DNA of 64,000 nt from Beverwykella pulmonaria (lineage: Eukaryota; Ascomycota; Dothideomycetes; Pleosporales; Melanommataceae): positions 814,976-878,975 of the forward strand of contig BCHH01000007.1 of the NCBI GenBank assembly GCA_001599595.1, in the 5' to 3' direction. Below the pieces are notes generated by a model that saw nothing but the letters and a program-made list of their open reading frames with translations, did no database searches and was not told where the DNA came from. Positions 1 through 64,000 of the stretch are shown in pieces (within the stretch, counting starts at the first letter, position 1; each line of letters begins with the position of its first letter). The position numbers and the translations under genes are program-made.

Positions 1-21
1 TGCGGCGGTTGACTAAGGAGC

Positions 22-23
<2 letters not shown>

Positions 24-55
<32 letters not shown>
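24..55. repeat. GA dinucleotide microsatellite
   Basis: An uninterrupted run of about 16 GA units lies near the left edge. It is simple sequence with no gene nearby. Confidence 0.95.
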
Positions 56-58
<3 letters not shown>

Positions 59-3000
59 AGCGTGGGTAGGATGCCCGGTGTTTGAGAGCTAAAGCTGTCC
101 ATTTCGTTTGGTCATCGGCGAGCGCTCCATCGCTATGTAGGATCTGCTATCAACGTTGCTGAGTGAACGTATCAATTGGTGTTAGTCTTGGAGACGACTT
201 TCTTGCTGTGCGTATCCAAAGTAGTACACCCGTCTTGAACTATAGTCCATTGTGTCCCCAGTGAAGATCGTCGTGCAACTGAAGCCATTTTAAAGCAGTC
301 AGGGAAGAGAAACAAGGTCTAAGAGAAACAATTGAAAGAAGATAGGAGTCAAGGAAAAGTAGTAGAGAATGTCTGAAAGGAGAGAGCTATTTACTAGCCC
401 ATAAATGGAATGAGAGAAAGCCTCTACAAAATGCAAAAATAGAACAACATTCCTACCTTCATACCTGGATATGGTCGTGAAAGTACGCCTCCGTATCCAG
501 TACGCGAGTCCAAAATTCTGAGTCGACGTCAAAGGTAACCATCAGGCTATTGTTGTCTTCGAATTCCTTACTCCTCCTTACTTTTCTTCCAACACCCAAG
601 ACTAGGTCAATATGCAGGGGCTCGTGTATGATATCCCCCATAAACCTAGTCGGAGAAATATGCTGGTCACTGAATCGTCAGCCCCAACCCTAACGCAGTG
701 AAAGCTCGCCAGGAGTGCATGCAGTACGGGAAAATGGAACATAGCGGCGAGGAGACCAGAACAAAGCCGAGGACCTCTTAGCTGGAAGCCACATGTTGGA
801 GGTAGATGAAATTCAAGCAGCCACACAGAATGGTCACTCATATGGCGTGACTTCCTTGGAGCGAAAAGATCTTGGTCAACTTCACATAAAGCTCGGTCTG
901 CTTCTAGTATTTTTTTCCCGGATGACAGTGTCTATGCAGAAATGCAAACAAGGAGAATTTGCGCGCAATCATGCGCGCCTTTAGATTTACCGCGATACTC
1001 CGTCCCGGCGCATCAATTCACTGTATTCGAATTAGTAGGAAAATCGTGTAGGAGTTAGGAGGTTTTATACGGAAGACGGCATAGGGAGGCTCTGGGCATG
1101 GCCGAATTTTCTTGTGACGCGGTGCAAGGTCATGACGACGGTACAGACCAGGTCAGATGATGTGGATTTCGAAGCGTTAGAGTTGAATTGCCCTCCTCCG
1201 GCATATTGCCTCAATCGATCCTTAAACCCGTGAGGCAGTGAACTTTCGCTCAATTCATCCCTGAAAATCCAATTGGCAAGACGCACAGGCAAAAGGTTGG
1301 CCTTGTTTCAGAATGAATTGACGGAATTTCCCATGAAACAGGTTCCGCGGAGCATCGCTGGTGTCCACGACCCCTGCATGACTTTCTGGTTTGGTACTGG
1401 TAAATCCGGGCGATGTTGTGCGGTGGGCCTAGCGCGTGAAAGAAAAGTGTACCGTCGGCTACACTTCGGGATTTACACAGAGGTGATGTGATATGATGAT
1501 TATCACGGGATCCTACGGATAAGCTTAGCGCACCGTTAAGACGTTGAACTTGGCAAGGTCCGGTCTGAACGTTATCTCGACTCGACTTGAGCTGGCGCAT
1601 TGCGCCTTTCCTTGATTCTCTAGCATCAAACACGACTGCATGACCGCGCATATTCCTATCTGCAGCAATTCAGGAGTCTCACGGTGGCCATGCAGTGCGC
1701 ACGCGAGACGAGGCCGACAGCCAGGTTCTGGGCTCTGGGGAATGGAAATTGAATTGCGACTGACTCGCAGGCACAGTGGGGTTGATGCACTCTCGTTTGA
1801 TCCAAGCAGGGAGTGTGTTTGATGGTCCCGCGGCAACCACGAAAACCAGAACCACAGGGGCTCGGCACTTGTATGAACTGCCATGAAACCTGGATAGAGT
1901 AGATTTGTATCGAGCATTTAACCAGGTTGCTCGTCTCGATTCGCGAAAGAAAAAAAAGATATTTTGAGCAGTCGTCAGACTTGGCTATTCGTTATGAAAT
2001 GGGCTGAACAGACTTTACGGGATTGTTTCAAGCTAGCCTAACGTTCAACACCACCACCACGCGGGAATTTGTTCATGCGATTCCGACGCCGTTGGCGAAC
2101 AGACTAATGATTAAAGTGTCCGACCTCAAAATCATGGAATAGCTAGTCAGCCCGTGTCTGCGGCATGATGAGGGATCTTGACCGATGCTTCATGCATAGA
2201 TGAGGCGTAAAAGGCTGGTGGCTTCAAGATGCAGACCAGCACCTGGACTAGAGAATAGGTGGCGGTGCTATAGATGCGTTGGACAAATGTCGGCCAAAGA
2301 GCATCCTGAGGCTCACGGCTTCCATGTTTGAGATTAAAGCAATCTCGCCGTCTACTACTGGGAAGTCCTTGGTGTAGATAAATATCAAAAGAATTGAGGT
2401 CGCATTGAAGCGTTGCAAAGGCATCGGGATCCCCAAAAGGGATATACTCCGCTCGATATTGCAGTCGGGCTGCGTCGTCGTAGAGCGTCAAATCTCGAAC
2501 AGCAGCGAATCATCCTACTAGCCTAGTTCTGCCGCGGAAGGTTGAGACACTCCACACGGAAGAGTGGGAAGCTATCGTCGATTGAGGAGCTTAGTATTAG
2601 CCTCGAGGTGTCAGGAGTTGATATGCAGTACTCAAGATGTGACAGGACGGTTTGTACATGGTCGCTGGCGGTGCCGCAAAAAGCGATGGTGATCCGTCGG
2701 GGGGGTTTCGGCACTATGAGTGCACTTTGGGGCTGCCGAATCATTGGGCTACACGAGGAAAGACAGGGGGTCTGCTTGCACTCCATCCAGGTGGGCGGAG
2801 CCACCAATGTAGATTCTGGGAGGCCTGCCGCCGTGGGATAGGATTCAAGGAGAGAGGTGGATATCTTTCAAGAAGCGATGCTGGGTTCGAAGAATAAGAT
2901 GAAACTTACGTGAGATACTCCTCCAGCCTGCAGAACAAAGCTCCTGACACCGTACAGGCGCATAGGCGGCCGGCTGCAGCAGAGTAGAGGGTGGCAGTGG

Positions 3001-4448
3001 CAAGGAAGTGATTTGGAAAAAGAGGGCAGTGATCTGATGCTGTGAGGTATGGTAGTTTCCTGGGCACGCCGTGCATCAGCGTTGTAGACGGCAGCACTCT
3101 GATATGCCTTCATCTCTGCAAGGCTGGACAGGCTCATCAGAGGCAATAATGGAGAGTGGCACCATGTGTCCGGATGTGCCAGCGCAACGTGATGTCGCGC
3201 GATACTGAGGCCGGGCTCCCTTGTTTGGTAGGCTCAACGAGTTCTTCTGGAAGGAGGGGCCAGTGCTGTATCCGGCGGTGGCGGCTGCTGTTATGACTTG
3301 TTGGGCAAGAGTATTGCCTGCACCACGTTCGGCGCAGTGCAGTAGGTGCAGCAGCGTAGATGAGGTCAATATGGGTGCGGAGTTGGCAGGGCTCGCCATC
3401 CGCGATCCGCGATCCGCGACCCGCGGTGCTATTTGCTGGGTATTGTAGCGGACAGGGCACTCAAGACCTGTCTGCGCAGACACGGCGCATTGTGTGCAGA
3501 GGGCGATGCTGCAGGAGGCACGGAGTGCGAGTTGTTCGAGTGTCGAGCCTGGTCGAGCTACGATGGTGATGAGGTATCTAGGCCGCGCTCCTCTCCACGG
3601 GGCCGCCCACGGTTCGCTCCACCAAACGCTGGGCGACCCAGCTCCCAGCACGGGCTGTCGCGGCGGCCCACCAGCCCTATTCCCCATGCGGTTCACCTCC
3701 GGCCTCCGTGGCTCGCATCCAGTGCACTGGGAATACGCTGGGAAAGAAATCATGACTGGCACGGGCACCCTGGCAGCGACGCACTCACTCCAGCCCGCAA
3801 GCCCTCTGGCTGTCTGCGGCTGTGCGAGGGTTCTGGGCGCCTACGCGTCTCGTCGCCGTGCACAACTGGACAAGTGGCTGCCGCAATTGGCAGCAAAGAA
3901 TAGCCCGATTTCGCTCGCTGCCCGCGTCCCTTCCCAGCCAGCAGCCCACGGGGCCGTGCAGTGCTGCTGCTGCTTAGCGACAACTGTCTGTGCGCGGCGG
4001 CCGTGGTGGTTCGGGAAGCGCATTTCCAGCGCGCTGGGTAGAAAGCAGCTGCTGCCCACCGGACCTGGCCTGCCCTCCGTCCGTACATAACTCTCACCAC
4101 CCTCCCGCCGCCGCAACACGCTCGCCTGACACCGCGACTGCTGTTGGAACTCTCCGGCCATCCACGACATCCTCTTCACGACGAGCATAGCCGAGCTGTG
4201 CCTCTCCCCGTCGTCGTCGAGCCTAATATCAGCTGCCCGTCTGGCCTCGACCGCGCTGTCGGTCGTCCCGAGGTTTCGATTCTGTCTCAGCCAGCACCAA
4301 TCAGTCCAGTCCGCATTCTGCATGTCTGACCAGTGACCTCGCTCGCCCCCCACAAAGCTCTGCGCCCGCCCGTTCGCTCGTGTAGACTCCGTCCATCCAT
4401 TATTCTGTAATACTGCGAGCATTCCGTCTCGCACCCGCCACCGCAAAC
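56..4448. other. Gene-poor stretch and upstream region of the triple-Cys gene
   Basis: No open frame here looks like a known family. Frames of 100-230 codons exist on both strands, mainly in the GC-rich part 3076-4470, but they overlap each other on opposite strands and have biased, low-complexity composition. They look like by-products of GC-rich DNA. The last few hundred bases before 4449 are pyrimidine-rich and probably hold the promoter and 5' leader of the next gene. I cannot exclude a small unrecognised gene. Confidence 0.5.
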
Positions 4449-5654
4449 ATGTCGACTCCGGCTGCACCCACACCAGGACCGTCAGACAACCCGAAGGAGG
4501 TCGACCGCCGCAGAAGCCTGGGAAAATATGTAAAGAGGATGAGCAGCGTCTTCAAGAGGGAGAAGTCGAGCAAGAGCAGTGCTTCGTCCACCCCCGCCGC
4601 CGCACCTTCCACGCCGTCCACGCCTGTGGCCGCGCCCATCATCGAGAAGGAAGAGGAAGCCGCGCCCGCTGCTGCGTAAGCTCCCAATCAGGCAATGCAC
4701 AATGCTCTGCTAACACCGCCCCAGTCCTACCACCACGATCACTCCAGCACCAGCACCTGCCGATGCTTCCACTACCATCACCCAGGAACTCAACCGCAGC
4801 GCTCTCCAGCAGGAGCGAGCCCGTGCCCTATTTGCCAAATATGGACTGACCCTCGAGTCTCATGAGTGGATCTCTACTCCGGCCCACCCCGTCAATGTCC
4901 AGCGAGTCGAGAAGCCAATCCGCATGCGCGTGCACCGCTCCTGCCATCACTGCGGCACCACCTATGGCGCCGACAAGGTCTGCAACAAATGCGAGCACAA
5001 GCGCTGCAAGAAGTGTCCTCGCTATCCCAAGAAGAAGGCCCCGGCCGAAAAGGGCAAAGAGAAGGAACACGGGGAGAAGCCCAAGAAGAAGAAGCTCCTG
5101 ACTGTCACTTCCAAGAGTGGCGAAGAGAGGATCTACCAGCCCGTCAAGCAGCGCATTAGGCGCAGTTGTCACAAGTGCGAGGCCCTATTCATTCCACCCA
5201 CGTCCACCGTCTGCGAGAAGTGCCGCCACGTCCGATGCACAAAGTGCCCGAGGGACCCAGCCAAATTGAGCAAGTGGCCGAATGGCTATCCTGGCGACAT
5301 GGAGGCCGACAGCGAGACCGAGGTGGAACGGGATATAGACCTGGAGCTGGCCAAACGCATATGGAGAAAGCCAAGGACGAGGGTGCGGTGGGAATGCGAA
5401 GAGTGCCAGAGCATGTTCATAGAAGGGTCCCCGCAGTGTCCTGGGTGTGGCCACGAGCGGTGTGAAAAGTGCACTAGAAAACCGTACGTCTCACCCACCT
5501 GGTCACGCATGCCTCTACTAACACGTACATCAGGCTCAAACGAGCAAAAAAGGAACAACAGTTCGATCCGGTAGTCATCAGGGCCGTCGAAGCCAAACTT
5601 CGTGCGCTTGCAGTTGACCATGGACCGCCTTCTCCCACCGCCCATGCTTCCTGA
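4449..5654 (+). CDS. Conserved fungal protein with three regularly spaced Cys/His zinc-ribbon-like units
   Basis: Proposed exons are 4449-4675, 4725-5483 and 5534-5654, giving 368 residues. The ATG sits in a good context (CAAACATGT). Intron 1 is GTAAGC...CCAG and intron 2 is GTACGT...CAG with a CTAAC branch site. Residues 1-90 are Ser/Pro/Ala-rich with a basic stretch and look disordered. Three units start near residues 149, 224 and 300, so the period is 75-76 residues. Each reads C-x2-C-x(9-11)-C-x2-C-x-H-x2-C-x2-C. That is six Cys and one His per unit, 18 Cys in all, consistent with zinc binding. Lys-rich linkers join units 1 and 2, and an acidic linker precedes unit 3. I do not recognise a named family. 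A role in nucleic-acid or protein binding is only an inference. There is no signal peptide or membrane segment. Confidence 0.82.
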
Positions 5655-8600
5655 CACAGGCACGCCGTTTCCTATATCACGATCGAAGACGAAGAGCAAC
5701 GACGGCGTATTTGCCAGTATTGCGAGCACTAAAACATTCACTTCTATAATTTCACTTCATTTACGCCGCTATTACCTCGACTAGCAAGGAACATTGGGGG
5801 CACACGCGGAATTTGGGACGATGGGCGGACGCTTGAGCGATCAATGAAATTGATGAGCGTTGTCGAATGCGGAAGCCAACATTGCGTACCAGTTATCACA
5901 CAAGAATACCATTTGGGCCTGCTTTCCGTATTACGGGGGCAGAGAATTTACCACACCTGTGCATCTCCTTTCTCGTCATTGTGCTTATTTGCAGCTTCAG
6001 GTCTCATTAGCACGGCCCTAACTCTAATTTAACCCCACATTCACTGATGCAGCTAGAGCTACCACCCACCCTCCACCAATCCTCTCGCGCCACCCGATGC
6101 TATGATGACTCACCTTGGTGCTCTGTACCACCAACCTTGCGCAACAACCGACGTTCCCAGCGCCGCGGGCCCTGGAAACCCACACCGGCTCGATTCAAAT
6201 CACGGCACCCCTCGCTTTGTTTGCGCGCTCGCTCACCGCAGTGACATCTCACATGGGTCCTCGCTGTAACATCGGGAAAAAAGCAAGACGGTGCTGGGAC
6301 CCCTCCTGTCGTGCAACCCGCGCTTGCCTTCATCTGCTCTATCGTATGATTCTGTTCTCGCAGCAGTAGGACGGCCTGGCTGGCCGCACGGAAGGCGCTG
6401 CGCTTCGGCGGAGTGGGTGCAACGAGTGTGGAGAGTGGAGAGTGGAAGCGGCGCTTTGCACGACGGGACCAAACACTGCATGCCGTAGTTGCGCCACGAA
6501 GGGTGTCCATTGAAGGCCCGGTGACTGCGAGGCTGTCAGATGTGGATACGCAGGCTAGCGCAACGTCTTGCCAATGGATCAATGACAGAGGAGAGCACAC
6601 GCCAGAAGCACGCCCAAGTTGTCTCTCATCAAGTTTATTGTCACTAGCAGGAGGTTCATCTACGAACCTTTCTCGAAAGGGTCGTTGAGGTTTGGCCTGT
6701 GCGATATGGGGAATGCAGAACTCCATCTAGGCACAGGATTTTCTATCAGTGTCATTCATCCAACCAAACGGCACTTCCTCGCTGCCCCAACCGACGACAT
6801 TCAATGTTGTTTGCATCCCAGTCCTACGTCCCACAAATGCTTCCTGTCAACTGCCATCGTGTCGGTCGCGGTCGGTCTCGTATTCCCAAACATCAGACCT
6901 CCTTCGGCTGACGATCATTGCATCGCCACCCGAGGACCAGAGTTGATCATCGCAACGCATGAATCTCTCCTCCCAAAACACCATCTCACCTCAGCATCTC
7001 CATAAGTGACGATCATGAAATGCAACGAACGAAAATCCCAACAACCGGGTCTGAGTCTCCCGGCGAGCTGAAAAACACGTTTCATGCCTGAAATGCAGAT
7101 ATACGCGCGCGTGGCTTGCAAATCATAGTATTGGAACTATGTGATGCGCTTCGGTGTTCTGGACCCTATCGCTTCCAAAATTCCTTCACCGCTCCTTTTC
7201 AATGCAGCATCGTCAATGCATGGCGAGCCCAACCAACTCTCTCGCCCAACAGTTTGAAAGTCCGGAGTGCAGCGCATGAAAGTTGACTTCCAGGCTTGTG
7301 GATTCTGTTCGTCGAAAGCCTTCCAGCGCCGTGGTTGATGGAATTAGAATTTCCAATTGCCAGGCTCGGTCTTCTTTGCTTTTTCGCCTCTTCCACTTCG
7401 TGGTTCAGTCCATATCGCCTGCACCGTTTTCTAAGCTTGAAAAAGCAAGCGCTGGCATGGTGTGAACAATACTTGTTTTTGAGTCATCATTGACAAAGCT
7501 GGCTAGGATGCCCCTACCAATTCTATATGGCCAGGAATAAATGTCTCGCGGCTTGACACCCGGTTTGCAGACCCATTGTGCTGGGAATTCATGAACTCTT
7601 CTCAACTCTGGTTAGATATCGATGTCGAAGCTTTTGATATGGCCCTTGGTATCGGATAGAGAGCCTAAACTCGGGTTCCATGTCATGTGATTCCTTCGCG
7701 CGCAAGAATGTCAAAGGCCGCGTGGAGTGGTATAGACGAGTACAGGCCATGTATATGTCGTTCAAATTCCCCGACCCGATTCTTACTCCTTCATCAATGC
7801 TTACGAATCCTGCTGTCGATTTCGCAGTTCCGATCCGTCGTTGGTCCTCGCTCGACCGCGCTGATGCGTTCTTCTCCAGCCATCTACACGTCAGTAATAT
7901 ATAGACTTTGAAATGTGTTTATGCTGTATCCATATGTTACCTAAGTTGGCTGGAGCATTTGCATTCTGCTAGTGCGACTTGATACCTTCGAATCACGAAC
8001 GTTAGTAACGTGTCAAAGGGGTCACGCGAGTTTGAACGTTTCACAACGTCGAAGCGAAGTCAAAAGTTCCTTTTGCTTTCGAGCTCGGTTTGAGAGAAGC
8101 CTCCAAACGGAGGGTCTGGGTCCAAGTCCAAAATAGAGAAATCGATAATGTGGCTTGCCTACAAAAAACACAAGCAAAATCGTATGGAGCCGCGATTGGC
8201 CAGCCACCCGACCTTTTCCACAGGGAAAATGGCTAAAGTTAAGCATTCGGAAATTGAGGTGGGATTTAACCAATGAGAGGGCGCTCCTCATTGAGTTTCG
8301 ATAATGTGAGGATCGTGATTGGAGGACACGTAAGCACATTTTTGTCCCCTGTATATGAGTGCTCTATTTGACTCGTGGATTCGATTCCTTCCTACCGAAA
8401 CATCCAAGCTTTGATCGCGATGAGATGGGCTACCCCATGTATCCTAATCCGTCCAACTTCATCTCGGACGTCACATCGTCAGGGTTCTAGCCCGCATCTA
8501 TGGTGTAACCGAAGTCGGACGTTTTCTTCTTTGTCTTCATCTCATTTCCACATTTTTTTTTACTATTTGAACTGCCGATGCCTAGCGTTGCGTTGCGTTG

Positions 8601-9802
8601 TCGATATCGATAATAAAGGCTGATATGATATGATGTGTGATAACACAAGGCTGACAGGGTGGCGGGCAGACGGATACGGGTACAGATGCGGAAGAAGAAG
8701 GGAGGTGATGTGCTGCGGGTATGAGATTTGCATTTCGAGGACGTAGTGAGGCGCCACGATACGGTTCGGTGCAAATTCGTTCGACCTCAAAGCAGTTACT
8801 TAATTGGTTCCAGGCATAATACCGTAGTCGGGCTGCATTCCGCTACGATATTTGGGGACTGGAATATTGGAAGCTGGGATTACAGTTTACGAAAAATTGG
8901 GAGTTGGGAATCGATATCGGCGCAGGTGAGATCCTGTTGAGTGGATCATGGGATACCGATACCGGCCGGTGAACAATCTAAAGGTATTGTGTTTCACCTC
9001 AACCCAGGGTTTCGGCACAGCTATTCCCATATGTACTTCGTTCTAAACTCAACATCCCAACGCCATGCTTACTTGCGTCCCTCACTGTGACAGACAGACT
9101 TGTAGTGAGAGACATGGAGCTCAGCGTATCCCATCACGTCCTTTAATTCTCATCGCCAACAGACCCTTAGAGCAAATATTCAAAGCGGATTGTGCGCCGT
9201 TATTGCGTCTGCTAATGCAAATGCATGCACGCGGAACCTTCCCCTTTCCGCGCTCCGCGGACACCACCAGCAACTGTGGCATTTCCAGACCTCCCTACCA
9301 AGGAAACGAGAAATGGAAAATAATTGTCTCCGTGTTCAGCCCTATGTATCTGCTCAGCACCTCCGACAAAAGTCAAACGACTTTCTAGAAAGCTACCCTC
9401 ATCTACCTTTATCTCTGCCTCTCCAACCGACATGGTTGGATATCGAACTCTAACCATTTTTCAGCTCCTGCTCCCTCCAGTAGCATATACACCCAGTCCA
9501 GATGCGGACGTCGCTTGCACCGGCAAAAAGGCAAGTGCCGACCACCACCACCATATCCGCGTCCTTCGACCTCAGTTTTCAGTTTGGATAAGCGAACGAG
9601 GCGATCTAGATTCAATGATGAGGCTGGGAATCACTGCCCCATCCCATCCTACGGGCAGACCAAACGATGCCGCAACATCGATGCAGTAAGCAAAGTTCAC
9701 GCTCACCGATCCCGGATAAATGTGTGCGGGGGGCGTATATGCAAGGCGTCACGCATACCAACAGCTGGGAAGCGGGAGGCGACGCGATTCATCGGGGCGG
9801 AG
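5655..9802. other. Intergenic stretch without recognisable genes
   Basis: About 4 kb with only short frames. The longest is a 208-codon ATG frame on the minus strand at 6100-6726. It has no domain, signal peptide or splice structure that I can recognise, so I do not call it a gene. No tRNA-like T-arm or other RNA gene was found by eye. Confidence 0.5.
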
Positions 9803-10171
9803 TTGGGCTGACGTTGTTGGGTTGGGTGAGCGATGAGAAGGATTGGGTTTGGTAGTAGTTCGTTGGATGTGGGTGTGTGGTTTGTGGATGCCTATTCGCT
9901 GGTGTGTTTGCAGATCGGCTAGATATGAGGCAATTGTTCGTACTTGTATGGTGCTAGTCCATAGTTGGATCTAATTACAAGTGAAGACACTCGTGTGAAG
10001 TATGTTCGACTAGATCCGCTCTTCGTACCAATAGTGAGTCAATCATCGAATTACCATCGCCAATTTTGAGAGTCTGCTTGGGTAAATGAACGCATCATGT
10101 CTGGATTAGAAAACACCTCTACCAACATCTAAAACTGCAGTCTAAAGATTTATAAATTCGGGTAGTTACCT
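9803..10171 (+). repeat. Dispersed repeat family A, copy 1
   Basis: Shares long, diverged similarity with 11461-11760. Both begin TTGGGCTG followed by CGTTGTTGGGTTGGG, share the block GAGAGTCTGCTTGGGTAAA, and end CGGGTAGTTACC. Differences are mostly transitions plus short indels. No coding capacity is visible. Probably a transposable-element relic. Confidence 0.8.
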
Positions 10172-10382
10172 CGGTACGCATCGCTTAGTTCCTCAGCATA
10201 AGGCTGTTTGGCCACCGCTACCACGTCCCTTATATGAGCAACAGTCTCTAATTAAAATCCTATTGTTGCTACTATTGTTGCTCTCTTTTAGAGCCAATAG
10301 CAAAGCTAGTGTTAACATTTGACGAAAGGTTATATTGCTAGGTTAGTATGTGTTCACTTGTCACGTCACATGACACACTGCG

Positions 10383-10708
10383 TATGTCTTACATTTGAAT
10401 ATCAATTGCATGCGCTCGCCTTTTTTCCTTGACACGGATCTTGCGGGCATGTAAGATGGCGTGTCGCGAGTGTGCAGAGATCTACAACCATTCTCCGACG
10501 TGGGGGAGAGGAGGAAGAGCAGATCCCGGATATGCGGAGGGTGGGCCTGGTTGCGTATGATGATCCTGATATTGCACGTACGGTTATTGTAAATACCTTG
10601 ATTTTTGCGTCGCTGGCTGCGGATCTTTAGCTTGATGATGCCGTGGCATGTCCGTCCAGGGATTTTTGTAAGCTCGCGAGCCCCATCAACAATCATTCCG
10701 TCCGACTA
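10383..10708 (+). repeat. Dispersed repeat family B, copy 1 (interrupted)
   Basis: Positions 10383-10490 and 10661-10708 match 18502-18610 and 18616-18661, including TTGCGGGCATGTA and GATGGCGTGT. About 170 bp separate the two parts here but only a few bases do in the other copy. A third part of the family, around 11385-11460 (GGAGTGGCGATGTCTA), matches 18690-18745. Likely a nested or rearranged element relic. Confidence 0.75.
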
Positions 10709-11460
10709 GCCCTTTCACACTTCCCTGTAATCACCAACCAAAAGAATAGTGCGCTGCATACCCACCATCTTCTTCAGCTATAATTTTCGGTTTACTTTCC
10801 TCTCACTCTCACAATATCAGCCATCAGCTCTTGAACCACTTCCTACGTTAGACGCCGGTAGGCTGTGAACCAAGACCAGGGTTTGCCCTTGCTCCCCTGT
10901 CCCTGGTCCAGGTGCGACAATAATATACTTGAAGCAATAACGGATGATATATTCGAAGAGCGCCTCGCGAGGGACGCCGTCGCTGGGAACCAACCGTTGA
11001 GCGTGGTGAGACATAGTCATTTGGAGTTGGTTGAAGGCAATATTCAGATGTGCAGAATAAAGTTTGAGTGGAGATTGAGCGGAACGAATGAGGTAAATGA
11101 GGGGAAGACACAGAGCCAAGAAAGAAAGTAGCGAGGACCCACGGCTCTTGTGCTCTGAGGCTTGCACCCGGAGTGGATGCCAATGACAAGTCCTTATATG
11201 AAAATAGCTAGTATAGTAGAAGTGTGAACGTATAACTTTCAAACTCTATCTCTTCACCGCGCTCACCAAGCATAGCCATACGCAGCAGACTTACGATCAA
11301 CCGCGGAACACAACAGCATAAGCTCTTGAACACCTAGCTGAACACGGTGATAATTACTTCCATCTCCCATGACGCTATACAATCGTCACCGATGTCACCA
11401 TGCCATCCCCAAGAAGCAAGCAGGAGTGGCGATGTCTATGCTACGCTGTGGTGTAGTATA

Positions 11461-11760
11461 TTGGGCTGGCGTTGTTGGGTTGGGGTTGGTAGGAGTCCGT
11501 TAGATGTGGGTGCCTATTTGCAGGTGTGTTTGTAGGTCAGCTGGATATAAGACAATTGTGCGTACTTAGTCCATAGTTAGATCTGATTACAGGTGAACAC
11601 ACTCGTGTGGAGTATGTTCAACTGGATCCACTCCTCGTTATAGCCATTGCAAATTTGAGAGTCTGCTTGGGTAAACGAACGTATCATATCTAGATTAGAA
11701 AGCACCTCTACCAGTATCCAAAACTGCAGTCTGAAGATCAAAAATCGGGTAGTTACCTTG
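11461..11760 (+). repeat. Dispersed repeat family A, copy 2
   Basis: Second copy of the sequence at 9803-10171 in the same orientation, about 70 bp shorter. It directly follows a fragment of family B at 11385-11460, so the two families may be parts of one decayed element. Confidence 0.8.
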
Positions 11761-12882
11761 TCGCCCAAAACCGTGATTCCTGTGAATTCGTCGATGAACG
11801 CGCCTGAATCGGCCGCAACCGCGTCTTAACGATTGCTATAAGCTTAGGCTGTCATTGGCCATACTAAAGACCTACACTAACCTCTTTTTAAATCTAGAGG
11901 TTGAGCCACCCGCAGACTCAACACGTTCGAGGACTGTTCCTAAGGCTACAAAATTAGCTCTACGCGGGGGTAAAAAGGCCAGAGCAGCGTGTCGTAAGTT
12001 TGTATGATGGTGACGGCAACTTCTCTCTCTCTCGCTGTCTATGAAGCAAGCATATTCGTCCCGACTTATCTTTCACTCTATTTACTGCCAGTACTCCCCT
12101 CACAAGAAGCGTAGAGTACTCCTCTTAAAATAATATCCCTGCGTATCTCCTCTCCTACAATAGGCAATTCTTGCTGTTTTTCTAACACTCCTAGGCTTTG
12201 TCTTGCACCTAAATTTCTGTAGGTTTTATCTTTTAACTTTTTGTGTAGAGTAGTCTTACAAATGCGCAGAAAAAGTCTTACCTCTTCAAGAAGAGTTTTG
12301 TGGTTAATTTTAGGTGTTTTTCTGTGCCTATTGATAGAGCGTACGCACGCCGCAAGGCGCAGTTTTACAAGGGTGCCTAGAGCTAGGGAGATCTCTAGTT
12401 GTGTGGTGGAGGCGCCAGCGGCGTAAAGTGTCAGGTACACATTTAGATGAGACACGAAAAACGTATTAGCTAACTCCCTAGTCGATCAACCTGCCTTAGA
12501 CTTTGCAATAATTTGCAGGTGCTCATTAGGGATTATATAGCGTGTATACTTTGCAATTCTACTAATTTCTCGGAGTGCGCGACCTTGCAGTGGCATTTTG
12601 TAAGTGGGTTGAAAAGTTGGTGTAGTGTTCGCGCATTGACGCAGGATTGCGGCTCAGGTAACAGACTAAGCTTAGGGGTTGTTGTCGGTAACCCCGAGGT
12701 TATTCACGGTCACAGTAGAGGTAATCGACTGGTTGAATGTATTACCACGTAGCAGTGGGCTCCAATACCGTAGTATTAGTGTCCTGCTTGTGTGGTGATG
12801 ATATTCTTGAGGTTCTAAGATACGAGGATCCTTGAGGATCCTTGACTCAGAAACTTGATCATGTGACTGCCGCCAAAGCGGG
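11761..12882. other. AT-rich intergenic stretch, probable element debris
   Basis: No convincing gene. A 125-codon minus-strand frame (12078-12455) has no ATG at its 5' end and no recognisable domain. Short direct duplications such as GAGGATCCTT occur near 12825-12845. Confidence 0.45.
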
Positions 12883-12954
12883 GAAATCACGTGATACCAA
12901 CGCTGTGAGATCACGTGATATCAACGCTGAGAAATCGCGTGATACCAACAGTTG
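12883..12954 (+). repeat. Three tandem 24-bp units carrying CACGTGA/CGCGTGA cores
   Basis: Units are 12883-12906, 12907-12930 and 12931-12954. The first two contain ATCACGTGAT, a palindromic E-box core, and the third has ATCGCGTGAT. The array ends about 145 bp before the ATG of the ankyrin-type gene, so it could be a bHLH-type regulator array in its promoter. The regulatory role is inferred from position and motif only. Confidence 0.75.
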
Positions 12955-13099
12955 TAAACCTCTAACCTATAAGTGTGGTGCTGAAAGCTAGCCTCCTCCA
13001 TAGCAACCAGAATTTGTGTCGTGCAAGTCCGCGCACTAGAACAATTCTCTCTCCACCGACTTGACCACCCCGTGTCCGAGTCTGTGCATTCCTAAAAAT

Positions 13100-14261
13100 A
13101 TGTCCCCTCCTACTCTCATCCCCATCAACATCCACACCCTCCCCTCCTCTCCCTCCTCGCCATCATGGGAATCCCCCCGCAAACACCCAACCTCCTCTGG
13201 CCACCACTCCTTTACCTTGATTGGCACCCTACAACCCACAACAGCCCTAGGCCATGCCCTCAAAGACCTCAATGTTGAGCTAGCCACACTAATGCACACG
13301 AATCCCTCCATCCAGACCTTAGACGACTTTCTAAATTGCTGGAAGATCGAAGCTACGGGGAGTATTCATCCCCTAGTCCTAGAATGGTTTAAGTCTTCGA
13401 ACGCGGTGACGGTTGCTATTGAGAAAGAGCGCGTTGATTTGTTAGAGAGGTTGCTTGAGTACGGGCTTACCGTGGAGGGGTGGGCCATGTTTACCCTGAT
13501 GAGGAAGATTGGGGAGACGGGGGATAAGACGATGCTAGAGATTCTCTTAAATCGGGGGCTGTGGTGTATCAACGATCCGGTACCGCATATGGGACGGCCG
13601 GTGCTAGGGTACGCATTCCTGTGACCATCGCCGCTTTCCCAAACCATATTCCCTTCCTTTTCCGCATCTTAGTGATTTCCATGAGAGCATGCTAACAATC
13701 ATTAGTTGTCTCATACGCCACGAAGGAATCGCGCAATGGCTCCTCACGCTTGGCGCCAACCCCAATGCCCCATCCATTAACACCTGGTATACCACCCTCC
13801 ACGCCGCCGCTCAATCCGCCTCCCTTCAGACGTTTAACCTTCTTCTCGCCTTTGGCGCCGACATATCCCAAACTTTTTCCACGGCTAGCATCGTTGCAGT
13901 TGCAGCATCCGCACACTCACCCACACGTAACCGCATTCCTATCATTGCATGTCTACTCGATCACGGCGCTGATATTAACATGACCCAGGGAAGCTGGATG
14001 AGTGACGAAGACGAGAGGAACTGGTGTGATATGCTCGCGTGGGGCAAGAAGAATGCGCTACATTGGGCTGTGGAGAGAGGGTCAAAGGATTTAGTAGAGT
14101 TTCTTTTGGAGAGGGGGGCTGATAGTGGGGTTAAGACGTGGAGTCTTGTTACACAGAGGAAGTGGGTGGGGGTGGAGGAGTTGGCGAATATCTGTGGACA
14201 TGAGGAAATCAAAGCTGTGTTAGAACGATACGCAAGGAGGAAAGATGAGCGATTGGAGTGA
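13100..14261 (+). CDS. Ankyrin-repeat-type protein
   Basis: Exons 13100-13608 and 13706-14261 give 354 residues. The intron is GTACGC...GCTAACAATCATTAG with a CTAAC branch site. I start at the ATG at 13100 (AAAAATATGTC); the frame is open 39 nt further upstream but has only a TTG there. The N-terminal ~60 residues are Pro/Ser/Thr-rich. The rest shows helical ankyrin-like pairs: VAIEKERVDLLERLLEYG, WLLTLGANPN, LHAAAQSASLQTFNLLLAFG, IIACLLDHGADIN, and ALHWAVERGSKDLVEFLLER followed by GAD. The A-x-G-x-DLV-x-LLL-x-GAD pattern is diagnostic of ankyrin repeats. The likely role is protein binding; the partner is unknown. A 3 x 24-bp repeat lies just upstream. It is a lone gene in a repeat-rich area. 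Confidence 0.8.
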
Positions 14262-15510
14262 ATCGCCAGGCATCTATTAAAGGACGATCACAGGACAGAT
14301 ATAAGCGAGCGTGAAGAACAAAGGCCTTAGTTCCCTTTCAGTTAGTGCTAGCGAACAGTAGAACCATGATAATTGCTGTCCGTTTGCAGTCGTAAACATC
14401 GTGATCTAGGGGCTGGACTCAGAGTACTAATCTGTTTTATATTGCTTCGACAAGTACAACACATGGAATCAGGACGCAACACAATGTCAGCAGCGATCTC
14501 ATACCGTCCCGGCACCCGCTACGAATCCCGTTTCTGGGACTAGCCTCGCAATTCGCTCATTCATTTCTCCCGGAACCCTGAATTCCTTAGTATCTGCGCC
14601 CACCAGCATTTTCCCTAGTCTCAGGTCTCCTAATTGTGCGGAAGAGGTGCTTGAGGTATAAAAGCTGGACTGTCGACCTTGTCTAGTTGAGTTTGGCGTT
14701 GTCACCTAGTCATCTAAGGTAACATTGTTCACTACATGGCCTCGTCCGATAAGACGCCATTTTCCCTGCGCTGAGCTGATAAGACGCCATTTTCTCTGCG
14801 CTGAGCTTCTTAGTCAGGGGCCGTTGTTCCTCGCTGTCCTTCCGTTGCGGGGAGGGATGGTTTTTATTCACATGCATAGACTGAAGCGGTCGACGTCGCT
14901 TGGGTTGTGGTACCTGTGGGCATGGGTGAATGCGGTTTTGGCTGGTTAGCAAGCCATTCGCAGATGACAGCGGAATTGAATAATCAGGAAGAAGTTTGTG
15001 GACACCAGATGCTGCTGAATTCTCAGTCAGGTGAGATGCCGTGTGTACAGAGCAAAAGTGGAGGGTGTGGGGATAGCTGAGGACTCCTACATGCTAGCAG
15101 ATCTAACCTAAGGCGCACATTAGATTTCAAAACCTCTACCTGAATATGAACAGCATGTCCACAGCTAAATTTCCTCTAAGTTTAATTCACGATTCTTGGA
15201 TTTGCAGAAATATTCTCTCTATTATCCATCCCAAATAACTGTTAGTTGTCTTCAGCCTACACTTCTAAATGTATTATTAAGTGGGTGGCTTAAGTGTAGT
15301 ATATCATACACAACTTGAAAAATACGTCTACTAAACCAAATAAAGAAGAACATAGTCCCTGCCATGTCAAACGCAACCTAACACCGATCTAACTTCAACT
15401 ATAACCAACAATGCAATAATCACCCAACTACATTCCCAGCCAATTTTAATGTCTCAACTATGCCGGTGCAAGTGAGAACCGAGCTTACGATATAGAAAGT
15501 TGAACAAACT
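14262..15510. other. Intergenic stretch with a short tandem repeat
   Basis: No gene seen. It contains two near-identical 30-bp units at 14748-14777 and 14778-14807 (core GATAAGACGCCATTTT) differing by one transition. The remainder is AT-rich towards 15500, probably the 3' region of the minus-strand gene that follows. Confidence 0.5.
14748..14807 (+). repeat. 30-bp unit repeated twice in tandem
   Basis: Both units read GATAAGACGCCATTTT(C/T) and end CTGCGCTGAGCT. Only one base differs, a C/T transition. Each holds a GATAAG, but no gene start is close enough to give it meaning. Confidence 0.85.
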
Positions 15511-16570
15511 TCAATCATCCTGCCAGTAATACGTCTCAACCTGCAAGTCACTACTATCCTGCCTCTGGATCCAAACCTTCCAACCTTCTCCGATATGATA
15601 CAAGTAATTGTTTTGTGTAGGAGTGATACCGTGGCCGTGGAACCAATTCAAAATCAGAGCTTTATCTTCAGGTTGCGCAGATTCCCTCATGAAGAGAAAC
15701 CCGGACTTGGGATTTTGAAGTGGGTATTGCTGGATCTTGGCATCAAAGGTGTTCAAGTAGGCCTGGATGATTTCTGTTTCTGTGTAAAAGTCTTCCAAAT
15801 TCTGGCTGTGGATGGATTTGCCAGGCTTGACGCGTCCGGGTGGAATGTGGGCTGCGATGATTTGGTGCTTGTCCCAGATGGCGACGACGGTACAGGCGGA
15901 AACTTGTTCGGTGTAGACACCCTCGCCTACTGGGAATAAGTGTCTTTGGATGGCATCCATGGGGAGCGTGTGGACGACCCGTTTGGGGAGTCCAGGAGCT
16001 GGAGCTGTGACCTTGGTGGCGCCGACATCGTCTTTGAACTCGCGCTTGCATTTCTTGCCCTTCTTTGGAACGCAGACCTTTGGCTTCTTGGCCTTCACAG
16101 GTTTTTGAGGGTTTTGAGGTTTCTTGCCCTTCGCTGGTTTCTCCGGCTTTTGGGGCTTAGTTGGAGTCTTTGCTGGTTGCTTGGGTTGAGTGGGGGCTCG
16201 AGTAGGTGGACACTTGTTGCCGACCTTTTTGGTACAGTGCGGAATCTTCGGCGTAGTATCGCCTTCAGCAGGGCATTTTTGGCCTTTCTTGGGGATGCAT
16301 TTCTTGGTCTTGGTAAATTTAAACTTGGGACAGGTTGCGCATGCCTTCGCATTCTTCGCATGGCACACAGGTCCGGCGGCGCGGGACACAAGACTCTCTA
16401 GCTCATTTCTAGGTCGCTGCGAGATGTCAGTAGCGGGGCTGGAGGAGACTTAGTATATTTTCTGGGATTGGGATATATGAGGACTTGATTTACCTTGTTG
16501 TGGGGATGACAAGCGCTTGAGCGACACCTAAAAAGGTCACGACCAGCGTCGTAACTTTATAGATGCGCAT
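15511..16570 (-). CDS. Secreted Lys/Pro-rich protein with a Cys-His domain of uncertain, CheD/CNF-like appearance
   Basis: Exons (minus) 16570-16494 and 16438-15511 give 334 residues. The long frame alone starts with GTG. A small upstream exon supplies an ATG and a clear signal peptide (MRIYKVTTLVVTFLGVAQA). The 55-nt intron has GTAAAT, a CTAAG branch-like site and CCTCCAG; an alternative acceptor CCTAG nearer the long exon also keeps frame. Residues ~45-145 are Cys-bearing and then rich in Lys-Pro repeats (KPQKPEKPAKGKKPQ). The C-terminal ~150 residues form a globular domain with Cys208 in VSACTVVAIWD and His223 in AAHIPPG, 15 residues apart. That layout recalls the Cys...His pair of the CheD/CNF-type deamidase fold. 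This is a pattern resemblance only; homology is not established. The protein is otherwise a hypothetical secreted protein. Confidence 0.72.
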
Positions 16571-18501
16571 TCTAACCACTTAAAGGAATTTTACAGAATA
16601 CAATAACTTGGATAATCGAAGGATACCACTTCAGATAATAATGATGGATTGCCAACGCGCTGCGTGGCCAACACAAAAAAAAAGAACTAAGGAACAAAGG
16701 AAGGGGGCTATAAAAGAAGTGTGTACAGGAGAAGGAAGTTGAATTTGATAGGTGTCTTGTCGCGGGCTACATTCTCCTTTTATATCTAGGTACTCATGTA
16801 CCTCTGCATGCCCGTCCGCCGATACAGCAGCCTGCGCGAAGTGAGCTTCGCACTGTGCGACATTCTTACACTATAGCCGAAGTATTAGATTCTGACAGGC
16901 ATAATTGCTTGGAGAGTCACGATTTTTAACTTCTCACTGCCTCCTGGCCCCGCATGTTTCAATGTCCGTCAGAGGCGTATCCGACTCAACACCGTCGTCT
17001 TCGCCAGACCCCGCATATTCGCTCTCGTCGGGGAAATAATTGACTGGCAGACATCGTCGTGGCATATCGTATTGGTATTAACAGAGGCTAACGAAGGGAG
17101 CGGTTGCTAGGAAGCTTCGAGTGTAAACGACACGACAAGTGGTATGTTTGCAACTAGTTGAGTGAAACAAAACAAAGAGAGGATGGCCTTCGTCTGCAGA
17201 TATGTGGACGACGAATAGAGTGGCTTCTTTTCGGGTTGGTATGGTGCCGGCGTTAAGAATAGTAAGTGCTTGGGATAGAAAACGGGCGTCAGGGTGAACT
17301 GATCTGTCTCTCCGCCTTGGTAGCGCATTCACTAGCCAAGGTAAGGAATCCGAAGACATTCTCCTCTTTCTTCTTGTGTCGTAAATTGCTTGTAGCCTCC
17401 TGAATGGTAGCTTGCGAGTGTCTTATTGCTGTAGCTTTGTATATTGAGTCACCGTAGTTTTCATGACGTCTCCATAACTTGTACTTTTCGTATTACCACA
17501 AATACCATCTGGGGACAGTGACAAGTCTGTGAAACTACCAAACGCGATTTAGCATCCACCACTATGAGCCGCCAAAAGAGCCACAGAATCCAAGAAACTG
17601 CAGCAATCACCGAACGTAAAGCCCTTGCAAACTAGTTTGCTCGTACCGCCATATGTGCCGCCGGATGAGATATTAATCACCGAGCTGGCGTCGGTCTGCA
17701 AAATCCGGAGCCGCTACGAATATCCCTGGTACTACCCTTGCATTTTTGGGTTTTGGTGCCTCCGCAAATGCCATCAGTCGGAACTCCAGTCCGGATGTGC
17801 TTCATTGTGCCTCACACTGCCTCACTGTGCCTCACTGTGCCGCTGGCCAAAAAAGAGTCGATCAAGTGGCTATCAAAAATTGTCGCATCAGCACTAGAAA
17901 CGGCTCAGCGCCAACTTTACGCCAACTTACCAATGCACCCAAATATGGTATCGAGATCTAGTAGACGTGAAAAAGGTGAATGTTGACACGGAGATGGAAG
18001 AAAGACCTTCTTATTCTCTTGTTCATAGGATGAATTAGACTTTTGCAAGAATATTTGACACGTCGGATAATTACTTGCTTAGAATCACTCGTATCTACTC
18101 TCAGAGGTGAAGGAGGAGTTTTGAGTTCGATGGGCACACACGTATATCCATCAATACATTAAGAAAACAATCATTCGCAATGTGTATAATCAGTTAGTGA
18201 AAACCACCAGTTCCCCAACGATCTGCCTCACAATATTACTTACTAACTATACTATCCTAAGAAAATCAATCCCTCCTCGACGTTTAGAATTCCTCTTTAG
18301 TTATTTTCTGCTTCCTCTCCTCCTCCTACAATCGCTCCATCATCCATCTCAAATCCTCTTTCGATCTAAATATCTCAGCATACTCCATCCCGCTCGTTCT
18401 CTCAGTAGCAAAAGGGTACACGCGGTGCATCTTACTCTTCGTCCCACACCTAGGAGGCTGGAATATTTCCAAGGGTGATGACTGCGTCACCGTTTTAGAC
18501 C
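16571..18501. other. Intergenic stretch
   Basis: No gene recognised. A set of imperfect short tandem units built on TGCCTCACTG lies at about 17810-17842. Other frames are under 100 codons and unremarkable. Confidence 0.5.
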
Positions 18502-18745
18502 TATGTCTTACATTTGGTTATTAGTTTCGTGTTCTCGCCCTTCTTCTTGACAAGGCGAGCTTGCGGGCATGTAGGATGGCGTGTTACTAGTGTGTAAAGA
18601 TCTACACCCATCCGGTGACTTTTGTAGCTCATGAGCCCACTGGTAATCATTCTGTCCCACCAACCGCCACCAATCCAACCATGCCTTCACCAAGAATTAA
18701 GCAGAAGTGGCGATGTCTACACTACACTGTGGTATAGTGTACAAT
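18502..18745 (+). repeat. Dispersed repeat family B, copy 2 (contiguous)
   Basis: Contiguous version of the sequence that is split at 10383-10490, 10661-10708 and 11385-11460. It ends about 240 bp from the 3' end of the RNA polymerase gene, in its downstream region. No coding content. Confidence 0.75.
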
Positions 18746-18982
18746 ATCTATTCGGACGGTATCTAGATCTTCAATATAATTACACTCGAACATGCCATGC
18801 CTCATATGCCATAATGCTCACATCGCCTCGTATTAATGTCATAACCCCATCCCAACGTACGCTACATTATCTGACAGTACGGATGTCGGTCGAAATCCGC
18901 CCAAGGAGATTATAATCACCCCTCCCCCCCTTCAGGTTAGGGTACTGGTTCCGAGTCCAGGGTGTGAATTTCACCAGATTGA

Positions 18983-21900
18983 TCACGAGAAGAAGTACTT
19001 ACTCTCTCGGAGGCGCTTGACGTCCCAGTCACCCTTCTTCGGAACTGGTGGAAAGGTGAGCGGAAGCCAAACTTGGATTCGTGAAAGCGCGTTGGTGGTC
19101 TTCGAGGTAATAGCCTTCTTTTTCTCCTTCTGTGATTCTTCTTCCGGCGGCGTAGAAATGGTGGGAGATACGTCACCTTCGTCCCTCATAGCTTCCGCCT
19201 CGGCGCCCAACACCTTTTCCTTCAAGGCAGCCATCTGGTTCGAGCTTTTGTCCTTCGTATCGCCCAGCAGAGCAAGCCTGAAACTGCTCAACGACAAGGG
19301 ATCTTTGGCCGCAATCCAGATACTGGTCGGGGTGACCATTTCCTGGCCCTTCTGCCTTTCTGCTTCGTTCTTACTATTCAACAACTCCTGCCTCCGGGCC
19401 TCAAGCGTAATTTCCTCCACCGAAGCAACTCCAAAGCGGCCCTGTAGCTTTAAACCATGATCTTCACGATATTTTCTTCTCCATGCCGTGATTTCCATAG
19501 CGACCTTCGAGGAAGAGATGAGGCTAGCGCAATACATGGACCCTGCATAGCGAGCTTTAAATTCCGCAGCCAGGCGACCCATGATATCTTCGGAATGCAT
19601 GCGCACAAATGCGTCGCGGAGGATAATGTTGAGGTTGGGAATATCAGAGGCATGCGTCCAGAAACTGTCATGTACAGCGGCAAAATCTAAGCCTACTTCG
19701 TTGCATTTCAATGCGGATAAGAGCATATGGGTCGCATCCAGAGAATGGATGAAATTCGGTGGAAATGCTTGCAACTGCTTGCGTTTGTCAACGACATCGG
19801 ATGATGACCTTCGTTGGACGCTGATCGACTGAAGACTCGTCTTAACAGTTTGAAGAGTATCCTTGCGGTAAGGCTGCACGACTGGCATCTTCAAGGGCGT
19901 TGTCCAGATAATGCCCGTTTTGAAGCTAGCCAGGGCTTTGTTCATGCTTGCCACTTTTCTGGCTGTCAACTTCTTAGGTGTCTTGTATTTTGGGTCGAAA
20001 GTGGGCAACTTCCCATCAGTAAGTGCCTGAATTTTCTTGATCTGTTCTGGAGAAATGGACGTTGTGATGCGGTCGCCACATTCGCCGAGCCAATATTGGA
20101 TCTCTTGTGCACCGTTGAAAATTTGACCCAATGCTTTGAAGATCTTTGTCACAATGTACATTGCCACACGAGTAAGCTCAGGTACGCCTTCGGGTGGCTG
20201 AAAGTTAGGAAATATCTCTCGTAGTTCGTCGAGGACCTGCAGTTTTGCTCCCATGAAGGTGACACCATACACGTTGGTCATAACAGTTCTTTTGACCACT
20301 TTCCGAGTGATCTTGCCATTCAGAAATTGAGCAGTTGCATGCCCATCTGCAGCATCTTTCGCGAGCATCTCTTGAACGAGCTCGGCAACACCAGTGTAGA
20401 TGTCCTGGGGTCGGTCTGAAGGCTCTAGGTTGACTTGACTGGCACCTGCCTGGTCGCCTCCCAGAGCAGCGTAGTGCTGGAGCCCATTGCAGGTTCCGTC
20501 CTGGTGGATAGGTAAGCGAGACACGTATCTTGTGGGATCGGGAGAGTCGAGTGCATTCTTCAACTCCATGCAGCATGCGAGACACTGCCAAGGATCTTCA
20601 GCTTTGGTCCACCACCGTCCTCCACCAAGGGGATTTGTTGCGGAGTCGTATATTTCGTTGAGGTTGGTCATAGCGAATTGTTCTCTATCGCGGAGACTTG
20701 CTTTATCGAATCCATACAAATTGGCTAGATGGACCTTAAGCCATTGAAGACCAACAGTGCCGAGCTCCTTCCCGTTGGCAAATTTGAGCAATCCTCTTGC
20801 AAGGTCTGCTCCAATATGATTAAGAAGCGGCGGTACTGGGTACGCTCGGCCACGGAAGTCAACGCTGTGCGGGAAATATATCTTCTTCTCGTGTACGAAT
20901 GCTCTGGCAACTTCCAATTGGAAGTTCTGGAAACATCTTTGTGAGTGAAAGCCACTTGAAGTGTTATCGTACTCCTTCATGCTTTTCAACCACTGTGCTC
21001 GCTCGAGAGGTGAAGCGTCAGCAGCAAGTTCCGCAGGCCGCGTGATAGGGAATTTCTCTGGTACGAGCTTCCCGATGCCTTCTCCGGCATTCCAAGCTTC
21101 AGCTGCCACACGATAGACGTCGTCATTGATCATCCAGGGAACCTTGCCGAGTACGTCGAGACCGGCGAGTACCTTCTCCATATCGCCGTTCTTGATGGCC
21201 GTTTGCGCATACGCTTGTTGTGCCATGTCCCCTGCCTTCGCCCGCACGGCAAACTCGCGCATAGTATAATATCCGCCTTCATCAAATGCTGTCCAGGGCT
21301 TTGGCTCAATGAGCATGGGTAGCCTTACTGTTGCAATGCCGTGAACGGACTCTCCGCGAAGCTTTCGCTCTATTTCGTGGTGCGGGCCTATCCAGCCAAT
21401 CCTCTTCCCCGAATGAAACGCAGTATGATGATGAAAGGCAGGTTGCGTGCTGGTTACCTGTTTCCCAGATTTAGGGTCTTCAACACTAACGGTTATAGTG
21501 GCTGATTGCAATAGTTTCTCTAGCGCTATTGCCCCAATCTTGGTTTTGATATGCAGTGGGAACTCTGTCTGGGCCATAGCATCGGACGGTTGTTCCACAA
21601 TCGGTCCCGATGACTGACTTGTAAGAAGAGCCTTTGACTTGTTGATTTTGCGTAACCGTTTGAGCAAGTCCTTGCGCGTTCGGTTGCGTTGTGACTTAAT
21701 GAACTTGCCGGTCCTCTGCTCAATGCTCAGGTTTATCTCATTCTCAATATCGCGGCCAATATTAATGGACAGAACGGAGATTTTGAGCGAGTTGGTTTCC
21801 TCACGCGGTCCACGTGCACACGACGAAATTACCCTGGAAATGGTCAAGGCGGCGAGCTTCTCGGCTGAACATTGTTCAAGATATGGGCCATATATGTGCC

Positions 21901-23236
21901 GTGGATCTGATACATTGTCCTTGCCAGGAGCGGACATGACTTCCTTGGTTTTCTGAATCTCTTTCTCCAGAAGAGGCAAGAGTGCAGTGTACCAGTTCCA
22001 CATCAAAGCCTGGATTGGCTTGGACTGGAGGACTCCGTGGATTCCCATATCTTTCAACTTGGTGTCTTCTGCCTTCCATCGCTCCAGCGCCGCTTTTGTC
22101 GAGTCGTTTTCTAGTTGAATCTGACGCATATAGGCCCAAGCCTTGTCTTTATCTTCCTGAGTGCCAGGCAAATCGTGTGGATATGGGACACCCTGCCCTA
22201 GTTCAAACTGATGGAGTGCTTGTTTTAAGCTGTCAAGACCCAATCCCTTTTGCTCCACCGCTTTGAGGACAAGTTCCGGGTCAGGGATTAAACCGTGCTG
22301 AATGAGACTAGCGCGACCAGCTGGAGTGCTAATGTGTACTTCGGGGGCCTCTGGGGCTGAGGGAGGTTCACTGAATTCATCTGGCTGGGACTTGATCAGC
22401 CTTTCCCACTCCTCATACGAGAAGTCGGCCGAGTCATTGATTTCGTCCATGACGTCTTCCCCGTATTTACGTGCCAACGCTAAGTATTTGCGTATGGATT
22501 CCTCCTGCAAGTCCTCCTCCTGCAATGAGATGGACGCGCGTAGCAGTGTGACGAATGTGTCAGCGTTTGGCTCCAAGGCCTTCTGGATCATGCGTGTGTT
22601 GTACCAGTCTTCGATGTCGGCCATGGAATCTGCCGACGGGTTCTGCAGAGCGACCTCGAGCTTGGCCTTGAGAAAAACATTGTGGGCGTTCACAACCTCG
22701 GTTGCAGAAGGGCTATACATGTCCGTCAACCGTTGGACGATTGCCATGGCTCGGTCCAAGCGGCCAACTCGAATGCAAGCATGTAGATTCTGGTGGAGTT
22801 CAACAGGGTCGCCGCCAATGCCGTATCTTATGGGCGCAACCGGGGGGGCAGTTGACAACGAGTCGTGGATGACGAGCGGTCTTGAGGTATCCCACGGTAT
22901 CAACTTGGCCAGGTCTGAAGGTGGGACAGGCGACACCCACGGCGGTGCGAAGCCATTGGGGCCGCCTCGAAGCGTCTGAAGAGGAGGGTAGGGCGCGAAT
23001 TGGCCGGGCTGGAGGTCGGCAGCCGTGGCGAGTGAGCGCGTGTCGTTGCGCGGGGAGAGTGCAGGTGGAAGCTTCTGTTTTCGAGCAACGTCGTGGGTGG
23101 AGGTGGTGCCAACGCTGGCAGCCCATCGCATCTGCGCGGGGCAGAGCCATGGGAGCATCAATTGCGCCGAGAGCTTGGGGTCGGGCGAGGAAAAGGCGTC
23201 TCTTCGCAGCTTCCGCCGTGCTGCACGTGCGAGCAT
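18983..23236 (-). CDS. RPO41: Mitochondrial DNA-directed RNA polymerase (single-subunit, T7-like)
   Basis: A single uninterrupted 1417-residue frame with an ATG at 23236. It transcribes the mitochondrial genome and primes its replication. The first ~80 residues are Arg/Ala/Ser-rich with few acidic residues, a mitochondrial targeting presequence. A helical N-terminal extension is followed by the T7-type polymerase core. Catalytic landmarks are visible: Asp913 in IHQDGTCNGLQHYAALGGD, Lys982 and Tyr990 in RKVVKRTVMTNVYGVTF, and Asp1190 in AAVHDSFWTHASD. The Lys-Tyr gap of 8 equals that of T7 RNA polymerase (K631/Y639). PHSVDFRGRAYP is also conserved. The C-terminus ends SKYFFS, as expected for the family, so a GTAAGT close to the stop codon is not used as a splice site. 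Length fits fungal RPO41 (about 1350-1450). Confidence 0.97.
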   Translation of the reverse strand: MLARAARRKLRRDAFSSPDPKLSAQLMLPWLCPAQMRWAASVGTTSTHDVARKQKLPPALSPRNDTRSLATAADLQPGQFAPYPPLQTLRGGPNGFAPPWVSPVPPSDLAKLIPWDTSRPLVIHDSLSTAPPVAPIRYGIGGDPVELHQNLHACIRVGRLDRAMAIVQRLTDMYSPSATEVVNAHNVFLKAKLEVALQNPSADSMADIEDWYNTRMIQKALEPNADTFVTLLRASISLQEEDLQEESIRKYLALARKYGEDVMDEINDSADFSYEEWERLIKSQPDEFSEPPSAPEAPEVHISTPAGRASLIQHGLIPDPELVLKAVEQKGLGLDSLKQALHQFELGQGVPYPHDLPGTQEDKDKAWAYMRQIQLENDSTKAALERWKAEDTKLKDMGIHGVLQSKPIQALMWNWYTALLPLLEKEIQKTKEVMSAPGKDNVSDPRHIYGPYLEQCSAEKLAALTISRVISSCARGPREETNSLKISVLSINIGRDIENEINLSIEQRTGKFIKSQRNRTRKDLLKRLRKINKSKALLTSQSSGPIVEQPSDAMAQTEFPLHIKTKIGAIALEKLLQSATITVSVEDPKSGKQVTSTQPAFHHHTAFHSGKRIGWIGPHHEIERKLRGESVHGIATVRLPMLIEPKPWTAFDEGGYYTMREFAVRAKAGDMAQQAYAQTAIKNGDMEKVLAGLDVLGKVPWMINDDVYRVAAEAWNAGEGIGKLVPEKFPITRPAELAADASPLERAQWLKSMKEYDNTSSGFHSQRCFQNFQLEVARAFVHEKKIYFPHSVDFRGRAYPVPPLLNHIGADLARGLLKFANGKELGTVGLQWLKVHLANLYGFDKASLRDREQFAMTNLNEIYDSATNPLGGGRWWTKAEDPWQCLACCMELKNALDSPDPTRYVSRLPIHQDGTCNGLQHYAALGGDQAGASQVNLEPSDRPQDIYTGVAELVQEMLAKDAADGHATAQFLNGKITRKVVKRTVMTNVYGVTFMGAKLQVLDELREIFPNFQPPEGVPELTRVAMYIVTKIFKALGQIFNGAQEIQYWLGECGDRITTSISPEQIKKIQALTDGKLPTFDPKYKTPKKLTARKVASMNKALASFKTGIIWTTPLKMPVVQPYRKDTLQTVKTSLQSISVQRRSSSDVVDKRKQLQAFPPNFIHSLDATHMLLSALKCNEVGLDFAAVHDSFWTHASDIPNLNIILRDAFVRMHSEDIMGRLAAEFKARYAGSMYCASLISSSKVAMEITAWRRKYREDHGLKLQGRFGVASVEEITLEARRQELLNSKNEAERQKGQEMVTPTSIWIAAKDPLSLSSFRLALLGDTKDKSSNQMAALKEKVLGAEAEAMRDEGDVSPTISTPPEEESQKEKKKAITSKTTNALSRIQVWLPLTFPPVPKKGDWDVKRLRESKYFFS

Positions 23237-23666
23237 TGTTGCGGAGGTGGTCTATGGGGTATATTAAACGAATTAGGTGAAAAAATAGAAGATGGACCAA
23301 TAAAATAAGCGCGATTAAAGGAAGGGAATGCCATGCAGAGGGGTGAGTTTTGGATGGGGGGCACCGGACGGTGGTTGTCTTGAGATGGGTACATGGCGGA
23401 TTCTCCAGGTAAAAAATGTCGAAGTCGAAAGGTCCGTGCTGATCTCATGTTCGCGCGCACGTGATCCCGTACTCCGCACCACATGCACTGCTAATGAACG
23501 GAGTAGAAGCCATCTTGTCCATTTAGATTATATGTATGACAACATCTCTATAGAAATTTATATCACATTTTCCGTGCCCAAAACCGAAACCCTACACCAA
23601 ACGCCAAATGAATTGAGACCACAATGCAAGCGGCCAAACCCCCTCGTTTACCCTGCAACACATCCA
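23237..23666. other. Promoter region of RPO41 and 3' region of the glycosyltransferase-like gene
   Basis: 430 bp between two genes on the minus strand. No further gene or clear element is seen. Confidence 0.6.
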
Positions 23667-25841
23667 TTATGAACCCGTAACCTCTCCCTCATCTTCAGCG
23701 CTTGCCAGATCTATCACAATCTCATCTTCCCAGTCATCCTCGTCTTCGTCTCCAAAGCAGAATAAATCTTTTGCATCGCCTGGCTGCACAACCCTTTGCT
23801 TTCCCTTTGGAATCTTGCACCCGCCCACCGTTTCTCTGAAGGTATTAGCGTAAATTGACGCAATGCCACTCACATTCCTAGGATGCACGCGCTCCCCATT
23901 ATACAAGAGACGCGGGAGGTGAGGAATCTCAGGCAAATCGCCTTCAAAGGGGAGAGCGAGGTGGAGCGGGCGCGATTCCGGGATCACGGACGATTCGGTG
24001 TGTTTGGGAGGCAGCGGAATCTTGTCTCCTATGAGGAAGGGCTTGTCGGGATTCTTGGGTGGAGGCTCTGCGCCCTGATCTGAGTCCGCAGCTAGTGGTG
24101 GCAGGAATTCCTCAGGCGGATGGTACAGCTCGTTGTGTATCGTGACAAGCGATGCAGCCCCGGTTGTTCCGGGATAGTAGAGTGAATAACCACGTGCTCG
24201 CATCAGTTCGAGAAGGTATTCCGTCCACGAAGGGAGCGTTTCTGATACTAGTTTGGGCCTGGCGGGAGTCTTCGGAGTTTGGTGCTGCCTTGCGACACGT
24301 TTGCTGAGGAACGAATGCAGTTCCGCCCACTTGTCCGCAAAGAACAGCGCTGCGTGGCTATTTGGGGCCTGCCACAGGAACTGCGCACTTGGTGCATTTG
24401 GGAAGAGTTTCATGTAGCGCGCCGTGTGCATGTCGGCAGGCTTTGGGGGCGTTAGTTTGGATTTGCCGTCCAGCAGGACTGTTGGCAGGTCCAGACTGAT
24501 CCCCATGACACTTGCGCTGTCGTCTTCGCCATAGGAAGAATATTTGTACTCCAGAAGGGTGTTCTTGAGGTAGTGATAGTAAACCGGAGAAAGCTCTGCT
24601 TGGGGAGAAAGCATCAATACGTGTGAGTTGGTTGAGCTGGTAGGATAGAATAACTCCAGAAACCGAATAGCAGTGTCTTCTTGTGATGCACGCTGGTTAG
24701 TGATCCGACGCCGAATCGTCAATTGATTTGTTGTGAGCGGGTTATCCTGGTTCGGAGGCCATCTGAAATTCTCCAAGTACTGCTTCACCGAGCTATCGAT
24801 GTCGGCGGGCAGTTCAATGGTGAGCTGAGGTGGTTTTGATCCGCTATAATCGGCGTCCTTGATCGATTTTAGAAGGCGCATGAGGCCACCCGAGGCGCCA
24901 GATGGCACTTGAATTATTATGTCTACAGTGGGCCGATGCCAGCTCCTGAGAGACCCCGCATCCAGTCTAGTCATCCACATAAGGCTCCGCAATTGATCCT
25001 TTGGTATTTCAATGAGTGGAATATCGAGCGTCTTGGTCTTGGCTCGAACCGCCCTGGTAAAGAAAGCATCTTCTGAAAGTAAGTCGTCCGTGATGACCAC
25101 CTGGGGGTGGATGAAGGTCTGGATATGTATCAGGGCTGCCATGACGCTCGACTCGGCGCGTGCTTCGGTGCTGTATTCTGTGTAATCCGGTCTTGCATCA
25201 TGCCAAATGACAGGGCATTTCTCTTTATCTACCCCATTGATCTCCAGCAAATCCTCCAACGGTATATCCTCACGGCCCATGAAGGCGGTGTGCACCCAGT
25301 TCCTATTCCACTTTGACATCTCGCATATCATCGGTAGTAGCGTTGCGGCGCTCTTGAGATTCGAGATGGCAAACAGAACGTTCCGGTTCACAGAGTAGAA
25401 TCCTTGCGTGTGCGATGATCCGTGGAGGGACGTCGAAAGCCTGTAGAACTTGATCGGTCCAGTGTATGTACGCGACAAAGGTCCATCATCTGAAGGCGCA
25501 ATGGTCCCGGGAGGGGGACCGTGAGTTTCGACATTGTCGGGCAAAGGTGCAATTGCTTGACTCGGTCCGTGCAGTCCTTCCATCCCAGTCGGCATGTTGT
25601 GGACGAACAGATAGACCAAGTACATGCCGACTATGGCCAGTAGTATCCGCCGCCGCCGCCATCGCAGCGGCTTCTTCAGAATGCTCCATGTCCGTATCCG
25701 CGCCCTTGAGCCCCGCTTGTGGTCGTCGTCCTTCTTTCCTCGCTCTTCATCGCTGGGGAGAATCGTCTTGCTCAACATGCTGCCTCTGATCACACCCTCC
25801 TGCAGCCACCCGCGGTTTGTGGGTCGTCCTCCAGATGGCAT
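23667..25841 (-). CDS. Type II membrane glycosyltransferase-like protein (fungal GT2-like family)
   Basis: A single 724-residue exon. The frame opens at a GTG two codons upstream, but the first ATG is at 25841, preceded in frame by TAA. The layout is a cytoplasmic basic N-terminus of ~65 residues, one membrane segment at about 66-81 (RILLAIVGMYLVYLFV) behind an RRRR cluster, and a large lumenal domain. That is the topology of Golgi/ER type II glycosyltransferases. In the lumenal part, TVDIIIQVPSGASGGLMRLL and VLMLSPQAELSPVYYHYLK resemble the GT-A style core of the fungal membrane proteins annotated as glycosyltransferase 2. The tail is very acidic (DEDEDDWEDE). The sugar and acceptor cannot be told from the sequence. 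It lies tail-to-head with RPO41. Confidence 0.7.
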   Translation of the reverse strand: MPSGGRPTNRGWLQEGVIRGSMLSKTILPSDEERGKKDDDHKRGSRARIRTWSILKKPLRWRRRRILLAIVGMYLVYLFVHNMPTGMEGLHGPSQAIAPLPDNVETHGPPPGTIAPSDDGPLSRTYTGPIKFYRLSTSLHGSSHTQGFYSVNRNVLFAISNLKSAATLLPMICEMSKWNRNWVHTAFMGREDIPLEDLLEINGVDKEKCPVIWHDARPDYTEYSTEARAESSVMAALIHIQTFIHPQVVITDDLLSEDAFFTRAVRAKTKTLDIPLIEIPKDQLRSLMWMTRLDAGSLRSWHRPTVDIIIQVPSGASGGLMRLLKSIKDADYSGSKPPQLTIELPADIDSSVKQYLENFRWPPNQDNPLTTNQLTIRRRITNQRASQEDTAIRFLELFYPTSSTNSHVLMLSPQAELSPVYYHYLKNTLLEYKYSSYGEDDSASVMGISLDLPTVLLDGKSKLTPPKPADMHTARYMKLFPNAPSAQFLWQAPNSHAALFFADKWAELHSFLSKRVARQHQTPKTPARPKLVSETLPSWTEYLLELMRARGYSLYYPGTTGAASLVTIHNELYHPPEEFLPPLAADSDQGAEPPPKNPDKPFLIGDKIPLPPKHTESSVIPESRPLHLALPFEGDLPEIPHLPRLLYNGERVHPRNVSGIASIYANTFRETVGGCKIPKGKQRVVQPGDAKDLFCFGDEDEDDWEDEIVIDLASAEDEGEVTGS

Positions 25842-26321
25842 GGGCACAGCTTACACCATGGCGCTCTATGGAGGTATGCGGTCGCGGTCGCGGTCGTGGT
25901 CGACACACGATTCGATCGGCAAGGGCACTATGCTGGCATCGAGGGAGGCGGGAATTGAGTGATGTCGCAATGCCAGATTGGAAAGACTGCTCGGCAAGGG
26001 ACAGGCGCAGACTAAGTACTAGAAAATAGAGGCGTCAACGCGTGTCTTTCAGAGGACACGCTCAGCGGGAAGCTCCAAGACATCTTAAGCTTGAGGACAT
26101 GTTGTTGGCTTCATTCCCGCGGCTGACAAAGGCGATCCACGGCAGTTCGCCGAATTTAGCTCGCCTTGGCCGCGCTGTCCAATCGCTGCGGGCGGCTGTC
26201 CGCTATCAGACCCACTTTCATCAAAAACACCACGAATCCCTTTCATGAATGGGATCCATTGGTCGCCATTTGCTATGTTCCCTACCATTTTGCCTCCATG
26301 AATCTATGGGGTATATACAAA
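25842..26321. other. Intergenic region between the P450 and the glycosyltransferase-like gene
   Basis: 480 bp with no gene. It should hold the 3' end of the P450 gene and the promoter of the next minus-strand gene. No distinctive site seen. Confidence 0.55.
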
Positions 26322-28004
26322 CTATGCCACTTTCTCTTCCGCCTCTGCCAGGGCCTCCCTCAACGCCCTCTCATTCCTGGGCTTGAAGATCACCTTGTAA
26401 TGTCTGCACATAGTCACCAAGCTCGTCGGATCCGCACTGCCAAGCACAGGATGCGTCTCGACCGGCGAGCCCTGCAGAATCTCAAAGCTGTTCAGCATCC
26501 GCAAGAACGTCAGATATAACTCCCTATTCGCAAGCAGCGAGCCAGCACACATGCGGTATCCCAGACCGTACGTAAAGAGCGGCGCATCCGGCTGCTCGAT
26601 CCACCGCTCTGGGCGGAACACTTCTGGATCAGCCCACACCTTTGGGTCTACGAGTCTCAGTGTCAGTGAATTGCGGCAGCGGGTGGCTGGACGCGACATA
26701 CCCATGTTGCACGCCCATGCGTTCAGATAGATGGTGCTTCCGGCCGGAATCAGCTTCCCCTCAAACATGATGTCCTTGACGGTAGCACGGGGCAGTGCCA
26801 GTCGGAGGACACAGTAGTATCGAAGACACTCGCGTACTAGTGCGACAATGTACCCGCACTTTTGGTCGTCGTAGGCGTCGCACAGCGGCTCTGCGTCGGT
26901 GTAGTGCTTTCGGATCTCCTCAATGGCTTTGTGCTGGATGCCGGGACGTTGAGCTAGTAGCGCAACGCTCCATTGCACTAGAGTCGTGATCGTGTCCAGG
27001 CCTCCAGACAGCATCGTCAAGCTTATGCTTGTCAACTCCTCCTTATTTAGCGCAGCCTCCTTGTCGAGAATAACATTGGCCTGAATACACGGTTTGTGCA
27101 CTCCTCTCTTCATCCGATCGTCCAAATTCTGATTCAGCCTCGTCAAATACACATCCCTTCTCTTCCTCATCTCTCTCGCCTTCTGGCTTCCGAAACTCAG
27201 CGGATTCAACCTCAAGATCGGAATATAGTCCTGCAGATTCCCCGTCGTGCTGCGAAACTTGCTAATTGCCTCCTCGACCTCCGTGATCTCGTCGAACATG
27301 GGGTCCTCCCGACTGCCCATTCGAGTTCCCCAGTTCAGTGTGAGTGAAAGACTTAGTGACAAGCGCTGGATCATGGGCATGGGATCTACGCCGACCTCTC
27401 CCGCCTTTCCGAGCTCGAAGCCTTCTTTCACGAAGTCCTTGGTTTCAATGTCGAGATGGTCGATGTACGTCGCGATCGAAGGTTTGTTCAGCGCGGATGC
27501 TGCTCCTTTTCTTCTCCGCTTGAGGGACTCGTTGAACGGCGACGTTCCGATGGTTGTTCCGGCTGTATTCGAGAGCACCTATCTCACAATTAGCACCGTT
27601 CTCGTCCTCAGTCTATACCACGCCCTCCATCGAATTACCTTATGAAAGGTCCAGAACACTGGCCGCGAGCTCAGCGCCTGGCTATGCTGCCCGAAAATCT
27701 TTCTCGCCGCCTCAGCGCTATTCACCACTACCACAGGCACATTTCCCAGCTGGATTTGATACACATCGCCATAAACCTGTGCCCACTGCCGGTACTTCTC
27801 TGAGGCGTTGAACTTGATGTCTGGGATGTTGCCTACGAGCGGCCAGTTCCGCGGGCCTGGGAAGCCTTGAAGCCGTGCAGAGCGCCGTATGTACTCGTTG
27901 ATGATGAGGTACGTGACTGGGATGCCGAGGAGGAGGATGAGAAGGGTGCGGAGTGGGTGGGAGTGGAGCTCGTTTGAGAGGAAGGGCAGGATTGTAGAAA
28001 TCAT
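26322..28004 (-). CDS. Cytochrome P450, CYP504 (phenylacetate hydroxylase)-like
   Basis: Exons (minus) 28004-27639, 27578-26702 and 26647-26322 give 522 residues. Intron 1 is GTAATT...GATAG. Intron 2 (54 nt, GTATGT...CGTAG) is in frame and stop-free, but removing it restores the conserved ACNMDPKVWADPEVF, so I treat it as spliced. An N-terminal membrane anchor is followed by a Pro-rich hinge (GFPGPRNWPLVGN). Diagnostic motifs: I-helix SGGLDTITT, K-helix ECLR (Glu372, Arg375), FRPERW, and the haem loop FTYGLGYRMCAG with Cys448 as thiolate ligand. The haem-loop tail GSLLANRELYL and the SLKRRRKGAASALN stretch recall CYP504 enzymes, which hydroxylate phenylacetate or its hydroxy-derivatives for catabolism through homogentisate. 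Family call from recall; no other genes of that pathway are adjacent. Confidence 0.92.
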
Positions 28005-28817
28005 TTTGTGTACTAGGGCCCTTAATATAGGGAAACCTAGGTTTTTCAATTTAAAAGATAATGCCCTTTTTGGAGGCGATTTTAGGGAGGTATGGTTCTT
28101 GAATAGCGAGGTTGGTAGAAGTTCGATATCCGTTTGCGTCCGTTGCGTGTCACAACTCACGACTCACAAGCACTAGACGGTAGCGACCCTCCCACCATTC
28201 TTATTCCTGCCCATCATTTCACAGCTCTTCCTCGCTTCTCAAATAGCGTCGGCACTTGGGATCGTCATGCGGGGGGACGTCTGGGGTAGTGCGGAATGTG
28301 CGGAATGGATTCCGTGCGCGGAATGCACACCATGGTCAATCCTGACTACAGAAAACCTGAAAACGAGTATGAATTGAGGCTGAGATAGCCCAGGGCGCTG
28401 CGTTTGTTTCTGAATGTGGATTAAAACCAGGTGAAGAGTGTTGTCATGTGGTCGGATTCGCGAGAAGCTTGATGAAATATGTTGTTGACTAGCAGCTTCT
28501 TCGTTGATAAGACTCTTTATGTTTGTACATCATGTTAAGCAACGAGATGGACTGAACTTGCTGCTTAGAGGTGACACTATCTTGTAAGCTTGTCATAATT
28601 TGGCCTTTTACCATTTTTTTTATATATGCTCTCACGTAGCTTATATCTCAAACATTCATTATCACTTTAGATCAACTGCAACCTCACTCATTCGAAATGT
28701 GCCTCCTTTGAAAGGACACGTTTTTAATATTATGATAGTTATATCATTTTGACTTTCTTCAAGCACGCTAAGGAAACAAGTATCCTAGCCATCTAAGGCA
28801 TCCTAGAGCTAACCATG
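28005..28817. other. P450 upstream region
   Basis: About 800 bp upstream of the P450 start. The part nearest the gene should hold its promoter. From ~28400 the sequence turns AT-rich and no gene is seen. Confidence 0.5.
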
Positions 28818-29091
28818 TGTTACGTATGGTGGAGGCAGTCAATCGTCTGAAAGATCGACGTGTATTCAAGGAGTGCGAGGGCTATATATAACCACACCGG
28901 GGGAGTTGTATGGACTAGGCTACCACAGTGATACTCATCTGCTGTACTGTAAAGCTAGATCTGTTTATTGCACCTTATCGAACACAACACAAATACACGA
29001 CACACACACAATACAATCATACACACACCTAACCCACCCTTACAGGAACTAATTAGGATAGTCAGTGGTGGGAAACGCAAGACACGTAACA
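28818..29091 (+). mobile_element. Possible solo LTR or LTR-like relic
   Basis: Begins TGTTACG and ends CGTAACA, perfect 7-bp inverted termini of the TG...CA type seen in LTRs. It is 274 bp long with TATATATA near 28883 and a CA-rich downstream part, as in an LTR promoter/leader. I see no clear target-site duplication at its edges and no internal retrotransposon genes nearby, so the call is tentative. Confidence 0.4.
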
Positions 29092-29151
29092 GTTGTTTTG
29101 CAAATGTAATGAATATGGTCTAGAAGATGGCTGTGGATCGTTGGACGATTT

Positions 29152-29363
29152 CGTGATGTGGCGAAATTGATAGAGAGAGTGGTGTTCGTTGTATTGATTC
29201 TACGGAGTAGGGCTATCGAAGAAATATCTATAGTCTTACCAAGCACGCTAGGAGCCTGCCAAGATCGTGAACACAAACATAGAGGTGAGTCAAATGAGCA
29301 AACATAGAGATAAGCCACATGAGCAAACGTCAAGGTGACTCATCATGTGACCCACAGGCCGAC
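29152..29363 (+). repeat. Dispersed repeat family C, copy 1
   Basis: Related to 32018-32190 and 51899-52050, all in the same orientation. Shared blocks are TTGTATTGATTCTACGGAG, GAAGAAATATCTA, GTCTTACCA and a GGCCGAC end. This copy has an internal duplication of the AGCAAAC-type segment. With copy 2 it flanks the F-box-like gene as a direct repeat. Confidence 0.85.
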
Positions 29364-29384
29364 GCAAATCAAGAAATCGGAACA

Positions 29385-29476
29385 TTACTAGATTTCGACA
29401 AGGAAACTGAAGGAATGGCTTGGTGGTTGATTACTAGATTTCGACAAGGAAACTGAAGGAATGGCTTGGTGGTTGA
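29385..29476 (+). repeat. Perfect 46-bp tandem duplication
   Basis: Units 29385-29430 and 29431-29476 are identical (start TTACTAGATTTCGACAAGG). Perfect identity inside otherwise decayed DNA implies a recent duplication. Confidence 0.95.
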
Positions 29477-30274
29477 ATGATCCCGGAGGGTCCTACGAAA
29501 GGAACGACGGTAAAGTGTAGGTTAATCGATTCCTAAATTACGTCCTCGACTAACCTTTCCGAATCACCATCAAAATATGGAGAACTTCGACTATTGAGAA
29601 TGCGGCCACTCTCTCCAAATCTTGATTAGTACAGTTTATATTACATGGCATCACCTGGTAAGGGATTACATCAGTCAAAGCCTCTAGTTTCGCTATCGAG
29701 AGTACGCCCTTCGACATGCTCGTGTAAAAGCTTGATACCTCAAGCTAGTAGACATATTTCTTTCTCACGAAGCTGTCCACAGTACTTCCGCTATAACAGA
29801 CACTCTAACCATATGTTGAAAAACTAGAAACCTAGTCGTAGAGGTGGTCAATCTAATAGATACATAAGTAGTATAACACTGCTAACAGATCTGGGTTCAG
29901 CGGTTTTACCTTGTTAGACATAGCTAATAGTGATTCTAGAAAAGACTATACAGTAGACTTCTTTACTTCCGGACGGGAATATTACATGAAATGCTTCCTT
30001 AAGCAAGAAGTCTTTTGTGAACTGGTGTAAAAAGTAGATGATGCCGACTTCTAGTTGAGAAGACGAACTCTAGATACGTTATTAAAGCCTACCATAAATC
30101 CATAGTTGAGGGTTTAACAGAGGGCTCTTGTAAGCTTGTACCTCTCTTGATTACTGTAGGAGTGAGAAAGATGAGATACATTTACGAGTGATTCTGATTA
30201 AGGCATGACAGAAGAGACAAGCTACATGCGCATACAAGTTTGGAAAAAGATAAAACAGACAAAAACCTCCTCCC
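29477..30274. other. AT-rich stretch, probable decayed element
   Basis: Rich in stop codons and in TA. A short open stretch (plus strand, 29887-30030, about 47 codons) reads like eroded coding sequence but matches nothing I recognise. No gene called. Confidence 0.45.
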
Positions 30275-31870
30275 TCACTCCATCATTTTCCTCTCCCCCA
30301 ACCCCGGCACTGGCACTAACCTCGACCCCGCCGTCCCCCCCGGAACCATCGTCCTCGAATCCGCCCCCAACTTATCAACCGTCCACACAAACCTCACACC
30401 GCTCTCGAACACATCTCCCAACCCCCTCATCTTCTCCACACCCTCAGCATGCCATTCCTGAATCCCACTCGGAACCCCAATAACGACTTCTTTCAGGTTC
30501 GGAAAATCTTTGGGCGCCTGTGACGCGAGTTGGTGCAGCCCGTTTGCGATGCCCCGGAATGTGTATGTGATGCGGAGACGCGCGACGGTGGGGGGTAGAA
30601 AGGAGACGAGCCGGGTTGAGGTGTCAGGGTCTTGGGCGCGATAGATAGAGCGGCAGTCTAGTGAGATGTCGACGAGAACCAGGAAGGTTGAGAGGGAGGA
30701 GATGGGGTCGTAGTCCACGGTTGGTGGGCCGTATATATCTCTGCGCTTGTCGTCGGACTCAGAGAGTTCGCGTTCCTCGCCCCAGTCATTTAGGGCGTGG
30801 ATGGAGTGTGGGAGGTAGGCAAGGTAGAGGCGTTTTAGAGTATTTCTTAGTGGCCGGAGGAGGGTGTTAAGGGAGAAGTCGTAAGTCGTCATGTCATCCC
30901 AGTAATATTCTAGGTCTTCTAGGCCTGGAAATTTTTTGTGGAAGTATTCTTCTGCATCCTCTAGGCCCCAGGTAAGGGCCCAAATAAAGTTAAAGGCACT
31001 AACTGTGCTTAGACTGTCAATTACTAGTTTACGCAGTCGTAAGAGGCCAAGGGTTTCGCAGCTAATAGAGACGTTTCTTTCTTTTGAGTTGTACCCTGAG
31101 TAGTGCGTTGACCAACCGCCGCCATCGCATGCGTACAACGTCTCTATGTTCAGCGCGGCGCAGAAAAAGTCAGCCAACTCTTTAATGTTGTAATCGTTTG
31201 AGGCTCTTATTAGGCCTACTGTCTTAAGAGAGGGAAAAGTAATTAGCGGAGGGAGAATCAAGTTACTGCTGTCGTGTAGATCGCCAAAGCATCCAGCATC
31301 CGACTGGGCGAGGAGTAGTGTGTGGACGCGGGGCAGGCACTGGAGACCAACTAGAAGGAGTTCATCATAATCTAGAGGTGTTTCTGCTGTGCAGTTCCTC
31401 TTTTTCAATCTCCAAGGTAGCAGGTTCTTCTCAGTCGCGACGTTTAGGAGGAAGTCCATAACATCTGACTGCCCCTCATATCCCGATTCTGGTGTCTTGC
31501 TATACCATCTGGCCCTGTGTGGAATGATCTGCAAGGTTTTGACGCGCACAGTCAAATCTGGACGTAGCACGATCGTACGCAGGAATTGAGGCAGAAAGTC
31601 GTATTCCCATGGTGGTCCATGAATCAACTGGCTGGGCGACCATCGCTTCCTTCCTTTCTCGAGATTTCCTGTCGCGTAGTAATGGTAGAGGATTGGTTGC
31701 GCGACATTGCACAGTACCTTGGACGTGCGACATAGATATGCCAATGTCTTCTTGTCTCGAACTACCTCAGTCACGTCTGCGTTGACAAAATGGCCTGGGT
31801 TTTGACAGTGGAAGCAAAGCTCGGTAAAGATGAGAATGAGGACATCTTCATAGACTTGATCCAGGTGCAT
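30275..31870 (-). CDS. F-box-like / leucine-rich hypothetical protein
   Basis: Single exon of 531 residues. The frame is open 120 nt further upstream, but only from a TTG; the first ATG is at 31870. The N-terminus (LDQVYEDVLILIFTELCFHC, then LAYLCRTSKVLCNVAQPILY) has the spacing of the fungal F-box-like motif: LP/E-LL-IF, then L-CRTSK, then P-LY. After it come irregular leucine-rich segments resembling the LRR-like halves of fungal F-box proteins (LRTIVLRPDLTVRVKTLQII; LRKLVIDSLSTVSAFNF). If so it would recruit substrates to an SCF ubiquitin ligase; the substrate is unknown. The gene sits between two direct copies of repeat family C, and one of them ends about 150 bp upstream of its start. 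Family assignment is by pattern only. Confidence 0.62.
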   Translation of the reverse strand: MHLDQVYEDVLILIFTELCFHCQNPGHFVNADVTEVVRDKKTLAYLCRTSKVLCNVAQPILYHYYATGNLEKGRKRWSPSQLIHGPPWEYDFLPQFLRTIVLRPDLTVRVKTLQIIPHRARWYSKTPESGYEGQSDVMDFLLNVATEKNLLPWRLKKRNCTAETPLDYDELLLVGLQCLPRVHTLLLAQSDAGCFGDLHDSSNLILPPLITFPSLKTVGLIRASNDYNIKELADFFCAALNIETLYACDGGGWSTHYSGYNSKERNVSISCETLGLLRLRKLVIDSLSTVSAFNFIWALTWGLEDAEEYFHKKFPGLEDLEYYWDDMTTYDFSLNTLLRPLRNTLKRLYLAYLPHSIHALNDWGEERELSESDDKRRDIYGPPTVDYDPISSLSTFLVLVDISLDCRSIYRAQDPDTSTRLVSFLPPTVARLRITYTFRGIANGLHQLASQAPKDFPNLKEVVIGVPSGIQEWHAEGVEKMRGLGDVFESGVRFVWTVDKLGADSRTMVPGGTAGSRLVPVPGLGERKMME

Positions 31871-32868
31871 GGCGGTGGTTGTGCCAAAACTGGATTTTAA
31901 CCAATGATACTGTGGTACAATCTGCCAGGTAGTGGCCAGGAAATTTTTGCTTCCAAATGGTGTGCAGCTGGAAAGAACGATGAGTGCCAAGTTGAAGCGG
32001 TCTTCGTAAGTATGTGTCGTGATGTGACGAAGTAGATAGAGAGAGTGACAATTGTTGTATTGATTCTACGGAGGCGCTACCGAAGAAATATCTAGAGTCT
32101 TACCAGGCACGGCAGGAGCCTGCCAAGGTAGTCATAACAAACATGGAAGTGAGTCATATGAGCAAACATCATGTGACCCACCGGCCGACAGTATGAACTA
32201 AGGGGGTTCATCTTGCTGGCTTACTGACAATGAAAAGACCGTTTTTATCGGCCAGGTCGCAACTAGATACAGAGGAAGCGAGCTGTGGTGTTGAATTCTC
32301 CTCTCGGATGATAAATGAGTGTTCAGCGTCATGGACGATGACAGTCGCATCTTGACCCAGTGTATGCCTCGTTGGCGGTAGCAAGGGTAAGCCATCATTA
32401 TGCAGTCTCGATGCAACGCTGCCTACTCACAGCGTTGTATTGGGATGACAACATGTTCTGCACAGGGTGCTCAAGCAGTAACGTGCAGTGAATTATGGAG
32501 ATCATCACAGAAAAGCTGGTCTTCATTATGCAAACGAGAAGACTCGCCGACCCTAGTTAACATTAGTGCAGCTCAGGTAGCAAAGGATGCTCGCAGTGGG
32601 ATTCTAGATTGACAATTCGGGTATCAAGTCTACGCTATATCGTAAGATCTCAACTCAGCAACGAAAGCTAGCCAACACGCGAACCACGTTACAACACCAG
32701 CTCCCAAATCACCTAAGCAGGCCAAATCTAAAACACGCCCGCCAACTACAATTCCATACTCAATTGCGGCAAACATCGTGCCATGGCCGTTTCGTCATCT
32801 ATGTGGTCATGCGAATAGCCTGCCCCTGCTTTTTTTTTTTTGGAAGGGGGGGGGAACTTCCGCTCATC
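31871..32868. other. Repeat-bearing intergenic region
   Basis: Holds family C copy 2 (32018-32190), a hairpin (CAACGCTG at 32414-32421 paired with CAGCGTTG at 32430-32437, 8-nt loop), and a T11/G9 run at 32830-32855 in the 3' region of the MATE gene. No gene seen. Confidence 0.6.
32018..32190 (+). repeat. Dispersed repeat family C, copy 2
   Basis: Same orientation as copy 1; ends CACCGGCCGACA. Similarity to copy 1 begins about 35 bp before the element start inferred from copy 3, so copies 1 and 2 share extra 5' sequence (GTGATGTG...GATAGAGAGAGTG). Confidence 0.85.
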
Positions 32869-35019
32869 TCAACCCATGGTGTTCCGTCTATGCGCATCCT
32901 CGACCGCCCTATCCCAGCTCGTTCGGTAGATGAAAGTTCCCTCAATGGCAGCAACAATACCGAGCGCAACCGCCGGTCCCTGTAAACGTCAGTTCCATTC
33001 TCACTTTCATAGAAAAGTCAAATAAATGTAGGGACAAACTTACACTCCACAATCCATACAACCCCCAGCCAGCGCCAAACCCGGTCCCAAAGCTAATGGG
33101 TAGCCCGACAACATAGTATGCAAATAGCCCCACATAGCCGCCAATCTCCTGTCTACCCAGACCCCTCAGAATCCCATTGCAATTACACGACAGCGCATCA
33201 AAAAGTTGGAACGCGGCACAAAGCGGGAGTAGCTTGGCGACTAAATCGATGACCTCTTCGTCTGGGGTGAAGAGTCGGGGGATGTAGTTCCGGAGAAGAG
33301 AGAGGAGCAAAAGGTTGAAGATTCCGACGCCGATGGCGAAGACCATGGCGACTTTTGCCGCCGTCTTGGCCGGGAGGGCGAGCGTGGCGCCGATGAGGTT
33401 CGCGATGCGGGTTGACGCTGCGACGCTCATTGGGAAGGGGATCTGGAAGGTTATACCAGTAATAGACCCAAGAACACTTTGCGCAGCCAGCGGAGTAGGA
33501 CCAAGCCAGCTCGCAGACAGCGTGAGGATCTCGAAAGCCATGAATTCGGCGAGGACCATGACGAGGCCTGGCAGAGCGAGCTTGATCATTGGCATCCAAT
33601 TCTTTAGCGCTTTACGGTCGAAGCCGCCCCAGCACTGGTAGCCGTCGACGAAGCGGACGTAGAGGAAGAGGAGGATGGGCATGAGGGTTTCGGTTATGGA
33701 CACTGCGATGGGGGCTCCGATGAAGCCCCACTTGAGTTGCCAGACGAAGAGGTAATTCATCAGTGCGTTCAGCGGGGCACAGATGAGGAGGATATACATT
33801 GTCGCGCTGAACAGACCTTGGGCTTGCAGATAACGTTTTCCGGCTTCGAAAGTGGCATATCCTGGGGCGCCCACGATGAGAACCTTTAGGTAGAGGCCAG
33901 CCAGGCGAGCTGTTTCTTGCTCGGGGACGATGAGCGAGAGGAGTTGGGTTCCAAAGGCCCAGATTATGGCGATGGGAATGGTGATGAGCCAGAGGAAGTA
34001 GAGCATACGCTGGAGCTGGAGACCGACGAGATGGAGACGCCCGGAGCCGTAAGCTTGAGAGCAGAGCGTGTCAAGGGATGTGGCTAGACCGGCGTATACT
34101 GCGTAGCCGGTGATGGATGCAGTCACTGATGGATTGTCAGTGCTTTGTTTCTTTGTATGCAGAAGTACATGTTCTCTAGCGTCCAAAAGAAGAAGAAGAA
34201 AAAAAAGGTGCGAGACGTACTGCTAGCCAAACTCACAGCTCCAAGCTCAGCTTTCCCAATGTGTCCAACCGTGAAGATACTCGCCACAGGGAGCGAATAC
34301 TGAAGCAGAAAAGTCAAAATCAGCGGCGCAGAAGACTTGGTCAAAACCTTGGCTTCCCGCTGCCAGGTCGTGGTGATCTTCCCCGCGGCAACCGCCTCAT
34401 TCCACGTCTTGTTAATCGTCTTTGGGGTATCTAGCCCTCCGTACGGCAGATCGGGATTCCCACGCAGCAGGGCGGTCCGCTCATCAGGCAGCAATGCTTG
34501 ATCAATAGCTGATTCTTCATCCGCGGCACTCCTCACTTTCCTCAGCGCAGAAAGAGAAAGCCTCTTTGCCAAATTCGCAGCATTCGCGCCCTCGCTGCCT
34601 CGGCGGGGGTGCTTTGGCGGCAGGAGATGGTTATCACGGAGCAAGCTCCGCTCCTCCTCTCTAACCGCCTCACGCTCCCTCTTGCTCAGATAACTATGAT
34701 GCCTTCTCAACGACGAGTCACGGGTACCGTGCTCAGGCACGCTCGACGAGAAAATGGCTGAAGACCGGGCTCCTGGGTTGACGTACGAGGGCCGCCGGTA
34801 CGAATTTATCATGGAGAATTGGCGGACGGTCGAGCTATCAGACTCGGTGTCTTCGCCGGAGCTTGACGAGACTTCTTCGTCCTCTGAAGAATCCTCTTCC
34901 AGATCTTGCGCAATGGCCTCCTCTGCAATTTGTTCTGATGCAGATAGATGTTCCATTTGTGAGGCTAGGATCGACACAAAGCCGTTGGAGGGTCCGGTTG
35001 GCGTCGGCGGCTGGGCCAT
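32869..35019 (-). CDS. MATE-family multidrug/toxin extrusion transporter
   Basis: Exons (minus) 35019-34221, 34125-33044 and 32979-32869 give 663 residues. Intron 1 (95 nt, GTACGT...CATCAG) restores AVSLASMTASITGYAVYAGLATSLDTLCSQA when removed, a hallmark MATE segment. Intron 2 (64 nt) is GTAAGT...TTACAG and leads to a short last exon (GPAVALGIVAAIEGTF). A ~190-residue acidic/Ser-rich cytoplasmic N-terminus, typical of fungal MATEs, precedes about 12 membrane segments. The LPxxPxAAxxxxS-type pattern of the second half shows as TPLAAQSVLGSITGITFQIPFP. It should export organic cations or xenobiotics by H+ or Na+ antiport across the plasma or vacuolar membrane; the substrate is not readable from the sequence. 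Confidence 0.93.
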
Positions 35020-35819
35020 CGTGTCCGCGGGGTCAATTGGCTGCAAGATAGTTGCACGGACAGTCTCAAACGGGCAGGGAACTGTTTGCCAAAGGGAAGG
35101 TAGATGTGTGAAAGTGAGGTAAAGCGGAGAAAAGCAGCACCGGTGCAATTGGCCTCTTAAAAGATACGGAAGTGGGGGGGTGACTGTTGATCCGTTCACG
35201 GAAATCTTTCTCTGGCGGTGCGGGACGCACCGATGCGGCAATCGCACGCGAATGCGAATTGAAGCTTAGCTTTGGAGGCCTAGCTCGACGCCCTTTTCCA
35301 CGGCTCCCACGTCATAACCAGTGACTCACCCACTATCATAGGCTGGCAGTGGCGACGCAACCTGTTCGCAGGTGTTCGTCGCCATGTTGCTGTGAGAGAG
35401 TCAATCACCACTTGGTTCGCAGGGGGGCGTACCACGATCGTCGTTGAAAAGCACCCAAGGCAAGCCAACATGGAGCCGCGCCCTTTTGTTTTCAAACGCA
35501 ATGCAGTCCAAACGATCGGGAAGGGCGAGCTGCAGCTTGGAAGGTGGCTTCATGGGCAACGACAAAAGAACTGCATATCCCCAGAAATCGAGAGCGACCG
35601 GTGTTAAGTGGAGAAGACTAACTAGGACATGCAGGCGTTGGGTCGGGGTTTTCCGGCGGTGAGGTGGTGGTTGGGAATTTCGCGTAGTATGGAAAATGTG
35701 GGACCATGGTCTGTTCGTGGGGATGCACGAGAGCAGAGCATCGACCAGGAAAACATGCTTAGGAAATTGAGATGGGAATGATGATCCAATGCTTCGCTTG
35801 TACAAGTACTCGCGCACCC
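35020..35819. other. MATE promoter region
   Basis: 800 bp between minus-strand genes. It carries the MATE upstream region and the 3' region of the PQ-loop gene. A 140-codon minus frame (35401-35823) has no recognisable features and overlaps the stop of the PQ-loop gene; not called. Confidence 0.5.
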
Positions 35820-36883
35820 TCAAGGCTCAGAATGCCCTGCATTCGCCCTTCCATTGCCCAACAGAGGTGTCTGCTCATCGTGGCCCTCATCCAGCGTCCC
35901 ATTCCCATCCGCGCTCCCCAGCTCAGCCCCATTCCGGCCCTTCGCAGCCTTCGCCGCCTTTCTGTCCCTCCACAAGAACCCTAGACTCATAACTAGCAAG
36001 CACCCCTGCAGTAACCCCGTAAAGATGAACAACCCCCAGGCGCTCCAACCCCCCGGGCCAAGCCTAACCGCTAAACTCGCCGCAAACACGAAGCTGCCCG
36101 GCGTCTGAATGCACATCATTGGCACCGACAGACTCCCCGTTTCCTGCAGCTTCCATGTCATCAGGATCTGCGGGAAGTACTGGATGGCTGCGAGCAGAGC
36201 CCCGAGGAGTCCGAGGAAGTTGGCCCAGCCCCGCAGGTGCGAAGGCGCAGCGTAGACGAAGACGATGGAGCCGAGGAACGTGAAGACGAAGAAGGCGAGG
36301 GAGCCGGAGAGCACGAGGACCGCCTCTTTCCAGGTGGGCATGTGCTCGTCGTCATCCACCTCAGCTTCGGTGGGGCGCGGGAAGAAGATGAGGAAGAGGA
36401 GCATTCTACCGCACGCGTTATGTCAGCAGCCGTTCATCCATGGCTTCTTGTCGCTCTCGCGCTCGAGTTGGTGTGACGTGTTCGGAGAAGAGTCTTACAT
36501 AAAGAAAAAGCACGTCCACTGTATCCCAATCTGCGCAACCCCCAACAACGCCGCCGCACACGCAAATGGTCCAATCTCCCGACAGCACCCCATATCCCTC
36601 GTGCTCTCCGGCAGCGTCAAAATATTCGCGATGCTCGCCGTAGCCGACACGGTGCCTAGGAGCACAAACATGGGGCTGAGACCCCGCGATGACCGCCGCG
36701 AGATAATCTTGTGGTGTTGCGGGAGGTACGACACGAGGATGCCTACGAGGATGAAGCTGTGGCAGCGGCGGTTAGTGGTGCAGAAGGGAAGAGGGAAAGG
36801 GGGATGGCGCACACTGAGACGGAGAAGTTGACAATATCGGGCTGCGCGAGCTCCGCGCAGCGGTCGAGGGCGGAGGAGAGCAT
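35820..36883 (-). CDS. PQ-loop repeat membrane protein
   Basis: Exons (minus) 36883-36813, 36756-36499 and 36405-35820 give 304 residues. Intron 1 has a weak donor (GTGCGC) and GCCACAG; intron 2 (93 nt) is GTAAGA...GCGGTAG. Two PQ-loop motifs are visible: ILVSYLPQHHKIISRRSSRG and IQYFPQILMTWKLQETGSLS, each followed by a helix, in a seven-helix layout. The C-terminal tail is hydrophilic and ends with a di-leucine-like TPLLG, a possible vacuolar sorting signal. PQ-loop proteins include lysosomal/vacuolar amino-acid exporters such as cystinosin and the Ypq proteins. A vacuolar transport role is therefore likely but the substrate is unknown. Exon 1 is short, so its donor is the least certain point. 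Confidence 0.83.
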
Positions 36884-37226
36884 GGTTGCGGGTTGTGGTG
36901 TTGAGTGTTGGAATGAGAGAGGTGAAGCTTTGATGATTGAACTGCCTCGCGTGTGACGTCTAACCGCGGCTTGCGAAACAGCCAATCAAAGGCCGTTGTG
37001 AAACACACCGAAGTATAAGCATAAATTCAGTTGCTTGTTTAATGTCTTTTGTTGGAACGATCAGCATAAATTCCGTTGCTTGTTTAATGTGGATAGGATG
37101 ATAGTGCTTTGCTAACAACAGTTCACGCCGGGCAGTACGTGAACATGATATATCTAAGCTCTATCCTAAAATGCTATTCCGTGCCCGTTCTCCTACACAA
37201 TGTCGTACTCGTACATCCAATGGCCT
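36884..37226. other. PQ-loop gene upstream region with a direct repeat
   Basis: 343 bp. It contains a 26-bp direct repeat (37020-37045 and 37065-37090, core GTTGCTTGTTTAATGT) with one mismatch. No gene. Confidence 0.7.
37020..37090 (+). repeat. 26-bp direct repeat, 19-bp spacer
   Basis: Two copies beginning CATAAATTC(A/C)GTTGC, one substitution apart. They lie about 140 bp upstream of the PQ-loop gene's start codon, so they may be a duplicated promoter segment. Confidence 0.85.
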
Positions 37227-38627
37227 CTACACAACAACTCTCCGAAGCACCTCCGTCCCCCCCAGAATCCTTCTCGCCGTCACTGCATCCCTCCCCTTCC
37301 CACTCTCCCACCGCCCTTCCCGACTCCCTTCTTCCCTACCCCAGCCCTCGTCCTCCTCTTCTCCGTCTTCATTCTTGAAACCCGCCGTGCCCTCCATAAA
37401 AGCAACCTGACGATCATGTGTACCTTCCACCCACCGATGGATACAGGTATAGCAATATACGTATCCAGTGGGCGCGGCTGTCGGAGTGGTGATCGGGAGA
37501 GTACATATAGGGCACAGACGGGAGTTGGGTGGTGTGGGAACGGTGAGGATAGGTAGAAGCGTCTTGGAAGATATGGGGGGATCGGGTCTCTGGATCTTCT
37601 CCGATGACGATGAAGAGGGGCGCTTCACGTCTGCCGTTGAGTCTTCCATCTTTGCTTTCGAGGGTGGCGCTTGTCGAATCGAAGGAGGGAGGACAGGAGG
37701 TGGTAGTTCGATATTCTCAGCAGCTTTGCGGGACAGCTGGCGCGCAAAATCAGACGCATGCCACCATTCTAAGAACTTGAGCGCGAAGATACTAGTGGGC
37801 AGTAGTATCCTCATCGATCCCAACAACCGCGGGGTTACACTCCTTGCCATGTTCCTTGGTGAGAACATACTGCCTCCTTCTCCCGGTCTCGCAGGCCCAA
37901 CCTTCTTCGGCTGCGCCGCAAGCTCTATCGCCTTATAATCCGCCTGCCCTAGCCTTCGTAGCCTCGTCCCAATGAGCCAGAGAAACGGGGAGTGGTATTT
38001 CGATCCGTCGAAGAGGTACGCCATATTGAAAACCAGCATTGAGAAATAGTACGCCGCGTTCACGCTCGGGTATACATTCCGTAAGAACCACTTGTAGTAG
38101 AACATCAGCCTCTCTTTTATCCCCGCGCCTGCTCTCAGTCCGTCCCGATCGCGATTGTAGCCCGGTCCGAGGATGTTCGCATGCGCCGCGTGGACGTCGT
38201 AACCCTCGTCCAGCTTCCGCTTCAGCCACGGTATGCCCACGAGCACCGCCAGATTCCTCCATATATCCCCATCTCCCAGCTTCGTCGCCTCTCTTACGCT
38301 ATCGCTCGCGCCCAGTTGTGCACGCGCAATCTCCCCGCCCTTGACCCTCAGAACACGCGCGCGTTTCAGGCCGTAGAAATTTTCGGTGAAGGACCCGCCG
38401 TATGTTTTTAGGAAGTGTCGCTCCACCAGCAGCATAAGAAGCGCGTAGACTTCATCGAACGAGTTCAGGACAGGTAAGAGGTAGCGTGGGTATCGGTACG
38501 TGGAGATGGCGAGGAGGTAGCGGAGGGACGGCGGGAGGAGGCTGGCGAGCTGTTGTTCGGAGAGGACTTCGAAGAGCGAGGGTTTGAGGTCGTCTATGCC
38601 ATTCTGGAGACTCGGTAGGAACTCCAT
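37227..38627 (-). CDS. PEX12: Peroxin 12, peroxisomal RING ubiquitin-ligase subunit
   Basis: Single exon of 466 residues with ATG at 38627. Pex12 works with Pex2 and Pex10 in the peroxisomal membrane to ubiquitinate the receptor Pex5 so that it can be recycled. The N-terminal Pex2/Pex12 domain begins MEFLPSLQNGIDDLKPSLFE and includes YYKWFLRNVYPSVNAAYYF. Membrane segments follow, then a Ser/Pro-rich linker. The C-terminal RING-like module starts at Cys372 (CPIC, Cys372/Cys375) and continues YVYCYTCIHRWVEG. It has fewer zinc ligands than a full RING, as is normal for Pex12. A long acidic tail (GEEEDEGWGREEG) follows. Length is normal for filamentous fungi. Confidence 0.93.
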   Translation of the reverse strand: MEFLPSLQNGIDDLKPSLFEVLSEQQLASLLPPSLRYLLAISTYRYPRYLLPVLNSFDEVYALLMLLVERHFLKTYGGSFTENFYGLKRARVLRVKGGEIARAQLGASDSVREATKLGDGDIWRNLAVLVGIPWLKRKLDEGYDVHAAHANILGPGYNRDRDGLRAGAGIKERLMFYYKWFLRNVYPSVNAAYYFSMLVFNMAYLFDGSKYHSPFLWLIGTRLRRLGQADYKAIELAAQPKKVGPARPGEGGSMFSPRNMARSVTPRLLGSMRILLPTSIFALKFLEWWHASDFARQLSRKAAENIELPPPVLPPSIRQAPPSKAKMEDSTADVKRPSSSSSEKIQRPDPPISSKTLLPILTVPTPPNSRLCPICTLPITTPTAAPTGYVYCYTCIHRWVEGTHDRQVAFMEGTAGFKNEDGEEEDEGWGREEGSREGRWESGKGRDAVTARRILGGTEVLRRVVV

Positions 38628-39446
38628 TGTTGTGTGTTGATGTGATGCTGGAACAAACTACGTGCTGTTGTGGATGTTAGGGTTGGAGAGGTTCTGCCGA
38701 GGTCTTCCCCTTAGGGATCTAGCTCCGTCGGCAATTTGCACCAAAGTCATGCTTGTCCGTCCGGTTATCCCCCTCCACCTCAGCCTCGACTCTTCTCTAA
38801 AGCACCAGACACAATTATATATATTTTTCTAATCCGAATACTATACAACTCAACCATAGGCAAAATTTTCTTTCTTTGCTGCTCATGCTCTTGTTCATGA
38901 CCTTTGCAACGGTGTATCGTGGGAAGCCGATCATCCCCGCCTTCGATTACATTTGTAGAGAAAATGGAGAACTTGACACTGAAGCCCAGGAGCATGAATT
39001 GCATACAACCCGTATACAGCCTAGTCCGTGCAGTAGCATGCATGGCTGCATGTCTTTCTAAGGTTATCAACATTGTTCCCATCTGTATGCGGAGTCAGTG
39101 TCATAATGTATTGACGAAAATGGAACCTGAACACTTGCACCCAATTGAGTTTTAAAGTGACACTTCGAACTTGTCTGAACGAGATTCTACTACCGGTAGC
39201 TCTGCCTCGCTAGCACTGCCTCGTTAGCATGGCCCACTTCAATCGAACAGGTTAACTCCGCATTTCCTATTCCGACCTTTACTGTCTACATCTACGATTC
39301 TTATTGGCCTGCGCCAACAGCCCGAGCCGCATTCGTGGCCATCTCCCCAAACCTCCTCTTTCGCCTGCAATTCCTCATCAGCCAAGAAAGAACTCGTCTC
39401 TCTTGAAGCTAGCGACATTCGAGCGCTCTTATCGACTTCAGTAACG
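38628..39446. other. Intergenic region between PEX12 and a HET relic
   Basis: About 800 bp. The part next to 38627 should be the PEX12 promoter. No gene or clear motif seen. Confidence 0.5.
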
Positions 39447-40525
39447 ATGCATCTGATCAATATCGACACCATGCTCCTCGAAAAGTTCTTTGGGAATCAT
39501 ATCCCACCATATGCCATCCTTTCACACACCTGGGGTAAAAATCATGAAGGAGTATATTTCAACAAAATGGGAACCACGAGTGCGCTTGAAAAGGCTGGAT
39601 ATAAAAAGATCGAATATCTTTGTCAGCAAGCTGCGAAACAGGGACTCAGTTGGACCTGGTGATACAAGTTGCATCGACAAGTCGAGCAGCGCCGAGCTGT
39701 TGGAGCCAATAAATTCCATGTTTCAATGGTATCAGAATGCATATGTCTACTATGAATACCTACCAGACGTATTATCCGTTGAAGATTGTCAGAATACCAT
39801 GGGTCAGGTTAGCAGAAGCTGATGGTTCACGAGAGGATGGACGCTACAAGAGCTTATTGCGCCAGAGAGGGTTTACTTTTTTACAGTCGAGACTAGGATT
39901 TTTTAGGAGACAAGATTTCTCTTACAAATTAGCTTTGCGATATCACAGAGGTCAATTTTGGTGCCCTGAGCTGGCCTTAGACATTACTAAGCTACAGCAT
40001 TGCCACGCAAATGTCCTGGGCATCCAGCAGAATAGCAACACAGATTGAAGATCAGACCTACTGCATGCTTGGAATCCTTAGTGTCTATATACCCCTTTTG
40101 TATGGCGGAGAGCAGAATGCCTTCCAAAGATTGCAAGAAGAGTTAATATCTCTAACTATATTCGCACATTCTAAGCCAAAGGTTCTTGAGGAATGTCCTC
40201 AAGAGTTCTCTACCAGACACGATCTTACTATCTTAAAAAAAGCATTTCCGCGCTGTACTCTATCACAAACACAGGCTTACACATTCATATGCGCGTCTTG
40301 AAACTTGACATAGATGCAGGAAATACCCATAACCAAGGAGTATTAGCTTTAGGTATATTGAACTATTGTCATAACAATGACACAAGCCGAAATGGGTACC
40401 TCGCTTTACTGTTGGAAATTACCAAAATGAACGGGACATATTGAAAAGTTCCCATTCCGCTTCAATGGGTAGAGGGTGACCGGGCTACTTGCTGCGGAAT
40501 ATCGGACCATCTTCATCTAGCTATG
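39447..40525 (+). pseudogene. Broken HET-domain (heterokaryon incompatibility) gene, copy 1
   Basis: The N-terminal HET motif is clear: MHLINIDTMLLEKFFG, PPYAILSHTWG, then KIEYLCQQAAKQGLSWTW. The frame then breaks at 39660 and the continuation (DTSCIDKSSSAELLEPINSM) is in another frame. Later parts (VSRSRWFTRGWTL-like, then CHANVLGIQQNSNTD) again change frame and include stops, so at least three disruptions are present. HET-domain proteins trigger cell death after fusion of incompatible strains; this copy cannot make a complete one. From 39755 it is similar to 48180-48770. Differences are mostly transitions, including TGG in copy 2 against TAG here. Confidence 0.85.
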
Positions 40526-41399
40526 AGTCATTTAGATTTCTAGAATGACGTTGTTAGAGGATTACGAGCGCTTCATAAAAAGACACAAAAATGTGCTCAT
40601 CTCCTAATGGGCATCTGGCATTAATACTTAAGGTAAACGAGCCAATTCCGCCTTCAAATACTCGATATATTTCAAACTCCTACGTCGTAAAATTAAACAA
40701 TGATCTATTGAACTAACGTTATGGCATACATACAAACAATATAAATAAGAAAGGCTTTCCTATTAGGATACTGTTAAAACAGAAGCAGGTGTTCTCCTGT
40801 AGAAGATATAAAGAATAGGACATTAAGCAAATAATACAAGATGGAAAATAGGATTAGATAACCTCTGTTGCTTGTATTCGCGCAGATAGCTCTTCTCTTA
40901 CGCCTGATTGATTTATTAAGCAGCTAGCAGAAATGTTTAAGACACGTAGTTACACGATTTTGATCCTGCTACATATAAGGCGTTCTTTGCTTCCTTATTA
41001 AGTAGGTAGATAAACAATAATATAGGATTGCAATAGCTTAACAAAACATTTAACCACAAGACAAAAAAGAAGGCGCTGTGGAGCCCATACGATTTACACT
41101 ATCCACACTATCTCCGAAGAGAATATACTCCCTAAGAGCAAGAATTAGGATGCGGTCTGGACTAGTTATAAGTGTAGTATGTGCTAGTCTATCCAGGGAA
41201 ATAATAACAAGGGATAACGTTTACAAGCGAACTTTAGGATAAAAGATGTGAAAAAAATCGTACGTGGATAGGAAAGTGGAAGAGAAAACTTGAGGAAACA
41301 AATGCCATACTATAGATCTACAGCGCAGCAAAAGCGCATAGATCAATAGGCAAGGAGCTAAGAACGAGAAACCACAGCCGAGCTAGCCGATCTAGCAAA
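40526..41399. other. AT-rich island
   Basis: About 900 bp rich in TA and stop codons in all frames. No gene. Composition resembles RIP-degraded repeat DNA. Confidence 0.5.
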
Positions 41400-43831
41400 G
41401 GGGCCCTGCGGAAAGTTTTTGCTCTGAGCCTTCACATGCACTTCAATAAAAGCCACATAATTTGCGCCCCTCCAATCCGCCTAGCACAGAGCAATCGTAT
41501 TCGCCACACCTTCGTCAACATAACAGAGTCTACCCCGAGCTGCTAAACCGAGTGTTGTGGGCTCAGTGACTTCCTCAAGTATATCGTCCTAGAATCCTTC
41601 TTGGATTTATTCTTACTCTACGACGAAAGGTACTCACACGTCTTTCTCTTCAGCCTTGGGCTCCACACTGTCTGCGCTCTGAACGGCAGCTGGGTCCTCT
41701 AGAATAAGCTTAGGCTGGGGTTCCACAGTTTTGCTTGATTTATTGTCGTCGTCTACTAGCTCTTCTTTCATGTCATTCTTTTTCTTCTCGGATACCTTCC
41801 GACCCCAGTCCATCCAATCGTCCTCTCCCGCCATGGGTTCTGCACTGCCTTGACTCTAAATGGTGACAGGGTCCTCCAGAATAGACCCAAGCTCACGTTT
41901 TACAATTCTACCCTTCCTTTTTTATTGCTAATTCCCCAAATATAGCTGAAACTCCAGTCATTACCCTCACTCTTATTTGGCTCAGGCTCGGGAGGTCAAA
42001 TCCATCAGTTCAGGTTCTGCAAACTAGCTACCACCTTCATGCAGCTCTCTAGTGCTTGCATTTCGAAGCTGGTATGCCCACCTCCCTCGAATATATCGGA
42101 ATGAGTGAATAATGAGCCTTTTATATGATACACATTCATTATCACGAGTCCTGTCATAAAAAGCCACATAGCACTCTTCCCCAACTTGAAAATTTGCTAT
42201 CTAAATATGTTATTAGTTTATTCTTTCATTGTATTTATCTATTATCGTACCGGCATTGCCATAGCCTCTAAATGGGTTATGAACTCTTTTAGCTCGTCCT
42301 CTGCGCTCTGTGGTATTGTTAAGGTTGGGGATGTCGGCTCTGGTGGCCGTGGCGGCTTCCCACTAACCCCTTCGACGGCAATCTTCTTACCCTTCTTTTT
42401 TTTCGAGTAAGCGGACAAGAGAATATCTAACTCGACATCCTATTTCGAGGCTTCAGGTTCCGGCTCTAGTGCTGAAGGTTCTGACCCCACAGGTGCAAGC
42501 GTTTCTTCGATGTGAGTTGTTCCTTTCTTCTTTTTCTTGTCTTTCTTCGAGAGTGTAACCGAAGGCCACCATGTGTCTTCCTCGTCTTCTAATGCCTCCG
42601 CTTGTGGGGCTACGTTAGTGGCTGACGCCTCTGCACTTGTTTCAACGGTATCATCATTTGATCGCTTCACTCCCTTATTCAAGTTGTTCTGTGCAGTTGG
42701 CTGGGCCGGTTTTGGGAGCTGCGGAGGCCTGTTTTTGGTTGGCTTCGGTTGAGGGGTCGTCTGAGGGGGATGCCGCGGCTCCTGGTCTAGGCATTAGAGG
42801 TTGAGGCTGGGACGGTTGATTCCGCTGGGCTTGCAAGTTCATCATTGCTTGCTGCTGCTGTCTTGCGTTCACTTTATGCTGCAAGATGTATTGCCGAAGT
42901 TGCTGATTGGAAGCGGCGGCTTGATGTGGCGGCAACTTCTGCCGGAAGGCTAGGATCTCCTGTGGGCTGACTTAGATGTCTGCCATATTTGGTTGCTGTT
43001 GAAGCGGGCCTTGAGGCATTTGAGCTAGTTGTGCTATGACGCCAGGATTGTTCTACTGCGGGAGTTGCCCTCCCGCCAAGGCATTTTGCTGTTGCTGCAG
43101 CTGAGTCTGTCGTAAAAGGTCCTGGGGGTGTAATGCTTGGAGCAATAGAAGCTTCTTCCCCTCAATGTTGGGCATCAGATTTGGATTCTCGCTTGCCCAT
43201 TCCTTGAGCTGAGCTCAAGTCTTGACGTCTGGTGGAATGCTTTGCTTTATTTGGGCGTTTAGGACGTTCGGTGGGAAAGGTCTGTTATCTGTTGCTTGAA
43301 TGATACCAGGGTTTTGCTACAGCATTATTTGCGCGCTGATAAGTCGCTGATTTTGAGGCACGCCGCCAGGACGCTGGCCCGTGGCGAGCTGCTGTCCAGC
43401 CATGCCATTGGGTGTTTGTTGCCCCAGGTTCGCAAAGAATGATTGGTGAGCTCTTGCTTGGATATGGTTGTCGAAAACCCAGTGATCTAACAGCCTAAGA
43501 TCCCAGATACCAGATCCCAGATGCAGCATACCCCTATTAGAAAGCGGGGATCATACCTGTTATCTATCTCGGCACCCACATCGACGCCAAATCCGAGAAC
43601 ATTGAGAAACTTCGTCAAGATGGAGAAATTCCCACCTCTCAGCTTTTCCTTAGAGTAATCAACGCATCTCTTTTCAGACGAGAAGACCTCAGTGTCAGTT
43701 GCCGGTGGGGCTGTGTAAAAGGGTTGCTCCGGTTTCTTGACTGAAGAAATAACATTTCCCAGCTTAATGGGTCCTCCGGGCGGGTAATCCCATGTAGGGG
43801 CATAGAAGAAGTAAAAGACTCGATTGACCAT
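41400..43831 (-). pseudogene. Decayed gene: conserved fungal N-terminal domain, Gln-rich part, and Asp/Trp-Lys repeat tail
   Basis: An ATG at 43831 opens a 114-codon frame (FYFFYAPTWDYPPGGPIKLG, then KLRGGNFSILTKFLNVLGFG), which I recall as a conserved fungal N-terminal domain of unknown function. A possible intron starts near 43548. Further along the strand are Gln-rich fragments (43317-43529; 42675-42935, LRQYILQHKVNARQQQQ), then acidic-aromatic-Lys units: EDEEDTWWPSVTLSKKDKKK (42440-42682) and EDDWMDWGRKVSEKKK (41634-41834). After 42440 a single TAG interrupts an otherwise open frame (DVELDILLSAYSKKKKGK), as expected from CAG-to-TAG decay. The fragments are collinear on one strand but in different frames. 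They may derive from one gene or from two fused relics. No function assigned. Confidence 0.6.
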
Positions 43832-45616
43832 GACTGCTGCCTCTGGTTACTTTCCACGATAGGGATTAGCGTGAGGGTCTTTGGATAAGCGGGGGTTGCT
43901 CAGACTCTGGCCCTAAACTTGCCGAAAAATTGGCTAGCCTGGCCTTACTAGATCAGGTTAGAAACACTGATCACAACCGGCTGGACAGCTATTCCCAATT
44001 GGAGGTTCATAAATCCACTATTCAAGCAGTGGTTTCTGAGGGGTATAGAGGAGAATTTTTCTTAACTAAAACCGCCCAGTCATCTCCAGACACTAACGGC
44101 GCGGATGCATCTCGAGAAGCTCCCAGCCTTACGCTACATTGACACAAACCTACGATGGCGAGAATTCACAAGCCTCGAGCCCCCGCAACGGGTTAGCGGG
44201 GACCCGTACCGTGTAGATCAACCGCCATCATTATGGGCAAGCATCACTGAACAGTAATCGCATGTCTAGCCAAAAGAAGCAACGATAACCTGTTACGGTG
44301 GGCGCTTCTACAAAGGTGCTCGTTTTTGGTGAGGAATATCATTGGCGGGGTTTTTGCCGAGCCGCTATTCCTCACTGAAAACGAGCTCCTTCGTAGAACC
44401 AATCTGCAAACCTACGTCGGTTCGCGTAAACATGCGTATCAAAAACTTCAACGTCGAGTCCCAACACTTCAACCGAACACTTGCATCCCAACAATTGAAC
44501 TCCAACGTTCCACCTATAAGCTACCTCATTGTTTCCGCCGTGAAACAGTTTTGATCTATCACATGCAATTATTGACTTGGGTTTTAACATTGGGTGTTTT
44601 AATTCGAATCAAAGGCATTCAGCAGTACCGGCTTCCATAACACTGACGTCACTCAAAGACCATCTGAAACCTTCGCAGATACTGCCGGGCGTCGAATTGT
44701 TGCTATCATTCAATAAGTAATATTTAGAGATCGTGACTTGAATGAGGATAATGCGGAGGATGTGTTGATGAGCTCCTAATGTAGAGCTGAAAGTGACAAA
44801 GCTCCGAACTGAGCAGCCCATATAACCTTACCCAACACCCCCCTCAAGGTAGTATCAATAGGAATTCTTGGTACCCCGCTTCGCGGATGCCCCATGAGGA
44901 GTCAGACTTGTGGGTGGCCGTAGAATGAGGAGTTATGGGAATGGGAGCGGGGTGGTCGGGACCTATGACTACTGTGAAACCTAACCAAGATGAAGCTACC
45001 CTGGCTCAGACTAATAGTTTTGCGGGGTATTTATTATTATTATTTAATCTTCTTTACCGTCTGATGCAGCCTTGACTAGTCTATGCAGACTCTTGCCGCT
45101 ATTTACTACAGATGAAAAAAAAAACCCCCCCCAGACTGGGCCTAATACGAGAGGCACTTCCCCCACTTGCTTTATCCGGCAACTACGTTGATGTAGTTCT
45201 CCAGACTCTTTCTAGAATTCACAGGGTAGTTATTACACCCCTCTCACCATTTTCTGATCAGCCCACACTATTTAGACATTTGCTTGGAACGTTTACTAAC
45301 AAACCTTTGAAGATGCATGAGAGCGGTGCATGTTGGGCACTTCCCCGCATCCTAGACTGATCGCACGCCTCTAATTTTACGTGATGGAAACTCTCTCAGC
45401 TTGGATAATCAGGGTGACTCCATAGGTCTACCGTGTCATGATCAAAGTCGAGTCTGTGGTGTGGAAGGCAGTACTAGAAAGATATAAATACCTCGTTAGA
45501 TCTCCTCAAGGCCTTCCATATCGGACAGCGACCAGTGATTTTCCTCACATTGCTCCCCATCTCTTCGTTTTATCATACCCTTGTTAAATTATAACAATCC
45601 ATTGCAATATCTCAAA
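43832..45616. other. Intergenic region upstream of the calpain-like gene
   Basis: No gene recognised. A small inverted repeat (CCCCGC / GCGGGG) lies near 44180-44205. The last 150 bp carry a TATA-like site for the next gene. Confidence 0.5.
45483..45488 (+). promoter_or_regulatory. TATA-like element of the calpain-like gene
   Basis: TATAAA inside GATATAAATACC, 134 bp upstream of the ATG at 45617. Position and sequence fit a core promoter; no transcription data. Confidence 0.4.
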
Positions 45617-47239
45617 ATGGTCAACAACAGAGACTCCCAGACCAAAGACGCCCCACTTGGCGCCATTGATCCGTATGCCCTTCTTGAGGCGCTCACCGGA
45701 CGAAAGATTGATAGGCGTTCAATTACCACGGCGCCCACGGTCGACGACTTGCAGTCTGGCTACGATGACCTCGTTGATGCGAAGCACGATTATGTGCTCT
45801 CCGACACGGGCCTTACGCCTGATGAGCCGCCCAAGAACATTAACATCGGCTGTATCAATCCATACGCTCTCGTTGAGGCCATTATTGCCCGGAAGATCGA
45901 CAGGAACTCCATGTCCTCAGCACAAATCATCGCCGATGTTCTGCAGACGGACTACGACGAACTCTTCAACATGGATAAAAATTCCGTGCTCTACGCTGGA
46001 CTGAAGCTCAATGAGAAGGAACGAAGGGCTGAAGAGCTGTCCCAAAAGGATATGAAGATCTTGAATGAGCGAGATCTTGAGACTCCCGACCTCTCTCAGA
46101 TCCGCAAGACAGAGGACCTTGAGAAGATCGGCCTGAAGCATATTCTCGAAGCCGAGGTGAAAATGGCCCACATGCAGAATGGCAAGCTTCACCTGGTGCT
46201 GCACACCCGTGATCTAGGAAAGACGGTGTCCAACCGCGAGGTGACTATGACTCTCAACGAGATTGCGGTTCGGTTCAGAATGCAAAAGGGGAGATGGACA
46301 CCGCCTAACAGCTCGTGGCGGAATATGTACGAGAGCTTCTCCCAGTGCGTTACTAGACGGATGATGATGGACATGGATAGGTTCCAGATCAGAGAGAGGT
46401 TGCGTTTCGAAGAGAGGCGCCAGATGGGATGCGACTTGCGCGACAACAAGTTTGACGATCCCGTCCAGGGAGCCATGGGTAACAGTTGGCTGATCGCGGC
46501 CATATTCTCCGTGTTCTGGGCTAACCCTTCGATTATCAACCGCAACACTCGGCCCTCAGGCCAACAAGAGCAAGACCAGGACAAGAAGAAGCACGTCTTT
46601 GCCATCAAGTTCCACGACAAGGGCGGAAATAACAACGCCCCTACAGCTACGGTAGAGGTGAACTACGATATCCCCATCAACAACTCAGACAACGAGCCCA
46701 TGTATTGCCGTGCCAGCAACGGGTGCGAGATCTGGCCCTCGCTATACGAAAAGGCCTTCGCCAAGTGGATTACTGGCAACTCATCGGATCATCCTGATAT
46801 CACCCAGACCCACAATGGCGATCCTGTTAAGGCAATGGCGCAGATCAACGGCAGGGAACCGCAGTACTTCCTCACCAACCGCCACTCGGCGAAAGAACTC
46901 GCAGGACTGGTCCGATCCTGCTCCGTCAACTACAAGACCATCAACCCCATGTGCGCCTACACCCACGCCTCCGGCAATAGTTACCGAGGCAGTAACCTTG
47001 TAGCTAACCACGCCTATTCGGTCTTGGGATGGACCGCTGTCGGCATGAACCAGCACATCATTCTGCGTAACCCATGGGGTGTTACCGAGCCGGTTGGATT
47101 GACCAGCTACCCAGGTCTCCTCGACCGAGTCGAGCCAGAGTTCTGGCGCCCGGCTTCCCTCCTTGATTGCGGTGGCGTATTGGCCGTAGAGGCCTCAGCC
47201 TTCAAGGAATACTTTGCTTGCGTTGGCGTGGCGAAATAA
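45617..47239 (+). CDS. Calpain-like protein with catalytic Cys replaced by Ser (predicted pseudoprotease)
   Basis: Single exon of 540 residues. The frame is open upstream only from a TTG; the ATG at 45617 has an excellent context (CAAAATGG). Residues ~284-530 form a calpain (C2 family) protease core. The active-site block reads QGAMGNSWLIAAI, so the catalytic cysteine of the usual QGxxGDCW is Ser290. The other two catalytic positions are kept: His465 in NHAYSVLGW and Asn485 in ILRNPWG. With no Cys nucleophile it is probably inactive or has a binding role. The N-terminus has two similar segments (residues 15-53 and 78-117) built on PYALxEAxxxRKIDRxS. It lacks signal peptide, C2-like and EF-hand modules. 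It sits among decayed genes but is itself intact, suggesting selection. Confidence 0.85.
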   Translation: MVNNRDSQTKDAPLGAIDPYALLEALTGRKIDRRSITTAPTVDDLQSGYDDLVDAKHDYVLSDTGLTPDEPPKNINIGCINPYALVEAIIARKIDRNSMSSAQIIADVLQTDYDELFNMDKNSVLYAGLKLNEKERRAEELSQKDMKILNERDLETPDLSQIRKTEDLEKIGLKHILEAEVKMAHMQNGKLHLVLHTRDLGKTVSNREVTMTLNEIAVRFRMQKGRWTPPNSSWRNMYESFSQCVTRRMMMDMDRFQIRERLRFEERRQMGCDLRDNKFDDPVQGAMGNSWLIAAIFSVFWANPSIINRNTRPSGQQEQDQDKKKHVFAIKFHDKGGNNNAPTATVEVNYDIPINNSDNEPMYCRASNGCEIWPSLYEKAFAKWITGNSSDHPDITQTHNGDPVKAMAQINGREPQYFLTNRHSAKELAGLVRSCSVNYKTINPMCAYTHASGNSYRGSNLVANHAYSVLGWTAVGMNQHIILRNPWGVTEPVGLTSYPGLLDRVEPEFWRPASLLDCGGVLAVEASAFKEYFACVGVAK

Positions 47240-48179
47240 AAGCAATTTGATGTCTTGTAAAAAAGGGTGGAACGCGGGCACTCGAATTAAGCCATTCCTT
47301 TCCTGTCTGTCCTTCCCCTTTTGATTTCACTCCCTATATACTGGATTGGAAACTGGATTTGGAAAACGTATGTATCATGGTGCATCACGTGCATATCACG
47401 TGCATCATATGCTTAGTCACATATCTTGGATATCACGTGTACTGCAAGCTTAGTCACCCGTCCTGATGACTCATGGCTGTATATATGTTCGTTGATCTCC
47501 ATAGCTTCTCAATCAACTCCAACAGTATGTAATGAGCAGAGAAGTAAAAATTTATCCAGATTGATTGCCCGTCGATGCTATTATTTCTCAGCCGTAAAAA
47601 AATGTGCTAACTTTCTGCTTGATAAACTGCTCAAAGTGGACTGCATCCAATGAATATACAATGGAAGTTAATGATGTTCTATGACTTGCCCAATTAATTG
47701 TTGGTTCTATATTACGCGGTTAATGCCAAGTCCATGCACGGGCCTTGGCGCCTCAGGGCAGAACTTTCTCGTCCTTCTCCTCCACCTTGTCCATCTCTCC
47801 TCAGCTATCATCAACAGCCTCATTTTACGCTCAATAGGCTAATATGGCTCGATTTGCACCCCCACCCACCATCCCACCAGGTTCGACACGAACTCAAACT
47901 ACTTGCGTTGTTTTTGTATTTATTTGATTCTTTGCTTTTCTGTATATAGCCCGAGGCCGGGTGGCCAGCTCCCACTCAGAGTACTACGTACTACGTACTC
48001 TCCAATCTCTGTAGGCCCCTGAGTACCCTCGGAGGGTATCTCATCGCTCGCACGTGACTGGGCCATGAGAGTTCTCACACGAGACTCGACTACGGGAGCT
48101 GCCCCTGAGCTTACGCCCCCAAATCAAGCGTTACAAACACCTACTCCCCTGATGATGATGCGTGAGAGATAGAGCTATG
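47240..48179. other. Intergenic region
   Basis: No gene seen. Between 47380 and 47445 ATCACGTG-type hexamers recur (CATCACGTGC, TATCACGTGC, ATATCACGTG). Later a short direct repeat of TACGTACT lies near 47985-47998. Confidence 0.5.
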
Positions 48180-48770
48180 CATACCTATCAGACGTATTAA
48201 CCGTTGAAGATTATTAGAATGCCATGGGTCAGGTCAGCAAAAGCCGATGGTTCACGAGAGGATGGACGCTACAAGAGCTTCTTGCGCCACAAAGGGTCTA
48301 CTTTTACGGTCGAGACTGGGATTTTTTTGGGAGACAAAATTTCTCTCACGAAGCACCTTCACGATATCACAGGGGTCAATTTTGGTGTCGTGAACTAGCC
48401 TTGGACATTACCGAGCTACAGCATTGCCACGCGAATGTCCTGGGCATCCAGCAGAACAACAGCACGGACCGAAGATCAGGCCTACTGCATGCTCGGAATT
48501 CTTGGTGTCCATATGCCCCTTTTGTATGGTGAAGGGCGGAATGCCAAGATCTCCGACGATGAAACCATATTTGCACATTCTGGGCTGAAGGTTCTCGCGG
48601 GCACCATAACAATGACAGAAGTCGAAATGGGTGCCTCGCTTTGCCGTTGGAAACCACAGAAATGTATAGCACATATCGAAAAGCTCCTATTCTGCTTCAA
48701 TGGATGGAAGGGTACCCGGGCTGCTACGGAATATCGGACCATCTTCATCCAGCTAACGAGCCGTTCAATG
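48180..48770 (+). pseudogene. HET-domain fragment, copy 2
   Basis: Lacks the 5' half of the HET domain. One frame reads MGQVSKSRWFTRGWTLQELL, then VYFYGRDWDFFG, which is the RGWTLQEL motif of HET domains. It later shifts frame at the CHANVLGIQQNNSTD block. It parallels 39755-40525 but lacks about 170 bp present there (roughly 40200-40370). This copy is less decayed than copy 1. It cannot encode a complete protein. Confidence 0.82.
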
Positions 48771-48999
48771 TGAATGTAGCGCGTTACGGTAGGTTTCTAG
48801 AGGCTTCCATGAGCACTCATGTGCACGCTTTGGCTCTCACATATCACTGATCTGTGCTTATTTGACACCATAGAGACACGCGCAAGTATAAGCCGTACCT
48901 GATCTTACATTGCCAAACTCCTTTTATCTCAAGCACCTTCCAGGTGGCAACGAGTGTCCTACGCATAGTGCGCATCCCAATTTACCTCCAGTGCCTTAA

Positions 49000-49988
49000 C
49001 TATTGACACTCAGAAGGCGCACACCTTTCTCCGCTATGGAGAGGCTTTCCAAATGCCAACGAAAGGTCGTAGTCAGCATTGAAAAGGGGCCGGATTGACA
49101 TACTATTTACGCGTGATGGCAAGACTTGGCAGAACTTACGTGTATCTTTCAGTCCAAGTTTGGCCAGTGGCTCACCCAAGCAGTCATTTGTGTTCCATAA
49201 GGAAAGTTCATAACCGTCATTAAGGGCAATCGACCAACCCCGGTTCTCAATACCGGTGTCATTGACGTTTTCAACCGGTTTACATTTGACGGGAGCGTAA
49301 AAGTCCAACGGCTGAAAGGGGGGGGTGCAGTTGGTGCGTTCAAGATAGAACCCAATCTGGAAGAACGAGGGCACCGGAACGTTGCTGCTCGCAGCAGGCA
49401 CCGTAGGGGTTTTTGTGAAATTCGAGCTTAGGAAGCCGTTATAATTGCCGATATACGTCGCTGTTTGGGTCTTGTTAGGCACCTCTTACTTGCATATAGT
49501 TAGGGGTGTTAAACCTAAATCGAGGGTTGTTTTGATTGTTGTACGATTCCCGCCTGTGACCACACATTCGCCAAACAAGATACCGTTCTCCACACCAAGG
49601 CCATCACAGCTGTCGTCGTAGCCACCACTGTATTATGTTAAACATTGGACTGCTCTCTACTCGCTGGATCTGTTGCGCCTATGGCAGGGCATACTTTTGA
49701 CTCCACTAGATTGGTATTTAGCTTAAATTTTGGGGAGTATAGCAGCTTCGGGATGGCAAAAGTATGACGTACAATGAATTGAGACTGGTTGTTCACAGAC
49801 ACTATCTGATTCAGCAAGAGCGAGCTCTCCACCTGTACGGGGGGGTTTGCGTCATTCGGGCAAGTCGCAACCAGCCACCCGAACCTTACACCCCATTTTG
49901 TACATAGCGATAGGCTGCCTCCGAGCGAGACGGACGCCAACATAAGAAGGCTTAAAGTGAAGGCGATGTTATGAGTTGAAAAGATCAT
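49000..49988 (-). pseudogene. Secreted CVNH (cyanovirin-N homology)-like protein, apparently disrupted
   Basis: An ATG at 49988 begins a signal peptide (MIFSTHNIAFTLSLLMLASV). A first CVNH-like half follows: LVATCPND, then SSLLLNQIVSVNNQSQF. A second half appears after a probable intron (GTACGT near 49770 to TACAG near 49631): GGYDDSCDGLGVENGILFGE, then TTLDLG. Taken as written, this splice does not keep the reading frame. Further on, one in-frame TAA (49487-49489, between CK and EVPNKTQ) separates the CVNH part from a 160-codon C-terminal part ending SGERCAPSECQ. CVNH proteins bind oligomannose glycans. With two defects the copy is probably dead, unless an intron I cannot see removes them. 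Confidence 0.55.
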
Positions 49989-51898
49989 CCTAAGAGATGG
50001 GTCATTTAGGTGGATTTTGGTGCGAGGTTAGAGTGAGATCTAGCAAGTCCTCTTCCTATTATATATGTCCATTAATAATATACATTCAACTAATTATAGA
50101 TTTAATTTCCAGTTGTTTAAACAGTCTTGTCAACTTTTACTGGCCTAGGAATGCGGGAGATGGAAGGATTCCCATCGTTGTTCGAGGTTGCAAACAGGAC
50201 CTGGAAGGATTCGTATCACTAACTTCAGCCTATGTATTGCCTACTTTGCACGAGCATTTATTTATATGAACAATTTACGCCATTGCACGTTTATTGATCT
50301 TAAGGTCAGCCTTACGCGGTCAGCACAAATTCAACATCAAGATTAACTTTAGCTAAACGAGCCAGTGGGATGCAAGTGTAGCGATATGAAAGCGAGCACC
50401 CGGGATGAGGGGATCGACTCCATAGCGAGTAATTAAACCTGCAGTGTGCAATATAGCTTATATCTATCATGTTCATTGCAGCGGAATTTAGCTCCCATGT
50501 TCCACTACAAGCATTTTGTTTCGGCACGCAGGGACTTGTGCCGTCTAGGAGAGGTTAGACTGAAGCCAGCCACAATCCTACGGATATTTTTTGCGCGCCA
50601 TAGTAGACACATAGCTGATGGTAATTTCTTAGCATTACTGTGAAACTTTAAGGGTTGGACATAGGTGTTTTATAAGTTCCGACAATGGTATAATCTTGAT
50701 GGCATTGCTGTGGAGAAGGAATTCTGTTGCACTATAGAAGGAAGCTCTCAGTGACGGAGAAGTGCCAAGACCTGCACGTCCACGGCACTTGTCAGTACGC
50801 CAGCATGTTTCCAGCGTCGAACCAGCTTCGACACAGCTATTCTACGCACTTCGAGATGCGGTCCAACGCACGATGACCCCGATAGCTTTCTCGCCCCTAA
50901 GCTCCGAAACCCACTGTTGTCCCCTCTGCTGACCGAGCGAATGACTTGATTAAGCCTAATTACCACGTCCCATGTCTCGAAGCCACCAGAGCCGATTCCT
51001 AGACCAAGCAGCAGCCGATATCTAGTCTCGGCTTGTTGAAGGGGAATACAATTATAAGATAAGATAGAGTGGGGCGGCCCTGGAAATCGAAGAGATGTGC
51101 TTCAGTTTGATATGCGAGGGACCTTAATTTTATGACTCTACGAAGGACATAAACCGTTTCCAACTTAATAATAATTAACAAACTCTAGTAAGATATAGCC
51201 GATCAATTTTCTCCGAACGCTCCATTTCAAAAATCCGGCTCAAATCATATGCATGACGTATATACTTACAGAGTAGAACCAACAGCACTAGCAATAGAGG
51301 AAGATTTGACTAAGTCTAGGTAGATCTTCACGCTATCTGGCACCTTTGCCGCGCTAACCTATTATACTTAATGAGCTGATATCTCTCGTTGAGGTGATGA
51401 TTAGCGAGTGTGGCTCTTTGCTTACTGTCTAATAAGAAAGGACCTTTTATTGACAAAGGCATTCAATACGACATTTGCATCCAGAACAGAAGAGGCCCAT
51501 TACATTATATTCTCAAAATCTCTACATGTAATATCCAGGACGCTCCAGCGAAACATCTATGGCCTAGGTGCGCTAGGGTCTCTTGATAAGCAGGCGAAAT
51601 CGCCCAACTCAGACCCATTAGCAGCGACACGCTGCTTGTGCATTTACTAGTTCAACCACCTCTGTAACTGTAATCCTAACTCTTCTACAGATTACAAGGT
51701 CGCTTTGCAAGAGAGACGCGCTGTTAATATATTTATAAGAAAGATATACCTTTACTAGCTGGAAGCTCTAAGCCCTTTGCAAGAACATGTCAAAGGGAGT
51801 GGTTTTAATAGCAAAACTAGAGGCCGCAGTCCAGGTAATCCTTTAATTAGTAATATTAAGTTATGTAGGATACAAAGTAAATTGAGAAAGTGTGATGA
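49989..51898. other. AT-rich intergenic region with repeat relics
   Basis: No gene. It holds family D copy 1 (50828-51080). The surrounding DNA is stop-rich and TA-rich, as in degraded repeats. Confidence 0.5.
50828..51080 (+). repeat. Dispersed repeat family D, copy 1
   Basis: Diverged similarity to 59452-59720 in the same orientation. Shared blocks include ACTTCGAGATGC(G/A)GTCCAACGCAC, TTGAAGGGGAATA against GTGAAGGGGAATA, and GATAAGATAG. Differences are largely transitions. Confidence 0.75.
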
Positions 51899-52050
51899 TT
51901 GTTGTTGTATTGATTCTACGGAGGTGCTACCGAAGAAATATCTATCGTCTTACCAAGCACGGTAGGAACATGCCAAGGTAGTGATAACAAATATGTAAGT
52001 GAGTCACATGAGCAAACATTGAGGTGACTCATGCGACCCACCGGCCGACA
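51899..52050 (+). mobile_element. Dispersed repeat family C, copy 3, with target-site duplication
   Basis: A 152-bp element from TTGTTGTTGTATTG to CACCGGCCGACA. It is flanked exactly by the 5-bp direct repeat GATGA (51894-51898 and 52051-52055), which indicates insertion by transposition or a solo LTR. It ends about 260 bp before the start codon of the kinase-like gene. It has no coding capacity, so it is non-autonomous. Confidence 0.75.
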
Positions 52051-52313
52051 GATGAGCGTGCGCGGAAACCTCTAGAGCGCCGCCAACGCGTTTCGTGCAA
52101 CCGCCGAACTCGAGGTCACTTTCGCTCCACCGCATCCAATCGTCTCCCGTAGCAGCCATCTGTCATCCAGGTATAGCCTTTCCTGAGTTTTCCACTGTGT
52201 ATTGAGTGACGCTGGATCCTTCGCATGTGCGGACGCTTGGTAGGAGACGGAGTGGCATTATCTACCAGTGGCCGTCGCGCGACATCAGACACGTGCCGCC
52301 TCCTCCCTCTACC

Positions 52314-54208
52314 ATGACCCTTCATAGAGCGCCATTCCGACTCGCGGGTTGGAATTCACCCATGTACAGAAACATCCTCCGCTCGTCCTCTTCCAGCCAC
52401 AACTGCGCGTTTGCCTCGTCCCAGGCTGCTATGGAAGATATTGAAAACAATCGCGAGTTGTTCGAGTACACCTCTGGAAGATGGATGTATGTTCTAATTC
52501 AGTGTTTTGTTCAAAGATCCTTTTGACTGACTGGTCTCCTATTTGCAGTTACAACGAACCTCTCCGTCTAGCCGAACGACATTTAGCGTTTAATGTCGAT
52601 GAACTCAAAAAAGCCGCCGCGAAGTCAGTCAACAGGCCCACTTCAGATATCAAAAGCTTCCGCAAAATTGCCGAGGGCGGTTTTAACCGCGTCTTCGACA
52701 TATCAATGAAAGATGGCTCATCCATACTTGCCCGCCTCCCCTACCCGTCAACGTTGCCGCGACGTTTGGCAGTAGCGAGTGAGGTCGCAACTTTGGGTTT
52801 TGTTCGCGGTTATGGGATCCCTACACCTCGAGTTTTGGGGTATTCAGTCAGCGATAATGCCGTTGGCTCCGAGTACATCTTAATGGAAAAACTACCTGGA
52901 AGGCCTATTGGGGATGCTTGGTTTGACCTTTCTGAACGAGAAAGGCTCAAAGTTCTCCTTCAAATCGTGGAGTTGGAAACGAAGCTCTTCACCATCGACA
53001 TACCGGCCAGTGGGAGCATATACTACGCCCGTGACCTGTCTCCTAGTGCTCCCAAAATAGATATACCTGGGTCTGATGACGGATTGTGTGTAGGGCCCTA
53101 CGCGGCCCTACGATGGTGGTTCGGCGAACGTGGAGATCTTGACATCGACCGAGGTCCTCGTAAGTAGTATATTCGTGACCAATGTATTTGACCATTCTCA
53201 ACATTTATAGATGGCGATCCTTGCCTTGTCCTTCAGGCTCCTGCTAAGAAAGAATTGGCCTGGATCCGTGCATACGGACGAACACGTTTCCCCTTTGAGC
53301 GTGCGTATAGAGAAACTTTCAATTATGAGAGGCAGGATCCTGAGGAACATGCTAATTCACTGGTGGATTACATCCAGCTTGCTCCCTATCTTGTACCCAC
53401 ATGTTTAAAGCTCAATCGGCCTGTTCTTCGCCATCCTGACCTCCAGCCCAATAACATCTTAGTTTCTGAAGATTTTAGCATCACCGGTCTTATTGATTGG
53501 CAACACTCTTTGGTCCTCCCGACATTCCTCGCCGCTGGTATGCCAAACTTGTTTCAGAACTATGATGATGAGGAGTCTATGTCCTTTGTCCCGCCACAGC
53601 TCCCGGACAATTTGGAATTAATGGATGAAGATGAACGTGCTAGAGCACGAGAGCAGTTCCGCCGTCGCCACGTACACTTCTTTTACCTAGGGTTCACGCT
53701 GCGCTTAAATGAACCTCATTGGCACGCCATTGAACAAGAAACTAGTCTCCTGAAGCGCCGGATATTCAACAATGCTAGTAGTCCTTGGGAAGGCCTTAAC
53801 ACTCCCCTTCAAATAGACATTGCCCAGGTATCGCAAAATTGGTCAAAGATCGCCCCTGCCAATTCAGATGGTACAATCCCAGCATGTCCTGTTGTGCTCA
53901 ATGAGCAAGAGGTACAAAGAAGAGCTGCACTGGACGAGTCCCTCCGCGAGGTTGACTCTGAAATGGAACGGCTCACCGGGGTACTTGGTATTGCGTCTGA
54001 TGGATGGACGCCAAATGAATCGTTTGAAAGCGTGAAAGAGAGAGCAAGGTTGATTAGGGAAGAAGGGCTTGCCGCGGTTGGCGATGACCCATGGTTGAAG
54101 GACATGACTGAACAACATTGGCCTTTCGATAACTTTAATGAGGATGAGAAAGGTATCGAAAAGGTCCAACAAATTGCAAATATACCAGTGTCGCTTTGCG
54201 AGCAGTAG
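52314..54208 (+). CDS. AIM9/APH-type phosphotransferase-family protein
   Basis: Exons 52314-52486, 52549-53159 and 53211-54208 give 593 residues. Introns are 62 nt (GTATGT...TTTGCAG) and 51 nt (GTAAGT...TTATAG). Splicing restores GRWIYNEPLRLAERHLAFNV and GPHGDPCLVLQAPAKKE. The N-terminus is Arg/Ser-rich without acidic residues, a likely mitochondrial presequence, as in yeast Aim9. The kinase-like fold shows a glycine loop (IAEGGFNRVF), the catalytic loop RHPDLQPNNILV with Asp338 and Asn343, and the metal-binding Asp357 in LIDWQH. Such proteins resemble aminoglycoside phosphotransferases, but in fungi the natural substrate is unknown and drug resistance should not be assumed. The C-terminus is helical and acidic. 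A family C insertion lies in its upstream region. Confidence 0.88.
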
Positions 54209-55492
54209 CTAGTATACTGACCTTGCTCGTAATTACGAAGCTGAAGCGCAAAGGGTGTGCCAATCAAGATACGGCCCATTTACGGGCACCCCATAGGTGG
54301 ATAGATCTCCATAGAAGCCTGTTTTCTATTATTTTAGGGATGTAGTTTGTGTTGGAAGATGCTGGAATACCTCGCTCACGTCCCAAGAGTGAATGCCCTG
54401 CCCTGCCCTGCCCTGCCCTGCCCTCACTGTATATAAATCCTCTCTTTCTCACACACATAGAAAACACAACCTTGACTTCCTTCCCACTCCCGCCGACAGT
54501 TTGTAATCCAGATTGGTGCCTACGCGAGTGACAGAAAAAATGAGACACCTAAAGGCAGAACGCGAAACCGGACCCTGTATCTACAGAACATTACAGGGCG
54601 AGACAGCGTTTTAGCTAGCTTGCAAGCCTTTATAAAGACACCAGCCCTAGGTTCACAACTTTTGACCGATGCCGCATATGGCGTACAACTTTTCCTGTTA
54701 CTTGCGTGGTACCCAGGATTCAAAGTAGATGTGAATTGGGACATGCAGGCCGTCGACATCGCACACAATTCATGACAAGGCTTAAAAGGTCATGTACTAG
54801 TGATGTCAATAGTGCAGTATACGGCACATTTTAAAAACCATTAGCCTACGCCCGAACTTTGGTGCAAGATATAGAGATCTGTAAGTCCATGCCCAACGGC
54901 CTCTACTTCAAGTTCTTACTGCCTGTACGTTTACTTATTTCTTCCATTTGCGCACACAGGTATTATGAAAACAGGGGGACTACTAGAATGCGACCCCCGG
55001 GAGTAGCTTATAATCACTGAACACTCCTCCATGAAATTGAACCAATCATTTCATTAATCAGGGATGTACAAATTCGCTTGCACCCATGGAATGAATGGAG
55101 ACTAAGAACACTGATAAGATTCTATCCGACATCGGAATTTGCATCTACCGTCGCCACTATCAGTACTGTATCTACGCTTCCGACTGCGTTGTGTGATGGA
55201 TCATCGAGAATCTCAATTGGGTTATCCAGGCCATGTCAGAACGGCTCGAACTCGTAGATGTAGGAAAGGTGGCTCACAACAAGATTCACCGGCAGAGGAA
55301 TCATCCAAAACAATTGGTTTCTCTGTGCACAGTTTGTGTTCTGTACCTGCGAATGACGAGTAAACACAGTATGCTAACCATTGGTATCCTTAGGACTGCC
55401 AAGAGCAGGACTAGCGTCGGTAGGGCTATGCCCACTGTTTCTATCTGTCGTTAGATGCGCCGATACTCTCGAGAATTCGAGCACCTGCCGTC
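54209..55492. other. Intergenic region
   Basis: No gene seen. Includes the CCCTG microsatellite at 54396-54424. Confidence 0.5.
54396..54424 (+). repeat. CCCTG pentanucleotide microsatellite
   Basis: Five perfect CCCTG units followed by CCCT. Simple sequence between genes. Confidence 0.95.
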
Positions 55493-56092
55493 TTAAGATG
55501 CGGAGAGGGCGACCTGAAGCTCTTGATCAGCTGCCTTGGGAGAATCGACTTCGGTAGATGAGAGCTTTGGAAGGGAGGGTCCGCGATCGTCAGTGGGTAG
55601 ACGTTGGTAAATCACAATGGCCCGCATCAGTGGTCTCATCAACGGCCCGGTTAGCGATCTCGGAGCCTTGAGGTCGGATACAGACAGCTGTCCTAGGATC
55701 TTGGGGAGCGGTATCGTGCGGGGCGAAACTGGTGGCCTTGGGCTCTTGACAAATGTCAGGTCAGTCTCAGTCTCGGTCTCGCGACGAGCGAGGCTGACGG
55801 AGTTGGTCTCTTGAGGACTGTAACAACTATCAGGCTTACCGGGAGCAAGGTTGGAGAGCTTAGGCTGCTGAGGTGTGACGTCTGTGGGTTGCATATCTCG
55901 AGAATCGCAATTTGTGGATTCTTTCTCTTCACAAAGCAAAGTAACAGTGTAGGGGTGGAGAGCAGTGAATGGGCACCTGGCGCTGTCGTGAACGAGCGAG
56001 GCAGAGTCTTGAGATTGCGGCTTTGAGGAGCACGCCGCGGAGTAGGAGGTACCAGTGCGGGTAGTGACTTTAAGAGAAAGAATTAAGGCCAA
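55493..56092 (-). other. Open frame of uncertain coding status
   Basis: A 199-codon minus-strand frame, Pro/Ser/Thr-rich, without an ATG at its 5' end (it opens at TTG). A nearby upstream ATG (about 56138) begins MKKPNKLFHLLLLRNL, which looks like the start of a signal peptide but lies in another frame. I see no splice pair joining them convincingly. It could be the second exon of a small secreted protein or chance. Confidence 0.2.
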
Positions 56093-57205
56093 GGTTACGC
56101 AGAAGAAGCAGATGAAACAATTTGTTTGGTTTCTTCATACTGATAGTCTCAAAGAGTACATAGAATGTTTCAATGTACTTGTACTAGTTTGAAACTCGCG
56201 CTCGTACCTTCTGTCTATCTAAGCGTCGTCCTCGTTGCGGCCCGTACAAAGCAAACAAAGAGCAAGCCACAGCGCCCTGCCGTAATGTTCTCGAACCGAA
56301 CACGACTTCACCTCCCGTGGCACAGCACCTCTTCCACATCTTATCGCATTGCGACCCCCATCCAACATGCTTCTCGGCCCAGCTCATCTCCACGCTTCAC
56401 AGGGCCGCGACGCAGGTCTCGCCAAAAACAGTCATGATGCTGTTCAAGACATGTCCATAGACGGCCCAGCAAAGCGGTTTGTGGACCCCCAGCGAGGCGC
56501 CGCTGCATGTTCGTCCTGGCGTTCGGGTGGCCGGCTCGCTAGAAGGCGAATCAACTCCAACGGTGCGGCGAGCATTCCCAAGCAGAAGGAAACATTCTGT
56601 AAACTGGCAAGATAGTCCCTGATAGACAGCCGTTCACTGTCTCGGCTATCTCTACCTTCGCCGTTCGCGCACGCTTTGACACATGGCAATTTTGTAAGGA
56701 AACTGTCTGCGGCCAGCAGCCCGGGCCAATCAGCGGCATGGTAGGCCCGGAGCGGCTCACTTAGCCCCTCTTGGAAAGCGGACCCTTGATTGTTATCAGA
56801 ACACCAAGCCTCCCTATCCCTAAAACATCATCAATATATAGGCGCGCCCCGCCGGCCTGGTTCCTTCCGCACGCCTTGGCCGTTTGCGAGCTACGAATCT
56901 GGAGACGCTTGGATCGCTTTTCCCTGCCAGCACTCTCCACTTCGGCGATGGACGCGCTTAAAACTAAGTGTCGTCCTTATCAGTGCCAAGGCGGCCTTAC
57001 ATACGGAATGGGGGCCGCGGCGGGAACATGTGCAATTTGGTACACATCGTGTCGCGGCTGTCACCAGGAAATTAGGTGCCAAGGCCGGAAGGGAAGTCTA
57101 TATGACCTCTGGGTAAGTCCCTGCGCGCGAATCTCTTCCCTCTTCAAAGCAGCTGCTCATTCTTTTCTAGCAAGCTTCAACTAAAGAAGCCGACAGTAGA
57201 TCAAG
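56093..57205. other. Upstream region of the ammonium transporter gene
   Basis: About 1.1 kb with frames of up to 137 codons on the plus strand but no recognisable protein. The part nearest 57206 is taken as promoter and 5' leader. It carries GATA cores at 56610-56630 and a consensus GATA site at 56976-56982. Confidence 0.5.
56976..56982 (-). promoter_or_regulatory. Candidate AreA/NIT2 GATA-factor site
   Basis: CTTATCA on the plus strand reads TGATAAG on the minus strand, the consensus for nitrogen-regulatory GATA factors. It lies about 225 bp upstream of the ammonium transporter start. Mep genes are typical targets of nitrogen catabolite control, so the location makes sense, but one short site can occur by chance. 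Confidence 0.4.
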
Positions 57206-58756
57206 ATGGCAGAAATCGTGCTGGTAAGTACCTTCACGTTCATCCTCACCCTCCGCGCGCGAACCACTCACTAACCTCTTGATGTAGCCCGCGTACAATC
57301 CAGACAAGCCCAACGGTGGCAACTCCCTTGACGAAGATGTTAATGCGCAATATGCTGGCCTTGAGTTTCACTACACCTACCTTCTCTTCTGTTCCGCCAT
57401 AGTCTGGCTCATTATCCCCGGTATCGGTTTGCTCTATGGCGGTCTTTCTCGCCGCAAGTCGGCCCTTGCCATGTTGTTCCAATCATTTGCTGTCTGTGGA
57501 GTGTAAGTTGACTTCATGCCGCCAGCGGAACAAGTGACTGATTGATATCCAGCGTCTGCTTTCAATGGATGTTTTGGGGCTACTCCCTGGCTTACTCCCG
57601 CGGCGCCAATGTCTTCATCGGTAACTTGGACAACTTTGGCCTCAAGAACGTATCGGCTGCTCCTTCACCTGGATCTGTCTTACTTCCGGAGATTGTTTTC
57701 TGTCTCTACCAGATGCTCTTCTGCGCATGCACGGTCATGCTCGTTGTCGGTGGAGCTTTTGAACGTGGCCGCATCCTCCCATCCATAATCTTCGCCTTCT
57801 GCTGGGCAACGATCGTGTACTGCCCGATTGCCTGCTGGACGTGGAACTCCAACGGATGGCTCTACAAGCTGCCGTCTCTCGACTTTGCCGGAGGTGGCCC
57901 CGTTCACATTGCTTCCGGATGGTCTGCTCTCGCCTACGCCTTCGTGCTTGGAAAGCGAGTCCACAAGGGTGACAAGGTGCACAACAAGCCACACAACACC
58001 ACTCTTGTCTTCATCGGCACTGTTTTGATTTGGTTTGGTTGGTTCGGTTTCAACGGCGGCTCAGCCCTCAACGCTTCCATCCGTGCCATGATGGCTGCCT
58101 TCAACACCAACACTGCTGCCTCGTTCGGAGTCCTTGGCTGGGTCCTCGTCGACTACATCCGCACTAAGGGACACTTTAGTGTCGTCGGAGCTTGCTGCGG
58201 TGCCATCTCCGGCCTCGTGGGAATTACTCCCGCCGCCGGTTTTGTCTCAGTCTGGATTGCTGCGCTCATTGGGTTCCTTACCGGTGCCATCTGCTCACTG
58301 TGCCACAACCTCGACAGATGGATTAAGATCGACGAAGGTCTCGACGTCTTCAAGCTTCACGGCATTGGCGGCATGGTCGGCTCCTTCCTCACCGGCATCT
58401 TCGCCCAGAAGTGGGTCTCTGCCCTTGATGGCGCATCCCAATACTCCGGAGCCCTCGACGGCGTCGGTGTCCAAGTCGGTCGCCAGATCGCTGAGATCTG
58501 CGCCATCTCTTCCTACTCTTTCACTGTCACTTGCATTCTCCTCTATGCGCTCAAGTTCATTCCATTCATGCATCTGCGTGTCAGCGAGGAGGCAGAGATG
58601 ATTGGTCTCGATTACGACCAGTTCTTCGACGAACAGATTGGTGACTGGAGTTTGTCAGAGCAGAACTTGCATCATATCGGTCATGGTACTACTCATGCCA
58701 GCAGCCAGAACAGCGTCAAGGCTGTTCCTGAAACTGCGCCGGTTAAGGAGGCGTAG
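57206..58756 (+). CDS. Mep2-type high-affinity ammonium transporter
   Basis: Exons 57206-57223 (MAEIVL only), 57288-57502 and 57553-58756 give 478 residues. Introns are GTAAGT...GATGTAG with a CTAAC branch site, and GTAAGT...ATCCAG. It is an Amt/Mep/Rh protein of about 11 membrane segments that takes up ammonium at the plasma membrane. Family landmarks: IIPGIGLLYGGLSRRKSAL, FQWMFWGYSLAYS, the DFAGGGPVHIASG signature, and KLHGIGGMVGSFLTG. Both pore histidines are present: His196 and His347, equivalent to yeast Mep2 His194 and His348. Mep1/Mep3 have Glu at the first. This points to the Mep2 class, whose yeast member also senses ammonium. The C-terminal cytoplasmic tail (SEEAEMIGLDYDQFFDEQIG) is the conserved regulatory segment. 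Confidence 0.95.
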
Positions 58757-60174
58757 CTCGCTGAAGATGTAGGTGGAACCGAGGAGATGGGGAAGTATGT
58801 GTGGTGGCTGTAATGGTTGATATTCTAGTACTTCGCATACCCCTCGCTTAGAAATAAGTCGATTTCTTTTCTTAGATTTGTTTGGTAAGAATGGAAATAG
58901 ATTGATAGATTTCTCAGTCTCTCGAAATGTATCCTCTCCCTAGTACTGTCCAACTTCTCCGTTCATCTTCTTGAGTGGCTAGAATTGCCATATCCAAATT
59001 CAGCTTAGTGCACCAGTCGAACTATTTTCAATCTCGACCTTCATCATCCCTCAAAGTCACTACTTGGGCCGCCAACGTCTCGACATGCAACAGTTACAAC
59101 CTTAGATTATTAAGAGGCACAATTACATTGCATAGCTAGAGTGCGGCTGAACCGCCTCCAGATTCCTAATCTAACGTTCCTCCCGATGTGCCTCCTTCTG
59201 TAGCGTAACGGACTTTCTCCCCTAGAGCACCACCATTAAACCCTTACTACTCTAAATTCTCGCAAAAGGGCCTTTTCCGAGCCATAGGACCTCGCCGATG
59301 CTGGTAAGTCATGATTAGCCTTCTGTGTGGTGTGGCGCGCAACTTCCATAGCTCTTACCTAAATATTTCCGTGTAATCAACTGTAAATAGCTGCTAGATG
59401 TGTGGCTAGTTAGCTAACATGTTTCTACTGTAACATCGAAACCGCAATAGTGTATGACACAGCCTTTGTACAACTTCGAGATGCAGTCCAACGCACAGCC
59501 ATGTATTTGATAGCATTTATAACATAGAGACATACCATTACGTCGCCCTTTAGCTCTGAAACCTACCGTTGTTCTCTCTGCCGACCAAACAAAAGACCGG
59601 ACTAAGCCCACCACGTCCTGATGCTTCTCGAGCCTATCATCGCCGATCCCTATACTAAGCGGTGAAGGGGAATAGGATAAGATAGGAGAGGTATAAGATA
59701 AAATGGAGTGGGCGGCCTTCGAAGCCTGCTTTTCGGCAAGTGTTCTGAGTGTTACTAGCAGAACGCCGCTGTTGCAAGCGCATACGAAGTTGGAAAGACT
59801 CTGCATGCTTTTGTGATATAGCTGTCGCACGGTCATACAACGATCGGCTCCTTACATGAGCACTGCTATCTTCGCTGGGTAAGGCGGAGCAGAGATGTGA
59901 TAGCAGCACTGCTTGGCAAGGTACTACGCTACCAAGGCTTGCATGTGGTTCTGTCTATCGGCAATGATCATTATATCTCTTCGCAATGCCATCCATTCCG
60001 GACGTAGTCGGCTTAGATCACGTCAGTTGCTACACTACGGAGGTTGAAGAAAGTTGAACCAAGGTTGGCTCTGACTAGCTACCAGGGTCTTAACTGCGTC
60101 CATTCATAAATCATGACATTAAAAAGTCTGCCATTAGCAGCCAAACCTTGCTTGTGGCCAAACCGTGATCTGCG
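58757..60174. other. Intergenic region with a dispersed repeat
   Basis: 3' region of the ammonium transporter followed by AT-rich repeat DNA, including family D copy 2 (59452-59720). No gene. Confidence 0.55.
59452..59720 (+). repeat. Dispersed repeat family D, copy 2
   Basis: Second copy of the sequence at 50828-51080. It carries an extra short insertion (GTATTTGATAGCATTTATAAC) and several transitions. It lies about 450 bp from the phosphorylase-like gene. Confidence 0.75.
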
Positions 60175-61233
60175 TCAAAGTATGATGCTCTGGTCGCCTT
60201 GGACAGTTTTTGTCCCTACTTGCTCTCCAATCTTGCTGTCGTCGTTATTCCATGTGTTAGAAATACCACCTGCTCCCTTGATCGTCTCCTCTACTGTGTC
60301 TACCTTCGCTACTTCAGCTGGTGGTATCACCGAGAGCACCTCCTTGGCACACGCTGCTGCCGTTCCTGCCGCGTACGGCTGCCACTTCTTGTTCTTGTGC
60401 GAGTCGGCATAGTCACAGATGCCTCGAATGACAAGACACGGGAAGCTATTCATCAGGCCGGCCGCTTCCATCTCGAAACAGACTACTCCGCCCAGCTCTG
60501 TACTGACTCTGTCCCTTTCGGCGCCATCTCTTATGACTTGATTGCCTGATGCGATTGTCCCATAATGCACCACCACTTCTTGCACGCGCGGCTCGCGAGA
60601 CACCAACCTGTCTTTATTACACTTGCCACATGTTGCCCCTCCCTCGTGATTGTACTCGGATTCGAACAGGATATCCAGGCCGGCAGCCTCGCGCGCAAAT
60701 CCTGGTAAGCTATTGAGCTTAGAAAAGAACTCCGACAGCCTGGATCTTCCTCTAAAGTGGTTGGCGCGCATGTTTGTGACAGCGTTGAGTAGGATGGTTG
60801 GTGGAGTGTTGAGGGATCCTGTCCGCTGGAAGCCGCTCGGCGTAGCTTTCCCAGAGTCATATTGAACCACTCCGCCGTGCACATTCAACGGTCTGCTGAT
60901 GACGACGTCGCCGAGCCGCACGTCCACCTCCTCACTTGGAACTCCTCCTCCGATGCCCACCATCAAGCCAAACCGGATGGACGTGAATGCAGACTTCATC
61001 TGGTTGGCTACTGCGGCGGCTGAGTTTGTCCCAGTTTGGCCCTCGGGTAGACAGGCGATGACAACGTTGTGTTGGCAGATTTTCCCGAGCGAGTAAATAT
61101 TTGTGTCATGCCCATCCTGCTGGAGACCTTCGTGCTCCTCATCGAGCATCTCCTGCGCAGCCGCCAGCTCGACTGGAAGCGCGCACACCCATCCTACAGT
61201 ATAATCCTCGCGTCGAAGCTGGCGGCGTGGCAT
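60175..61233 (-). CDS. PNP/UDP nucleoside-phosphorylase-domain protein with a C-terminal NLR-matching motif
   Basis: Single exon of 352 residues with ATG at 61233. Residues ~10-305 are a purine/uridine phosphorylase-type domain: DYTVGWVCALPVELAAAQEM, MVGIGGGVP, RLGDVVIS, GTIASGNQVIRD, FEMEAAGL and IRGICDYADSHK. In fungi this domain is usually the N-terminal module of NLR-type proteins; here it stands alone and resembles a free effector. The tail is Gly/Asn/Asp-rich. It ends in residues 330-352 with N-D-D-S-K-I-G-E-Q, then T-V-Q-G-D-Q-S-I-I-L. The same pattern occurs at residues 12-32 of the divergent NACHT-WD40 protein whose start is 511 bp away. That pairing is how amyloid-signalling effectors and NLRs are arranged. 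Enzyme activity on nucleosides is possible but untested. The conserved Glu/Asp residues of the domain are present. Confidence 0.9.
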   Translation of the reverse strand: MPRRQLRREDYTVGWVCALPVELAAAQEMLDEEHEGLQQDGHDTNIYSLGKICQHNVVIACLPEGQTGTNSAAAVANQMKSAFTSIRFGLMVGIGGGVPSEEVDVRLGDVVISRPLNVHGGVVQYDSGKATPSGFQRTGSLNTPPTILLNAVTNMRANHFRGRSRLSEFFSKLNSLPGFAREAAGLDILFESEYNHEGGATCGKCNKDRLVSREPRVQEVVVHYGTIASGNQVIRDGAERDRVSTELGGVVCFEMEAAGLMNSFPCLVIRGICDYADSHKNKKWQPYAAGTAAACAKEVLSVIPPAEVAKVDTVEETIKGAGGISNTWNNDDSKIGEQVGTKTVQGDQSIIL

Positions 61234-61744
61234 TCGAACGGCTGTTGCACCAGGGCGGCCGAGAGACTTAAGGCAGCAGACTATAGCGATCGCAGAGACT
61301 CGTGAAGGGTCGTGGAAGCGATTGAAGGTTGTAAAACGCGACCAGCAAGGCAGCCGGCCAAGGAGAGAACCCTCTGCATGCCATGTAATTTGTCGCCGAC
61401 GCAGCCTCCCCTACCGACACGAAGTAGCAGGCGCTTGCAGTTCACAGTAGCAAGACTCAATCATCTGAAAAGCGGGGACAGCCACCCGCTATTATTGGTT
61501 TGCGGGGTCATCACGTGCAGTTAGTTACGGCCAGCTTCAGCCCAGCTGAGGTCGTGCATTCAGCTCAACGTCAGAGCCAATCAAACTCATCAGGTCGGTT
61601 AAAAAGGTGGGCCCTTCTACGGTAATCAAAAGGTGGTGGGAAAACACGTGATTCTCAGACTGCCCGGGCGCTTGAGTACACAAGGCTACCAAAGCGAACT
61701 GCATTTGTCTGAGGTGCACAGCTTATCGCTATGATTCTATTGTG
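61234..61744. promoter_or_regulatory. Bidirectional promoter region of the PNP/NACHT pair
   Basis: 511 bp between the two divergent start codons. It contains CCAATCA at 61576-61582, ATTGG near 61494, and TCACGTG motifs near 61511 and 61646. The shared region suggests co-expression; this is inferred from layout alone. Confidence 0.5.
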
Positions 61745-64000
61745 ATGTCACAAGGATCGCCGCAGGTCAGCTTCTCCAACGACGGAGGAAAGGTTGGAGT
61801 TCAGGCTCATAACTACAACGTCCATGGTGACCAGATCTTGCAGTAAGTCTGTTAGATCTTTATCATTGCGCTTACGGACACGGCTTGACTGCCTTTGACA
61901 GGTTCACACGCGATCAAGATCCGCTAGCACTGCTGCCTGAAGCATCGAACGCTGTTTTCAACGCATCGGGAAAAGAAGACGAGCCTATTTGCCTCCCTGG
62001 CACTCGAGTCGGTGTCCTTGACGAAATCAGAGCATGGATTGAGGGAGAAAACAAGCAGCATATCTTCTGGCTGAGTGGCTGGGCAGGCACCGGAAAGTCC
62101 ACGATAGCACGCACAGTTGCACGAGAATACTACGATAGAAACCGACCAGTGGCGAGCTACTTCTTCTCAAGAGGTGGTGGCGATGCTGGCAACGCGACCA
62201 AGTTCGTTGGCACAATCGCCAGGCAACTGGCGAACAAATTGCCAAAGTTCAGGGAGCAGCTCCGGAAAACGTTGTCAGAGGATGAAGGCATCCTCCGTCG
62301 CGTCCTAAAGGATCAATGGCGGGAACTTATCACAACACCTCTAGTGCACCTTGCGGTCGACTCGTACCCGTCCCCAGTTGTCATAGTGGTCGATGCGCTA
62401 GACGAGTGCGACACTGAGAGTAGCATCAGGCAGGTGATTCAGCTTCTGGCCGACACGACAAATCTGAACCAACAACGGCTTCGAGTTCTGATTACAAGTC
62501 GACCTGAAGTACCGGTCCGAGAAGAGTTCTCGCGATTCCAACCGAGTGAACACCTCGTACTACAGGATATCTCGAAGTTTATCGTCGAACAGGATATTTC
62601 GCTTTTCCTCAAGCATCACCTCGCGACAATCGGCCCGGAAGACGAGGTAGTCGAGCAGCTTGTGCGAAAAGCTGCGGGTCTGTTTATCTGGGCCGCAACC
62701 GCCTGTCGATTCATTTGCGAAGGGGCATCCCCCGAGAAAAGGCTCCACATCATCCTAGGAAGCTCCAGCTCCACTCTCACATTAAACTATCATATCGATG
62801 GAATCTATATTTCTTTGTTCCAAAACATTATCAGAAGCCTAATTTGGAACACTAGTTACCTCTGGTTTTGGATAGCAGTCGCCTGTGGCTTCAGCCGCGA
62901 AGGGGTAGTGGTCAAGCAATCGCTACGAACACTTGTTATGGGCAATACCACTCCGGAAGATCACCTCGACGTCATCTATCTGACTGTCCTGGACAGTTCT
63001 CTTCGCTCGAGTTTTACTCCGCAAGACATTAGAGACTTTCATAGTATGGTAAGAGACGTGCTTGGAAGCATCGTCGTTCTCTTCTCCTCTCTTTCGGTTA
63101 AATCACTGAGCAATTTACTCTTGAAACCGGAGAAAGACCTTACCTGGACGATGAATGACCTCCATGCTCTTCTAGAGATCCCAAAGGATGCTCAACACGC
63201 TGTTCGTCTACATCATCCATCATTCCGGGATTTTCTTCTTAGCAAAAAAAGGTGTTGTGACTCGTACTTCTGGGTGGACGAGAAGCAGGCACATCAAGCG
63301 CTGTTCGACAGCTGTCTCCAGCTTCTGTCAACATCTCTGAAGCAGGACATCTGCGAAGTAAATGCTCCGGGTATGCTTGCGGCCAAGCTGGAGAGCGGTC
63401 GAGTCGAGCAGTTCCTTCCTCCTGAGGTCCAGTACGCATGTCTATACTGGATCCAGCACGTCCAGAAGAGCGGCACCCAGATTCGCGACAATAGCCAAGT
63501 GCACCAGTTCTTACAGGAGCATCTCCTTCACTGGCTCGAGGCCCTTGGGTGGATAGGGAAAGTTCCGGAAGGAGTTCATGCCATCATGTCTTTAGAGTCG
63601 TTTGTGTCCGTTAGTATACCTCTAGCATGGGAAAAGGCTTCAGCTAATAGTTCGGCTAGTCAAGTGAATGCCCTCTTCTTTCGAATTTCATCCACGACGC
63701 GAAGCGTTTCGTTCTCTATAACCGGTTAGCTATTGAGCAGGCGCCCCTTCAGACGTATAGTGGTCTAGTATTCGCACCGATGACGAGTATAATAAGGGAA
63801 AGGTTCAAAATCTGCATACCTAGATGGATTCGAAGGCTGCCAAGGGTCGAAGAGAAATGGAATGCGGCTCTCCAGACGCTCGAGGGCCATTCGAAATCGG
63901 TCTACGACGTGGCCTTCTCGCCGGACGGCAAGCTGCTGGCGTCGGCTTCAGACGACAGCACCGTCAAGCTGTGGGACGCCGGCTCAGGAGCGCTGCAGCA
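61745..64000 (+). CDS. NACHT-WD40 NLR (HET-E-like), partial, with an apparent frameshift
   Basis: Exon 1 is 61745-61842 and exon 2 starts at 61902 (intron GTAAGT...TGACAG). Residues 12-32 hold N-D-G-G-K-V-G-V-Q, then N-V-H-G-D-Q-I-L, matching the C-terminus of the neighbouring PNP protein. The NACHT NTPase follows: Walker [10 protein letters not shown] (Lys98), Walker [13 protein letters not shown] (Asp197, Asp200), sensor-like LITSRPE, then helical WHD-like segments ([13 protein letters not shown]). The frame of exon 2 ends at 63727-63729 (TAG), giving 641 residues. The expected continuation [13 protein letters not shown], then [13 protein letters not shown], and the first WD40 unit ([20 protein letters not shown]) lie in the +2 frame from about 63660 to the window end. 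A frameshift in 63660-63726 is the simplest reading. The gene continues beyond the window. The family controls cell death after non-self recognition. Confidence 0.9.

Follow-up and report, generated by a model that had tools for sequence, protein, structure and literature searches.

A PNP_UDP-domain enzyme and a divergent NACHT-WD40 NLR share a short terminal motif: a likely amyloid-type signalling pair in a fungal genome

Introduction

In the amyloid-signalling pairs described from fungi, a homotypic motif lies at the C-terminus of an effector and at the N-terminus of its receptor, and the two are encoded by adjacent genes (PMC5485727). Enzymes with a PNP_UDP domain are among the described effectors. 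They pair with NLRs through the motif PUASM, through an HRAM3-like motif (NLR12) and through the rarer motif PF01048_015 (Wojciechowski 2022, PMC9815663). One PUASM pair has been reported to form fibrils, with the effector side behaving as a prion in Podospora. PF01048_015 is presented as a distinct PNP motif known from four pairs (PMC9815663). The text of PMC12261475 speaks of PUASM 1-2, and by our own reading of it 'PUASM 2' would be PF01048_015. PNP_UDP domains have also been reported as immune ATP hydrolases or nucleosidases (PMC10197012, PMC12881547), the former report concerning bacteria.

Here we describe a neighbouring PNP_UDP enzyme and NLR that share a short motif at their ends. In the open-access main texts consulted on PNP_UDP domains, motifs and NLRs, this motif itself is nowhere described.

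Results

The window is the whole stretch of 64,000 nucleotides that was analysed (G000:C7:814976-878975), taken from the 45.6 Mb assembly, in 31 contigs, of the fungus Beverwykella pulmonaria. A profile search of the whole assembly gave at least 89 NACHT matches. Two divergent genes lie at the end of the window, a stand-alone enzyme and an NLR (Table 1). The earlier note had described them as divergent neighbours with a motif at the C-terminus of the one and at the N-terminus of the other, and this layout was confirmed.

Table 1. Features of the enzyme-receptor pair, in window coordinates.
Feature	Position	Strand	Basis or remark
PNP_UDP-domain effector gene, stand-alone	60175..61233	-	one exon, 352 aa plus stop
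PNP_UDP_1 (PF01048) domain, residues 13-299	60337..61197	-	profile match
Conserved C-terminal tail of PNP, W328-L352	60178..60252	-	14/25 residues invariant in 10 sequences
Motif core N330-Q348, effector side	60190..60246	-	alignment, shuffles, ranking
Divergent intergenic region, 511 bp between both start codons	61234..61744	.	putative shared promoter region
NLR exon 1 (98 nt), encodes N-terminal motif	61745..61842	+	reading-frame start at 61745
Motif core N12-Q30, receptor side	61778..61834	+	alignment, shuffles, ranking
NLR intron 1, 59 nt, GTAAGT..CAG	61843..61901	+	predicted
NLR exon 2, NPHP3_N/NACHT NTPase region (NPHP3_N ~62020-62502)	61902..63609	+	profile match and reading frame
NLR intron 2, 50 nt, GTTAGT..CTAG, links NACHT frame to WD40 frame	63610..63659	+	predicted
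NLR exon 3, WD40 repeats begin (first repeat ~63870-63977); runs past window end	63660..64000	+	profile match and reading frame

In profile searches, exon 2 of the NLR matched NPHP3_N (E = 5.1e-36) and also NACHT. The earlier note had let the gene end at 63729, and this end did not hold: 63729 is a stop only in the unspliced frame, and the predicted GT..AG intron at 63610-63659 leads into a WD40 frame that stays open to the window end. A reading of the NLR as broken at 63729 was dropped on the same grounds. The two frames join in frame through this predicted intron, giving the NACHT-WD40 architecture named in the earlier note. With the intron spliced out there is no stop to base 64000. Beyond the window the frame reaches a stop in locus L039 at about G000:C7:880712, after a 1,225-base run of N, and the WD40 repeats flanking that run are near identical. 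Near-identical terminal WD40 repeats with N tracks are described for allorecognition NLRs in short-read assemblies (PMC12222747), and the window NLR has such repeats in common with them.

The enzyme has a PNP_UDP domain with the presumed active-site glutamate and aspartate of nucleosidases conserved. These residues, E256 and D274, are invariant in both of our alignments (A1 and A2) and align with an E and a D conserved among MTA/SAH nucleosidases; we take them to be catalytic. Its family scores as a distant relative of the MTA/SAH nucleosidases and is matched by the PADLOC 'PN-superfamily' effector profile (E = 1.2e-18). By homology and layout, the enzyme may cleave ATP.

The core of the shared motif on the enzyme, residues 330-348, reads NDDSKIGEQVGTKTVQGDQ, and it aligns without gaps to NLR residues 12-30 with 9 of 19 positions identical. 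The tail follows the pattern N-D-x2-K-I-G-x-Q-x5-V-x-G-D-Q, and NLR exon 1 carries the same motif. The earlier note had located this similarity in the last 23 residues of the enzyme, which are N330-L352, and had counted the same nine identities; both points stand.

The BLOSUM62 local score between the PNP tail and the NLR peptide is 48. When the NLR peptide was shuffled 20,000 times with its composition kept, this score was never reached; for the PNP tail, 1 of 20,000 such shuffles reached it. The match was also reciprocal in sets drawn from 68 sources, namely the window and other loci, which together cover less than the whole genome and from which five loci overlapping the pair were excluded. 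Searching 5,928 C-termini with the NLR peptide gave the PNP C-terminus as the top non-self match (runner-up 40), and searching 12,096 six-frame segments with the PNP tail likewise gave the NLR exon as the top non-self match (runner-up 37). No other segment of L039, a 9.5 kb locus that spans the NLR from shortly upstream of its start to past its end, scored above 32.

The tail was compared among relatives of the enzyme, for which the best 120 of 8,000 scored were used. Nine of these 120 carry the tail, and 91 are proteins of 308-328 aa that end without it. Across the ten tail-bearing sequences, invariant residues make up 12 of 19 in the core, 14 of 25 in the whole tail and 133 of 275 in the PNP domain, and 3 of 24 in the linker that precedes the tail. 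Judged from these alignments, the tail is as constrained as the enzyme domain. Of the 12 core residues that are invariant, 7 recur in the NLR. When the relatives' own tails were compared with the NLR peptide, they shared 7 or 8 of 19 positions with it, and 0 to 23 of 5,000 shuffles did as well.

The remaining two identities are private to the window PNP. Residue 331 is D in the window enzyme and H (7), Y (1) or S (1) in the nine relatives, and residue 347 is D in the window enzyme and N in all nine. D331 and D347 are thus found together or singly in 0 of 9 relatives, while the NLR has D at both positions. This looks like partner matching, as far as two sites can indicate it.

These comparisons bear on the simplest alternative, that two glycine/asparagine/glutamine-rich ends resemble each other by chance. 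The motif is short, a profile built from the relatives alone recovers the NLR weakly, and two of the nine identities are those private to the window PNP. Against this, shuffles that keep the composition almost never reach the observed score, the relatives' tails behave similarly, and seven of the nine identities involve residues that do not vary among the ten PNP tails. We regard chance similarity as very improbable.

The earlier note had looked to co-occurrence of the motif in related fungi, and here the two sides differed. The PNP side was found in the nine relatives with the tail. On the NLR side, a protein search with residues 1-45 gave three candidates, none at E<=10. A profile made from the nine relatives' tails alone placed the NLR exon at rank 14 of 7,272 listed, with E=35; with the window's own tail added, it rose to rank 5 with E=4.2. 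The NLR-side motif has a single match in the genome. The single genomic match, the search with residues 1-45 and the relatives-only profile were counted against the reading of the locus as an amyloid pair. A search with the PNP tail region recovered 6 of the 9 known tail-bearing relatives and no new ones. The cross-species search gave no match in viral contigs and one in bacterial and archaeal contigs. This match, inside a record labelled a bacterial MAG, is a PNP of fungal appearance that lacks the tail and has an AAA_16-type NTPase frame after it.

We compared the motif with the described families. The HRAM rules call for a hydrophobic residue or a stated variant at positions 5, 8, 10, 16 and 18, R/K at 15, N/Q/H at 3 and G at 19 (PMC4518210). 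The window motif resembles HRAM and HRAM3 (NLR12) in the spacing of 16 between N(3) and G(19) and, on the PNP side, in K15 and a hydrophobic residue at 8; the HRAM3-type motif is likewise used by PNP_UDP effectors. It departs from them at hydrophobic positions 5 and 16 on both sides, at 10 on the PNP side and at 18 on the NLR side. The PNP side agrees with 5 of the 8 rules for HRAM1-5 and the NLR side with 4, values equalled by 523 and 1,779 of 3,000 shuffles, whereas the control motifs of L048 and L049 agree with 8 of 8. The sigma profile PF17106 matched nine places in the genome, on contigs C3, C6, C9 and C10, and none on C7 or in the window. The sigma motif (sesA/sesB/het-eN) shares with this locus the clustering of receptor and effector as neighbours, but it spans about 40 residues with threefold submotifs (PMC5485727), unlike the window motif. 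The view of the earlier note that the motif does not obviously read as HRAM or sigma is upheld. The HET-s prion domain profile PF11558 had no match, its control being silent too, and a Pfam search with the short motif peptides returned nothing, as did the HRAM3-type control peptides.

A motif centred on G-x-Q might instead be a divergent member of the PP/RHIM or PUASM type and no new family. The segment GxQxG is said to be common to PP and RHIM (PMC5485727), and the PNP side has it as G-E-Q-V-G, within a pseudo-palindromic K-x-G-x-Q-x-G-x-K; PP and RHIM here refer to HELLP, SBP and PNT1 and to RIPK1/3. The NLR side reads G-V-Q-A-H and lacks GxQxG, and the PP profile PF17046, in a search that included no genome with established PP motifs as a control, found no match in this genome. 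The locus is like PUASM (NLR32; Colletotrichum gloeosporioides EQB50682/EQB50683) in having the effector motif C-terminal and the motif of the neighbouring NLR N-terminal, and in its domain make-up, a PNP_UDP effector with a NACHT or NACHT-WD40 NLR. A G-x-Q core and G-[ND] near the end occur on both sides, as in the text on PUASM. The published pattern FxGxGxQxxGxGxF (PMC9815663) is nevertheless absent: each side agrees at 2 of 7 defined positions, a level that 2962 and 2978 of 3000 shuffles also reach. G-hydrophobic-Q-hydrophobic-G is found on neither side. That the motif is a divergent member of the PP/RHIM or PUASM type is, in our estimate, unlikely.

A better candidate is that the window motif is one more copy of the published PF01048_015 ('PUASM 2'). 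That motif is a rare one, with four pairs, that differs from PUASM and is tied uniquely to PNP_UDP (PMC9815663), and the association fits; the comparison is by description only. We consider this identity possible though doubtful. As far as these comparisons go, the window motif fits neither the definition of HRAM nor that of PUASM and is not matched by the sigma profile, with PF01048_015 compared by its description.

The same enzyme domain recurs in this genome. Twenty other PNP loci were examined; a P-loop NTPase motif lies no more than 700 bp downstream in 12 of them and is absent from the sequence covered in 7, and 1 was unscored. Because those 12 of 20 look like PNP-NACHT fusions, PNP appears to serve as an NLR output domain here. 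The PNP of one of them, L010, is 79% identical to the window PNP. In L010 and L020 the PNP frame stops at a GTTAGT donor at the point where the window PNP continues into its tail. The fusion NLRs thus have the same PNP domain as output but are one gene each, whereas the window enzyme is separate and has the tail in place of their splice donor; the tail may have replaced the fusion joint. L020 stands beside the HRAM3-type NLR L048, and we considered the two as a parallel pair; this was dropped, as L020 continues into a P-loop NTPase.

On the receptor side, the NACHT match is preceded at a distance of 37-66 bp by a different short, conserved motif exon in five of the NLR's closest paralogs. Those of L048 and L049 share with HRAM3 the H at position 3, and L047, L050 and L051 have a second motif common to all three. 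L055 has a longer N-terminus with a PigL_N match (E=3.5e-11) and SesA just below the cut-off. Since the paralogs carry differing N-terminal motifs, this group of NLRs appears to exchange N-terminal signalling exons.

Discussion

We think it likely that the enzyme and the NLR work as effector and receptor in a pair whose signal passes through a short amyloid-type motif, with ATP-depleting cell death as the presumed outcome. Several lines of evidence argue for this: the reciprocal best match, the shuffle statistics, the constrained tail and the invariant residues that the NLR shares; the two aspartates found in both window proteins, unlike in the relatives; and the PNP-NACHT fusions, the motif exons of the paralogs, the PADLOC match and the near-identical WD40 repeats. 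Precedents in print point the same way, both for a PNP_UDP domain combined with a motif and an NLR and for PNP_UDP as a bacterial immune ATP nucleosidase (PMC10197012). The pair is real, probably functional and of a known kind.

In such a pair, binding of a ligand by the WD40 repeats would lead the NACHT module to oligomerise, and the stacked N-terminal motifs of the NLR would form a beta-arch amyloid nucleus. This nucleus would template the C-terminal tail of the PNP, and the clustered enzyme would then cleave ATP or a related nucleotide, so that the cell is killed or arrested in a defence of the incompatibility or antiviral type. That the motif is an amyloid and that the NLR templates the PNP tail are suggested by homology and layout.

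Homology of two termini shows pairing and not amyloid, and the shared ends could instead be a docking or co-assembly motif of another type (e.g. strand addition) by which the NLR would bind the PNP directly and so activate it. Still, the described amyloid pairs (PMC5485727) have just this layout of neighbouring genes, with a homotypic motif at the C-terminus of the effector and at the N-terminus of the receptor, and we hold docking without amyloid to be rather improbable.

The earlier note had proposed an amyloid-signalling pair, perhaps with a variant motif or a new motif family, and with a PNP domain as effector. The layout, the motif and the statistics fit the pair, but this type of effector has already been described (PMC9815663). 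Pairing of PNP effectors is thus known in kind; the motif itself may be new, with PF01048_015 compared by description only and the NLR side known from one genome. More tentatively, the locus could represent a further fungal amyloid-motif family specific to a PNP clade, in which a receptor-enzyme fusion was replaced by two genes whose motifs co-varied, the two private D residues matching the NLR.

Few amyloid motifs are known for fungal NLRs, and the question stands of how many parallel channels a cell holds and how specific they are. At least three motif types (sigma, HRAM3-type and the window motif) appear to exist side by side in this genome, in addition to the PNP-NACHT fusions, so that one organism would allow the fused and the amyloid-coupled forms of this enzyme to be compared. 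If the private D residues reflect partner matching, the pair would be a good subject for studying how barriers to cross-talk evolve.

Further candidate signalling motifs in the genome

A profile search of the genome for the sigma motif (PF17106) returned nine matches above the cut-off. The majority are tightly grouped on both strands, and these groups look like sigma-type clusters. Two paralogs of the window's NLR carry HRAM3-type N-terminal exons, and effector partners were not found for either. Three other NLR paralogs have a short N-terminal motif in common, GGQ-[ST]-FAGINLGTI-x-YA, for which we found no family placement.

Coordinates of motif matches, motif exons and other window genes (G000, genome holding the window; C, contig)
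Feature	Locus	Position	Detail
HRAM3-type exon	L049/L073	G000:C7:460529-460633	HRAM3 rules 8/8
HRAM3-type exon	L048/L074	G000:C6:2159699-2159791	HRAM3 rules 8/8
GGQ motif exon	L075-L077	G000:C9:985699-985797, C4:2666968-2667051, C10:710227-710307	
PF17106 matches		G000:C3:2846k, C6:774k-782k, C9:1852k-1854k, C10:1885k	
Window genes		window 18983-58756	RPOL_N/RNA_pol-type RNA polymerase, P450, MatE, Pex2/Pex12, calpain-type protease

Gene content elsewhere in the window appears ordinary (table); an ammonium-transporter-like frame in the same interval was recognised by eye.

Relatives of the PNP

L078 (NYXK01000071.1), a contig whose title assigns it to a deltaproteobacterial MAG, codes for a fungal-looking PNP, 62% identical, with an adjoining NTPase frame; this is probably contamination from a fungus. 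Two PNP relatives, P0015 and P0051, share a C-terminal tail, GS-L-x-QGNY-[VI]-GRD, that differs from that of the window's PNP. It may be a further motif used for signalling by enzymes of this clade.
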